Below are positions 1 through 64,000 of a stretch of 64,000 bases of DNA, in pieces. Every line of letters starts with the position of its first letter. Position 1 is the first letter of the stretch. Source of the stretch: Ochotona curzoniae (Eukaryota; Chordata; Mammalia; Lagomorpha; Ochotonidae). The stretch is from assembly GCF_017591425.1 (NCBI RefSeq), contig NW_024465751.1, positions 8,866,001 to 8,930,000 of the forward strand. Reading direction: 5' to 3'. A program made the position numbers and the translations under genes. Below the pieces are notes generated by a model that worked only from the letters and a program-made list of their open reading frames with translations, had not been told where the DNA came from and did no database searches.

Positions 1-1064
1 TGAGTATCAGCGTTAACGTTGATGTTCAGAAAGCTCAATTGCAAAGTTGTAATCCCATTATAAATAAATGAGTCGTGGTAAACTGTTACCAATATCTGAT
101 GCTTTTGTCAAGCCTTCAGCCTCCAAAGGGAAATGTGTGGTACTGATGGAGTGAGTGAGTAGTCAGCACAGGATGATCCACTTACACAGCTCAAGCATTG
201 CACCTTTCTGAGGCCATGTTAGTAGTGTCTGTCCTTTTGAGTCAGTTCCAGGCCCAGCACTTCCCAGTGGTGGGTTCTTATACACAGGAATGAATCTCTC
301 TGAGCTCTCCATGTGCCCTGCTTTATGAAATGGTGACAGTGACACCTTCCTTGCAGGGTTGTTATGGTGGAGATTTTGTGGGCATAGTGCCTCATGGAAC
401 ATTGAGTACATCTCAGCTGTGCAGAGATCGGCTTTATGACTCGCCTCCATTCAATTTGCTGGTAAAATATTTTTAAAAAAAGGGGGGGGAAATGTTGAGG
501 AATAATAGGAAAATGAGCACATTTTTTTCTCTTTGAACATTTTACAGTGTCACTTCGTTATTTTTGTTCTAGGTACTAAATTTTCAGTCCATTAGACATG
601 TTTTTGATGAAACTAATGTGCCAACCAAAAGACATAATAGATCTAATATGTGGTTTTATTTCCCATTTTTAGCCCTGAAATAACCACGCTAAAGTCAATA
701 ACGAATCTTCCCAGTATTTTTCTGTATGTTTTGAATGGCTGATAAAGGCTTATGAAACTTCTGTCATATCACCAAGATAGTATGCGAGTGCCAGGTCTTC
801 TGTGTACTAACTGCTTGCGAAAAGGATACTCAGACCACACCATCACTGTCTCACAGGTTTAGGACTGGACAAGCCACTGCATGGGAAGTGTCTTTGCAGT
901 TACAGTAACACAGCATATTCATAGGGTAGAAATGGAAGCTTTAATTTGATGGGAAACGCCACCTTTCTCATATGAAACTGGAGTGAGTGTAGTCCACTGG
1001 ATTCCTCAGAACTGGTGAAGAGGATATAATCTCCTAGTGCTGATTGCTTCATGGGCCAACCACT
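1..1064. other. No gene recognised
   Basis: Mostly AT-rich unique-looking DNA with a short G-run near 482-490. Open frames here have no domain I recognise and no clear splice context. Confidence 0.5.
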
Positions 1065-1357
1065 GAGGAAGAGAGAGAGAACAGAAAAACAGAGCAAGGT
1101 ATTTTCCACCTGCTGTTTCACTCTCCACAAGTCCACAATGGCCTGGGTTGGGACAGGCCAAAGCCAGAAGTTAGGAGCTTCTTCCATATCCTCCATGAGG
1201 GTAACAGATGCCCAAGCACTTGGACCATCTTCCATTGCTTTCCCAGGTGGGAGTTGGATTAGAAACAGAACTGCCAGGACTTGAACCAACACTCTGATCT
1301 GGGATACCTGTGCTGTGCTAGTACCTGCTTACTTCACTGTGCCACAAAGCCAGCCCC
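1065..1357 (-). mobile_element. Lagomorph C-type SINE
   Basis: Minus-strand copy: GA-rich end (1068-1100), 'ctgctgtttcactctccac', 'gcttcttccatat', 'cccaagcacttggaccatc', then the tRNA-like head ending at 'ccacaaagccagcccc'. No A-tail remains at the 3' end, so it is old or truncated there. Confidence 0.85.
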
Positions 1358-3473
1358 ATGCTGGGCACTAAGCATTCCATGTGCATCTCCTTACTTCATC
1401 CTACAGAGCAATTTCCATTATCTTCCCATTTTGTCTGTGATTTTTTCTAGGCAGCTAACTCATATTCTTTGGTGGATGAAGAAAATTATGTAAGACATTT
1501 TTGTAACTATGACTTTGTACTATATTTTTTTGTCCTGGTGTGTGTTCTATCATTAATTAGGATCTATAACTTAAGAAACAGGATTTCCCAGAACTATCTA
1601 GAAATATTCATTTGGAAAACAAATGAATAATGAAAATACAAGTTCTTTTTAAAAAAATTTCTGAGATCACACCTTAGCCTGAGGAAGATGAGTTCTAGTA
1701 TCTTAGAGCAATTTCAGGTTGTATGCAGGTAGGTGTGAGTCCAAGGGTATTGGAAGCCCAAGCAGGGACTGCAGCTCACCCTGTTGGCTTTACTGTAAAG
1801 CCTCCTTTAAGTCAGGTAAGTCAGGTAGTAGACACTTTCATCCTGTAAACACTTGTGAGTCACTACTCTGCTTCTTTTGCACTTGGGAAAAGACTGCAAC
1901 AAGACAACATATAGTCCCTGTCCTTATGGGCTTAACCTGTAAGCCCATAACAAGTGCTATAACTCTACAGTGCTATGGATAAAATAATGGAAGTAGAGTA
2001 GTATTAGGACAGAACATTGGCTCAAGGTAGATTCAGGGATGGCAACCTGGAGAGTCATCTTGAATCAGAACAAGTGTTAGACAATGTTGGCAGCAGCACA
2101 TCCGTGATCTTTGTTGGTGTGAACCCACTTAATTCAGTTGCCCAGTTTCAGCTGTCAGTGGCCCAGAAGCCAGGTAGAAATATTGGAAGTATACTATGTG
2201 TCCTATGATCTAAATGGTGCAGTCCATTCTGTTTATATTTGGGGCATCCATCAGATTCAATTACCCTAAGACTATTCTGCTTGAGTTTTGTCTCAGTCAC
2301 CTCTGAGGCAGAAGTTCAGTGCAAGCACATCGTTGTGTTGCTCGAGGTTAAGCAGAAGCTCCCCTGCCTGTGCACAGAAGTAAAGCAGGTTGTTGGGGTG
2401 GCTGTTTAGTGCAGGAGGGAGGCATCTTGTTAGGTGCATTGTTCACCAGAAAAGCCTCAGCTGAAGTCTTACTGCTACCAAGGTAAAGGACTTGCTCATG
2501 GGAAGTGTCTGTGTGGTGTCTTCCGTATTTGGTGAGCCGCTTGTATACTTCCTTTCCACTGAGTGTGGGCTGACTGGGATTTTGCTTTATTTAGCGTGTG
2601 AATCACAGCAGAAGTGACCTCAGGCTAAAGAAGACCATATGAATTTTGCTGTTGCTCTTGGGAATCTGATATGCCTTATATGCAATTGAGTTGCCACATA
2701 AGAGGCTAAATGGAAAACAGGGAAAGAGCGAGCAAGCAAGCCAGCTGAGCCAGAATGATGGTTAACCCAGACCCAACTGACCTGTAGGTTAATGCAAAAA
2801 CGTACGTGACCACTGGCAAGGCCAGCTGAAGAACTGCTCTACTGAACACCAAATCAGATTTGAAGATTATGAGAAAACTAAACGAATGTCATTTTTAAGT
2901 CACTACATTTGGGGGTGGCTTGCTATACAGCAGTAGTTAGTCATAACAGAAGTTAGTACTTGGAAGTAGTAAGCTGCACCAACACAAAAACATGGAGGAA
3001 TGTGGCTTTGGCTTTTGGGAGGGCTGTGGAGGCTGCAAGAAGTCCAAGCAGCTTGTCAATGCAGGCTGGAAGGGCAGGAGGGAATGAGTATTGGAACCCG
3101 GAGACAAGATGACCTGTATTAGGAGTGGTTGAAAGTTCAGCAACATGTGAATTGTGAAAGATGGAAAATGTGTTTTAAAAACTTAGGAATATGACTAAGA
3201 TACTATTTCTAGGCAAAACATTGAAAGTGCCAGCAGGATTTTTTAAGCTGCATATGATAAGGCACAAATAGAGAAAAGGACCAAAAATGAAAGTGTTAAT
3301 GCAGGAAAGCTTTCCAAACCAGGACTCATTGAACTGCAAAGTAAAACTTGTTCTCATGCCTGTTGTTTCCTGCAAAAGGTTCCCAGATGGTCTTGGAAAA
3401 AAGATGAAATACAGGGAAATGGTTGTCTGGGTTGAGATTAAGTCAAGGACAGGGCTATAAGACCCTTTGTTGT

Positions 3474-3760
3474 GGCTGGCATTGTGGCCCAGTGGGCTAA
3501 GCTGCCACCTGCAACATTGGCTTCCTATATCAGTGCTTGTTTAAGTCCTGGCTGTTTTGCTCTAGTCCAGTTCCAAGTGCTTGGTCTGCTGCCACTCATG
3601 TGGGAGACCCAGATGGAATTCCAGGCTTCTGGCTTCTACCTGCCCCAGTCCCAGCTGTTTCAGCAATTTGAGAGTGAACCAGCAGATGGGAGACCCACTC
3701 CCTCTCTTTGTAAGTCCGCCTTTCAAATCAATCAGTCTTTAAAAAGGAAAAAGAATATTT
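3474..3760 (+). mobile_element. Lagomorph C-type SINE
   Basis: One of only three + strand SINEs here. The head reads GGCTGGCATTGTGGCCCAGT, followed by 'gggctaagctgcc', 'catgtgggagacccagat', 'agcagatgggagac', and an A-rich tail near 3740-3760. Confidence 0.88.
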
Positions 3761-6399
3761 AGTTAGACACCTCCCCCCCAATCCAGGTCAGACTAGAAAC
3801 TTTTTGAATGTATCACTTAGGAGATAAAAATGTTTCTAATCCTAAAGGAATCTTCCCATATTACTCTGACAGCCAAAGTCTGGAGGGGCCTATCAAGAAG
3901 TGACATTCTCTAGTGGAATGAAGCCTAGTAAGATTTATAGGACTCTTAAGTCACTTTAAGGAGAACTATCTTAGCAGAAACATAAAAAGTTGGAATAAAA
4001 AGGAGATGGTTCAAAAGGAAGAGAGGCCTCTGGACTCTGGTCTTCTAAAAGCAAGAAACGAGATGAGAAAGCTATTCCACTGTAGATATGGGCAACGTGC
4101 CATAAAAAAATGACAACAGAAATAATCATTCAGAATGCAGAGCAAAGAACCTGGAAAAGCCAATGTTTGGAGAATGTGTCTGTCCCTGAAGCAGGAGGAG
4201 TTATTACACAAAGGTATTACCACGGGCCCCCCAGGCTTCTCCTTGATGAGAGTGTGGGTTGTGGGGCTCATGCCTGTCTGCCTGGGGAGAAACAATGCTT
4301 CCAGTTGGATCTCAGGTCTTCAGATCTAGAAGATTTATGCCTACAGAGCCTCATCTGCATCTGCACTGATTTTGATGGATCATCTTTGACCTTGAGCCTA
4401 AGATTCAAGGCCCCTGACTCCTGGGGTCCTAGGAGAGGACAACAGGTGTTTTGATTTTTGCACATGGGAAGGCTGTGAGCTGTCGGGAAGCACAGCACAC
4501 GACTGCTGTTTGTTTCACTGGTGGCTCCGATAACCAGTGCCTCTCATGAATCCGGTCTGGGCTTACAGCTTGCTTGAAGTGATAGAATGCAGCAGGGCCA
4601 GTTCTGAGCCTGGCAGCTTCTGCCGTGGTGCTCTGGTGTGCCTTGTGCTGTCATCAAAGAATTCTAACCATGCTGTTGGAGGGGCTTTGTGAAGAGCGCT
4701 GAGGAAGCCCTAGCATTCCAACTGAGTCCAATCTAGCTAAGCCACAGATGAGTGCATCACTAAATTCAGCAGATGCCCTAATCCAAATCCAGAGTCAAGG
4801 GATTGAGAGCAGACAAGGGTGACTGTTTTAGGTAACTAAGTTTGGGGACATTCTGTTACACAGCAACAGATAAAAGAAACACAGCCAACTAAGCAACGAA
4901 CTAATGTATCTCAGGAGGATGAAAATGGATAACTTCTTCTGGAGAAACAGATTTTTGGCTTGGTTGAAATTAATTAACTAAATTAACTCAATCATAATCT
5001 GAACATAAATCACAGCTAAAAGGACTGACTTGGTAGAGGAAGTAGTGCAGTCTCGCTGAGCAGGCTATATTTAGCACCTACTTGGGATTCTGAATCGGAT
5101 GTAATTGAGTTTTAAAATCAGGAAAAGGAAAAACCTTAAGACATAGTAGAGCCTAGAGATTTGCTTATGCATCTTTAATGTCAGTCTCTTGAGACTGCCT
5201 TCTTTCTTTAAGGAAAGAAAGTATAATTTGTAATTCTGCATAGCCAGGAAGAATTGTTTCTGCTATGCCTCCAAATCCCACTGCCTGCCTTCCAGCCACA
5301 GGGAGAGTCATCACAGCTCCTCTACTGGGCCCAGATTTCTCACTCCCGCTGCTTGTTCATGTTACTCTCTCTGCTTATGTTCCTTTTGCCCTGCCATTCA
5401 TTGGCTTCCACACACTAGCCCCTCTGCCACCCAGGAATGTGAAGGTGGAGCTTCCATGTGGGGAGGACGTTTCTAACAACTGTCCCTTTGTGTCCCTATG
5501 CAGGCTGATCACTTTTGCCCCAGGACATCATTCTACTTTGTACATGCCTCTCTGATCTGGGTGCAATGGCTAGAATGGCTTGCTTGCTTTTGACCATAAA
5601 TTTCCATGGAAGATAGGATGTCATTGTGGTGAGGTGACACATATAAGTGCTATTTATTGCATGATTATAATGTGGTGTAACATCAGTGGCTTCCAAAATG
5701 TTGGTTCCGTTAAGGGTACTTTGAAAAATGCCAATATTCAGCCCATAACTCCTAGGTGGTCTGATTCACTTGAGGCTGTGGGGTTCGTCTGCATTGTATC
5801 TGATACCTAGATCACCATGCTACAATTGGTCAGATGACTCTATTTTTACAAAATACTGTCCAAAGTCTTTTGTGTCCCTTCCTGCTCTTTGCTGTCTAAC
5901 TGTGAGATATTTCCCTTCAGTAAAGGAAGAACTAGGGAAGGTCATCCTGTGAAACTCAAACCAGGGGAACACACTGGATAATTAAAGTTTTGCTCTGGAA
6001 GTTGAACAGACCAGCCTCATAACTATTTGTTGATGTTGTTTATAGCCATTCCCCTGACGATCTTTGTATTGACAGTCATGAACTGGATGCACTTAAAGTT
6101 ATGCTGGTTGCTGCCTCTTCAAGGCACTCCTTGAATAGCTCTTCAAAGCTAGAAAAATTCCGGTCTTTGGAAATTGAGTTCTGTTGAGCTTATCTGTCAG
6201 CTGCACAATGCCTTCTCAGTCATTCTGTTCTGGGAGATAGCATCCATAATCGTGGATGGCAAGAGTTGTTGATTGTGCGTGTTCACACAGCCCAGTCCAG
6301 GGGCACAGTCTATCTGAACTGACAGTGACAACAGCTTCCATTTATTATCCTCATTCTTTGTACCAAAACAGGACTCAGAGTTTTGCATCTCTCTTGTCC

Positions 6400-6540
6400 T
6401 TTTATTTTCTCAGCAGTTTTGGCAAGGTAGGCTTTGCAAATCAGAAAAATGGCCTTGAGGGAATTTAATAAATTAATCCAAGAGGCAGAGCTGAGGTTAA
6501 AATCTAAGTCAGTTTAACCCAGCATCTAGATTTCAGCATC
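6400..6540 (-). mobile_element. MIR-like fragment
   Basis: 'cagcagttttggcaaggtag', 'ccaagaggcagagctgaggt' and 'aacccagcatctag' follow a diverged reverse MIR. Confidence 0.45.
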
Positions 6541-7254
6541 ACCCCAGGGCCAGTGCCTCAGAACATGGCTCGGCATTTTACAGAAAACACGAGAGGCCTG
6601 AGGCACAGGGCTGGACAGTATGGGGGCAGAGTTGAGGATCCACAATTTTGACCTCCAGCATAATTTTATCTTGATGATTTAAACATTGAAGAAAACAACA
6701 ACAGGAAAACTGGTAAAATTAACTATTTTTGACAAATTTTTAACATAAAACTTTAAATTTACGTTGCAAAGACTTATTGCTCCAATAAATAGAGTCAGTA
6801 AATAAAAAGTAAGAAGTCCATAGTTGTGCAAAAAAACCAGACAATAGCTATAAGCAATAATCAAATGAGAAGATGAGGGTACTTTATTAATTTTTATGGA
6901 AGCAAAGAGAATGAGTGAAACCTCTCAATTTTCTCTTCCCTTTCAGATATTTGCCTCAAAGTCTGAATTATGCATTATGGATGGCCTTGGAACAGTTATC
7001 TGGCCCCTTCCCTGTTTCCATCAATTGCTATTCCCCTTTGGGAAAAATGCTAAGGCAGTTTCACATTTTTCTTGGTTCATATTGAAGATTTGCAAAACCT
7101 CTGAAGCCTTGTTAGACCCGTTCAACCATCACAGAGCCTTTTAACAGAGCACTAGAGCGGAATGATGTTAAACCACAGAGAGCTGGGATAGTCTGATAGG
7201 AGTTGTGAAACACAAAGTTATGAAACACCAAGTTTTCAGCTGCTTTTGTGAATA

Positions 7255-7590
7255 CAGTTGGCACTCTGTGTCCGTGAGCTCCAAATCCATGGGTTCAACA
7301 ACAGAGGATTGAAAATAAACTCAAAGAATGCTGAACATGTACTGATTTTTTTGTCACTATGCCCTAAATATTGTAGTTATTTACATTATATTGGGTCATA
7401 TAAATTAATTTAGATGTCATTTATGTTATATTGGGTCTTATTAATTAATTAAATGATTTAAGATCTCTGGGAGGGTGTGAATCAGTTATAGGCACGTGCT
7501 ACAGAATTTTAGGTAAGGGACTTGAGCCCCTGCAGAGTTTGGTATCTGCATCCTGGAACGAGTCCCATGCAGAGATGAGGGATGAGTGCA
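7255..7590 (+). mobile_element. MER2/Tigger-like DNA transposon relic
   Basis: Starts CAGTTGGCACTCTGTGTCCG after a TA, then 'tccatgggttcaacaacaga', 'gattgaaaat', 'gggacttgagcccctgcaga' and 'ggtatctgcatcctggaac'. This fits the conserved layout of non-autonomous Tigger (Tc1/mariner) elements of the MER2 type. An AT-rich duplicated middle ('ttatattgggtc' twice, near 7386 and 7427) is unusual. It has no coding capacity. Confidence 0.78.
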
Positions 7591-7679
7591 TTAATGTATA
7601 AACCCCAGGCAGGAGTTGTGTCCCTGAGCAGCCAGGTAGCTGAGAAGATCCCCAGGGAGTTGCAGGAACCTGTATTTGC

Positions 7680-7800
7680 TCTCAGCTCTACCTCTAACCT
7701 GTGAGATCTTGGGTCAAGTTCTTAACTGTGTAGGCCTGGCTTTTGTTGTGGTTTACACTAATAGCACTTACCCTGTTATTGGAGGTGAGAATGAATAAGA
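7680..7800 (+). mobile_element. MIR fragment
   Basis: 'gctctacctctaacctgtga', 'gatcttgggtcaagttctta', then 'gaggtgagaatgaataaga': the MIR core in order. Confidence 0.65.
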
Positions 7801-8925
7801 ATGCCTGTGAGAGGATGGAGTGGAGCTCCATAAGCTGTCTCAGCGACTGAATGTTCCTGGCTTTACAGCAGAGCTCGCCTCCTGGGGGGATTTTGTGCAG
7901 AGTCTGCCCTCAGCGGGGGTGGTGGATAGGATCGTGCTGCTGAATATCAATGTTAGTTAAGCACCTCACAGAAAAGTCCAAACCTCATAGTTGTCACTCT
8001 TCTGTGTGTTCTGGCTGTTGAAGAATTAATCTGTTGAAATCACTGTTGTTTAAAGTGTGGGACAACATGTCACACAAATGTTTTAAGTATATTTGCATAT
8101 TCACTATGCAGTTCCAAAAGGGTTCATTTGACCAAAAAAAAAAAAAAATAGATACATTGAATATTTAAAGCAAATATTATAGGTGACACACAGGATATGA
8201 TAAAAATTACACAAGTACTCACTTAGGATGTGATCCTAGCCTACAGCTTTTGGGCAAAACATGTTGGGTCCAGATGCTCTGCACAATTCAGAATATCCCA
8301 CACCGCTGGGTACGCTGGAGGCAATGGGGGTCGCCTTCTCAAGGCAGAATTTGTTTCTGCAGCAAAATATGAATATTCACCCTAAGTGGAATAAAGTCTA
8401 TGAGCATACTTAAGTCAATTTAGGTCAAGTTTTACAGTCAAATGAGTTACCCAAAAAATGTGGTTCTCAGAATTCTTCCTTTTCTTCTTTTTTGTTTTTG
8501 CATTTTGAGTTGGAAGATCAGATTTTTTAACTCATTAAAAAAAAAAATGCCAAGATGAAAAAACAAACCAATTCAAGAACATTCGTCTGGAGTCACAGAC
8601 TTTCTTTCCAAAACACCTTCATCCTATCAGCTGATTTGTGGGGGTAGGCATTCTCCTGTTACAAATGAGGAATCAGAGGCTCATAGAAGCTAAATGACTT
8701 AGCCAAGATTACACAGCTGGTCATTAAGAGGATTAGGATTCAGACCCACCAATCTGTAATCCACGCATCACAGAACAAGAGGAGTTCAGAATGCAGAAAC
8801 TGAAATCTTGAACTTGATCCTTGAGTGCACAAATGCTCTCATCCCAAGCAATATCTTACCAAACTCTAAGATCTCTAAGAGGACTCCATGTAGAAGGATG
8901 ACAGTGGGAGACATACCTTGACTTC
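7801..8925. other. No gene recognised; two A-runs
   Basis: A-runs at 8133-8148 and 8538-8548 and the MIR at 8640-8762 are the only structure seen. Confidence 0.45.
8640..8762 (-). mobile_element. MIR fragment
   Basis: 'tgttacaaatgaggaatcag', 'aggctcatagaagctaaatg', 'agccaagattacacagctgg', 'ggattcagacccaccaatct': a clear reverse MIR. Confidence 0.75.
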
Positions 8926-9226
8926 TTTTTTTTTTTTAAGATTTATTTTTATTGGAAAGGCAGATTTACAGGGAGAAGGAAAGACAGAAAGACCATCCAT
9001 CCGCTGGTTCACTCCCCAAATGGCCCCAACAACCAAAACCAGGAGCTTCTACTGGGTCTGCTAAGCAGTTGCAGAGTCCCAAGGCTTTGAGCTATCCTGT
9101 ACTGCTTACCAGGTCACAATGGAGCTGGATGGCAAACAGAGCAGCTGGACCATGAACTGGTGCCCATATGGGATCCCAGTGCTTGAAAGGCAAGGATTTT
9201 AGCCACTGAGCAATTGTGCCAGTCCC
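8926..9226 (-). mobile_element. Lagomorph SINE
   Basis: T-run (8926-8937), 'aagatttatttttatt', 'cgctggttcactccccaaat', 'cccatatgggatcccagtg', tRNA-like end 'gtgccagtccc'. Nearly complete; a second SINE follows within 30 bases. Confidence 0.9.
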
Positions 9227-9251
9227 ATATCTTAACATTCTAAAAACTGTT

Positions 9252-9553
9252 AACTATATTTAATTTATGAGAGAGAGAGAGTGAGAGAAAGAATGAGCAC
9301 TAGAGGCCATCCTGTGGTTCATTCACCAAATGCCTGTAATAGCCAGGACTGGGCCACACCAACTGAAGCCTGGAACCAGGAACTCGTACCAGATTTCCCA
9401 CATGGGTAGCAGGGGCCCAGGTACTTGAGCCATGCCCTGCAGGTAAGCAGGAAACTGGAGTCAGAAGCAGAGCCAGAACTTGAACCCAGGAATCCAAAAA
9501 TGGGATGTTGGCATTCCAATTGGCACCCTAACTTCTAGACCAAATGCCGGTTC
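9252..9553 (-). mobile_element. Lagomorph C-type SINE
   Basis: GA-rich start, 'tggttcattcaccaaatgcc', 'cacatgggtagcaggggccc', tRNA-like end 'ccaaatgccggttcc'. Confidence 0.85.
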
Positions 9554-9689
9554 CTTGACTTTTTAGTGTTGAGTGAAAGGTGTATCCAAGGTGCTTGCAT
9601 AATCTCTTCAATCAAAGTGTATAGCCCAGCGGAAATACTTGCTATCACCTTGTGTATTTTAGAGGAACCATTGCCTCTACTATGGTATC

Positions 9690-9850
9690 TAACAATAGTA
9701 GGCATTTGAACACCTGTAAAAGGTCAGGTTTGGGGTTTCTGTTACCATTTGCCTCTCCCATATGGAGAAATGGGGGTTTGGAGACATAGCCAAAGGCACA
9801 TTGCTGGTGAGTGACAAGTCAGGATTGGCTCAGATCTGATTTCCTCCGAA
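9690..9850 (-). mobile_element. MIR-like fragment
   Basis: 'tggagaaatgggggtttgga', 'gccaaaggcacattgctggt' and 'caagtcaggattggctc' follow a reverse MIR. Confidence 0.5.
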
Positions 9851-11789
9851 GGCCTCCTTCTTAGTTCCCTCCTGCAGAGAGTAATGGCAGAGGGTTGGAA
9901 TTTAATTCATCCACAGGAGGATTGCTCATTTCCCTAACACAAAGCCGTTGATGAGTGAGAATAGCTTGTGCCTACACTTTGTATTCTTTATGTACCCCAG
10001 AAATCCAAGTGCAAGTTGATTCATCTTCCCAGTTCTGATGGCACAATCCCAGCAGTAGGGATGGGAATGGGAACTGGCTATCTTCAAGAAACCACAGTAG
10101 ATGCATGTGGTCAGAAGGTAACAAGAGGATGGGGCTTGGGGGAAGGTTGAGGGGCAAAGGTTAGGAAATGAAAGGGTCTTATTGTTCTTACTAAGTAGAT
10201 AATGCTTTGTTTTCTAGGCAATGGAGATTTTGACTAGGGATACCGCATGATTATATATCCATGTGCAGCATCTTATTTGGCTTGGAAATCAGGTCTGTTT
10301 CCTGAAGGAATGGATAGGAGGCCACCAGCAGAGATGACTGTTTATCCAGAGAAGAATGGCAACAGACAGGCCCAGACCCAGGTATGTTCAGGATTCATAG
10401 TCACACAGATTACGACAAACCATGCTTCTGTATCTGGTGCCTGAAGACATACACTATCTCTTACTCCATGCGAAGCCCTGCGAAGAAAGCCACAGCTCCT
10501 AAGACATGGCCATTTCTTGAGGCCCCCAAACTGTTCATCTTCCACTCCACTGCTTACCTCTCACCATGGATTTCAGGGGGCATGGGCTGAGACACAATCT
10601 GGTGTTGCATGCAGTCTGGTGTTAAAGAGCCCTGCCAGTTTAGTGCTGTCCAGTGGGTCTGTGTCCATAAAGCTGCTATGTTAGTCAGAAGGAATTTGTT
10701 GGGTGGAGAAGGGCCTGCCCATGGAGCCACTACTAATATCAGACTGTGCTCCTCCAACATGGGTCCTGTTCCTTGTCTCTGTACTCCCTTCATTGTGTTT
10801 CTGAGTCTGTGTGCTCCAGGTGAAGTCAGAGAGATGAGAAAGACTCTGAAATTCCAGACAGTTGGTCACAACTTGTGGATTGGGGCTGGATCCTGGGCTC
10901 AGCATACGGGGGAGAGGTGTAACCTATTATCAGGGTAGCCTGGCCCCAGACCTCTGCATCTTGAGAGCTATGCTGTCCTAGAGTCATGATGCTGACTGTC
11001 CCCTGACTGAGGACCCTGCTTAGGGGGCAGCTTGGAGGGAGGGCATCGAAACACCCAAAGAGACCCAGGCATATATAGCACCAGAGATTAGCCTGGACTG
11101 AAGCGGGCAGCTACAGTCAAACATTCTCAGCAGGTAGATGTATAATCAGGAACCAAGCCTGTCTCTGCAAGGCATTTGGGGCCACATCTCCTCAGGTGGG
11201 ACTGGGTGAGGCGATACGAGCAGTCAGAGAGGCAGGGGGGTTACTTGAATGTGGCTGCCCTGGATTCAGCCTCCAGGCAGCTGCAACCATAATTAAGACA
11301 ACCTCAGGTGTCCTATTTGAAAAATGATATTGTCAAGATCCAGAGTCTATCACTTTGGCCTCTGGCATGTGCTAATTTCCTTCAGCATGCCTTTGACCCT
11401 GGCTGCTGCACACGTAGATTTCTTTGTGTCTATGGGCTCATGGTGGGAGGCCCTGGGGTGCAGCGACCCTGGGGTGCAGCTTCCCTGGGTTGTTTCCTCA
11501 GCAATTTCTTACAGAACTGGCCTCTTGCACGTTAACTTCTCCCCACTCAGCATCATGGATCCAGAGATTTCTCTTTTTTGCTGCCTCTTAACGACAAGCA
11601 GATGGGCTCCTACTGTTTGAAGATTTTTTATTCTCAACTAATCACAGTAGGGACAGACAGCAGAGAGACCAAAATAACTGGCACAGGGTGGATTTGAAAC
11701 TCAGGAAAGCTTACACAATCCACGCATTGCTGGCCCTTTCCTGCAGGTGCTGGCTGCGTGGCTGAGGAGGAAGTTTTTGACTTTCTCTG

Positions 11790-12000
11790 GGTCCAAACTC
11801 TGGGCCAGCCACTGACTGGCTGTGTGATCCCTAGCCAATTAACTGCTGGACCCCAGAAGCTTCAGTGTTCCATCGGAAAAATGGGGTATTTATACTTACA
11901 TTCTTGGGTTGTTCTGAAGATGGGATGAGAGCACACATGCCCAACGAGTTAAGCACAGTGGCCAGCCAGTCGCAGGCACTCCACAGGGAGCTTTGTTTTT
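11790..12000 (+). mobile_element. MIR fragment
   Basis: 'ccactgactggctgtgtgat', 'ccctagccaattaactgctg', 'tccatcggaaaaatggggta', 'gagttaagcacagtggccag': MIR order on +. Confidence 0.65.
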
Positions 12001-12232
12001 GCTGAGAACATGTTGGGGAGGCCCCTGGGACCTCTAGCTTCATAACTGGGCAACATGCCCTTTTAGAGGAAGGCCTTGAATTCCATGTTCTCACTAAGAA
12101 GCTCAAACCACCAGATCTGTTTCTCTTTTATGCCTTATTTCTGCACTCATGGTCAAGCAAGCAAAGAGCTCTGATGATGCTTTCCTTGAAACTGGATTCG
12201 TGTGGTTCCTGGGCCTTGTGAGGTAGAGGGTG

Positions 12233-12259
12233 TTTTTTTTTTTTTTTTTTTTTCTTTTG
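12233..12259. repeat. Isolated T-run
   Basis: More than 20 T with one C. It is not attached to any repeat body I recognise. It could be the A-tail of a retro-inserted sequence on the minus strand, but the neighbouring sequence (12260-12420) is not recognisable and I found no duplication. Confidence 0.6.
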
Positions 12260-14319
12260 AGAACACCATAGCTGGACCTAGAGTATTCACTAGGGGATCA
12301 AGTCATTGTCCTTTACTGGGGGAGCCGTCAGGGCAGCCCCATGCCAGCATGGCTGCAGCTGATCCATGTGCAGAGCCTTGCCTGCCATTCCAGGCTCCCT
12401 GAACATTTTCCTCACACAAGATTGTCACTCTTTGGATCCCTTTAAAAGGGTGGGAGCACCTTTGGGGTGAATTGCACTCAGCAGTCTTCTGGGGCCATCC
12501 CTGTGGTGTCTGATGGTGCTATCTACTATTGATTGCACAGCGGCCACATGAGGTGTAACAGGTGTTGTCTCATGCTTTCTCCTGATCATTCTTTATCAGC
12601 ACAAAGCCTGAAAGGAGATAGGGAGCTTCCTATTTTCCTGGAAATATGAAAAATTTCCCTTTGGGGGTTAATGGAGACAAATGCAACCCCAAGCAGGTGG
12701 AGTGAGCAGAGAAATTTGTTAATGAGAAACTAAGGGATCTGGGTCTGTAAGAAACTATACTCAAGGGGACCTGGCTATGACCTCAGGGGGACCAGCAGGA
12801 ATCTTTAAGGTTTTAGCAGAAATTATTCAGCCGTGGTTTGTGGGTTGGGGACGTGCTGTGTGAACTGCAGGTGAGACACAGGCTGGAAATCAGAATGCCA
12901 CAAAGCCTGGAAGAGTTAAGAGGAGGCTAAGCCCTCAAACAGCTCCTTGGGGAGGGAATCTGCTGGCCAGGCTCAGCAACGTGCCTCGTCCAGGGTTGGG
13001 TGCCCCAACCTACATGTGGGAATCTGCACATACCCCAACTTGCATCGCAATGTACCATGCAGGATTCCGAGTGGGAGTTGAAGTCCAGGTATTTGGTGTG
13101 GAGGGCAGGGCAGCTGAGAGCTGCTGCCTCCTGTGGGAAACTGGGCTTCGTTGAGAGCTCTACTCTTCTGCAAATAACCTTCGGGGTCTTTGAATTTACG
13201 GTCATCCCTGGAAAGTTGGGCCTGCCCTGAAGCAGTTGTGTCCCTCTGAGAGCCCCTCTGGCCCAACGTGCTACACTAGTTCACTAAGGGACAAGAGAAG
13301 CATTGTTTGTAATCAGTAAGTGAATTTGCATGTACTCCAGTTCCTGCTGAAAATAGTAACCCAAGAACAAAGTCATCACTGTGCATAAAAGTAAAAGGGT
13401 TAGGACTCTGACAAGGCAGTGCTCAAACCTGTGGACTGAAGGCCGAATATGCAGAGCTCAGTCAGCTCCTCACTCCTTCACTGCTCTTGAGGATCCTAAC
13501 TCCAGATCCTTGGCTACCTGCTGTGTCCAAGTGGATCTGATGTAACCCAGAGAGTTGTAGCATTTATCTATTTTCCATCAGACCCCGTTCTTCTCTTGTT
13601 GGTTTTTATTTCTTTCTTCTTTGCCGAAAAAAAATTATTTTGCTTAAGGACTCAGTATATATGAAAAGCAATTTAGTCGCTCAGAATGAAACCGGAAGGG
13701 AGATGAGCTGTATAGGATGTGGTTTCTGTCAAAGTCGCTGTGTACAGCGGTGCAGTTTGTACACTACACAATCCTGGAATGTGCTGTTCACATTGTGGTC
13801 CACACAGTTGTGTCTCTGCCACTCACTTCCAATTTGTTTTGTGCAACATGTGGGATCAGAGCGGCCTGGGCACACGTAGGGAGCTTATGATTGAGTTCTG
13901 ATGTGAGGGTTACAGCTACATGGTAAAGGTTCCTCCCAACAGTGCCTCGCATGTGGCACGTTTTGCTTTGTGTAGGGACTGGAAACCGCAAAGTCCTTTG
14001 GCAGATGGTTTGGTGAATGTTTCTGAGAAGAAAGCTCCCAGGATGTGACTACCAACGAATGTGTGCAATGAGAAACAGCTGGAATGTGAATGAGCAGACA
14101 CTGCACCTGCTTCAGCTTTGGGACCCTGGAAGAGAAGTGTGCTATCTTGACAGTGATGCTTCCCGCTGGCCCCTGTTTAGCAACACCTGAAAATAGAATT
14201 TCTCAGAACCTCTACAAAATGAGTCAGCATGATGAATCCCAACTCATGTGCTGAAGTCACAGATGATTCTCGGTGTTGAGGAAACGAAGAGACAGGAGTA
14301 GCCAGCTTTCAGCAGCTGT

Positions 14320-14610
14320 AAAGAAAAACTCTAGGCAGGAGGGGGCCTCCACAACAGAACTTTATTTCCCACAGGTCTGGATCCCAGAAGGCCAGTGTCA
14401 AGGAGGCTTCTTTCCTTGGCTTCTCCCCATGTCCTTACATCACCTACCTTCTGAGCATGCTCATCCTCAGTGGGTTTCTGGATCTTCAGATTCCCTCTTT
14501 GTGAGGACCCCAAAGAGCCTGGGCTTGGAAGCCCACCACAATAGCCTCGTTTAGTCTAATCACCCTTTTTAAGATCAGTGTGTTTCAGGGGCTAGGGCTT
14601 CCATGTGTGG
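14320..14610 (+). mobile_element. Ancient LTR-like repeat relic
   Basis: 'acagaactttatttcccaca', 'ggtctggatcccagaaggcc', 'ccatgtccttacatcacc', 'tgtgaggaccccaaagagcc' and 'gtctaatcaccctttttaag' follow the order of a common mammalian LTR-type repeat ('ttatttctcacagttctgga', then 'tgtcctcacatgg', then 'ttaatcacct'). The family name is not certain. Confidence 0.45.
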
Positions 14611-16111
14611 GTTTGGGATAGGAAGGGGGAAGAACTCGGGAAAACATTGTAGGAGAACGTCAGCCTGTGCCCTAAGAGAGGAGTGAATAGGCGAGAAGAG
14701 GAAAATAGCATACTAGCAGATGGCTACCCAGAGATTCCTCTCCAAAAATGCAACCACAACAGCCAGTCAGTCCTTCAGTCTGGGCTCCTGGTCTAAGGAG
14801 TGTGGTGGGGCAGGAGTCTAAGGAAATGGCAAACATTACAGCGACGATTTCTACCTCAGGACTTTTGGACCAAGGTCAGCAAATGGAAAAGGGTAGGGTC
14901 CTGGTGTGAGTCACAAGACAGCTGACCTTTTATGTTAGCACTGGCCTCAGAGACCACACGGGCTCACATCTCAGCACAAATATCCTAGGGCATGCAGAAT
15001 TGGGTGACAGATTAACCAGCGACAGATGCTTAACTCGAATGTTGGATTGCTCCTGTGGAATAGTTCTTCCAGTCTATGTGATGGCAGAGATAGTAATGAA
15101 TGAATGTTACCTTCATCCCTTGAGTGTTGGGTGATGCTAGCACTCTATCCTCCACTCACTGTCGACTTCAATCTCTATCACTCTTTATGGTATGTTGTAA
15201 TTAACTTTCATGTCTGAGAGGCAAAACAGAAAAGTAAGCATCAGGTGCAGGATTTGGACCTGGCCTGGTTCCTTTTATGATCTATTAGTAGAACTGTTGG
15301 GCAAGAGTCTAATGTAGAAAGGCTTGGAGGGCAAGGCCTGGGCCTTGCAGCTCAGCTTTTTCAGTAGCCAGGCAGGCTCTATTCACCTCTAGTGCTTCTT
15401 TCTGTGCTAGCTAAGGGATTCTCCTGGAGATGGATACCAAGCAAGCCTGCACAGCCTTTTCAGCTCACTCAGCAAGGACTGTGTCAGAAACAGTTTAGGT
15501 GTGTCTCTGTTGGTGGACAGCACTGGGGTGGCAGTTGTGGTGAGAGGAGGATGAATCGATGTCTCTGCTCTGATTCTATAACTAATTTCCTTGGTTACAG
15601 AAACTGGATTACCCAAGAGGTTGCAAAGGGAACGCTGGTAATAAAGTTCAAGGAGATGGGTTGTATATGATGTTCACTCTTTTCAATGCTAAGCAATTGA
15701 GTGCATTCTTTTTTACAATGATGATGGCCAAGGAACTGAGAATTTCAGCTCCCTTCTGAAAGCATGGTTTTTCTGATTTCTAATAAACCCAAGGAGATCA
15801 GTGGACAGATTTAGGATGTATTTTGGTAGTAAAGCCGAAGAGCAAGTATGTATAGCCTGGATGTGTGAATTGGGTGATCTTTCCAAGGTCTCTCCGCTGA
15901 TAAATGGCATATGTAGGACTTGAACTTGTGGCTGACTCCAAAGTTCACATTCTCCTGCTTCCAACTTCATCCTTATGGACTAGAAATCTCATTGGGATTT
16001 TGTTGCGATTTTGGTCCATTTAATACTACTAGGCAAGCAGCAATAGCTTTATAATATTAATCCCTAAAATACCATGCAATTTATTTCTCAACCCTCAAAT
16101 ACTGCTTTATG
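14611..16111. other. No gene recognised
   Basis: Unique-looking sequence with one MIR-like relic at 15845-15970. Confidence 0.45.
15845..15970 (-). mobile_element. MIR-like fragment
   Basis: 'gtgatctttccaaggtctct', 'ctgataaatggcatatgtag', 'gacttgaacttgtggctga' follow a reverse MIR. Confidence 0.5.
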
Positions 16112-16503
16112 TTTTTTTAAGGAATGATTTATTTAAAAGTCAGTTACAGGGAAAAAGAGAGAGACACCTCCCTCTACCTGCCACATAAGAGTGAGGGACG
16201 GAGAAATGGAGGGAAGGAGGGAGAGACAGAGAGATAGAGTGAGTCTTCCATCTGCTGGTTTACTCCTCAGATGGCTGTAATGGCTAGGGCTGAGACAGGC
16301 CAAGGTCAGCAACTGGGCACTTCATCTGAGTTTCCCATATGGCAAGGCCCAAACAATTGGGCCATCTTCTGTTGCTTTTCTCAAACTATTAGAAGGGAGA
16401 TGGATTGAAAGTGGTATAGTTGAGACTGAAATTGGTACCCATATGGGATGCAAGTATCATAGGAAATAGCTTTACCTGCCTGCTATGTCATACCACTGCT
16501 CCC
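16112..16503 (-). mobile_element. Lagomorph C-type SINE, long copy
   Basis: T-run and 'ggaatgatttatttaaaag', a long GA-rich part with extra sequence (16160-16240), 'catctgctggtttactcc', 'cccatatgggatgcaag', end 'cataccactgctccc'. At about 390 bases it is longer than its neighbours because of the expanded GA-rich segment. Confidence 0.85.
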
Positions 16504-16514
16504 TTATCGCAATT

Positions 16515-16690
16515 CTTGTTGCCTAGAGTAGCCTTTGTCTCTTGCCTACCTTCCAAACTTCTAATTATTCTTTAAGTCTTGGCCCCAGGGGCACTGAAGC
16601 ATTTCCTGATCCCTTGGGAGAGAGTGCAGTGCTGACCTGGATGTTTCAGTATCTACTACACCTGCTTCCCAGTAAGAGTGCTTAGTAAAT
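16515..16690 (+). mobile_element. L2-like fragment
   Basis: 'cttctaattattctttaagt' followed by 'ggggcactgaagcatttcct' and 'gatcccttgggagag' resembles the L2 3' end. Diverged. Confidence 0.45.
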
Positions 16691-16755
16691 ATTCAAAGGA
16701 AGACAGAGTCGTGAAAACACAGTATGCACTGAGCATCACCAAGGCACTATTCTTT

Positions 16756-17080
16756 ATTTTAAAAAAGACTTATTTACTTATTTGAAAGATAGAGTGGGGA
16801 GAAGGGAGAAAGAGAGAGAGAAACAGAGCAAGCTGTCTTTCATCTGCTGGTTTACTTCCCAAATGGCTGCAATGGCTAGGGCTTGGCCAGGCTGAAGCCA
16901 GATGTCAGGAGCTTCTTCCGTGTTGGGCAGGAGCTCAAGCGCTTGGGCCATCATCTGCTGCCTTTCTCAGGCCATTAGCAGAGAGCTGGATCAAAAGGGG
17001 AGCAGCTAGATACCAGCAGGTATCCACATGGACTGCTGTGTTGCAGGCAGAGACTTACCACCTATGCTACAACACTAGCC
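16756..17080 (-). mobile_element. Lagomorph C-type SINE
   Basis: 'aaaaaagacttatttactta', GA-rich stretch, 'catctgctggtttacttccc', 'cgcttgggccatcatctgct', end 'gctacaacactagcc'. Confidence 0.88.
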
Positions 17081-17854
17081 ACTAAAACACTGGTCTTATA
17101 TTATTGCACACTGAGCTGGTCTTTCTGCCAGCAGCTCAGTTATACTGCATCATTTGCCATTTTGCTTTTGGACAGCTTTCATTGCGGTGGAGACTGCAAC
17201 AATTTGCAATTTGCCTGTGGTTTTATGTGCAGCCTGTGGATTGGGATCACCGGCCTTCCTGCTGGCAGCTGAAAGTCGCCTAGTGCAGCAGAACTCCCTT
17301 CCGGTACCAGTGGGGATGGCAGCAGGCAATCATCTCCTAGAACCTTGATGTTTGCCTCTGTTTTTTTTTTTTTTCAGGTCTAGGTTGCTAAGAAACCAGC
17401 CAAACAACAGAGAAAAGGTTTTCTGAGGTCTCCCCAGTCCCAGCCTGTCTAGATGGCTACACACTGCCATCATGCTTCAGTGGTCTCCAAGGTTATCCAA
17501 AGAGGCCAAGGACATTCAGGTTGCATGTTATGATGCTGATGCTCTTTCTCCTATATTCTTCTTTCCCTCATTCAAGAAGTCCTCAGGGAATCAGCCAGTT
17601 TAACAACTGTGGGCTGCTGGTGGCCACTTAGTCCTCTGTCCTCAGCTACACTGGAGGGTGTGGTTGGATCTCACCAAGGAGAAATCTTTCGAAATCTGTA
17701 AACACTACCTCTACTGACAAATAAAGCTCCCAGCAGCTTATGGGGATGGGGGTAGAGGAGCTGAGTTGGGGGACTTCATCCTTGTAGGAGTTATTCTTAA
17801 GGACCTCTCTGTTCCCTCTGCTTCAAGTTCCTGTTAATGCTGTGGCAATGAAGC
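17081..17854. other. No gene recognised
   Basis: A T-run followed by CAG (17359-17379) resembles a splice acceptor, but the sequence after it stays open only briefly and shows no known protein. Confidence 0.45.
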
Positions 17855-17985
17855 AGGTGTTCACCCACCGTGGTGTCTGGACCAGCAGCATCCACATCAC
17901 TTAAGGACCTTGTTGAGAAAGCAGAGTCTCGGGTCCTGTTTACAGACATACTGACTCTGAAACCCTGGAAGGTGGGGTGGGGAGG
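17855..17985 (-). mobile_element. MER5A-like hAT relic
   Basis: 'gtggtgtctggaccagcagc', 'atccacatcacttaaggacc', 'ttgttgagaaagcagagtct' match the reverse complement of the MER5A (hAT-Charlie) consensus as I remember it. Confidence 0.7.
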
Positions 17986-18026
17986 GTGCAGCCATTGCTT
18001 CAATAAGTCTTTTGGGTGGCTGTTAC

Positions 18027-18335
18027 TTTTTAGTGTTACATTATTTTACTTACAAGAGAGAGACAGAGATGTGTTCCATCCATTGGATCACTCCAAGTTC
18101 CTGCAGCAACCAGGATGGATCAGGCTGAAGTCAAGAGCTGGGAGTTCACTCTGCCTTCTACCCCTACATCCAACCCTGTTGCTGATGTCGGCGACAGGAG
18201 CCAAGGTACTTAAGCCATCATCCAGGGTGCACATTAACAGGGAGCTCGCCAGGGCTGAAACCAGAACTTAAGCTCAGGTACTTGGATATGAAATGCGGGC
18301 ATCCCAAGCAGATCTTAGCCACTGCACCAAACTCT
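18027..18335 (-). mobile_element. Lagomorph SINE, diverged
   Basis: 'acttacaagagagagacaga', 'atccattggatcactcc', 'gtacttaagccatcatcc', 'agatcttagccactgcacc'. It is more diverged than most copies. Confidence 0.78.
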
Positions 18336-19344
18336 TATCATCAGGTAGTCCTGGTGGAGAGCCGCAGAAAGCCCTTGTCTCTGGAACCCAGCGTTTGCCA
18401 CCTGAGAGACCTCAGGCGTTGGCTTCCCTTCCAGCAATCAGCCTCATGATGAGACAATGCACACCAAACACCGGGCATATGTCAGGGGTGGGGAATTGAT
18501 GGGCTTCCCATAAAGTTCATGACATAGGGGCCTGTGGTTTGTTGGCTAGTTCCTGGAGCTAGAACATGTACTCCAACAGAAGTGGCTTCTACTGAACTTC
18601 AGATCACTGCTTTCCGGCAACCTTTCTTATCTTGATCTTAAATCTAAGCCACAGGGTGTTTTCCGTGATTCAGAGTCTCCTGCCTCTCATACCTGAGGCA
18701 GCTGGTTCCTGTGCCCACCTCCTTCATGCTGCTCAGGGCACCCAGCTGAGCTGTTTCCAGGGTGGGTGGCTTGGCACACAGAGGATGGGAGGGTCTCGTC
18801 TGGAGTTGGGCCCCTCCTCCCAGGAGACAGCGCCCACTTGTTCCAGCACCTGCCACTCATCTCCCAGGGTGGCTGACTCCTTCTCTAACTGCCTGGCGAC
18901 ATTGCCCTTTGTCCTTGGCTTATAAGCCCAAATTGCAGCTAGGACAAGATTTATAAGCTTTTTTTTCAGTGCCTCACCCCAAACCTAAGGTAAAAGTTAT
19001 CAGTGGAAAGTAAGAAATTAGAGGCAGCTCTGCCCTGTCCACCAAGTACTTGTAGCCCTTTGACCTGGAAATCTGGATAGCTTCCAGTGATTCAAGACGC
19101 AATGACTGCCAGGCCTTTAGCCTGGGTCAGCCAGTACTACATTCTCTCAACAAGCCAATTTCTAAACAAGCCATTATCCCCACTTCACCAATGAGGTGGT
19201 AGAGGTTCAAGCTGAGTGAGGATGGACACAAGAGTCCCAAGCTGAGGGGTTGGTGGTGAGCATGAGGTGCCAGCCATGGGGTATGTTGGCAGATGTCGAG
19301 GTGTGATGGCCACACCTGGACACACCCTGGGCACCAGGAGGCAA

Positions 19345-19500
19345 CTGAAATGGCAGTGATCTCAAGCAGATTACATATGAAAATTTCCTGGGGAGCTTTA
19401 AAAAATGCTCAGGCCTGAGTCCCTTCTAGGAAGTCTGCTGTTATTGCCTTGGGTGTGAATTGGCCACTGGGAGTTCAGGTGATTCCAATAGCAGCCAAGT
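19345..19500 (+). mobile_element. MER5-like hAT relic
   Basis: 'atttcctggggagctttaaa', 'tgctcaggcctgagtccc' and 'gttcaggtgattccaat' resemble MER5-type sequence. Diverged; the family is tentative. Confidence 0.5.
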
Positions 19501-20651
19501 TCTGAAAAATTTGTTCTGGACTTGAATGAGGTTTTGGCAGCCTGCAAGCACCAGGGATGTGGCCTTGCCTTTGTTTTTAGATCCTTCCGTATAGTCTCTT
19601 CATAAGCAAACACACAAACATAAAGGTCTTGTCCATTCCCTAAAGCTTGCTCTCCACCAACATGGAAGCGCACAGTGCTACAAGCCAGAGGGAGAGGAAG
19701 CTGCCGTTTTCTGAAGAAATGCACTGGAAAAGTTGACTCTGGGGAATGAGTTTGAATGGTGTTTTATGGTGTGTTAGTCACACCTGTCTTCTTGGGTACT
19801 GAGACTCCTTCCCAAACTCAGAGATAATGCATTCTAAACACAGCATACCTGTTCTAAACAGCAGCTTATGTGTGACAGGTACAATGTGCCCTGATTCAGT
19901 ATGAAAGCAGTCTAATTATTTTTTTCTACACAAATGCCCCCATTTATGAACCTAAGTGAATATTTCTCTTTGTATCTGAAAGTAGAGAACCTGTTGTCTA
20001 ATGACATCACTGGTCACTAGTGAGTAGGATTGTCCTTCCAGAATTGACTCAGAATGCATTGTTAACAATAATAAATAATAAATTTAATAAAAAGTCCTAA
20101 TTAGAGTTATTCCAATTTTTGGATGATTTTATTTTCCTGATATGCCTCTAGATAAAATCTGGAAATTTCTGGTATTCAAATCCGAAGTCAGTGAGTATTT
20201 TGCCAAAAAAAATGTTGCAAAAGGGTTGGGTCTAGTTGTGCTGCTTCTCAAGGATTGACCCAGGTCTCTTGGAAGTGTCTGCCTATCATTTCTGTGCTTG
20301 GTGGAAGGTAGGGTTTAGTTGGCAGCTATGGGTTGATGAAGTAGTGGTCTTATGGCTTCAGCCCCAAGCAGATGAACTTTTCAAATAAGTACTTCTAGAC
20401 ACACAAAGATCCTTAGGAACAATTACTTGGAGGCTTACCCAGACCACTCAGTTCTGGGATGGTGTTGATAGTTAGGATGGAGTCAACAGAGGGGCTGCTG
20501 GGTGACATGGAAGCTGTGCTGTGGACAGGATGGGAGGAGGCTGGATTACAGTCATGCTGGAAGTGAAGGAGAGAACCAGGGGTGCAGTGGGGTAGGTATC
20601 TCTTGTCCACTAAGGGCAGAGCTTCACTGTACCTCATTCCAGTTAGGACTC

Positions 20652-20653
20652 GT

Positions 20654-20706
<53 letters not shown>
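20652..20706. repeat. (GT)n(GA)n compound microsatellite
   Basis: Pure GT repeats (20652-20678) switch directly to pure GA repeats (to 20706). Likely length-variable between individuals. Confidence 0.97.
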
Positions 20707-20708
<2 letters not shown>

Positions 20709-21000
20709 GTGTAGGGGTGTGTGCATATGTGCAGGACTTCTATTGTTGTGGGATGCCATTGCCCATCGACAAACTGTCAATCCAGTTCGAAGAGAACTGG
20801 GAGCTCTTTGGAGTCGTGGGTCCAGTACTCAATTCCAAAAGTAGAGATGGCCTGTGCACCACTCTCCTTATTGGACTCTTCGTGGATGCTTACTCTGAGC
20901 TTACCAAAGAGGAGAAATGGGATCCAGGTCCTTCTGGATTTTTTCTTTCATGGAATGGTGGGCCAACTTGAAGGAGATGGAAGTCACTAGATATTTTTAG

Positions 21001-21320
21001 TATTTATTTTTATTTTTAAAGAAATATTCATTTTGAAAGAGGAGAAAGAGAGAGAGACAGCAAGTGAGCAATCTTCCATCTGCTGGCTCAGTCCCCAGAC
21101 AGCCATAAGAGCTAGGCTGAAGCCAGGAGCTAGAAACCTCATTTGATCTGTTGTGTTGGTGGTAGAAACTCAAGTATTTGGCCCATCTTCCACTGTTCTT
21201 TCCAGGCCATCCACAGAGGGAGCTGTATTGGAAATGGGAAGCTGGAACACCAACTGGCATCAATATAGGATACTGGCATCATAACAGCAGCTTTATGTGC
21301 TATGCCACGGTGCCGCCCCC
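21001..21320 (-). mobile_element. Lagomorph C-type SINE
   Basis: 'tatttttaaagaaatattca', GA-rich stretch, 'catctgctggctcagtcccc', 'caagtatttggcccatcttc', end 'gccacggtgccgcccc'. Confidence 0.87.
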
Positions 21321-22344
21321 ACTGGATCTTCTGAAGGACCCATGGCTTTACAACACTGATTCTCAGTTCACAGAAGTTTGATAAAGTAGGGCTGTGGCCT
21401 GGCTTTGAGTGCCTGCACAACCCCAACTGCTTGCCTAAGTTTGGAAAAAGTCCTCCACCTTCAGCGTACTAGCTCCCAACTGTCTCCCAGTTGTGAGAAT
21501 TAACAGAGCAATACTGGAGGATTAAACACACAGGTGCAAGTCAGGGCTTTCTCACTAGGCATCCTGGATTTCATTCTAGGAACAAAGAAGATAGAAGCTT
21601 CTCCTTTTCTCCATGCAATGACAATGCCAGGATTGAAAATATTTGCTCCTGGCATCGACACTTGTGTCTCTGAGGATTTGAGGCTGGGCAGGATTTTCTT
21701 GTGGGACTTGGACCATCTTTGCTGCAGTAACAGTTCTGTTCTCCTCAAACCTGTCCCCATTAAGTGTCTGTCATCATCTTTCACCCTGTAGTGTGGTCAC
21801 CAACGGCTTCAAAGTGACATGTTGGCTCTCCTTGCTGCTGATCATTCAGTCACCTGCCGAATTTTCTGGGTGGTTACTCCCTGGCTCTCGCTTTTGGTTC
21901 ATCTTGCAAAAGAAGAAGTTTGCAGCTGTGTGTTGATTGTGATGTGATTGAAAGTACAACTTTGTGTGTGTCACTAATGCTTGTGACAAGTAGTTTCTTT
22001 TCTTTTTTTTCTTAAAATGAAAAAAAAGGAAGAAATACCTAAGTGTGGAAAGAGTCCTTGCCTGGTTTTCCACCTAGCAGAGCAAAGAAGAGAGGAGGGA
22101 AGAGTTGCCACCTTTTTGTAGACTGCTTGCCACATCTTCAATGTCCCTCACCCTATTCATGGCGCCTCATCAGGCAGGGCAAGTGTAGGAAATAGAGGCT
22201 CAGAACTGTTGCGATGCTGGTAGCTTGGGAGCTGTCTTCATTGCCCTAACCAGAATGTCGAGCAAGTTGAACACTACTAAGATCTCATCTGAAAAATGGG
22301 CTCACTCTACTGGCTGATTCGTGAGGTCCCTTTAGTTTAATGTA
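21321..22344. other. No gene recognised
   Basis: Unique-looking; frames of about 85-95 aa on both strands have no recognisable content. A T-rich run lies near 21990-22011. Confidence 0.45.
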
Positions 22345-22735
22345 TGTATTAGTAACACCATCTCACAGTCTAAGCGAGTTATAAAGAAAAGGTTTAATTT
22401 GGCTCATGGAATCAGAGGTGCAATGTCAAGAGACTGCGTCTGGCAATGACATTCCTGCTGGCAGAGTCCTGATGCAGTGGAGGGTATCACACAGCCAGAG
22501 ACAGGCAGCACAGGTGTATCTGTGTGCCTAGCAATCTCTTCATACCTAGATAACAGGATTCAGATACGCAGGCTGCAAGCTGATGGCCACATCTGATCCT
22601 CATTACTTCCCGAAGCCTACCTCTAAACACCAAGAGTGTGATTGAGTTTCCTCCTTTTGATTATCTCATGGTGGAAATGGAATTTCAACACAGGAAACTC
22701 ATGGGGACACAATCAAGCTATTACCAAACCACAAC
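22345..22735 (-). mobile_element. MaLR-type LTR relic (MLT/MST-like)
   Basis: + strand text such as 'ttataaagaaaaggtttaat', 'ctcatggtggaaatggaatt' and 'ggggacacaatcaagctatt' before 'accaaaccacaaca' matches the reverse complement of mammalian MaLR LTRs as I remember them. It is diverged; no internal region is seen. Confidence 0.6.
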
Positions 22736-23129
22736 AGCTTGGTTGAGTTAAATGATTTGATTCTAACAGGAAAATAGGAAACTCAAATTTCCCAATGCAT
22801 TTCTGACCCACATGATCTCTCTGATGGATATGTCCACAACATGGGCACATGACGCTCGAAGAATTTCAAAAAAAGCATAGCTTTCTCTGCTGTTTATTTG
22901 ATAGTGATAATCTAATCCAGTCCTGTTTTATTCACTAAAACCACAATGTTTTGTAAATACAGTTAATGTACACATATAATTAGATAAATCACTGGCCTTG
23001 TCTAATCCTTCTCTGAGTCTAGCCTCTCAAGTGGTCTTCTCCTGTGCCCTCTGCCTGATATTCCTCCCTCTACCAATTCTCTGCCCATCACAGGGCTAGG
23101 ACATGTGGGCCAAGATAAATGTTTTAGTA

Positions 23130-23460
23130 AATTAACCAGAGCCATGACTCTCTGGCTTCCACCCCTTGATGGTCTGCCACGATTTTTAGAACGAAAGCTA
23201 ACTTCTTAAATATTGTTCAAGATCCCATGTAGTCAAAACCTGCCCACCTTTCAGCACTGTCCGTCCTTCTCTCTCTGCAGCTACTGGTAGTCCTATCACT
23301 TGCTCCCATCCCCCTGACCTCAGCCCAGTCCCTCTGAATGCACAGCTCCTTCTTGCTGCCATGCTGTTCTCCCTTCACATCTCAGGTCAACTATCAGCTC
23401 CTGATCAGATACTCTCACAGGTTCTCATAGGAAGTCCCTGCCTCCTCACTGGCAGCTGTT
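23130..23460 (+). mobile_element. LINE-2 (L2) 3' fragment
   Basis: Order of landmarks follows L2: 'aagctaacttcttaaatatt', 'gatcccatgtagtcaaaacc', 'gctccttcttgctgccatgc', 'cacatctcaggtcaactatc', 'ataggaagtccctgcct'. Confidence 0.65.
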
Positions 23461-23697
23461 GTGGTTGGAAGTTTTCAGAGGTGTGTGTATGTGCGTGCAT
23501 GCGTACATATGTGAATTCAGTGAACGTCTGGTTTTTCCACAGGGACTAGAAAGCTCAAAAATAGACTTGTAATACCTCGGCTGCTGATGGACACAGAGTG
23601 AGAAAATACTCCTTCCTAATTGAATCAATGAATAAGGGACGAGACTACTGGTTTTTGTTATTCCCTTGTTGGTGCTCAGTCATATTAGGTGACTAAT

Positions 23698-23850
23698 GTA
23701 AAGAAAGGAGAATGGGAAAAAAAATAAAGGAGAAGGGATAAAAGTGAGAGAGAGAGTGAGAGCGAGCGAGACAGAGGGAGGGAGGGAGGGAGAGAGAGAG
23801 AGGAACAGAAGAAAGAGGAGATGAAAGTAGAGGAGAAGGGGGGGGTTTAT
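23698..23850. repeat. Purine-rich (GA/GGGA) tract
   Basis: About 150 bases almost without pyrimidines on +: GAGAGAGAGTGAGAGCGAGC, then GGGAGGGAGGGAGGG and AG-rich runs. An asymmetric purine strand of this length could form a triplex, which is inference. Confidence 0.9.
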
Positions 23851-24313
23851 TTTTAGGATGAATGGGGCTATGGAAAGGGGAAGTTAATTTTGCCACGTAG
23901 GGTTAGGATGACTTCCCACTTTAGCTGGGACTTCCTAGTTTCAAAATTGAAGGTCTTGCGTTTCTGGAAAACCCCTCAGCACACGGTGAGCTGGGAAGGG
24001 TTGTTTTCCCAGGGAAGGCAAGTGTTGCTGTCTATGAGGAGGAGGAAAAACATGAAGAATGGACCAGTGCCGAAGCGGAGAGGAGACTTGGGAGAGTTCA
24101 TGTAGACTGATGTCTCCAGTCCTTGGAGAAACAGATGGGGGTAAAATGATCCTATTTTTTTCACTTCCTCCCAGCACCCATGAAGCTTGCATAGGGGTAG
24201 GCTGGCAACCGTAGAGCTATGACCCTGAAACTGACCCTAGACCAGGCCAGCTGGGAATAACTCCCAGATCTGACTACACTGTACAATATTGGGTAGCATA
24301 GAGAGAAAGAGAA

Positions 24314-24951
24314 TGTCGCCACCCAGCAGCGACACTAACGACAAGGCACACTCTTGAGGGTCTGGGAAAAGCCGGAACCACAACCGGACCCCTTATTGCC
24401 AAAAGCGGCTGCGTTTATACCCTTCTCTCCACTGTCTTTTTCTCCATTGGTCTTAGCTTTGCTCCCTGCTTCTCTAGCCCTCTCTGCCGCTTTTTCCCTT
24501 CTTGTCCCCATACTTTTCTCTCCGTTGGTCTTACTGCTTTATGTCCTGCTTTTGTACCCTTCTCTGCCACTTTTCCTCCCTGTACGCCTTAGCTTTTCCA
24601 CCCGAAGATCTTAGCCCCTTCTTCCCCTCTCTGCTGCCCCGTTCTTCCCATTCCGTCCATTGTTCTTCTCCCCGTCTTTTTCCTCGTCCCCCATCCTTAG
24701 CTTTTACCGACTGCTTTTATACCGTTCTCCACCAATCACTTCTTCCCATGGGTCAGCTTGGCACTACCTGATAGGTCAGTAGCAATGACATAATCACAGT
24801 GAGCGCATCACCCTATCCCTGTGACTTCCTGTTTACCTGTTGGCGAGACCAACCCCGCCTCCTGGCCCTGGGCCAGCTGCCATTCTGCCACGGCCTTTCC
24901 TATTCAGGCTTTCCTATTCTGGGGAGCAGCTTCAGCACCCCACTCCCCACA
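24314..24951 (-). mobile_element. Solo LTR of a class II (ERVK-like) endogenous retrovirus
   Basis: 638 bases starting TGTCGCC and ending CCCCACA on + (TG...CA ends). They are flanked by AGAGAA (24308-24313) and AGGGAA (24952-24957): 6-bp repeats with one mismatch, the length used by class II elements. On the minus strand there is an inverted CCAAT motif (GATTGGT, 24731-24737) and a TATA box (GGTATAAAAGC, 24713-24723). A purine-rich downstream part has an imperfect internal repeat of roughly 75-80 bases ('ttctctccgttggtctta' near 24435 and 24512 on +). An AATAAG poly(A)-like signal lies near the U5 end. No gag, pol or env sequence lies next to it, so it is a recombined solo LTR. The subfamily is not identified. 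Confidence 0.8.
24713..24723 (-). promoter_or_regulatory. LTR TATA box
   Basis: GGTATAAAAGC on the minus strand within the solo LTR, with an inverted CCAAT motif about 10 bases upstream in LTR orientation. Activity is not known. Confidence 0.65.
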
Positions 24952-25149
24952 AGGGAAGTCCCATCTAGCTGTGGGATTATCTTACTCAGCTGGGAGGAAG
25001 TAGTAATGGATCAACTAGTTCTTTTATAAGAGACCTAGATTGAGTTTTCAGATCCTGGCTCTGGCTCTAGCCCAGACTTTGATGTTGTGGACATTTGGGG
25101 AGTTAGCTAGTGAATAGGAGCCCTGTGTTTACTTTTCAGATAAGAAAAC

Positions 25150-25290
25150 GAGCAAATGCTGGTGAATGGGGTCATGGTTACCTGTGGCAACTTATTACCT
25201 GCTGTATGAGGTTGTTACAAGGGTCAGATGAGATGATTTATGTCAGGTCAGAGTTTGGCACGTTCTGAGGACTTAAGTAAATGGTAGATG
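25150..25290 (+). mobile_element. MIR 3' fragment
   Basis: 'gaggttgttacaagggtcag', 'atgagatgatttatgtcagg', 'agtttggcacgttctgagga' match the 3' half of MIR. Confidence 0.6.
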
Positions 25291-25339
25291 GTGTTGTTAC
25301 TGTCGCTACATGGTGGACCATTCCTGCAAGGCTCATTTA

Positions 25340-25555
25340 CCTGGAAGTTCCAGAATGTGGACTCTGGAATCGGCAAATGAAGATTCTTCATCAGCTCTAC
25401 CCTCTTTCAAGTTGCATGACCTCAGGTGAGTTACTCTTTAGCCTGTTTTTTTTTTTTTTTTAATCTGTAAAATGGAGGTAGTATCTGGACACACCTCAGA
25501 AGGCCCTTGGGAGGATTCGTGAGTGACTATATGCGAAACAGGCACAACAGTGACA
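25340..25555 (+). mobile_element. MIR, interrupted by a T-run
   Basis: 'gtggactctggaatcggcaa', 'gttgcatgacctcaggtgag', a T-run (25446-25461), 'aatctgtaaaatggaggtag', 'ttgggaggattcgtgagtga'. The T-run replaces the usual 'cagtttcctc' part. Confidence 0.7.
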
Positions 25556-25574
25556 TTGCAGATGCTCCAGTGTA

Positions 25575-25800
25575 CTATTTTTATAGCTCAGTAGTTAACC
25601 CTTGGGCTTTGCAGACAGATTTCTTGGCTCCATTTCTTGTCTACCAATGATTAGCTATGTGATCGAACTCTACCTACCCTTTCGTTGTTTCACGTTTTCA
25701 ACTACAAAATGGAAGTAACAACAGAATCTACCTCACAAGGTTGTTCCTAGGATTAAATGGTATAATGTATGTGACACAAAGAATATTAGCATTATTATTA
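25575..25800 (+). mobile_element. MIR, near complete
   Basis: 'gctcagtagttaacccttgg', 'gattagctatgtgatcgaac', 'caactacaaaatggaagtaa', 'ctacctcacaaggttgttcc', 'taggattaaatggtataatg': one of the best MIR copies here. Confidence 0.8.
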
Positions 25801-26390
25801 CTACTATTTTTGTGGATGGACTGTCTCCATTGCAGATAGCTGTAGTGAGCCTTGAGTATAACCTTGACCTCAGTAGAGAGTGTCTCAATCTCTAGACTCC
25901 ATTTACTGTTACTTTAAGGGTCCTTACCCATCTGAAGAAATGTTTTCTGAAGGTTATACCCATCTCTGTGAGATCTAAATCCCTGATGTGGAATCTGATT
26001 TCCACGGACTGGCACACATCTGTCCTTTGGAAAGGAGTGAGAATAGGGAGGGGAAGCATTGAGGGGTCTCAGATTTATTTCTGAGTCCCAGATCCTGACT
26101 GCAGCTGGTTTGACAAATTCTCACTATGAAAATCCAGCCCAGAAAATAATTATGAAGGGGTGAAGTTCACTTGGGGTATGTCTGGGCATACTTCTTACCT
26201 GGTTTTTTAGGGATTTCTCCATATTTTCCAATTTCCTCTGATCTTTTGTTGATCTCTGGCTCTTGTTGGTTTTTTACTATTGATTGGATGCCCTTTGACC
26301 ACTAAAGGATGTTTTTGCTGACCTAGACTTCTGGCAGTGTCTATGGTAGATTCATCTAGACTCCTCAGACAGAATTCTTACTCCCTCAGG

Positions 26391-26403
26391 GCTCAGCCAT
26401 TTT
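26391..26403. repeat. Target-site duplication, left copy (L1)
   Basis: GCTCAGCCATTTT directly before the T-run of the L1 tail; it matches 33180-33192 without mismatch. Confidence 0.93.
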
Positions 26404-26856
26404 TTTTTTCTTTTTTTTTTATTGTTGCTTACACTGTATTGTGTAGTACAGTTTTATAGGCGCTGGGGATTCCCCCCACCCCTCCCCATACCCCTCCCCC
26501 CATGGTGGATTCCTCCACCTTGCTGCATAACCATAGTTCAAGTTCAGTTGAGATTCATTGCTTGCAAACACATGCCTAGCATAAAGTTCAGCGTCTTATT
26601 GTCCAGATAAGTTCAGTGGCCTCCTGGGGAGACCTTCTATGGTCTGAAGATAGGTCTAACAGAGTAAAGATCCGGTCGGTTAAAAGCCCCAACAAGGCCT
26701 CAGTATCAATATACAACATTATGGAATTAATTGACATAGTATTGGGTAAACAATATGTTAAAAATAATGCAAGTTCCATTCTTCGAAACATCTGGGTTGA
26801 GACAGCATCAATGACACGTTCAAAAAATAACAAACAACCAAACAATAAATTACAGG
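26404..26856 (-). other. L1 3'UTR, G-rich tract, AATAAA and A-tail
   Basis: About 450 bases follow the ORF2 stop. The minus strand has a G-rich polypurine tract (26470-26505), then a block related to the 3' ends of the other L1-derived copies here (26449-26474), then AATAAA (26418-26423) merging into an A-tail with a single G interruption. A G-rich tract before the poly(A) signal is typical of mammalian L1 3'UTRs. Confidence 0.9.
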
Positions 26857-29800
26857 TTAAATCAAGGCGAACATGTGGTATCTAATCTTTTGGGATTCAC
26901 TCATTTCCCTTAGCATTATAGTTTCCAGTTGTGCCCATTTAGCCACAAAGAACTGCATTTTGTTTTTTTTAACAGCTGAGTAGTATTCCATGGAGTAGAT
27001 GAACCAAAGCTTTCTTATCCAATCTTCTATTGATGGGCATTTCGGTTGCTTCCATGTTTTTGCAATTACTGATTGTGCTGCAATGAACATGGGGATGCAT
27101 GTTGGTTTGTCGTAAAACAGGTGTTTTGGATATATTCCTAGGAGTGCTATTGCTGGGTCATATGGCATGCAGATTCCGAGTTGTTTGAGTGTTCTCCAGA
27201 CTGATTTCCATAAAGGCTGTACCAATTTGCAGCTCCACCAGCAGTGGAGTAGGGTTCCCTTTTCCCCGCATCCTCGCCAGCAAGCGTCGTTGGTGTTCTT
27301 GTTTATGTGGGCCAATCTTACTGGTGTTAGGTGGTACCTCATCGATGTTTTAATTTGGATTTCCCTTATTGCTAGGGAGCTGGAACATTTTTTCATATGT
27401 TTGTTTGCCATTTGGACTTGCTCCTTTGTGAAATGTTTGCCCATTTCCCTTGCCCATTTCTTGAGTGGCTTGTTTGTTTTGGTTTTTTGGTTGTTTTGAA
27501 GTTCTTTGTATATCCTGGAAATTAGCCCCCTATCGCCTATATCGTGTGCAAAGATCTTCTCCCACTCTGTGGGTTGCTTTTTTACTTTGTTGATTGTTTC
27601 CCTTGCTGTACAGAAGCTTCTTAGTTTGATGAGGTCCCATTTGTTTATTCTGTTCTCAACTGCTATTGCTTTTGGTGTCCTTCTTAGAAAGTCGGAACCT
27701 ACTCCTAGGTCTTGCAGTGTATTTCCTACATTTTCTTGCAAGAGTTTGAAGGTTTCTGGATGTAGGTTTAGGTCTTTTATCCATGTAGATTGGATCTTAG
27801 TGTATGGTGATAGATGTGGGTCTATCCTTTTGTTTCTACAGGCTATCAGCCAGTTGTCCCAACAACATTTACTAAAGAGGCCTTCCCACTTGCTTGAGCT
27901 ATCATTGGTCTTTTTGTCAAAGATTAATTGGCTGTATTTGTGTGGGTTCCCTTTTGGTGCTTCTATTCTATTCCATTGATCTTCTTTTCTGTCTTTGTGC
28001 CAGTACCAGGCTGTTTTGATAACCACTGCTCTATAGTATGTCCAGAGGTCCGGGATTGTGATTCCCCCTGCTAATCTCTTATTTTTCAGGATGGTTCTAG
28101 CTATTCGTGGTTTTTTGTGTTTCCAGATGAACTTTTGAATCATTGTATCCAGTTCCGTGAAGAATGTTTTGGGCAATTTGACTGGAATTGCGTTGAAAAT
28201 GTATATTGCTTGTGGTAGTATAGACATTTTAATGATATTGATTTTGCCTATCCAGGAGCACGGGATGTTATTCCATCTTTTGAGGTCTTGTTCAATTTCC
28301 TTTTTAAATAGTTTGTAGTTTTCTTCGAATAGGTCTCCTACGCTTTTGGTTAGATTTATTCCCAAATACTTCATACTTCTCTCTGCTATTTTGAATGGTA
28401 TCCTGTTGGTTAGATCTTCTTCCATCTTGGTGTTATTTGCGTACACTATGGCTGTTGATTTTCGTTCGTTAATTTTGTACCCCGCCACTCTGCCAAACTC
28501 TCGTATAAGTTCTAGCAGTTTCTGTATTGATTCTCCTGGTTTTTCTATGTATAGGATTATGTCATCTGCATATAGTGAAAGCTTGACTTCTTCGTTTCCT
28601 ATACGTATGCCTTTGATTTCTTTTTCTTGTCTTATGGCCTCTGCAAGTACCTCTAGGACTATGTTGAATAGCAGTGGTGATAGCGGGCACCCTTGTCTTG
28701 TTCCAGATCTCAGTGGGAAGGGTTCTAGCTTTTCTCCATTCAGTATGATACTGGCGTTGGGTTTTTCATAAATTGCTTTAATTATGTTGTGGATTTTCCC
28801 ATCTATGCCTACTTTGGCTAGAGTTTTTAGCATGAAGAGGTGTTGGATTTTGTCGAAAGCTTTTTCTGCATCTATTGAAACTATTATGTGGTTCTTGTTT
28901 TGCAGTTTTTGGATATGGTTTATAACATTTATGGATTTCCGAATGTTGAACCATCCCTGCATTCCAGGGATGAATCCTACTTGATCCGGATGAATGATCT
29001 GTCTGATGATTTTTTGAATTCTATTGGCTAGGATTTTGTTGAGAATTTTAGCATCAATGTTCATCAGAGAGATAGGTCTGTAGTTTTCCTTCTCTGATGG
29101 TTCTCTGTCCGGTTTTGGGATTAAGGTGATGTTGGCTTCATAGAATGAGTTTGGGAGGGTTGCTTCCTCCTCTATTGTTTTGAAGAGCTTGTAGAGGATT
29201 GGGGTTAGTTCTGTTCGGAATGTTTTGTAGAATTCTGTAGTGAAGCCGTCTGGGCCTGGGCTTTTTTTCGTTGGGAGATCCTTGATGACTGTTTCAATCT
29301 CTACCTCGGTTATGGGTTTATTTAATTCTGCAGTTGCCTCCGGACTGAGTTTTGGTAAGTGGTGGGAGTCCAGGAACTTTTCTATTTCTTGGTGGTCCTC
29401 AAATTTGTGGGAGTACAGTTCTTTGTAGTAATTTCTAATTATTTTCTTAATGATTGCAGTGTCTGTTGTTATGTTGCCTTTTTCATCTTTAATGCTATTG
29501 ATTCTCACTTTCTCTTGTTTTTTTTTGGTCAATCGGGCCAGTGGAGTGTCTATTTTGTTTATTTTCTCAAAAAACCAACTTTTTGATTTGTTGATTTTAT
29601 GTATAGTTTTTTTGATTTCTATTTGGTTTATCTCCTCCCTTGTTTTGATGATTTCTTGTTTCCTATTGTGCGTGGGACTCTTCTGCTGCTGTTTTTCCAG
29701 ATCCTGGAGGTGTGTGGTTAGTTCCTGTATTTGGCGTCTTTCTTGGGCCTTGACATGCGCTCCGATTGCAATGAATCTACCTCTTAGCACTGCTTTGGCG

Positions 29801-30669
29801 GTGTCCCACAAGTTTTGGAATGTTGTATCAGAGTTTTCGTTGGTTTCCATGAATTTTTTGATCTCATCTTTAATTTCTTCTCTGACCCATTGTTCGTTTA
29901 ATAGCATATTGTTCAATTTCCAAGAGTGCCTATACTTCCTGGGGAGTTTTGAGTTGTTGATTTCCAGTTTCATCCCATGGTGGTCTGAGAGGGTACATGG
30001 TATGATACTAATGTTTTGGAAGTTGTTTAGATTCGCTTTATGTCCTATCATGTGATCGATTCTGGAGAAGGTGCCATGCACCGCTGAGAAGAATGTATAG
30101 TCTGTGGCCTTAGGATAAAAAGTTCTATATATGTCTACTAAGTCTAGTTGTTCTATTGTTTGTGTGAGCTCTGTTGTTTCTTTGTTGAGTTTTTGTTTCG
30201 TGGACCGGTCCATTGTTGTTAGAGGTGTGTTGAGATCGCCTACAAGAATTGTGCGGGTGTCTATGTCTTCCTTTAAGTCTGTAAGTAATTGCTTTACGTA
30301 ACTAGGTGCATTAAGATTCGGTGCATAAACATTAATGATGGTGATTGCTTCTTGATGGATCATTCCTTTCACCAGTATAAAATGGCCTTCCCTGTCTCTT
30401 TTGATATTAGTTAGAATGAAATCTATTTCATCTGAAATTAGGATAGCTACCCCAGCTTTTTTTTCTCGTCTATTGGCGTGAAATATCTTTTTCCATCCCT
30501 TCACTTTCAGTTTCTTTGCATCCTTTCTGGTTAGATGCGTTTCTTGTAGGCAACAGATGGTTGGGTCTTGTTTGATGATCCATTCTATTAATCTCTGTCT
30601 TTTGATTGGTGAATTTAGACCATTTGTGTTGAGAGTTAAAATTGAGAGTTTGCAATTTTGCCCTGCCAT
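26857..30669 (-). CDS. L1 ORF2 protein: endonuclease and reverse transcriptase
   Basis: 1270 aa from the first ATG (30667-30669); the frame stays open upstream to a TTG at 30699 but no earlier ATG is seen there. It nicks target DNA and reverse-transcribes L1 RNA at the nick. Residues 1-239 form the APE-like endonuclease with N14, E43, D145, N147 (GDLN), D205 (SRIDH) and H230 (SDHH). Residues about 460-730 form the reverse transcriptase: [26 protein letters not shown] with D600, [14 protein letters not shown], and YADD with D702/D703. The C-terminal CCHC motif has C1130, C1134, H1142 and C1147. As I remember human ORF2p (1275 aa), these numbers match it exactly, so no net indel separates the domains. 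No internal stop or frameshift is present. It is probably translated from the bicistronic L1 RNA at low level after ORF1, as known for L1. Confidence 0.97.
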
Positions 30670-30724
30670 GTGATTGTGTTGTGTGTGTGTTGTTGCCAAT
30701 GTAGTTGTCTTGTTTGTGCAGCTT

Positions 30725-31687
30725 TTAGTTTGGAGACCTTCTTATTTGCCAGCTTTGTTTGTGATTTGCCTCCTTTTTGTCCGGGACTAGTGCATTTCTA
30801 AGGAGACTTTGCAGAGCTGGTTTTGTGTAGACATATTCTTCTAGTTTTTCTTTGCTATTGAAGTATCTGATTTCGTTCTCATATACAAATGAGATCTTTG
30901 CTGGGTAGATTATTTTTGGTTGACAGTTGTTTTGTTTCAGGACTTGGAAGATCTTTGTCCATTCTCTCCTTGCTTGTAGGGTCTCTTCGGAGAAGTCAGC
31001 AGTGATTCTGATGGGTTTTCCCCTGTATGTGATCTTTTCTCTACTTCGTGCTTGTCTCAGGATTCCTTCTTTGTCTTCATTGGAGTAGAACCTGAGCACC
31101 GTGTGTCTGGGTGAGGATCTCTTTGGATCATGTCTGTTGGGAGTTCTCTGTCCATCCTGTATGCGGGGTGGATTCGTGTTCCAAGTGTTTTGGAAGTTTT
31201 CCTGTATAATTTCATCAAGCACTGCTTGCATCCCAGATTCTCTTTCTACTCCCTCAGGGAGGCCGATGATCCGAATATTCAGTTTTCTAAGGTAATCCTT
31301 CATCTCTTGCATCATTTTATTAGTTTTGCTGAGGTTTGTCTCCAGCTGTTTAATTCGCTGGGCACTTTCATTTTGTGTGTCTTCTGTTTCAGAGATCCTT
31401 TCCTCTGCCGCATTTATTCTGTTGATGAGGCTTTCAATCTTATTCTCTTGGGCATCCAGTTTGGTTTTGATTTGTTGTATTTCGGTGATTATGCGGTTCT
31501 GGTAGTCTTCCAGCTTTGTGTCCACGTCTCTGAGAAATTTTAGCATTATTTTCATCAATTCCTTTGCTGGTAACACGTCCATGTCTTCATCTCGCATCGC
31601 CGATATTGATAATGGCTTTTGGCCCATGTTTGGTGGGGTGCTGGCTCTTTCATCTGGAGCACAGCTCTTTCTGGTGGTTTTTCCCAT
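30725..31687 (-). CDS. L1 ORF1 protein: trimeric RNA-binding chaperone
   Basis: 320 aa from an ATG at 31685-31687 to a TAA. ORF1p coats L1 RNA to form the retrotransposition particle in the cytoplasm. Residues 1-40 look disordered; about 41-131 are a long heptad-rich coiled coil (the trimer stalk). About 135-215 match the RRM-like domain ([11 protein letters not shown], then ENFQNTW, then RHTVLRF). The C-terminal domain carries [20 protein letters not shown] and REW (residues 221-243) and YPAKISF (261-267). Human ORF1p is 338 aa, so this is slightly short, with a shorter N-terminus. The ATG is the first in frame and sits at the end of the 5'UTR. The frame is intact. ORF2 lies in a different frame 55 nt downstream. 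Confidence 0.96.
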
Positions 31688-32410
31688 TGCGTTGGTGTAT
31701 TCTGGTGGGGCAAATGAACCCGTGTGTTGAGGGGCTGTCAGGTGCTTTCCTGTAGAGATTGGAGCCTGCAGGCGTGGTGTTGCCGGGCGTGGTAATTTTC
31801 AAGGCACCGTTGGTGCGTTCTCAGGGCCCGGGGCTGAAGAGCACCACCTTGGGGGCCCAGTGGATTCCAGGCACACTCTGGGCACCTCTTCAACAGGTGT
31901 GACACCCCAGGGCGTGGAGGGATGGAGGCGCTCTCTGGGTGTGCCCCCTGCACGGGAATCCACAGGACTTAGAAGGTTTTATGTGCTTTCTCCCTGCGTT
32001 CTCCGTGTCAGGGACTGCAAGGTTTTTCAGAGCCCACCTGGTGCGTCTCCCACACACGGGACTGTGGGTGAGGCACTTTCCAGGCGTGGCTCTTGTGCAG
32101 TGAATCCACCACTCGTGGTGTGTGGGTGTTCAGAGCCCCTGCTCCTGTGTGGCTCTCTCACACCGGCCCTTAGCGGGGGAGTGGCCCAGGCGCCCTGTTA
32201 TTATTTCACGGCAGGTTCGCACCGTGTCAGTGTGATGCAGGAGTTTTCAGAGCTCTCCTGGTGGGTCGCCCACGCTCAGAACTGCGGGGTGGGAGGCGAG
32301 GGGTGAGCAGTTCACCCTATGGGAGTGGTACCTGCGTGTCGGGGACACACAGCGCTACACTTCCCAAGTTTCAAAGCTCCCCTGACATCTGACACCTGCG
32401 CTGTGGAGGC

Positions 32411-32538
32411 GGCTGCTGCAGGCGGGGCCGCCTAGTCCGCTCGGCTGCTGCAGGCGGGGCCGCCTAATCCGCTCGGCTGCTGCAGGCGGGGCCGCCTAAT
32501 CCGCTCGGCTGCTGCAGGCGGGGCCGCCTAGTCCGCTC
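32411..32538 (-). repeat. Four-copy 32-bp tandem array in the L1 5'UTR
   Basis: Four head-to-tail 32-bp units (32411-32442, 32443-32474, 32475-32506, 32507-32538). The only difference I see is one base: outer units read CCTAGTCC, inner units CCTAATCC. Each unit holds a GC-box-like GGCGGGGCC and a CTGCTGCAG. The near identity means recent expansion or homogenisation. Its position suggests repeated transcription-factor sites, which is inference. Confidence 0.95.
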
Positions 32539-33148
32539 GGCGCAGCGACCAGGGTCTTCCCGATGTTATCGCGCTTCCACCAGGCAGGATGTGGAGGACT
32601 CCAGATCCTCACCAGCAGCCTCTGCGCACTGAGACGCACTGGCCCTCTCAGTGTAGGAACATCCGAGGCGCCTTCCTGGTGCCCCCTCAGCCACCAACAC
32701 CACTGTGCGTAGTTCCCAAGGCATAAACCCGACAGCTTCAGTCTCTCTGCCCCGCGTTCTCAGAGGCTGGACCCTCAGTAGGGGGTCAAGGAATGCGGAG
32801 GCTACCACGTCAACCCCCCGGCTCACCAAACGTCCGGCCGCTGCAGTCTGCCTCCGCCTCCCGCCGGCGACGGTCCGCCCGATCTCCCCGCCTCCGGGCT
32901 GTCCGCGTCTCCCGTCAGGCCGCTTTCAAAAGTGACTCAGCAGGTCTGGAGTGGGATGTCGGTTTCTCTACCTTTGCCCTGCTCCGTTCTCGCTGTTCTT
33001 CCGAGTTGTGTGGATCTTTTTGGCTCCACACTGTCCCAGGGAGCCTCACGGACCTCTCCCTGCGATTCCCTGCTGTTCCACTTTGCTGCTTCTGTAACTT
33101 TCTATCCCTCTTTCACTGGACGCTCTCTCACAGCCTTCCTCCTACGTC

Positions 33149-33157
33149 GGCCATCTT
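33149..33157 (-). promoter_or_regulatory. YY1-like site at the L1 5' end
   Basis: On the minus strand the motif reads AAGATGGCC about 22 bases into the element. Human L1 has a functional YY1 site (AAGATGGCCG) at the same place, where it sets the transcription start. Here the motif and its position are seen; the role is inferred from the human element. Confidence 0.65.
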
Positions 33158-33179
33158 CTCTCGAAACTCTATTTTGATC

Positions 33180-33192
33180 GCTCAGCCATTTT
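33180..33192. repeat. Target-site duplication, right copy (L1)
   Basis: GCTCAGCCATTTT directly after the L1 5' end; it matches 26391-26403 without mismatch and fixes the element's length. Confidence 0.93.
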
Positions 33193-33774
33193 ATAGCTAC
33201 AACATCCACCTGAGGCAGATATTTTTCAAGCAGCTCAGATTCTAAATGGACATTTTGTCTGCTTGTGTGCTTGTCACAGTACCTAATTTGGAGTTCGGCA
33301 AATAAGATCCTAGCATCACAGATGGTCTGATTGCAGATCATCTAGCTAGGTACTGATTGCTCTGTTGCCCAGGTAACCAATGAATAGAGGCCACTTGGAA
33401 ACAGATGACCTTAAGCATAAGAGGGTAGAAATCTGAAGCAATGTCTAGACAGCCAAGGAAAGCAGACTCTGGCTTTTGATGTTGTTCACACATACACAAG
33501 TTTGTTTAGCAGATTTCAAAAGCATGTTATACCCTTTTCTCAAGCAATCCCACAATTTATGTTGCTGAAAACACCTCTTTCATTTTCTCTTTCATGCCTT
33601 TTGATCTTTCCCACCAATACAAGTTGTTTGAAAGCTTGTTGAGATTGTAGCTCATTGTGTCAATGGCTGTTTCTCTGTCACTCGATTTTTATGGAATCAT
33701 AGAATTTCAGTCTCTGAGAAACCATAAAAAGAATCCATTCCAATGAGAGCATTGGACATCATAGCTCTTGGTCT

Positions 33775-34030
33775 AATGATTTGAATGGATAGATGGATGG
33801 AAATGTGGTAGATGACTGACTGAGTGAATAAATGGATGAGTAGAGGGGTACATGAATGATTAGAATATGAATGAATGGGTGAGTTAGTAGTTGGATTGAT
33901 GATCTGGACGATAAAGGAGCGGGTTTGTGGTAAACGAATAGGAGAATAGAAGATGGATAGATTTGTGTGCTAGAAGATAAATAGATTGAGTGGGTGGAAA
34001 CATTAACAGAAGTGGATAATGGGTAGATAG
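33775..34030. repeat. Degenerate tetranucleotide tract (GGAT/TGAA type)
   Basis: Repeated 'gatggatgg', 'gaataaatggatgag', 'gaatgaatggg'-type words over about 250 bases: an old, decayed microsatellite. Confidence 0.75.
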
Positions 34031-34904
34031 GAAGTTGGATGCACAGGTGGAGTAATCTCCCCTGTTAAATGAGAGGAATAACATTCCTGGGGAGGCTTCT
34101 GGGCCATCCGTTTCTATTGCATCATCCATACCACTAGCTCAGCAGTTTCATTTAGTGGAAGGCTAATCCTTGGGGTACTGAGGGCTAGCAATGTGAACTC
34201 GAGAATTAGGCTTTCTGCGTTGAGGCTGACTCTAACCTCCCAGAGACTGAGCAGTGAGGTTTTTTCAGTGAAAGCTGGAAAAATCCTTGGCAACTCCCAG
34301 ATCTAGACAGACCTTTGTATTCTAAAAGTAGACGTCAAGTCAGTGGCCTTAGGGGAATGTGTTGATTTTGGCCAACACCCTCTGAATGTCTAAGATGCTG
34401 ATTCCTGTTCCAAAGATAAGACACCGAAGTTGATTCATGTCTTCCTATATCAGGAGATGAAGGGCCTTGAATACATGTATTTTGCCAAGATAACTTCATC
34501 TTTGAGATGAGTAAGTCCTAGGGGATGTTTGGAGTGTAAGTTGAATGAGACAGTGAATTAGAGATGGGGTTGACTGAATGAGAAAATAATTTCTGTTGCT
34601 TTTAAAGATAGAGGAAGAGCATGATTGACTTTGCCACAACACTGCTGTTTCCACTGGTGCCCTCCTCTTTCTCGCACCTGCAGTACGCTTTGGAGCCTAA
34701 CTAACTTCTCTTAGTTCTGATCATCATCTCCATCAGCATAACTGTCGAACTTTAGTTCAAGTCATGTGTTGTACTGAATGCTTTGCACACATTTCACCAT
34801 CTGACCAACATTAATTTCCACCACTATGTGTTTCCTTTTCTTAGCCACTAGAAGGATGGGAATTTGTAAAAGTCTGTTTTGTTCACTGCTGGCAAATAAT
34901 GGGT

Positions 34905-35025
34905 ATTAGTGAATATTTATTACTGTAGGAGTTAATCTATTTCTCACAAGGATCTGTGAGGTGGATATTATCCTGTGTACTTCACAGTTGAGGAAAGTAA
35001 GACTCAGATGTTCCATTTGAAGGTT
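34905..35025 (-). mobile_element. MIR-like fragment
   Basis: 'atctgtgaggtggatattat', 'cttcacagttgaggaaagta', 'agactcagatg' follow a reverse MIR. Confidence 0.5.
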
Positions 35026-36149
35026 ACTAGTTTTGGGAAGCATCGTTTGTAGTTTATAGGAAGGGGAATGATTTGGAAATGAATAATATTACCCAGAAAA
35101 TGTGAAGAAAATAAGAACTTATTTAGCTCCATTTTTGCTTGTAGCAGGTGGTTATATGACAGCTCCGTCATGGGAATATTTTCCTGGACTGTGTATTTAC
35201 TCTTCCATTTATCATCTGCATTCATGCTGCAGCACAAGTGGAAGGAGGTGAACCAAGAAGAAGCACTTGACAGAAACCACTGTCAATGTTATCTCACTTA
35301 TTCATCATCGTACTTGTATAGCATCCCAGCTCACAGGTGAAACCAATGAGATTGGACTTGAGAACAATGAGAGAATATCTCCCAAGGCTACATGACCAAG
35401 GTGAAGTCACCTGTATTTTCTCTCCCTTCCCTCTCTGAATAGGTCTACTCATGTGTTAAGCTCCGTGGCAGAAAAACCAATGTCACCATTTTATCTGCAG
35501 TGCCATTAGGCCATCAGACTACAGTAGGAGCCTAATCAACACCAGCTGAGTTGATGGAATTTTCCCCAATTAAATACAGGAGTACGTCCTGTCTCTGAAG
35601 TGCTCTCAGCTCCTAATGGTTTCGACCTCATTGTGCAACCTATGCAGACCAGGAATGAAATGAAAATTACCCGCTCTGTTTGTTGACAGCAAGATGCAGA
35701 TGGTGACTAACATGGCCATGATTTATTTCAGTCTTATGAAGCATTCTTGTTTTTGCTGAGGCCCTTTGATTGGGTGGCTCCTGGTAGCATGTGGGTGCCT
35801 GTCACGCTTCATTGGAGTGTCCCACAAAGACCTTAAATCATTTAAACAGGGAGGCATGGGGAAAGCTGGGTAGGGAGTGGGAGGACCTGTCTGGCTTTGT
35901 GTATCAGACAAAATCACCAGGACTGCAGTGGGAGGGGTTAGTGTTGGAGAGGCAGAAAAGGCAAGTCTGGATCTGTTGTGGATTCTGCCTCCAAGGACTC
36001 ATCTCTCCATGCAGAAGAGATGGGGCCTATACACACAAGAATGAAATATAAGGTGTTCAGTGCTCTAGCAGGAGCATCAAGAAACTGTCCTGACCATTTT
36101 TACAGGAATAGAAGACACCTGTTTGCAGGAGAGGAGTTACAAGGATTAA

Positions 36150-36395
36150 GGATCCAGGAGGTCAAGGAAGGGTTTTGAGAAGAGATGGTGTGTGAGCTGG
36201 GTCTAAAGGTTGGGATTGGCAGTATTGGGGAGGCAGGAAAAGCATCCCAGAAAGCAGGTGTTTCCCAAGTTGTGGCTGGGTTGGAAGGTGTAGGGAGAGT
36301 ATCTTATGGAGGAAGTAGCAGAAGGTGCACAGAAAAGAAAAACTGAGATGTGAAGTCTTTGGAATAGATCCTGGAAGCCCAGCAGACAGGCTTCA
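36150..36395 (-). mobile_element. L2 fragment
   Basis: 'aggtcaaggaagggttttga', 'gtgagctgggtctaaaggtt' and 'aagcatcccagaaagcag' match the reverse complement of the L2 3' region (gene-desert-type ancient repeat). Confidence 0.6.
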
Positions 36396-36399
36396 AGGA

Positions 36400-36600
36400 G
36401 GTTCAGGGGGAGTGACTGAGACCTGGCACTGGAGTTGACCTGCTTGCGAGCTCAGTGACACCAGGCAGCTGCTTCACTGGGCACCACGGAGCCTTCAGCT
36501 TGCTCTCTCTGATGCTGTCATGAAGCTGCAACGAGGATTCCAACAATCCAAGTGAAGCACTCTGCACAGACAGGTGGCATGTATTCAACAAATGGGAACA
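36400..36600 (+). mobile_element. MIR fragment
   Basis: 'agctcagtgacaccaggcag', 'ctgcttcactgggcaccacg', 'gcaacgaggattccaacaat', 'gtggcatgtattcaacaaat' follow MIR on +, diverged. Confidence 0.5.
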
Positions 36601-37844
36601 GCCAGACTGTTGCCTTCGTTATTACTAGACAGCGAGATTTCCTGAAAGGTTATCTGGAAACATGCAGGAGAGGAGGATGAATGGAGAGAGAATGCCCTTT
36701 CAAAATATCTGAAATCTTCTGACCTCTTTTGTGATGATAAATCAAAGAGTAAATTCAGCAACGACAAAGATCAGTGGTTCATAGTCCTGTTCCCAGTTAC
36801 CTCAGATAGCAGGGGATACTGACATGAAGATAAATGCAACCATGGTAATTTTGGTTAACGATCATACAGATTTCTAGAAATAGAAGTTATTGAAATAGCC
36901 CTAGATAAAGTATTTACTGTGACCTGGTGAGAGCATAATTAGGTTTACCAAAATAAACGCAAACATGTCTCTCTCTTATTCTTTTTCTCTCTTCGTCTCT
37001 GAATAAATAAGGTTAGCCAAGCATAGTGAAAAGAATACACCTGACAGACCAGGCAGGTGTCTCAGTAAAGAACTGAGAGCCCTGTCTGCATTTAGACTAG
37101 ATTTTAGGATGTGGGTGCAGACCCTCTTTCTCCCCCTCTTACTGGAATATCACCTTGTGGAGAGCTTTCTGGGTGTGGAATCTCTCCCAGAACTTTATCA
37201 CAACCCCCTTGGTGAAAGGCTTCCCCAGGGAGAGGACTGGGACACATCCAAGCAGATTATTGAGAAAGGGTGAGGATTTTGATATGTAAATTCTGACTTG
37301 TTTCCAAGGCTTGTTTCTTTGTTACAACATGAAGAAATTCCTATTTTTCTTTGATTTCTCATGCATCCATACATACATAATATCAAGCTACCTTAATGCT
37401 TCCCCCCCTCAAGAGAAATAGCTGATAATCTTTTATGGAGGTAACATGGATGAATATCCATCTTCTGTATTTTCTTTAGAGCTGACATATGGACATGGAA
37501 CTGTTTATGGTTTTTTCTATTATTGTCTCTCTTGCTGTGTTTGGGGCTTGCCAGGGAAAATATTGTGCTGTCTGGATGGCTGGTCACATCTTCCAATAGG
37601 ACGGGCTAGAGGCCTTGCCTTAGGAAAAAATGAAAGAGGGTATTAGAGACACTTGATAGAGAAGCAAGAAAAGTATGTATTCTACAGGGCCAAGAAGAGA
37701 CAGCAAACTAGACTATCATGATTTGATGCTGGGTCAAAAATTTCAACCTTGTTTGACCTGGTCCTGGAGTTGCCTGCCTTCATTCAACAAACGGCCAATA
37801 TGTTTTTGCATATGTCCAGTTTGATTGATTCAAAGAAAATTCTT

Positions 37845-38173
37845 TTTTTAAAAAAAGATTTATTTATTTTTATTGCAAGATTAGATATATAGAGAGGAGG
37901 AGTGACAGAGAGGAAGATGTTCCATCCATTGATTCACTCCCCAAGTGACCGCAATGGCTGGTGCGTTGCACCAATCCCAAGCCAGGAGCCAGGAACCTCC
38001 TCCAGGTCTCCCATGCGGGTGCAGGGTTCCAAGGCTTTGGGCCGTCCTTGACTGCTTTTCCAGGCCATAAGCAGGGAGCTGAATGGGAAGTGGAGCTGCC
38101 AGGACTAGAACTGTCGCCCATATGGGATCCCAGCGCATTCAAGGTGAGGACTTTAGCCACTATGCTACGGGCC
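37845..38173 (-). mobile_element. Pika-like SINE
   Basis: The best-preserved SINE here: 'aaaaaagatttatttatttt', 'gattcactccccaagtgacc', 'ctcccatgcgggtgcagggt', 'cccatatgggatcccagcgc', 'ttagccactatgctacgggc'. Flanks 37831-37844 (CAAAGAAAATTCTT) and 38174-38187 (CAAAAAACATTCTT) form a 14-bp target duplication with two mismatches. From memory this form matches the Ochotona SINE better than the rabbit one. Confidence 0.9.
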
Positions 38174-38799
38174 CAAAAAACATTCTTGGCGCGCATATGC
38201 CAAGGCATGGATTCCTCCTTGGGCAGCAGTTATCTTGTCTAACTGCCTGTTTCAAAGGCCTGGATTCAGCAATGCTAGCCCCGGGGCCCTAGGATATCTT
38301 AGGTTGGACCAAGGCTGCGTTTTGCATTTTTTCCCCCACAGGAGGGAGCTCTGCTCTGGCTTGCTCTGGAGAATCTGATAGGCTCTGCTCTTGCCCTGTA
38401 GCTAGGAATCCATCAAGTGTTAGTCTATGCCTGGAGCTGTCTTAAGATGGCACCTGCCAGGCCTTATTGATCTATATTGTTATAAATGATCAATGAATTT
38501 CCTTTTCATGGTTATATCAGTTAATTCAAAACCACAACATCAGTAGTGGTAGGACTGTAAACTCTACAGCAAGAGAGCCCAGAGTTTTGTCAGGTGCTGA
38601 GCAGCTACAGTGCAGTTTTAGGAATTCTGGAGACACCTGTGATGTGGTGGGATGGACAGGCTGCAGTGAGTGAGTGCTGTGTCTAAGTGCACATGGACAC
38701 GATGATTGGATCAGGTAGGAAGGAGCAGACATCTTCTCATGTTCTTGTTAGTTTCCCCTGAGCCTGGTACAGCAGGTGCACAGAGTTGTAGGCACACCA

Positions 38800-38975
38800 C
38801 TGCATTTGACATTTGACAGGAAGCCTGCAGAGTGAAAATCATTACCTCCATTTTATAAACAAGGTCATAGAACTGGAGGCACTATGCCATTTCCCAAGAT
38901 CAGAAGCGGTCAGTCAGTGGCAGTGCCAAGGTTCAGAAGCAGGAGTGTCAGACTCCATAGCCCTTCCTGCCATCA
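38800..38975 (-). mobile_element. MIR fragment
   Basis: 'acctccattttataaacaag', 'gtcatagaactggaggcact', 'atttcccaagatcagaagcg', 'cagtggcagtgccaaggttc': reverse MIR. Confidence 0.65.
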
Positions 38976-39444
38976 CATTCCACAATCTCCAACATCACAC
39001 TGGATAAGTTGATAAGAAGCTCTTAATCTGCCTAGTGCTGATGGGTTGTACCCTTGTAGAAGGGTGCTCCCTTCGGGGTGAGTCATTGATATCACTGTTC
39101 ATGGGAAGGTAAGGTGGAGGGGGTGACTGCTTCCTGCTATGGGGGTGGTGTGTGATGACTGTTCCAAGGAGTTGGTCTCCATCCCTTCCTCGTGTCTGCC
39201 TTCCTGGCACACCTCCCTCTGCACTGGACCCCTTCTCTAAGCCTTGCTGCTTCTGCTCAGCCTCCCTCCAAGCAGCACGGAGACAACAGGGCTTTAGCTC
39301 CTCACCCCAGACCAGCCAATATCCACTTAGAAGGGAGCCTGACTTGGCACAGGACAAATGCTGGCTTGCCCAGTGTTTAGCAATTCAACACTCCTTACCA
39401 GACAGCCACACAGATAGGGATTGACTAGAACATGATAAAAGCAA

Positions 39445-39630
39445 CCACCTTGCATGTTTATATTGTGTTCTATGATCCTCACTAAAGTTCTGCAAGATTA
39501 TGTGCCCCTGTTATCCTTGCTTCAGAACTGAAGCATAGAGAGGCTACAGGTTTATCCAAGATCACAAAGGAAGGAGCAAAGCTGGGAATGATCCACTCCC
39601 AGAACCTACATATTAACCTCTGAGCCCTTG
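39445..39630 (-). mobile_element. MIR fragment
   Basis: 'gatcctcactaaagttctgc', 'tgcttcagaactgaagcata', 'gtttatccaagatcacaaag', 'gagcaaagctgggaatg': reverse MIR. Confidence 0.65.
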
Positions 39631-41889
39631 GTGGCCCTCTGAGCCACCGGTCAGTGAGTTTGTCACTTTCTGAACTTCCCCAGGGAGTTAGAACATGTTT
39701 ATGGGAGTTGGAAATGATGTATTGGAGCCTTCCAGGAAGGGACAGAGCACAGGAACAAAGTGTAGCTTTACATATGGAGTGGGAATGAGGTGAGATGTGG
39801 GTGGGGAAGCCCTTTCCTTGTGGGTAGAGAAGTCAAGATGATAGGAGTCTGCAGAAGTCAGAATTTCAGTTGTCAAACTGAACACAATGATGTTTTTTCA
39901 GCAAATACCAAGGAAAGCATGTTTTCACAAATGAAACAAAGGAGATTAGTTTCCCTGTGGATCCAGAGGTGATCATCTAAGCTCTGTGCTGTTATTTTTA
40001 ATCACGTAAATATTAAGATGCAGAGAGCAAAAGCACCAAACATATTTATTTTCTCAACATGTGAGCTGGGATCCTTGAATTCAAATTCACTTCTGTCTTC
40101 CTGAGTTATGAACTGAAGGTTTTGCATCTGGCACACGTGCTGGTGGGTATAAATAGTCTGGCAAGGATGCAGAGTGGCAGAGGAGGGCAGGGCACAACCA
40201 CTAAATGGTTATTTCTTTAAGGACACTGGAAACTAGACTTCACTAGCAGCTCTATGCCAGTCTGCATCAGACCTGGCTGCTCAGACACTCAAAACTCATC
40301 CTATTCATATACTCTATAAGCAACTCTATGCTGAATTTTTAGAATTATTCTGTGAAGACACACACAATCGTAACACTTGTCAACCACCTCTCCAGAAGCT
40401 GGCCCTTTGGCGAAGCTAAGCCATGCAGGACAGTCACTAAATGACCCATGACTTTCTGCTCCTCCTCACGGATTCGTTCTTTATCTTAGGCTTCCTTTTA
40501 TGACTTCCTGTCCCCCTGTTCCCTTTTTGGTAATGCTGAACCCACAACTTTTCTTCCTTGGCCTCCATTAAGTGCCACATTTACATCCTGGTTTTCTTCT
40601 TTCTCTTTTCTTCTATTTCTCATTCTTCTGTTTCTGCCCTCTGTCCCCAATTAGATCTCCAAGTGCCAGTCTCTGTCCATATTTTAATTTTAATTAATCT
40701 TATTTCTACTGTTGGTAGAAGAATTTGTGCTACTATTATCATGCCTTTCAAAATATATATGAAACTGATGATTAAAATCAAATTGAAAAGCACTGGAGGA
40801 GAGTCACCGCAGACAGGAATCTGAGAGAACAGCAAGGTATGAGCTCCACATCTGCTAGTGTCACTGCCTGGGAGTGTTCTTCATTCTCAGGAAGGAGAAT
40901 AGTGCCCGAGCAAAGCACAGCCTCACTGGGCTGAGCAGATGAGATCTGCTAGAGCGGAGAGAACCACAGGGCAATGAGCTGCCAACTACGAACACGAATT
41001 TCCTGAGGTCTTGATGTGATACCTAGGTTACACATACACAGAAATTCCAAGATATCCGGAAAGCCATAGCAGCTGGAGAACTGAAATATTGGCAAGGATT
41101 TCAGCAATGAACAGTACTGGGGAGAACAGAGGATGGAACAGAAGTCTTAGCAAAACACAGGATTGTGGGTGAACATCCCAAATTTCAGTGAAAACCCCAA
41201 GAGGTCTGCACAAAAGGAGTGAAGGTTATGGCCTGAAGGATTCTAGGGTAATGACTATGTCCTAGAAATAATGGAAAAGTAAAAGTAGACCAGAAGTGAC
41301 AAAGCCCAAAATCAGACCTTGGAAAGCCTGAAGGTGATTTATGGTCCCCTGGGTGCCTGAGGGAGGAAAGCCGGGATCCACTCTGGAAATAGACAGTGTT
41401 ATACAGAGCTTCCACAAGTTCTGATCCACAAGGTAAGGCATCCAATCAAAGCTTATAAGGCATGGTTAAAATAAAAGAATTAAATGACCAAATAATGACC
41501 AAACATACAGGATATGAGCAAACATACAGGATATTCAGAGAATGGAGTGGTTGGGCAAAGCTGCCAAACAACTGCACTTTGATGATTCTGTTCTGGAAAA
41601 ATCACGCCAACACGTTTCACAAGAAGATGTAGAACATAATTACACTTAAAAGCCTGCATCTTTGTGTACAAAAGCTATTTCTTTGCATATCACGTAGACT
41701 ACTAGACACAGAAGCCCATATTTGCAATTTATTTAGGAACAAACTGCCATATGTTTTATATGGGATGTGTCATAATCTGTTAGATCTATAAATTAGGATG
41801 GACAGAAGAAAAGCTTTGAACGAGCTCCCCAATTCAAATAAATCTTGGAATATTGGAAGTAGAAGATCTTTGTTGGCTCTTTTTGATCT
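39631..41889. other. No gene recognised
   Basis: Unique-looking sequence; no coding content or repeat family identified. Confidence 0.45.
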
Positions 41890-42210
41890 TTTTTTTTTTT
41901 TAAAGATGTATTCATTTATTTTAAATGCACAGTTACAGAGAGAAAGAGAGAGAGAGAGAAAGAAGAGACCGACCTTCTATCTCCAACAGCCGCAAGAGCT
42001 GGGGCTGGGTCAGGTTCAAGTTAAAGCTGAGGTCTTCCACGCGGGTAGATGCAGGGCCTAAGCACTTGGACCATCCTCATTAATTTTGCCAGGTACATTA
42101 ACAAGGGGCTGGTTCAGAACTGGAGCAATGGAGACTCAAACTAGTGGCCATATGAGATACTGGCTCTGCAGGCAGTGGTTTTACCTGGCACTCCACAGCA
42201 CCAGTCCCTA
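41890..42210 (-). mobile_element. Lagomorph C-type SINE
   Basis: T-run and 'taaagatgtattcatttatt', GA-rich stretch, 'cttccacgcgggtagatgca', end 'ccacagcaccagtccc'. Confidence 0.88.
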
Positions 42211-43113
42211 TTTTTATTTTGAGAAAACTCTTTCTAAGACTTGTCTTTAGCCATGTCTTCTGTGTAGTCAGTTCCTGAGTTCTTACCATTCTGAGAGACT
42301 CAGGCCCTGTTTCTGAGCAACTGTACCTGTGCAGGGCTTGGAAATCTCACGCTCAGTAATTCTGAGTTGTTCTTTGTCTCTGGCTTGCTTTTCATAAGGA
42401 ACCACCATTTCCAGGCTTTAAATTGTGACCACACTTGCCTCTTTCTTTTCCACCAGGTTCCCAGAGTTAGTTTGCCTCCCCCTATTCCCACAGTTACAAG
42501 TTGAAATAGATCGTTGTGCCTCTGATTTGGACTGGACACATTGCTCTTTGTTCTAAAAAAAAAGTTGACATGTCATTCACCTACCATCTTTATATATTAC
42601 AATTCAGTGATTTTTAGTAAGTCCTCTAGGTTGTACATCCAGAGCCACTATATCCCAGGCAGAAGTGAGAGTCAGATATAGGAAAAAGTCAAGTATGGAA
42701 GCAAGGTGGGTGGGGGGAGTTGGGGTTCTTTCATGGTCAGATTGCCATGCAGGGCAGGCTGGATATGTAGAAACCCATGAGATCTGCTGTTGGGCTGAGG
42801 TTATGTCTTTGTGGTTCTTTCTGCCTTATTTTGTGAGAACCTCATGGTGTGCTGTGAGGCAGGTAAGTCAAACATTATTGCATGTACTTGAAGGAGGAAA
42901 GAACTGAGCCTCACTGAAAGGTGCCAAGACTTGTCCACGGTTGCCTAGCTGGTTCGTGCAGTTCCAACCTGGGCTCCAACCCAAACCTCCCCAAGCAGAC
43001 TACAGCTTTTCTTAAGAGGAGAGATTATGCAGGGCTTTATCTTAGGAATCATGACCACCTGCACGAGAAAAATGGCTTGGAGAAAAATGGCTTGATGGTA
43101 AAGAAAGTACTTG

Positions 43114-43432
43114 TTTTAAAAAGACTTACTTACTTTTACTTGAAAGAGTTACAATGCGAGGGAGAGACAGATGAGATAGGTAGAGAGAGGGAGAGAAAGA
43201 GATAGCTTCCCTCTGCTGATTCACTCCCCAAGAGCCAGGATGGCAACAGCTGGGTTGATCTGAAACTGGGATCATGGGAACTAGGAGCTTCTTCCAGGTC
43301 TCTCACTTGGGTGAATGGGCTCAGGGACTTGGGTCATCCTTCACTGCTTTCCCAAGGCACACTAGCAGGGAAGTGGAGCATCCAGGACTCAAATTGGTGC
43401 CCATACGGGATGCTGGTGCTACTGTGCTGGCC
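43114..43432 (-). mobile_element. Lagomorph C-type SINE
   Basis: 'aaaaagacttacttactttt', GA-rich stretch, 'ctgctgattcactccccaag', 'gcccatacgggatgctggtg', end 'gtgctggcc'. Confidence 0.88.
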
Positions 43433-43479
43433 TAAAGAAAGCTCATCTTTTTAAACGGTGTGCTTCAGGCATAGATCAA

Positions 43480-43690
43480 ACGTGGGACTTGGATGTGGCC
43501 ACTTGGGTTTTAGGTCTGCTACTTATCAGTTATTAGATTTTAGAGGCTATCATTGAATGTTTCTGTGGCCCAGTGTTCTGCTCTGTAAAACTAGAATGAT
43601 GATATTTATCTCATAGATCCAGTGTAAGGATCAAATCAGGTGGTACATTGTCTGGCTATGAGAACTGTGAAGCTGTAGACTAATAGAGTG
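43480..43690 (+). mobile_element. MIR fragment
   Basis: 'ttaggtctgctacttatcag', 'ctctgtaaaactagaatgat', 'gtgtaaggatcaaatcaggt' follow MIR on +. Confidence 0.6.
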
Positions 43691-43769
43691 GTTGTGGCTT
43701 TTTCTTAGACCATTATTGGATCCCGCAGATCATGTTATAGCGGTTTTTATGCATAGACGTTCTCCAGTT

Positions 43770-43930
43770 ACTGAAAATATGTTTTCACTCACTCATTTAT
43801 TAAATCAATAAATGTTTATGCAGTGCAAATCGTATGCTGATCTAGAGGGATGGCAAAGAAACAAGTAAAATACTTGCTCTAATAGAGCTTGTATTTGGTG
43901 GGGGAAATATAAACCAGAGCTGGCTTGTAA
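43770..43930 (+). repeat. Ancient dispersed repeat, family not named
   Basis: 'actcactcatttattaaatc', 'aataaatgtttatgcagtgc' and 'tctaatagagcttgtatttg' resemble a very common mammalian relic ('caataaatatttattgagtg', later 'catggagcttacattctag'). I do not name the family. Confidence 0.45.
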
Positions 43931-44974
43931 ATAACCTCAGAGTGTGGGATGTGTGATGGAGAAACTGCTCATCAGGGTGCACTGGTGACTATGGAAAACT
44001 CCTTTACCTAGAGGGACCAGGGCAGGGACAGCCACAGCCCCAAGCCTGTCCCTGTCTGTGTTTTCACATCTGGACTAATTCCTGCAAAATATTAAAGGAT
44101 GTGTCCTTACAGACTTAGTATCTCACAAGAGTAGCTGGCATGGTCACAAGGATCACTATTCTGTCACCTTCCTCCTCAGCTCTGCACCCAAGCACAACCA
44201 GTCATATTTTTTGGGTGATGAGGCATTCAAGAGCAGTTAGGGTTTGAGGGGCAGAGCATGGGGACAGCCGGCTGATCCAGCCTGTGGCTGATAGATCTCT
44301 CTCTCTCCATAGTTGCTCATTCATTCTCTTTTTCCATTCTGATGCACTCTGAGTTTGACACACTGGGGTCAGGTCCTGAATCATCCCTTTGATCCCACTG
44401 AGCTCTGCATCTCTTTCTTACTGTTCCCCAGTGAACTCCTGGGAGCACAGCTCCTGGGAACTCAGTAAACTGGGATTGCTGGAGCTGATATTTGGTATGT
44501 CTCTTGTAAGTTTGATGTTTGAGACATAATACTGTAGGATAGGATAGAAGCACCTGGGTCTATTTTTACCCTCCCTGCTTTACTGTGCTGATACCTGCAT
44601 TTCTCGTTTAGCTGCCAGTTCCAACAAAAGAGCTTGTGCCCCTTGACAGGTGTCAGAACTGCCTGCTCGGCTCCCAATGACAAAGACTGCAGTTCGGTCA
44701 GCACCCTCTGTCCTGCCAGCATCCTGCCCTTATACCTCATGTCTGCCTGCCAGGGAGCAGTGGCACCTTGTGCCAGCTTGTGGATCAGATTCAAAGGATA
44801 CTTTGGCTGTTTTGCTTTTGAGCCATTCAGTCAAGTTTCAGTCCAACTTCAGGCAAAGTCTGGGATGAGTGAAAACACCATAGACGGTGATTAAATTTAA
44901 AATGCTTTCTACTTCCCACCTGGCTGAGGCCATCATCAACTCTGCTGTAGTTTTGCAATAATCTCCCATTATCC

Positions 44975-45235
44975 ATTTATGAAAAAATACCTACTATATG
45001 CCAGTCAGTTTTCTAAGCACTTACATGCTGCTCATTCGCTCTTCAAAACAACCCAGAAAGGTAGGTAGCAATCATTATCAGCACTGTTTCACAGAAGAGC
45101 AAACTGAGCCACAGAAAGGCTAAGCAATTTTTTTTTGAGGTCACACAGCCAACAAAAGATAGGACTAGAATTTAAACCCAGGCAGTCTGGCTCCAAAGTC
45201 CATGTGCTTAATTGTTATACTGCAATGTTTCTCTT
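44975..45235 (-). mobile_element. MIR, near complete
   Basis: 'tacctactatatgccagtca', 'gcactgtttcacagaagagc', 'aaactgagccacagaaaggc', 'gaggtcacacagccaacaaa', 'atttaaacccaggcagtctg': reverse MIR. Confidence 0.8.
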
Positions 45236-45289
45236 CAGTGCACCCATAGGAAACGGGTACACAAGGGAAAGGGCGGGGGAGGGGCTCAT

Positions 45290-45500
45290 TGTTGATTGAA
45301 CCCTGTTTCAGGTACTTTGCTAGATCTTCTCAATTAATCCTCAAAATTGGAAGTTATTCCAGTTTCGTAACTTAAAAAAAATTGTGACTCAAAGGGATGA
45401 AGTAACTTGCCTAAGGCTACATAGATAGTTGGTGGCAGAGCTGGTGTCTGAGCCCAGTTCTGTTGGATTGTGTAATCCAGTGCTTGTCCTCCACTCCGGC
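45290..45500 (-). mobile_element. MIR, near complete
   Basis: 'gactcaaagggatgaagtaa', 'cttgcctaaggctacataga', 'gtggcagagctggtgtctga': reverse MIR right next to another one. Confidence 0.75.
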
Positions 45501-46047
45501 TTGTAGTTACTAAAAGCAGACCCAGAAGTGGAGCCCCACCTGCCCTTCTGGGAGTGTCATGCCTGTTACTTAAGCTTGGTTGCAGTCTCTGTGACTTTCG
45601 TCATATACAAGAACAGCTTTCCCCTTTACATTTCTGCTTAGTGACACTGCTCATGTTATGCCACAAGAAGGAGGCAGCACATGGACGGATAATCAAAACG
45701 TTTTGGTCAAACGCTCTCTAAGCCTCCCCTTCCCTGCCTTGGAATTAAGGATGGGAAGATTTTTGAGGAATATGGCGAGGATGCTGTGAATATTACATGA
45801 TACCCAGCAGGGGAAGGAGTTGAAGATTTCAGAAGTCAGGGAAAGAAACATGAAAGCTGTGGACTTGGGGATCAAATCCTAGGGAACCAGGACAGAAACT
45901 TGGCAGAGCTCAACACTGTGACAGTTTTGAGGTCTTTCTTTGCAGGCCTTTCTTTGACTTAACATCTACTTCAAAGTCATGAGGGTCCATTTCCTTCTCA
46001 TTGATATTTCTTGTCTAGAGATGTTTGATAAGGGAAAATTACTGTCA

Positions 46048-46205
46048 CCATCCATCCATCCATCCATCCATCCATCCATCCATCCATCCATGTGTCTGCC
46101 CTTGAGCCCATCTATTCATCAACCTCCATCCTTCTTTTTGTCCATTCATTCACCTTTCCACCAATTAATGCATCCACCCCCATCTTGCTCCCATCTACCT
46201 ACCTA
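46048..46205. repeat. (CATC)n microsatellite with degenerate extension
   Basis: Pure CATC repeats at 46048-46092, followed by 'catctattcatcaacctcc'-type degenerate units to about 46205. Confidence 0.92.
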
Positions 46206-46339
46206 TGCATATACTTTTTCAATATATATTCAACATGCACAGAATTCTGAATGTTGAGAGCAAAGAAACAGTATTCCGACTAATGGATGCCCCACCAAAG
46301 TTCTGAGGCCAGAGAGGCATGTGTATCCACATTCACGTA

Positions 46340-46535
46340 TTTGGTACATTATTCAGCACTTACCCCACTCTAGTAAGTGCTTTGCATACGTATTCTTATT
46401 TTGTCTTCACAGAAATCTCATAATGAAGGAATCATCCTTCCAGTTTACCAATGAGGAAACTGAGGTTTGGAAAAGTCAGGTCAGTTGACCAAAGCCCAGT
46501 AACTAGGAAGTGTGGAGCCAGGATGTATATACATA
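46340..46535 (-). mobile_element. MIR fragment
   Basis: 'gcacttaccccactctagta', 'tttaccaatgaggaaactga', 'ggtttggaaaagtcaggtca', 'agtaactaggaagtgtggag': reverse MIR. Confidence 0.75.
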
Positions 46536-46599
46536 AACTATGATACAATTCTTAGACAGTTTAAAATGTGTAAACAATACCATGTACCTTTAAAGCTCA

Positions 46600-46905
46600 C
46601 AGACATACATAGCTCAATTCATACTTACAGTGTTTTAGGCATTGTACTCAAAAAATACAACAGATAAATCATGCCAGGCACAGTCTTATATACTTACTAC
46701 CTAAGTATGAACATATATGATATCTTTAAAATTCTATGAAACAGGTTTTATTACTGACATTATGCCCCTTTCCCCCTTATGGATGAGTAAGCTGTGAAAA
46801 AAGAGAAGTTAGGTAACTTACTCAGCCACACAGCAAGTAAGGGGGAGAGTTGGAGTTTAACTCAGGTTACCCAGACTCAGAGTAGGTGCTTGCAATGCTA
46901 CATGC
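46600..46905 (-). mobile_element. MIR fragment
   Basis: 'ttatggatgagtaagctgtg', 'gttaggtaacttactcagcc', 'acacagcaagtaaggggg', 'aactcaggttacccagac': reverse MIR. Fourth MIR in under 2 kb. Confidence 0.72.
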
Positions 46906-46909
46906 TTTT

Positions 46910-47950
46910 GTTTTTTTAAACATCATGTTTTATATTTGCGGGGCTGATAAGTGGATATGGATTTGATTGCTATATGCTCTTGGATTTAGAAATTCATTTG
47001 CATAATAAAATCACTAATCTATGGATTTTCTCCATTTTTTTTTCTGTTGATAATTTTAGCAACAGTGAACAATAACAGTTTTCTTGTCTGCTTTCAGTAC
47101 ACCCATTTATTTATCCTTATTTTAGTTTTCTATGCTCTGGGACACTTATAAATAGTAATGGTAGAAAACTTTATTTTGTTTCTCACTTGAAGGTAATATT
47201 TGTCATATACATTTTACAAGAATTTGCAGACTTTAGATTAGCTTTAGGAAATTCTTTTATATTCTAATTTTTCCTGTAACTTTTTTTTTTTTTAAATCAT
47301 GCATGTGTAAAGTGTATGGGGCTTCCATCTGCTGGTTCACATCCCAGGAACCTATAGCAAGTGGGGCTGGATCCCGCTAAAAACCAAGAACATGAACTAA
47401 GTCTTTTTTCTTTTCTTTTTTTTTTTTTTGCAAAGGCGGCAAGCATTCCAGTACTTGAACCATCATTTGCTACCTCCCAGGGGGTGCATAAGCAGGAGGC
47501 TAGAATTAGAAGTGGAGCTTGGACTCTCAGGTTTTCCAAGTGGAATGTGGGGTTGTACCAAATGGCCACCCCCTAAAAATGCCTATTGTATATCCTAGAA
47601 TAATGTATTCTCTAATTGTAACATTTAAGCTTCCTTATATTTTATTATGCTTTAAATGCTTTCAGATTTTAATATTCCTTCTACTTTTTTGTTCATAAAT
47701 AAAATTCCAAGACACTTTTATTTATTCAAATCTCTCTCTGTATTATTTACCAACTACTACAGTTTCATTAACCTTTTCTTCACACACTTTGAAACCATGT
47801 TATTACAGACACATTCCTTTACAGTATGTATGCTTTTCTGGTAAATTGACCTTTTAATTACCTTATTTATTGTGATCCTTTTCACCTCTAATAATAGTCG
47901 CAGTTTTGATGTCAATTTGGATTTGTGCCTGTTTAGCACCAGTGGGTTGC
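46910..47950 (-). mobile_element. Probable ancient L1 fragment, split by a SINE
   Basis: AT-rich DNA on both sides of the SINE at 47281-47573. The part 47850-47930 ('cttatttattgtgatccttt', 'cacctctaataatagtcgca') resembles the antisense endonuclease region of old mammalian L1s. No frame survives. Confidence 0.4.
47281..47573 (-). mobile_element. Lagomorph SINE with a T/C-rich insertion
   Basis: 'catctgctggttcacatccc' and the end 'aatggccacccc' identify it. The usual 'ggtctcccatgtgggt' section is replaced by a T/C-rich run at about 47400-47430, and the GA-rich part is shortened. Confidence 0.75.
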
Positions 47951-48013
47951 CTGTGCTGGCATTTCTGTTCGCAATTCTGTAAGTGTGCTGAGGCTAAGAA
48001 CACACTGATCATG

Positions 48014-48040
48014 CACACACACACACACACACATATATAA
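48014..48040. repeat. (CA)n microsatellite
   Basis: About ten CA units followed by TATATA, directly upstream of the SINE at 48044. Confidence 0.93.
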
Positions 48041-48043
48041 GGG

Positions 48044-48350
48044 ATTTTTTTAATTGGAAAGTCAGATTTACAGAGAAAAGGAGAGACACAGAAAGATCTT
48101 TCATCCACTGGTTCAATCCTCAAGTGAATGCAACAGCCAGAGCTGAGCTGATCTGAAACCAGGAGACCTTCTTCCAGGTCTCCCCACAGGTGCATGGTCC
48201 CAAGGCTTTGGACCATCCTCTACTGCCTTCTCAGGCCACAAGCAGGGAGCTAGAAGGGAAGTGGAGCAGTCAGGATATGAACCGGTGCCTATATGGGATG
48301 CCAGTGCATGCAAGGCGAGAACTTTAACTACTAGGTTGTCACGCTGGGCC
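48044..48350 (-). mobile_element. Lagomorph SINE
   Basis: T-run and 'taattggaaagtcagattta', 'tcatccactggttcaatcc', 'cctatatgggatgccagtgc', end 'gtcacgctgggcc'. It sits beside a (CA)n tract. Confidence 0.9.
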
Positions 48351-48713
48351 TGACCATGCATATATTGCCAGTTACTGTGGCAGACGGTCATCTAAACTAC
48401 GTATTGGTATGATTTTCAGGCGCACAAGATTCAGGGAGACCAGAATATACATATATAAATGGGACATATAGAGTGCAAGCATTTACATCATAACATCTAA
48501 AGCTTTTCTATTTTTGGCAGGTCAGAGGATGTATGCTAATCAGATCTGCAGTCTAGAAAATTCACTGTGGTGATTTCAGCAGAGTTTGTCAAGCCATCTG
48601 TGCTGAGGGACCAGATATTTAGATTGCAGTCCTTTGGGGTTGATTGCTTTAAGTGTTTCTAAACTGACTTTTGCTGCTGTACTCACACCCTCCCATTCTG
48701 GTAAGAAACCCTT

Positions 48714-49036
48714 GGCCGGGTTGGCACAATGGCTCAATTGGCTAATCTTCACCTTGCAAGTGTTGGGATCCCAGTTGGGCCCCAGTTCGTATCCTGGCTG
48801 CTCCACTTCCCATTGACCTCCCTGCTTGTGGTCTGGGAAAGCAGTGGAGGATGGCTCAAGGTCTTGGTACCCTGAATCCATTCAGAAGACTCAGAAAAAG
48901 CTTATGGCTCCTGGCTTCAGATTGGCTCAGCTCTGGCCGTTGTGGCCATTTGGGGAGTGAACCAGTGGATGGGAGATCTTTCTCTCTTCGTCTTTCCTTC
49001 TCTCTGTTATCTGCCTTTCCAATAACAATAAATATT
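48714..49036 (+). mobile_element. Lagomorph SINE, + strand
   Basis: Head GGCCGGGTTGGCACAATGGC, then 'gggatcccagttggg', 'ctgggaaagcagtggaggat', 'gggagtgaaccagtggat', and an A-rich tail 'caataacaataaat'. Confidence 0.9.
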
Positions 49037-49699
49037 TATGCTTTTTTGGTTGTTGTTCTTAAAGAAACTTGGTGGGTCAGCCTCAACCTCTGGATCCTCT
49101 GTGGCCTCAGTACTCCTAAGTAGTTGAGGCTTGTGGGAAAAGCTCTGGAGACAGGATTATAGATACTGTAGCCTTGGGGCCCAGGAAAACAAATGGAAGG
49201 AGGAACTGAGTCTTTGCAGTGAGGAACTCCCATGGGTCTGGCAGGAGGGCTTTTGATTGTTTTCCTATTAATGGAAGGACTCACATTTGCTACTGACTTG
49301 TGAACTTCCAAGAAATGCACTTTGAGGAAACCTTGAGGGCTCTACTAGGTATATTTCACTTTTGATTTTCACTGTGTTTTGTTCTGCATGCTTTCTACCA
49401 AATTCTTTTTGAGGTCATGTGTGTTTCCCATGAATGCTCTGTGGAAAAGCCTGCTGAAGGAATTCTTTCTCTGATAGTCATGCTTTTCACTTCTTGCACA
49501 TCCTTTCTCTGCTAATTTTGCTTCTTGCTCATCCTTTTAGCTCTTTTCCCCCTTTCCCTGCAAATTTTGCTCCTCTGTTCCAGTGTGTCCATCCTGCTTC
49601 ACCAGCCTCTTTAACAGATTCATCAGTTGTGTTGAAGTCTCTGTGTGCAGCTTCTAAGCATTGGGGTCATCTTGGGATGTGGTTCTGTTAACCTCTTCT

Positions 49700-49968
49700 T
49701 TTAGGGTTTATTTTTAGTTTCATTTTGTAAGGCAAATTTACAGAGAGAAGGACAGAAAGAGAAAGATCTTCCATCTGCTGAATCATTTGCCACATGGCCA
49801 CAATGGCCAGAGTTGGGCTGGTCTGCACCTAGGTCCCAGCAGTCTCTTCCAGGTCTTTCATGTGGGTGCTGGATGGGAAGCACAGCAGCTGAGATAAGAA
49901 CTGGCACCCATATGGGATGCCAGCACTAGAAGGTGGAGGATTAGTCTGTTGAGCCACAACCCCAACTC
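49700..49968 (-). mobile_element. Lagomorph SINE, internally shortened
   Basis: 'aaggcaaatttacagagaga', 'cttccatctgctgaatcatt', 'cccatatgggatgccagcac', end 'gagccacaaccccaactcc'. The middle 'ccaaggctttgggcc' section is missing. Confidence 0.87.
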
Positions 49969-50878
49969 CAGTTTCTATTAGCTTCTTTACTCTCATCTGG
50001 TAGGTCGCCTGTGGTGTGTGTGCTTGTGTGGGGCTCATTATTTTTGATGGTGTTATCAAATCCAGGCCACTGTGGGTGGAGCAGCAGGGACTGGAGTACG
50101 GAGTGTTGGTGCCTGCTCATCTGCAGGATGGGGCCTCTCTAGCTGGAAGGGCAGCTAAAGTCAGTCGGGTGTCTCCATTGCTTTCAGTTCACCCCAGCAT
50201 CCACTGGCTCCGCAGTGGCTGCTGCCTCCTGATGCTTTGTGGGAGGAGTGGGGTGCTGGAGGGGTGTTCTCTGTCTTTCTGTTGCAGCCGTGTACACCTC
50301 TTTCCATGCTGTGGACGCCATCATGCCATGGATCTCTGCTGCTGTATATGGAGTTTGCTTCCTGCTAGAGGAAGGTGCTCTGGGTTTTCCTGTCCCTCAG
50401 GCTTGATTGGCACTGTTTTCCCAGCTCACATAGCAACGTATCTGCTGCATTGGGATGAGATGGTTTTGATTGGAAGCAATCTCCCAACACCTCTTTTATG
50501 TGGGTCCTGAGCCTGGGCGTACCCTCACCTACTTCCTTCCCCAGGAGCCCTGGGCATTCTCTGCCCTGCAGTGCATGCTTAGCTGCAGCCTGTGGTGGAA
50601 GAGGTGACAGATGGCTGTTGCTTGTTCCTCAGGCTTGTGGTAGGGACAGAAGGCCTTTTTTTTTTTTGTCTATTTCCCACATGGTCTTTGCTTTGTGCCT
50701 CCTGCAAGGGCAGTGGATCTTACCCAGGACTCTGGCAGAAAGGGTCTAGAGTGCTTCCTGCCTGGACCCCTAGGAGGACTTCCTCAGGTCTCCTTCTTTG
50801 CCCAGCATCTTCCCATGGGGCTCCTCCTGTCTGATGATTTCAGAAATGCTACACTGTCTCAGGCCCATTTTTGCCCTT
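49969..50878. other. GC-rich segment with a long open frame, unassigned
   Basis: About 900 bases richer in GC than the surroundings. A + strand frame (50016-50510) is open for 164 codons but begins only at a GTG; the first ATG (near 50329) leaves about 60 codons. The product is Cys/Leu/Ser-rich with no motif I know. It may be an old repeat 5' region rather than a gene. Confidence 0.4.
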
Positions 50879-50912
50879 AAAGAATCTGAAGTTTAAAAGA
50901 ATCTGAAGTTTA
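50879..50912. repeat. 17-bp tandem duplication
   Basis: AAAGAATCTGAAGTTTA occurs twice head to tail (50879-50895, 50896-50912) directly before the SINE at 50914. It is a local duplication, not a target duplication, because no copy follows the SINE. Confidence 0.9.
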
Positions 50913-50913
50913 A

Positions 50914-51182
50914 GGGTGGTGAGGCGACTTAAAGGCTAATCCTGTACCTGCAGTGCCAGCATCCTATTAGTGTGCCAGTTCAAATCCTGCCAGTTCAAAT
51001 CCACTTCCCATCAGCTCCCTGCTTAGGGCTTGGGAAAGCAGTGGAGGATGGCTTAAGTCTCTGGGCTCGTGCATGTACTTCAGAAACCTGAAAGAAGTTC
51101 CTGGTTACTGGCTTTTGATCAGCTCAGCTCTGACTACTGCAGCCATGTGGGGAGTGAGCCAGCAGCTGGAAGAAGGACACAG
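50914..51182 (+). mobile_element. Lagomorph SINE, + strand, 3'-truncated
   Basis: Head 'gggtggtgaggcgacttaaa', 'cacttcccatcagctccctg', 'gggaaagcagtggaggatgg', 'gtggggagtgagccagcag'. It stops before the usual pyrimidine-rich part and A-tail. It carries a short internal duplication of GCCAGTTCAAATCC (50972-51002 region). Confidence 0.85.
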
Positions 51183-51453
51183 AGGAGGTCCTCTTGGTGG
51201 CCTCAGAGGATGAGGGCTGAGACAATTGCATTGACCTGTTTTTGCAGCAGTGTATTCTTTTTCTTTTCAAGATGATTCCCAAATCTAAATTGTTTCTTCC
51301 TTGATATTTATTTCAGGGTTTCTTCTTTGTTCTCTTTTAAACATTTCATTGGGCTCTGCTGCTCCATCTCCTGTCCTCACAGAAGATTCATCAACTACCT
51401 TGTGCCTTATACAAATACCTCCTTCCCCAACACACTGAATACTCACTGATTTC

Positions 51454-51741
51454 TTTTTTTAAAAAAAGTCTATGTTTTAAATGCAGAGTTACAGAGAGAT
51501 TTCCCCATCTTCCAGTTCACTCCCCAAATGGCCACAGTGGCCTGGCCAAATCCAACAGCCAGAAGTTTCATCAAGGTCTGCTCATGTACTTGGGCCATGG
51601 ATATACACATGCTGTGGGGATGTCAGGGGACATAATCCCTTCAGCCCTACTCTAAAACCTTTTCTGGTGCACTAGGAGGAGCTGGGTGGGCTACCAGTGA
51701 CTCAAATGGCAGCTTATCTTGCTGTTCCACAACACCAGCTC
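51454..51741 (-). mobile_element. Lagomorph SINE
   Basis: T/A-rich start, 'cagagttacagagagatttc', 'cagttcactccccaaatggc', end 'gttccacaacaccagctc'. Confidence 0.83.
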
Positions 51742-51784
51742 AAACTATCATTATTTTAACAATCATTATTACAAATATGCAGCT

Positions 51785-52330
51785 GAACTCTTTGTATAAG
51801 TTTATTATTGCTGCTGGGATTTACCACAAATTTAATGGCTTGATGACAACAGATATACAATCATTTATATTTTTAGAAGTCAGAAATTTTAAATGCATAT
51901 GATAGGACCAAAAGCAGTTTATTGGCAGGGCTTGTTTCTTGTTGGGGCTCTAGTTAGAGTCTGTTTCTTGCCTGTCCCCAAAGTCACACTTTCTCTGCCC
52001 ACTGGTATTCATTGGTTTGTGGCTGTACCACCCAATCTTTGCTTCAGTTATCACCCCAGTTCTCTACTGCCATAGTACAACTTCCCTTTTTCTCCTTATA
52101 AGAACATTTATTTTGCTTAATCATGGGATTAATCACAATTTAATCAGTAGGAGTGCCATGTATGAGCTAGGATTATCTCCCATCTCAAGATCCTCAATCC
52201 CCTCTCAAAGTCCCTTCTGCCAAGTAAGGCTACCTTCCCAGGTTCCAGGGATTAGGAGCTGGGTAATTAATCTATTAGGTCCTCTCCTTTTACTCTGAGA
52301 AAGCTGAATCCCATGAGAGGTAGGGAGTAT
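51785..52330 (+). mobile_element. Ancient LTR-like repeat relic
   Basis: 'agtttattattgctgctggg' with 'tttaccacaaatttaatggc', then 'ccttataagaacatttattt', then 'ggattaatcacaatttaatc'. Same order of landmarks as the relic at 14.3 kb, which reads like a diverged member of one family. Confidence 0.45.
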
Positions 52331-53099
52331 TTGCCGAGAATGGTTGGGGGTCTGATCTAGGATGAGGAAAGCAGGTAGGCTCATGACTTTCTCTCCCACC
52401 AACTCACATTGTGGAAACTGCTTCAGGCTCCTGACCTTCCAGGCTTGCTCTGGCTAGCAGAGCTAGTAACATGGACAAAGCAAAGGTCTGGGGATGAGGC
52501 ACGAACAGGAGACCAGTGATGGTGGAAGTCTCTCCGAAGTTTCCTTTATTTGCCCTTTCACCTCTACTTGTTTACTCTTTTCCCCCATTAGCGCATATTG
52601 GATACAGCTGAGTCCAACTAGACCAGGTGCTTCTAGCCCCAAGCCCACTCCCTGTAGTGCTTGGCTCAATGAGTGCTAGTCAACTCCTTAGCCCACAACA
52701 CAAGCTGGGCCTTTTCTCCTGTCTACCCAGCGCCACCCCACAGAGCTGCCACTGTGCACACCCCTAAGGCTTCGCTGGCGTCATATCCCACAAATCCCTA
52801 GCACATGGTGGCTTTACTTCCCCCTGACTTGTGCTGTGTAGCATTTCACTCTTCTTAGCAATTAGCCATTGAGGATAATGTGATGGCAATGTTTTTGAGG
52901 ACATCCAAGCCATTTAATGCCGAGAGTAAAGATGAATTATGGGTTAGTTCCCATTCTAGCACAAAATGAACCCAATGACCCAAGACTTGGGCTCTTATGC
53001 CCATAATTATGTACAATGTCCAAGTGCACCAAGACTTGAAGTTCTTTCTATCTTAAGAGTTCGTTTGTTTCAGCTACATACCTCTTGCTATCACAGGCT
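52331..53099. other. No gene recognised
   Basis: Sequence between the LTR-like relic and half-L1 copy A, unassigned. Confidence 0.45.
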
Positions 53100-53396
53100 T
53101 TTAAAAATTTTTTTACTTCTTCTCCTTGTTCTTGTTATTATTATCACTTTATGTTACAGTTCTGTAGGCCCTGGGTTTTCCATTATCCCATCCCCAATTC
53201 CCTCCCCCACCCTATATCATTACTAAAGTGTAGTTCTTCATACACAGTCATATGTCCATCATTGTGGGCATGGACAATGGCAGAGAGTCCAGCGTCCTAA
53301 TGTCAAGATATATGTAAACAGTTTCTTTGGGAGTCCATCTTTAATCTGGAAGTAGAGATGGATACATATTGCATTGTATCCTCACATCTGGATATG

Positions 53397-53644
53397 TGAG
53401 TCTCCATTACACAGTTACTAAACATCCCCTTAAATGAAAAGCCACAATACAAAATCAACAATAGGAAGAAAAATAAAAACTTATAATGCCATAAACTTAA
53501 ATAACATGTTACTAGGTATGAGAGTCTCTATTACACAGTTACTATACATCACCTTAAATTGAAAGCCACAAAACAAAATCAACAACACGAAGAAAAAAGA
53601 AATTAACAACACCATAAAGTTAAATAACATGCTACTGAATGACT
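53397..53644 (-). repeat. Two-unit 124-bp tandem duplication in the half-L1 3'UTR (copy A)
   Basis: Landmarks recur at a spacing of 124: 'ttacacagttact' follows 53405 and 53529, and 'gccacaa' starts at 53441 and 53565. The units differ at scattered positions. The same arrangement (spacing about 123) is found in copy B, so the duplication belongs to the family. Confidence 0.85.
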
Positions 53645-53779
53645 GATGTGTCGCTGCAGAAATGAAAAAGAAAATCAAATCAAGAACCTTCTTGAAGATG
53701 ATGCTATTGCATGATCTATGAGTCACTGAAGAATTTAATCAAAAGAGAGTGTTTGAAGAGGTGAAACTAATAAAAACAT

Positions 53780-53930
53780 CAAAATCCATGAGATGCAATT
53801 TCTGCTCATCTTTGTTGGTGAAATGTGTCTCCTGTAGGCAACAAATAGATTGGTTTTGTTTTTTGAATCCAGTTTGCTAATGTACAATGCTTGATGTATG
53901 AGTTTAAGCTATTTGCATTCAGAATTAATA
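53780..53930 (-). pseudogene. ORF2 5' remnant ending at the shared deletion point (copy A)
   Basis: The minus strand encodes a stretch like [19 protein letters not shown], matching the endonuclease start of L1 ORF2 around E43 ([13 protein letters not shown] in the intact copy). Upstream sequence to about 53930 also aligns by eye to the intact ORF2 start. Downstream it leaves ORF2 homology near 53785 and enters the 3'UTR. Only E43 of the catalytic set is inside this fragment, so it cannot encode an enzyme. Confidence 0.78.
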
Positions 53931-54015
53931 TAAATAGGTGGTAATTGGTCCTGTCATTTTAGCAATGGGTTGTTCATTGATTTAGTCTTCTGTTGTTACT
54001 TCACTGGGATGTTCT

Positions 54016-54981
54016 TCACATTTGCCTTTGGTTTTGGTGGGTGCTATTCCTCTTCTCTGTTAAAAGAAGTATCATTTGTAGGGCAGGTTTGGAAGAAGTG
54101 TATTCTTTTAACTTTTCTTTACTGTGAAAGAATTTTGTTTCATTTTCAAAGACACAGGAAAGCTTTGCTGGGTGTGTTATTCTGGGCCTACATTTTTTTT
54201 TTTCTTTTAGAATCTGGAATATGTCACTCCATTCTCTTCTGGCCTGTAGAGTTTCCTGTGAGAGGTCTCCTATGAGTTTAATTGTCATTCCTCTATAGGT
54301 CAAATGATTTTTTCCCGTGCACATTTAAGGATCATTTCCTTATGTTTGATTGAAGAGAGCTTGATGATCATGTGTAATGGTGAAGATCATTTTGGTCAAC
54401 TCTGTTGGGAGTTCTGTGCCCCTCTTGGATGTTGTTTCCCAATTGTTTCTCCAGATTAGGGAAATTTTCTCTTATTATTTGAACTTATTGAATACATTTG
54501 TAAACCCAGTTTATCTTTCTGCACCAGAAGTACAACTCTCATAACTCTTATATTTGGCCTTTTAATAGCGTCTTTCAATTCTTGAATACTTTTTTTGGCC
54601 TGATCCAGCTCTGTTTCCAGCTTTTTGTTTGTTTTCCCCTAGTGACAAGAAATATTTTCTAATTTCAAGATTCTTTCTTCTGCTTGTTTCATTCTATTTT
54701 GGAGACTCCACTGTACTTTTAATTTGCTCCATTGTATTCTTCATGTCTGATATATCAGCTTTCATTTGATTCATTTCCAATGTGACATATTTCTTAAATT
54801 TCTTTACGTGCTTCTCATTGTTGATAAGAAGCTTCATAACAAGTGTTTTGAATTCTGTATCCCCCATTTTCTCAATGTCTTCTTCAATGAATTCTGAAAT
54901 TGGCAAAGGGTTTTGTTCCTTTGCAGAGGAGTCTTCAGTAATACTCATTGTACCTCTGTCTCTTCTTTTGCTGTTGGTCAT
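54016..54981 (-). pseudogene. Decayed L1-type ORF1 of half-L1 copy A
   Basis: Two open pieces flank a frame-broken middle. The N-terminal piece (54694-54981, 95 aa) starts at an ATG (MTNSKRRDRG) and holds the start of a coiled coil before a TAG stop. The C-terminal piece (54016-54324, 102 aa) has the ORF1 C-terminal domain: YRGMTIKLIGDLSQETLQAR followed by REW, and HPAKLSC where ORF1 proteins have YPAKLSF. Between them (54325-54693) homology continues, including the ENFPNLEKQ region on the minus strand, but with frameshifts and stops. Sequence differs clearly from the intact ORF1 at 30.7-31.7 kb, so this is an older lineage. Confidence 0.82.
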
Positions 54982-54984
54982 TGT

Positions 54985-57330
54985 ACTTCTTGCTATCAGA
55001 TTCTTTTACTTGGGGCAGGTTTCTAAGCTGTGTCACCCACAGTTCTACAGTTCGATTTTATTTATTGCAGTTGGTACACGGCTCTTTGTTTGCAGTCACT
55101 TGTGCCACCCCTCTAGCGAGTTCCAGGTTCCAGGTCTGGTTCTTATGTTAGATTTCCTTGATGGTTTCTGTAGCCCCAGATACTGGCTTGCCAGTCTCCA
55201 CCTCCTGTGCTACTGTGCTGAGGTTGCACAGTTGTCTATACAACCTTTCTCCCACTTCCAGTTGGAGTACATCCCAGGTATATTGGGAGACACCAGGTAT
55301 CCTATATAGCTAGGTTGTTGGTGGTGGTAATTTTGCAGGAACCTGTTGTCTGTTAGGTCTGAGGGCCACACAGAGCTATTTTCATCTGTACAATGCCATA
55401 GTCAGTGGTCCTTCCCCACTCTAGCTCACCTGAGGCCCACATGTGTTGTAGCTGTGCCTGGTCTAGTCTGCCCCCATCCCAACTCATGCTCTCCAGTGAG
55501 ATTGGTTGTCCAGCAGGGGAGCCCACATTCCTCTGCCTGCTTTGCCTCCTCCCCCCTGGTTCTCACGTTTGCTGTTTGGGTGCTACAACTATACCTGGTA
55601 CGCCTCACCTCACCTTGGCATTCCTTCATGTGCACTAGTATGTGTTGTGACTGAAACTGGCCTGACCCACACTCTATGCTGGCGTTTGGATTCACCAGCG
55701 GTTGATGTGAATGGGTTCAGCCTGGTCTGCCCCCCACCTATGCCATATATATGATGGTGGGTATCTTCCTCTGGCCTGGTCTGGGTTGCTCTGTATCGTG
55801 GTTCTTGAGCTCACCTGTAGGGGCTGTGGTCCAACAGAAGAGCTTCCCAGGTTCCTCATTCAGAACCTCTCCCTATGCCAGGTCTTGCGCATACTGGTGG
55901 TTCCATGGGCCAGCCCTCCTTGTTGGCCTTCAATCCATTCCAGTTCTTGGTGTTGGCTGTTTCACCCCAGCAAAGGCTCGTCTATACCCAGACACTGCTC
56001 ATACATGGCTCAGTAGGGGCAGAGACCCAGCCTAGTCCGTCCTACATCTACCCAGTTTCTCCAGAGCACCAGATGGTGAAGGCATCTAGCCCAGCTTGGT
56101 GCACCCAGCCCCAGCCCACAATTGTGCCTAGGGAGATTGCAGCCATATTCAGACCAGAACGCAGCCCCTCACTCCAGTCCCCAGACCCTCCCATGGGAAT
56201 CCCAACCTAGAAAGGGTGCACAATCACAGCTCCCCAACTGAGTCTATTCCCAGTCCTAGATTGTGCGCATACCCGTGGGTGCTCTGACCCAGTTGGCTTA
56301 GCCCCTCTCCTGTCTCAACCTTTGCCTTTGATGCTGTGGCATAGTATCCCTGCCTCATGCAGACCAGTTGGTGTAAGAGCCTAGATCGGAATGACATGTG
56401 CTTCATTCTGATTTCTGTTCTTTTTTGTGAGTTGTAAGTTTGTTTGGCCCTGCCCAGTCCGCCCCCTTTTAGTTGCAGCTCAACCCACCTGACATCCTAT
56501 TTTCGGATGCACCTTTGGGTGGTGCTGCCTTGATCTGCCCAGATTGCCATCAGTTCCTTTACCCATAAGTGATGGCAGGTGCCATGGTCACTCCTAGCTT
56601 AGCCAATCACCACCCCAGCTTGTGAGCTAACCTGTGGGATTTGTATTTCCACAGGGTTGGGCCCACAATTCCCCCACAGAGTTTACCCCTGGACCAAGTT
56701 CTCTTGCATGATGGTTAGTGTCTTGACCCTGCTGAATGTGACCAGTCCACTATTCCACCATCCAGTCAAGTAATGGTACCTAGCCCTGCCAAACAGGCCC
56801 CCATCCATAGCTTTGGTGTGGACTGGTGTGTGGCAGTCAGTAATGCTCTATGCTAACAGCCCATCTCAGGATTCCTAATTTGGCTGGTGAATCAGTCTTG
56901 CCAAAATAGATCTTATGGACATTCCCCTCCAAAACATCAGGGCACAGTCCCCACACTTGCCCAAAAGTTTCATAACCCTGTTTCTGTGAATCACCCAGAA
57001 TTCATCTCTCACCTACACTAAAGCTGGCCTTATTCATGGGCATCCCTAAGCAGCAATTTCATATTTTAAAAACCCCAGAGCTTGCCATTGGGCAGCCAGC
57101 AGGTGGGGCCTGGCACCATTTGATGCACTGGCTGCCCAAAGCCAAGGACTCAGTCACTGCCTTTCGGCAGTGGCTTTGTCCTGAGACCCCAGCCTTGGAT
57201 TCGGCCCGGCAGGGGCACCCCCCCACAGCCACCACACTGTGGAGAGCTGCAAGCCGCCCCCAATCCCAAGGCCCGGACCCCTCCCAGACTCATCCTGCAG
57301 CATGGTTTTGGTGGCAGGGCAGTGGCTCCT
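54985..57330 (-). promoter_or_regulatory. Probable 5'UTR of half-L1 copy A with degenerate monomers
   Basis: About 2.3 kb of GC-rich DNA upstream of the ORF1 ATG. It has no recognisable protein, but a loose motif like 'gcctggtctgccccca' recurs on the + strand near 55458, 55717, 55776, 56028, 56090, 56285, 56440, 56527 and 56785. This suggests decayed tandem monomers such as some L1 5'UTRs carry. Open frames of about 80-110 aa here are Pro/Ser/Leu-rich and look incidental. The outer limit is a guess from base composition, and part of the region could be older flanking DNA. Confidence 0.55.
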
Positions 57331-57860
57331 AGTTTTCAAAGACCATTTTGGTTGATATGTGAAGTACAACAGTAAAGCAGCACTTAGGAGGGGATTTCAG
57401 TGGCTCAGGTAGCATATGATGCTGGTTTGAACCAAGTAGGTAGTGTTGGAAATGGGAAGAGGGAGGTGTCAGGCTAAATTTTCAAAGTTGAACAAAGAAA
57501 AATGGTTGGCAGCTTAGAAGCCGTGTTGTAGTAGTACAGTATGTGAGGGTAGAAATGCTGAATTCTTTTCAGCTCTTAATCTTGGGTTTACTGAATGCTC
57601 CAAACAGAAAATATCCCAATTACAAAAATTTCCACTTGGAAAATCATGCAAATGTGATTGTGTGCCTGCAGCACTGTAAGTATTGCCCTCTGGATCTATA
57701 GGCACTTTCTGATTCAACACAATCCTCTGAGAGAAAGTAAATATGGGTTTTTCTTTTTTGGCAGAAAAATGTCCAACTTCTAAGTCCAAGACAAGATTCC
57801 CTTCATCTCACCCCAGAAACTGTCTTTTGGTGATGGTGGGCCCATAAGTAATCACATTTC

Positions 57861-58123
57861 ATTTTTATTTATTTATTTTTTTATTTTATGTTACAACTCC
57901 ATAGGCTCTGAGATTTCCCTTATCCCTTCCCCAAACTTCCCTCTCCTCACACTGATTTCCCCCATATTTCAGCAATAGTATAATCCTTCATAAGCAGTCA
58001 TAATTGCATCATTCTGCTATGTAAGTGTATCCTGACTTTGTAGGTATGGACAAGGGCGGACAGTCCAGCACCCTATTGTGAAGATGTATTTAACAGTTTC
58101 ATTGGGAGTCCATCTTTAGTAGC
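57861..58123 (-). mobile_element. 5'-truncated L1/half-L1 3'UTR copy
   Basis: 263 bases on the minus strand matching the last part of the half-L1 3'UTR (compare 53120-53340): T-run on +, the shared 26-bp block (57893-57918), C-rich tract, then 'agtccagc' and 'gggagtccatcttta'. It is flanked by CACATTTC at 57853-57860 and 58124-58131, a plausible 8-bp target duplication. Confidence 0.82.
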
Positions 58124-58924
58124 CACATTTCTATCTTAATGGCAACCAAACCATGGTGTCTAGAAGATAATGCTGCAGATCTCTGTTCAAAGAAAGGTTC
58201 CACTAGGCAAGGACTTGCTTTGCTGCTTGGTCCTTTTTCCCTCAGTGTTCCAGAACTCCCGCAAAGCTAACAGCAGCAGGATTTGATTAGCACAACTCTA
58301 GCGCATATACATTAAGCCTCAGGGACTATATTAAGCTGACAGTGCTCATCAGCACAGTGAATTTAGCTATCCAAAGCTGGCCAATGGCAGGCAAGTCTGG
58401 GTACCAATTACAGTTTGCCTTCCAGGCTCCCTTTGCTATTATGTGAATTTCGATACAGCTGTAGCAATAGTAAGGGAATAAAAAAAAATTGAACCATTTC
58501 AACAAATAAGGCTTAACTTCCTAAGTTAAGACAGGAAAAACAAAGATGGTTAGCTGACAATACTCATAACAGGCAGTGCGACAAATGCTGATTTTTGTTC
58601 TTCAATGAATATTTTTAAAATGTTCCTTTCTTCACAACTTCTCAGCATGGCATTCACTTCATGGGAGGTTTTTGGAATATTGATGTATATTAATTAGCAA
58701 GCATAAAATCTACATCTGCCAGGAGCTGGCTCTGGGGCAAGGGAGGGAACAGAACAATGAATACTGTGGCAAGTGCTCTGGAATATCAGTTATTAATGGC
58801 CAGAATGGTAGTTGAGGTCTGAAGAAACTGGGTGTTTTATAGGGTGATGTGGTCAGATCTTGAGTAGTTGTTGTAAATGGGAGTCTCCAGAAATAGAGAA
58901 GGAGGCCAAGCATCTATGTGTAAC

Positions 58925-59080
58925 AAACATTGGCTTCAAGACCAAGTAGACTCAGTTTGGAATCTCCTACTTGTACCACTCAACCATGTCCTTGTTTTGG
59001 ACAAATTAGCCTGACCTCTCCAAGCTTGTTCCCCCCTCTGTGAGATGGAAGGCAATGTGTGCATCTAGGGTCTTTTTAAA
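58925..59080 (+). mobile_element. MIR fragment
   Basis: 'agtttggaatctcctacttg', 'gacaaattagcctgacctct', 'ctctgtgagatggaaggcaa' follow MIR on +. Confidence 0.6.
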
Positions 59081-60639
59081 GATCATGGTCAGGCACAGCC
59101 TCCAGCCTGGCCAACGACCGCAGCCCTGGTTGATATGCAGCGCTGAGGACTAGTATCCACAGAGCTGCACCTGAGCCTCTCCCTCCTTGTTGGCAACTCT
59201 GGGGTCAGCTGGAGGCAATCAGAATAAGGGGCAGACACCTGTTCACACTTCAGAAGAAAGGAGGCATGCCAAGCCACTGCCTGACACTGTGTCTGGAAAG
59301 GATTCTCTGAAAGTAAAGGCTGATTTCTGTCTTGTTTACTTGGTTTTGCTCTGCTGTTTTCTGTTGCCCTTTTGTCTGAGTAGATTTTTAAGAATTTTCT
59401 GCCAGTGTCTGGTCCCACCACATCTGGGCTATCACTCTGTTAGTTCTTGATCTTTCCAAGGGACAGAAGGGGATAGGGCATTCCTTCTCTGATTCGAAAA
59501 TGTTCTATCAGTGTTAGGAAGCTTCTGATGGATGATTTACCTGATTCAGTGACCTCTTCTGGGTATGGTAACCTTTGTCCCTGATCAGGGCACACTGATA
59601 TGGCAGAAAGCATGAGACTGAATTGAGTGGATTGTTAGATTAAGGAGCTTTGGCTTGTACTTCTTATTACTTCCTGCAGTTGAGGTCACAGCACACAGCG
59701 TTTCTGAGCAGGATGACCCTTAAGACAGTGTGGTTTCCTCCCCTCCAAGGAGGGTACTTGCAGGTAGATTCATGAGGAGTTTTTCTTCTCCTTGACCCTC
59801 ATTCCCCTGTACAGTGAGGATTGGCATCTTTCTCTATTTTGAGAAGAGAAATGTAAACAATTGATTGCAAAGTTGCCAGAGATGGCCCTCTGACTGGACA
59901 TCCAATCCTTTGTGCAGCTGGTATCTCCATCCTCCTGGTCTGAACCCTGGATGTATGTGGACAATGAGGTTGGACATCCTGATACATTTTGTGATGTGGA
60001 GACATTTTCTGTCACTGTGCATTTCCAGATGAAGATAGCCCTTAAGTCTCTGGTGCTTATCAGCAGTCAGCATAAATCAGTGGAACTTGTAAGAACTCTT
60101 GATTCAGCTGAGCATGTCCACCCATCCTGCCTTGATTCTGGAGGTTCACAGTACAAGATCTTGAAGCCTCATTGGTACAACCTCTTGTGATCACCTTTTT
60201 GCCTCCATGGTACCATGTAGTAAGAGACAGGGAGGCTGTGTATCTGTGTTTATCTCCATCTCTAGAATCTTGTGAAAAATAAGTGAGATGAAGCATATGA
60301 GGTATCTAATGATAGAATATATGCCCAGTTTCTGCAAGTGGTAGAAAATGTAGATTCTTCTCTCCTATAGTTTCTTTTCTCTTTCTGATAGAAGGCAATG
60401 GTATGTGGGGCCTTTACCAGATTTCTTAGGGAAAATAAGGATCTACTTGAATCCACTAGATAAATATACTTCTGTAATGTGATGGGTAATGGTTAATTAT
60501 CTAAGACACTGGGCCCATGAAAGATTCATTATACTACACATAAATAATGTGTAGAAAGAAACAATTTAGATTTTATGGGTTGATATCCAGGAGAATTAGG
60601 CTAAAGATTTGTATTGTGTGGACTAGTGGGTCCTTTAGA

Positions 60640-60930
60640 GACCATCTAATTTAGTCTCAGTAAAGTTGCAGGATGCTGAATCCCAAAGAGGCTGAGTAAC
60701 TACTCCAAGAGGTTGAACTGAGGTTGTGGTTTGAGTTCATGGGATTCTGTGTCTTTCCATTCCCTCATCTCTATTTCCTGTAGGTATGAATGCAGATGGT
60801 AGAGCACAACATAAAACACAGATCTTGGAAAGTCAGACTAGAATTTAATTTCTGATCCCAATTCCTACGCTTAGATATGATAAGTCACCATGTTCCATCT
60901 GAGAAAGATCCCTCAATTACAGTAAATTAG
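60640..60930. repeat. Two adjacent MIR-like relics
   Basis: 60640-60760 reads like a reverse MIR ('gctgagtaactactccaaga'); 60785-60930 like a forward one ('agatatgataagtcaccatg', 'ccatctgagaaag'). Both are diverged. Confidence 0.4.
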
Positions 60931-61505
60931 CAAACCCCACTTTCCAATGTGCAGGTTTTCGTTTGGAAAATGCTACTTCTACTGCAATAAGACAAATCAA
61001 GAAACAGTTTCTTTTACCTAATGGAGACAGATAGCACTATAGCTTCACAATTTTGCTTTACGATTATGTCAACCCTTTGGCTTGCAATAATGTGGTACAT
61101 AGGAGACTAGACTGCCTCCTCATTCCATGGGAGGCAAAGCTTATTTGTCATACTGGTGGCACTTGGAAGTCAGTCCAGAGAGCAGGAGAAGCAAGCATGC
61201 TTTTGTCTTGATTGGATGCGTGAGGGGGCCTTAAATTTTAGGAAAATTTCTGGATGCTGTCATTACAAATGGTATCTTTTAACAGGTTGTAAGTTGACCA
61301 AGTCTTAAGGTGCTATTTGATTGAATACTAAATTATTCTAGAGGCCCAGGAATAAGCCAAGAACTATGCTCTGCTGCACATGACTTCACAGTAAAACCTG
61401 GGGGCCTTGATGTATTTCTCTCTTTAGGGTTTAATGTAGTTTCGGAAGAGTCCCCTACTATTTAATAACATCAGTACCTCTACATTCTGCATTAATTGGA
61501 TTACA

Positions 61506-61517
61506 AGAGCTGAAATC
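61506..61517. repeat. Target-site duplication, left copy (half-L1 B)
   Basis: AGAGCTGAAATC, identical to 62891-62902, immediately left of the inverted segment. Confidence 0.88.
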
Positions 61518-61988
61518 CCATAACTCTTATATTTGGCTTTTTAATAGTGTCTCTTAATTCATGAATACTTTTTTTTTTTAGCTTGACCCAGCTCTGCTTC
61601 CAGCAGATTTTTGATTGTTCCCCAATTGTGGCAAGAAATATCTTCCAATTCTGAGGTCCTTTCTTCTGCCTCATTCATCCTAGAATTGAGATTTTCCACT
61701 GAAGTTTTAATTTGCTCTGTTGTGTCATTCATTTCCAATAGTTTGGCTTGATTTTGTTTCAGTATTGCTATTTCATATGTGATATAGTGCTTAAATTCCT
61801 GCATGTGCTTCTCATTGTTGATAAGAAGCTTTATAACAAGTGTTTTGAATTCTGTTTTCCCATTTCTTGATGTATTTCTCAGTTAATTTTGAGGTTGGCA
61901 GACTTTTGCTCCTTTGCAAGGAGCAATACAGCAAGTACAATATTCATTGTACCTCTGTCTTTTTTTTGTTGTTGGTCATTGTACTTCT
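61518..61988 (-). pseudogene. Inverted 5' half of ORF1 (copy B)
   Basis: On the minus strand this matches copy A from its ORF1 start region (54990 end) down to about 54539. It encodes coiled-coil-like sequence, with an open piece at 61559-61804 (81 aa) that includes NSRMNEAEERTSELEDIS. That is typical of the ORF1 stalk. The right edge shares the 10-mer TTGTACTTCT (61979-61988) with the start of the + segment, a microhomology at the inversion junction. Confidence 0.8.
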
Positions 61989-62232
61989 GGTGCAGAAGCT
62001 GGGTTTACAAATGTATTCAATGAAACAACAAAGGAAAATTTCCCTAATCTGGAGAAACAATTGGGAAACAACATCCAGGAGGGGCACAGATCTCCCAACA
62101 GGAGATCCTTAAATGTACTCGTGAAAAAACCAACTGGATTTAAAAAACAAAACCAATCTATTTGTTGCCTACAGGGGACACATTTCACCAAAAACGATCA
62201 GCAGAAATTGTATCTCATGTTTTGGCTTTAGT
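61979..62232 (+). pseudogene. ORF1 middle fused to ORF2 start (copy B)
   Basis: One open frame runs from ORF1 RRM-region residues (ENFPNLEKQLGNNIQEGHR) into the ORF2 start (NQSICCLQGTHFTKNDQQK) and stops just after the ORF2/3'UTR join. The fusion arises because the ORF1 C-terminus and inter-ORF region are missing. The glutamate of the endonuclease active site (QET in L1) is replaced by glycine (QGT). It is a relic, not a likely protein. Confidence 0.72.
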
Positions 62233-62890
62233 TTCATTTCTTTAGAACAGCTTTTTTTTTTTCCTTATTAAATTCTTCAGTGACTCATAGATCATGCAAT
62301 AGCATCATCTTCAAGAAGGTTCCTGATTTTTTTTTTTCATCTCTGCAGCGACACATCAGTCATTCAATAGTTTGTTATTTAACTTCATGGCATTGTAAAT
62401 TTCTTCTCTTTTCTTCCCGTTGATGTTTTTTTTGGTGGGTTTTCATTTAAGGGATATATAGTAACTGTGCAATGGAGATTATCATATCTAGTGCATGCTG
62501 TTTAACTTCATAACATAAATTTCTGGTTTTCTGCCTATTGTTGATTTTGTTTTGTGGATTTTCACTTAAGGGGATGTATAGGGTCTGTGTAGTGGAGACT
62601 GTCATGTCCAGATGTGAGGATACGATGCAGTGTGCATTTCTACTTCCGAATTGAGGATGGACATAGTGAAATTGTTAGATGTGTCATTACATTGGGATGC
62701 TGGATTCTCTGCCATTGTCTATGCCTGCAATGATGGACTTATGGCTGCTTATGTGGAGCTATGCTGTTGTAATGATATGAGGGAACTCAGTAGGGGAGAG
62801 ACTTGGGAAGGGGGTAGGGAAATCCCAGGGCCTATGGAACTGTCTCATAAAATGATAATAATAATAAAAAAAATCTTAAAAAATTAAAAG
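62233..62890 (+). other. 3'UTR and tail of half-L1 copy B
   Basis: Matches the 3'UTR of copy A along its length, including 'cagcgacacatcagtcattca'-type sequence, a tandem duplication with about 123-bp spacing ('tttaacttca' at 62378 and 62501), the G-rich tract (about 62793-62820), the shared 26-bp block (62818-62843) and an A-rich tail to 62890. Confidence 0.85.
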
Positions 62891-62902
62891 AGAGCTGAAA
62901 TC
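62891..62902. repeat. Target-site duplication, right copy (half-L1 B)
   Basis: AGAGCTGAAATC immediately after the A-rich tail; it matches 61506-61517. Confidence 0.88.
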
Positions 62903-63439
62903 AAAGCTGCTTAACATCAATCATTTAGAAGGTTTTTCTTTCTTGTAAATATCACTCCGATTTTCAAAACCTGTTAGATCACCAGATAACTTTAGGGAGC
63001 ACCATCAGTTATGTTACTTGTTGCTTCCAAAATCCACAGAATCTCACCAAGTTTATTTGTTCATCATGTTTAATTTTCTCAAGATTGCACACCCTGAAAA
63101 CAGTTTCAAAGCTGGGTTAATTTGGATGTAATGATTAGAAGCACAAATTTCCCGGAAGGCAGGCCAAGGTTGAAATTTAACACATTTCTACTTTCTGCAT
63201 GATGTACTATTACAATCATACAAATTATGGCTGTAGTCATGGTGTCCACAGGGCTGTGTTCCTCTGGAGGGTCTGTGAGAGTGTTTCCTTGCCATGTTGA
63301 ACTTCCACAGCCAGCCTACATTCTTTGGCTCCTGGCTGAGTCTCTATCTTCATAACCAGTGGTATCGTACTTGTCATCTATACCCTATGTGTCTCCCATT
63401 GTCTCCCTCTTCTGCTTCCTTTTCCACTATAATAAAGTA
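62903..63439. other. No gene recognised
   Basis: Unique-looking AT-rich sequence between half-L1 copy B and the last SINE. Confidence 0.45.
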
Positions 63440-63718
63440 TATTTATTTTTTTCATCTACTTGAAAGATGAGAGAGAGAGAGAACAAAAGCAAGAATGAGA
63501 GATGCCTTCCATCACTCATCAAATGCCTGCAGCAGTTAAGGCTGGGCCAGGCCAAAAACACATGACTGAAGCTCCATCAAGGACTCCTACATGAGTGACA
63601 AGGCCCAAAGCACTTGAACCAGAATGCTGGATTAGAAGTGGTTATCAGAACCAACACATCTATATGGAATGCAGGTGTCCCAGACAATATCTTTACATGC
63701 TGCACCCCAAGTCTCCCC
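63440..63718 (-). mobile_element. Lagomorph C-type SINE, diverged
   Basis: 'atttatttttttcatctact', GA-rich stretch, 'ggctgggccaggccaaaaac', 'caaagcacttgaacc', end 'catgctgcaccccaagtc'. Confidence 0.8.
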
Positions 63719-63869
63719 ACCACCACCCTTTCCATTTTTAAGGACTTTTGTGCTTATAAGGCTCCCACCAGGATTATCCAGGTTGATCTTCAATTTTAAG
63801 GTCAACTGATTAGTGAGAACTCTTGATTCCATGTGCAATCTTATTGCCCTGTTGGGTGGAAGCTGACAT

Positions 63870-64000
63870 AGTCATAGACTGTGGAAATTAGAGCAAATTG
63901 GGCAAATTGCTTAATTATTACTTAATTGCTTATCCTCAGTTTTCCTCACTTATAAAGTAGGAATCATAACAGGCAAGTTGCTGAAATGCTGTAAGAATTC
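63870..64000 (+). mobile_element. MIR fragment at the window edge
   Basis: 'attgggcaaattgcttaatt', 'cctcagttttcctcacttat', 'aaagtaggaatcataac': MIR core running to the end of the window. Confidence 0.6.

Follow-up and report, generated by a model that had tools for sequence, protein, structure and literature searches.

The question raised by this locus is how two L1-derived copies came to leave ORF2 at exactly the same place, and whether an element already lacking ORF2 was the source of both. We have analysed the two copies, here called E1 (the longer one) and E2, within the window, i.e., the whole stretch of 64,000 nucleotides (Table 1). Overall, E1 and E2 are likely to be two copies of one half-L1-type (HAL1-like) non-autonomous retrotransposon which carries an inverted scrap of ORF2 and would have been inserted in trans.

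Table 1 Positions of the two half-L1-type copies, their parts, and the full-length L1 in the window
Feature	Positions	Strand	Remarks
E1, longer half-L1-type copy	53100..57330	minus	5' end approximate
E1 presumed 5'UTR	54982..57330	minus	GC ~50-55%; internal tandem monomers absent; assigned by position
E1 ORF1, ~320 codons	54016..54981	minus	interrupted by stops and frameshifts; dsRBD-like domain still recognisable at the C-terminus
E1 ORF2 stub, ~57 codons	53787..53957	minus	start of endonuclease domain; frameshifted; ATG at 53957
E1 join	53787/53786	minus	between 53787 and 53786; last common ORF2-side letters CTCATG
E1 inverted ORF2 block	53361..53786	plus (ORF2 coding, antisense to E1)	profile, shuffles, alignment
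Unit beside join, codons ~250-285	~53637-53786	plus	weaker
Middle unit, codons ~235-273	~53513-53690	plus	firm
Outer unit, codons ~224-256	~53361-53512	plus	weaker
E1 sense 3'UTR	53110..53355	minus	homologous to last ~250 bp of intact L1; then A-rich tail
E2	~61.5-62.9 kb; 61518..62880 between TSDs	plus overall	5' part inverted
E2 left target-site duplication (TSD)	61506..61517	plus	AGAGCTGAAATC
E2 inverted 5' part	61518..61988	minus	ORF1 start to mid ORF1; inversion of twin-priming type
E2 inversion-junction overlap, 10 bp	61979..61988	plus	TTGTACTTCT; common to both sides; read by eye
E2 middle of ORF1	61979..62131	plus	compared with E1, two gaps
E2 ORF2 stub up to join	62132..62219	plus	alignment, tblastn
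E2 join	62219/62220	plus	alignment to E1
E2 inverted ORF2 block	~62220..62630	minus	aligns with the E1 block in the same arrangement
E2 sense 3'UTR and A-rich tail	62631..62880	plus	start from alignment to E1; direct match to intact L1 from ~62689
E2 right TSD	62891..62902	plus	AGAGCTGAAATC
Full-length autonomous L1	26404..33179	minus	open ORF1 30725-31798; open ORF2 26857-30741

Both copies are built of sense ORF1 with ORF2 codons 1 to ~57, an antisense ORF2 fragment, and the sense end of the 3'UTR, and their 3' portions are colinear. From the stub to the 3' end they align over 784 columns at 79% identity, which is far beyond chance. At the join, the sense strand of either copy reads CAGAAATTG(C/T)ATCTCATG and then leaves ORF2, after codon ~57. 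Thus the common exit point given in the original prediction is borne out. The further claim that ORF1 runs into about 60 codons of ORF2 holds for E1 (~57 codons, frameshifted), but not for E2, in which the 5' half of ORF1 is inverted and two gaps are present. The jump from the stub straight to the 3'UTR has to be given up, since an inverted tandem fragment of ORF2 intervenes and the sense 3'UTR of E1 starts only at 53355. An origin of the join as a splice junction was rejected by inspection only: the intact L1 has CTG AAA GTG AAG nearby, and the copies show no donor-type exon end.

The intact L1 was used as the reference for the lost part of ORF2 and as a model of the helper. When its ORF2 was searched by tblastn (E <=0.01), the stub alone was found in E1 and E2, with no reverse transcriptase or other sense ORF2. 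Beyond the stub, ORF2 is present in the copies as one inverted fragment, ~codons 224-285, arranged in tandem units of ~124 bp, and this duplication is common to both. An ORF2 profile made of two sequences and scanned in the six frames of the whole window, with reporting to E = 1, matched the intact L1, E1 in antisense (E 1.6e-5, best domain 3e-5) and E2 in antisense (E 0.003, best domain 0.011), and nothing else. For each block, 0 of 1500 dinucleotide shuffles reached the real score (19.9 bits in E1 and 13.4 bits in E2; the top shuffle gave 12.6 in each). In addition, when ORF2 was cut into tiles of 100 amino acids, the best match in each copy was to codons 201-300, and among the matches listed the best 14 are all antisense. 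At the protein level only the middle unit is firm, with 19.6 bits in E1 and 11.6 bits in E2. Taken alone, the outer unit scores 8.5 bits in E1 and a non-significant 0.8 bits in E2, and the unit beside the join is weak as well (4.2 and 5.9 bits, respectively). The test at the DNA level is weaker than that at the protein level: the best match of the E2 block (41.1) lies above its shuffle maximum of 35.4, while that of the E1 block (35.4) does not exceed its maximum of 41.1 (n=200).

Judged by their sequences, E1 and E2 are separate insertions, because they face opposite directions, their similarity is confined to the element, and E2 has a TSD and a 5' inversion of its own. Actually, E2 consists of two pieces facing opposite ways within one TSD of 12 bp, and their breakpoints meet at E1 54534/54535. 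As a rough guide to chance, a stretch of at least 11 bp was common to 6 of 1975 random window pairs. Twin priming has been described to yield such a product, i.e., an inverted piece plus a 3' piece in sense, with internal sequence lost, all within a single TSD (PMC2837659), and this product is reported for 18.4% (165/897) of germline L1 polymorphisms (PMC12016303). E2 carries the hallmarks of an L1 insertion by target-primed reverse transcription, with twin priming. For E1, no common stretch of at least 8 bases was found in the flanks compared, and an A-rich tail is present. Segmental duplication of one locus, the objection which the original prediction had foreseen, might be suspected from two copies within 10 kb, with their joins ~8.4 kb apart. 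The joins, however, are in inverted orientation, BLAST of the flanks revealed no similarity between E1 and E2 beyond the element ends, and the TSD and 5' inversion belong to E2 itself, so that we regard such a duplication as having practically no chance of being right.

The identity between the two copies is uneven, being 89% in the segment 54625-53635 and 78% outside it (0/500 permutations), which does not agree with uniform decay from a single common source. Gene conversion may be the cause. Since the most similar segment spans the join, we can also consider that one copy acquired the join once it had been inserted and passed it to the other by conversion. However, the inverted tandem units lie outside this segment, as does the 3'UTR; the copies have both in common as well, at the background identity of ~78-82%. 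The common structure therefore predates any conversion, and we hold a transferred join to be very improbable. Overall, the join, the inverted block and the tandem duplication common to both copies, together with the marks of E2's own retrotransposition, show at the sequence level that a source with the rearranged structure was copied at least once. In this respect the original prediction, that an ORF2-less element had been copied, is supported, with the two copies in the window as the basis for speaking of a family. Probably, an already broken parent was copied by the machinery of another element.

ORF1 is decayed in both copies, and neither of them holds an intact one. In E1 it matches PF17490 (E 1e-19) and solved L1 ORF1p structures (down to 8.1e-23). 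E2 holds ORF1 as fragments only, with a weak match to PF02994 that stays below the cut-off (E 5.6e-4; 20.6 bits versus 22.4). The gaps of E2 relative to E1 (54334-54401 and 53875-54304) remove from ORF1 its C-terminal domain and from ORF2 its start; they lack GT-AG boundaries on inspection, and a splice origin was rejected for them. The differences between E1 and E2 at the three codon positions amount to 21/92, 17/93 and 23/94 in the E1 frame and to 18/81, 11/80 and 22/80 in the E2 frame, from which selection on ORF1 is not clearly apparent.

The intact L1 is homologous to E1 and E2 in ORF1, the start of ORF2 and the 3' end, but it is not their direct parent. Its ORF2 is complete, and it shares with E1 61% DNA identity over 994 columns and ~30% protein identity in ORF1. 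Its best match to the presumed 5'UTR of E1 is a stretch of 54 bp (E 0.066), and no convincing homologue of that 5'UTR was found within the window. As for other sequences, a 3'-end fragment at 57863-58120 is related (65-68%), and, being truncated before the join, it is uninformative on it. A match of the element profile at 9941-9656 (E 0.003) was dismissed as chance, with an alignment of low accuracy over the ORF1 part only and no join. ARAGORN found no tRNA genes in the window. The element patterns have no exact match in the viral or prokaryote contigs, as expected of collections without mammals; the ORF1 of the intact L1 has no match in the viral contigs, and its ORF2 gave 20 pattern matches in genome contigs, none of which is a relative.

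How the source lost its ORF2 can be approached from the 3' end. The homology of the E1 3'UTR to the intact L1 is clear (local score 46.3 versus a maximum of 18.6 in 200 letter shuffles). The original prediction had proposed a deletion, and in its simplest form everything from codon ~57 to the end of ORF2 would have been removed from a master L1 whose 3'UTR already held the inverted tandem pieces. The parental 3'UTR is not seen here, as the intact L1 matches the last ~250 bp only, and the identity between E1 and E2 falls at ~53635, near a boundary between block units, which would suit a 3' part that is a module of its own. On the other hand, the ~450-bp 3'UTR of the intact L1 aligns with the sense part of the E1 3' region only, no inverted ORF2 block besides those of E1 and E2 is picked up by the profile within the window, and the block fills just the interval from the join to the 3'UTR homology, its end at ~53361 lying next to the start of the sense 3'UTR at 53355. 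A simple ORF2 deletion hence falls short of a full account, except if the inverted piece was already part of the parental 3'UTR, and we consider it unlikely.

The HAL1s provide the closest comparison. As described, they derive from L1, keep ORF1 and have lost the ORF2 enzyme (PMC5753468, PMC3627910, PMC3183009, PMC5322556), just like E1 and E2. They encode ORF1p only and have several origins in mammals (PMC5753468), with names such as HAL1, HAL1B and HAL1M8 in human, HAL1-1C_Cja in marmoset, and HAL1-1H_Cpo and others in guinea pig (PMC5753468, PMC3627910, PMC3183009, PMC5322556); those of guinea pig are reported to have long maintained the coding capacity of ORF1. The HAL1 design assigned in the original prediction fits our copies, in which the L1 3' end is kept. 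L1 ORF1 is recognised from the PF17490 and ORF1p structure matches of E1, with fragments only in E2, and both copies are without the ORF2 reverse transcriptase. HAL1s are further described as having a poly(A) tail and TSDs and depending on full-length L1; here, an A-rich tail is seen in both copies and a TSD in E2. The difference, with HAL1s compared by description only, is that ORF2 is replaced in E1 and E2 by an inverted and tandemly duplicated ORF2 fragment. In the accessible parts of the literature searched, we have seen no half-L1 from rabbit or pika and none with inverted ORF2. The table in PMC3183009, in the portion available and for young families only (<1% diverged), contains marmoset and guinea pig HAL1s by name, with no such entry from rabbit or pika. 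The half-L1 kind is already known, and the inverted ORF2 scrap looks like a new twist.

The inner part of the source resembles a 5'-inverted (twin-primed) L1 insertion, which has an antisense piece and a sense 3' piece with internal loss (PMC2837659, PMC12016303), and E2 as a whole is one of this type. Unlike in such insertions, the inverted piece of the source is internal, following sense ORF1 and the ORF2 stub, and was itself copied on. We tentatively favour, at somewhat less than even chances, a birth by nested insertion over a plain deletion, because the latter leaves the inversion unexplained. A 5'-truncated and 5'-inverted L1 would have inserted itself, in sense orientation, into the ORF2 of a full-length L1. 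Transcripts from the outer promoter would then have ended at the poly(A) site of the inner element, and the outcome would be an element with ORF1 only, marked at the join by an inverted scrap of ORF2. The RNA of this source would have started from an L1-type 5'UTR and encoded ORF1p; for its insertion, ORF2p of an autonomous L1 would have acted in trans, as has been published for HAL1s. It has been noted that 3'-truncated L1 RNAs bearing ORF1 might in principle be retrotransposed, with HAL1 named in this connection (PMC4859970). Counting against the nested birth, ~3.1-3.2 kb should have been lost between the inverted and sense pieces (by arithmetic from the intact L1), whereas in human 5' inversions the two cDNA ends lie within 20 bp of each other in 46% (132/287) of cases (PMC12016303). 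The half-L1 reading as a whole is weakened by there being two copies only, by the undetected TSD of E1, by a block which at the protein level is firm only in its middle unit and at the DNA level stays within the shuffles for E1, by the uneven identity, and by ORF1 differences that do not clearly point to selection. The order of sense, antisense and sense could also be expected from a single L1 rearranged in one step, as genomic DNA or cDNA, by two template switches or by an inversion with flanking deletions. As this should need more breakpoints than a 5'-inverted insertion with its poly(A) site, we rate it as slightly less probable still than the simple deletion.

The inverted ORF2 scrap is a physical trace of some founding event, and for one route, the nested insertion with early polyadenylation, it opens the way to a direct test in the genome of the host. 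It is conceivable, with more reserve than for the nested birth itself, that a lineage-specific half-L1 family was founded here in one step by a nested 5'-inverted L1 and its early poly(A) site, and not by deletion of ORF2. With much of its ORF1 gone, E2 would also be informative on whether mobilisation in trans requires ORF1p produced in cis, provided that its gaps are older than its insertion. If the nested route is true, no large deletion of ORF2 is required, and an ordinary L1 insertion would be able to turn an autonomous element into an ORF1-only parasite.

We have compared E1 and E2, two copies of a half-L1-type (HAL1-like) element, with each other and with the intact L1 of the window. 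In BLAST, the two copies share three main blocks, i.e., the 5' half of ORF1 (76% identity), its middle (86%), and the ORF2 stub with the 3' part (784 columns, 79%), with a 29-bp piece and tandem-unit matches in addition. The exit from ORF2 falls on identical letters in the two copies, following CAGAAATTG(C/T)ATCTCATG, as the original prediction of a common exit point had stated. When the intact ORF2 reading (Met at residue 25) was used as the tblastn query, residues 29–78 were matched in E1 and 57–83 in E2; the E1 remnant thus comes to about 57 ORF2 codons, in agreement with the length first proposed. Beyond both stubs, the only part of the window matched at E ≤ 0.01 was the intact L1 itself. 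E2 lacks two segments of E1, 54334–54401 and 53875–54304, and with them the C-terminal part of ORF1 and the start of ORF2; in E2, these two adjacent gaps lie ~29 bp apart at 62101–62132.

Coordinates of the L1-related and other repeat features
Feature	Position	Strand	Remark
Intact L1, full length	26404–33179	minus	open ORF1 and ORF2
E1	5' end at about 57.3 kb, 3' end at 53.1 kb	minus	
E1 join (end of sense ORF2 stub)	53787/53786		
E1 inverted ORF2 block	~53361–53786		
E2	61518–62890	plus (sense strand)	
E2 join (end of sense ORF2 stub)	62219/62220		
E2 inverted ORF2 block	~62220–62630		
5'-truncated L1 3' end	57863–58120	minus	different subfamily
SINE	63425–63719		

The intact L1 is an autonomous element, probably young, that appears coding-competent; it has a perfect 13-bp target duplication (GCTCAGCCATTTT at 26391 and 33180) and an ORF2 alignable along its length to the solved human ORF2p. 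Its 5'UTR contains four 32-bp GC-rich units (32410–32541, 98% matches). Compared with E1, DNA identity is 61% over ORF1 and the ORF2 start, ORF1 protein identity is about 30%, and a 54-bp stretch at E 0.066 is the best match between the 5'UTRs. Its ORF2 is complete, and it is too divergent from E1 to count as the matching full-ORF2 copy that had been named as evidence against a copied ORF2-less source. Among other repeats, the SINE, a putative lagomorph C repeat, matches 14 further places in the window (E ≤ 0.001), and the window sequence looks mammalian.

The segment after the join, previously read as 3'UTR, matches the intact ORF2 in antisense orientation, in E1 as well as in E2; a 34-letter antisense protein stretch of E1 aligns with a 36-letter stretch of intact ORF2. 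A two-sequence profile, built from the ORF2 of the window and that of human, was scanned against all 64 kb in six frames. It detects the antisense block of E1 at E 1.6e-5 (best domain 3e-5) and that of E2 at 0.003 (0.011); apart from the intact L1, there is no further hit up to E = 1. In 1500 dinucleotide shuffles per block, the top score was 12.6 bits in either set, below the 19.9 bits (E1) and 13.4 bits (E2) of the real blocks. With 100-residue ORF2 tiles, codons 201–300 in antisense give the best match in each copy, and the best 14 matches listed are all antisense. On the other hand, in a DNA-only test the best match of the E1 block (35.4 bits) stays below the maximum of 200 shuffles (41.1), which counts against inverted ORF2, while the E2 block reaches 41.1 bits, above its own shuffle maximum of 35.4.

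The E1 block is built of overlapping units (about 53388–53512 and 53513–53636, mutual identity 84.6%), with a third, a partial copy of codons ~250–285, adjoining the join; by alignment, E2 has the same arrangement. When the units are scored one by one, the middle one alone is firm (19.6 bits in E1, 11.6 in E2); those at the outer end (8.5 and 0.8) and adjoining the join (4.2 and 5.9) are weak, a further point against inverted ORF2. A sense match to the 3' end of the intact L1 starts at 53355 in E1, directly adjoining the end of the inverted block. The 5'-truncated L1 3' end is 65–68% identical to the E1 and E2 3' ends, and its match to E1 begins near the start of E1's sense 3'UTR. Judged from searches of the open-access literature, the inverted block is apparently the new part.

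Over 1334 ungapped columns, E1 and E2 are 81.9% identical (K2P 0.211). This identity is uneven, being 89% in 54625–53635 versus 78% outside, and the likelihood gain of 13.9 is larger than in any of 500 permutations (maximum 11.1). Gene conversion between these oppositely oriented neighbours, or origin from sources in different subfamilies (a subfamily mosaic), could account for this. The identity step lies near a boundary between inverted units. Since the inverted tandem units (78–82% identity) and the 3'UTR fall in the low-identity part, the common structure has the same age as the remainder of the copies.

E1 and E2 are separate insertions. Copies of AGAGCTGAAATC flank E2, at 61506 and at 62891; among random window pairs, 6 of 1975 have at least 11 bases in common, which gives a rough idea of chance. 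Within E2, the 5' half of ORF1 faces opposite to the remainder; the breakpoints meet at E1 54534/54535, and the junction of the inversion has a 10-bp overlap (TTGTACTTCT). Such a product has been described for twin priming (PMC2837659, PMC12016303). E1 has no detectable target duplication, and the similarity of the copies stops at the elements without extending into the flanks. What we observe directly is the anatomy of the copies and, in E2, the marks of TPRT and of twin priming; the other steps we infer. As an L1 derivative with ORF1 but not ORF2, the element would be transcribed from an L1-type 5'UTR, in E1 presumably the 2.3-kb upstream region, and inserted by the ORF2p of an autonomous L1; HAL1s are understood in the literature to need ORF2p in trans (PMC3627910, PMC5322556).

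As to the source, we tentatively propose that it may have been born when a 5'-truncated, 5'-inverted L1 inserted in sense into the ORF2 of another L1. The order of sense ORF1 and ORF2 stub, antisense ORF2 and sense 3' end would be expected from such nesting, and one ordinary insertion would suffice, with the outer ORF2 left undeleted; a deletion joining the stub to an already odd 3'UTR seems unlikely to us. Nesting would require transcripts ending at the inner poly(A) site, and possible retrotransposition of 3'-truncated, ORF1-bearing L1 RNAs has been proposed, with HAL1 named (PMC4859970). 5' inversions make up 18.4% of germline L1 polymorphisms (PMC12016303). The weak point is that ~3.1–3.2 kb, a large stretch, is absent between the inverted and sense pieces, while both ends lie within 20 bp in 46% (132/287) of inversions (PMC12016303). 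A rearrangement producing the whole order in one step is, in our view, slightly more doubtful than the deletion.

HAL1 elements are described as having ORF1p as their only product and several origins (PMC5753468); named families are tabulated for marmoset and guinea pig (PMC3183009), and guinea pig HAL1 is reported to have retained ORF1 coding capacity for about 29–44 Myr (PMC3627910). The present element agrees with HAL1 in both structural respects tested. Overall, the core of the original prediction, the common join, was right, one important detail was wrong in that inverted ORF2 rather than plain 3'UTR follows it, and the interpretation as a copied ORF2-less source of HAL1 design is partly supported. 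The element probably works like a HAL1. The kind of element is known, and the variant is apparently new.
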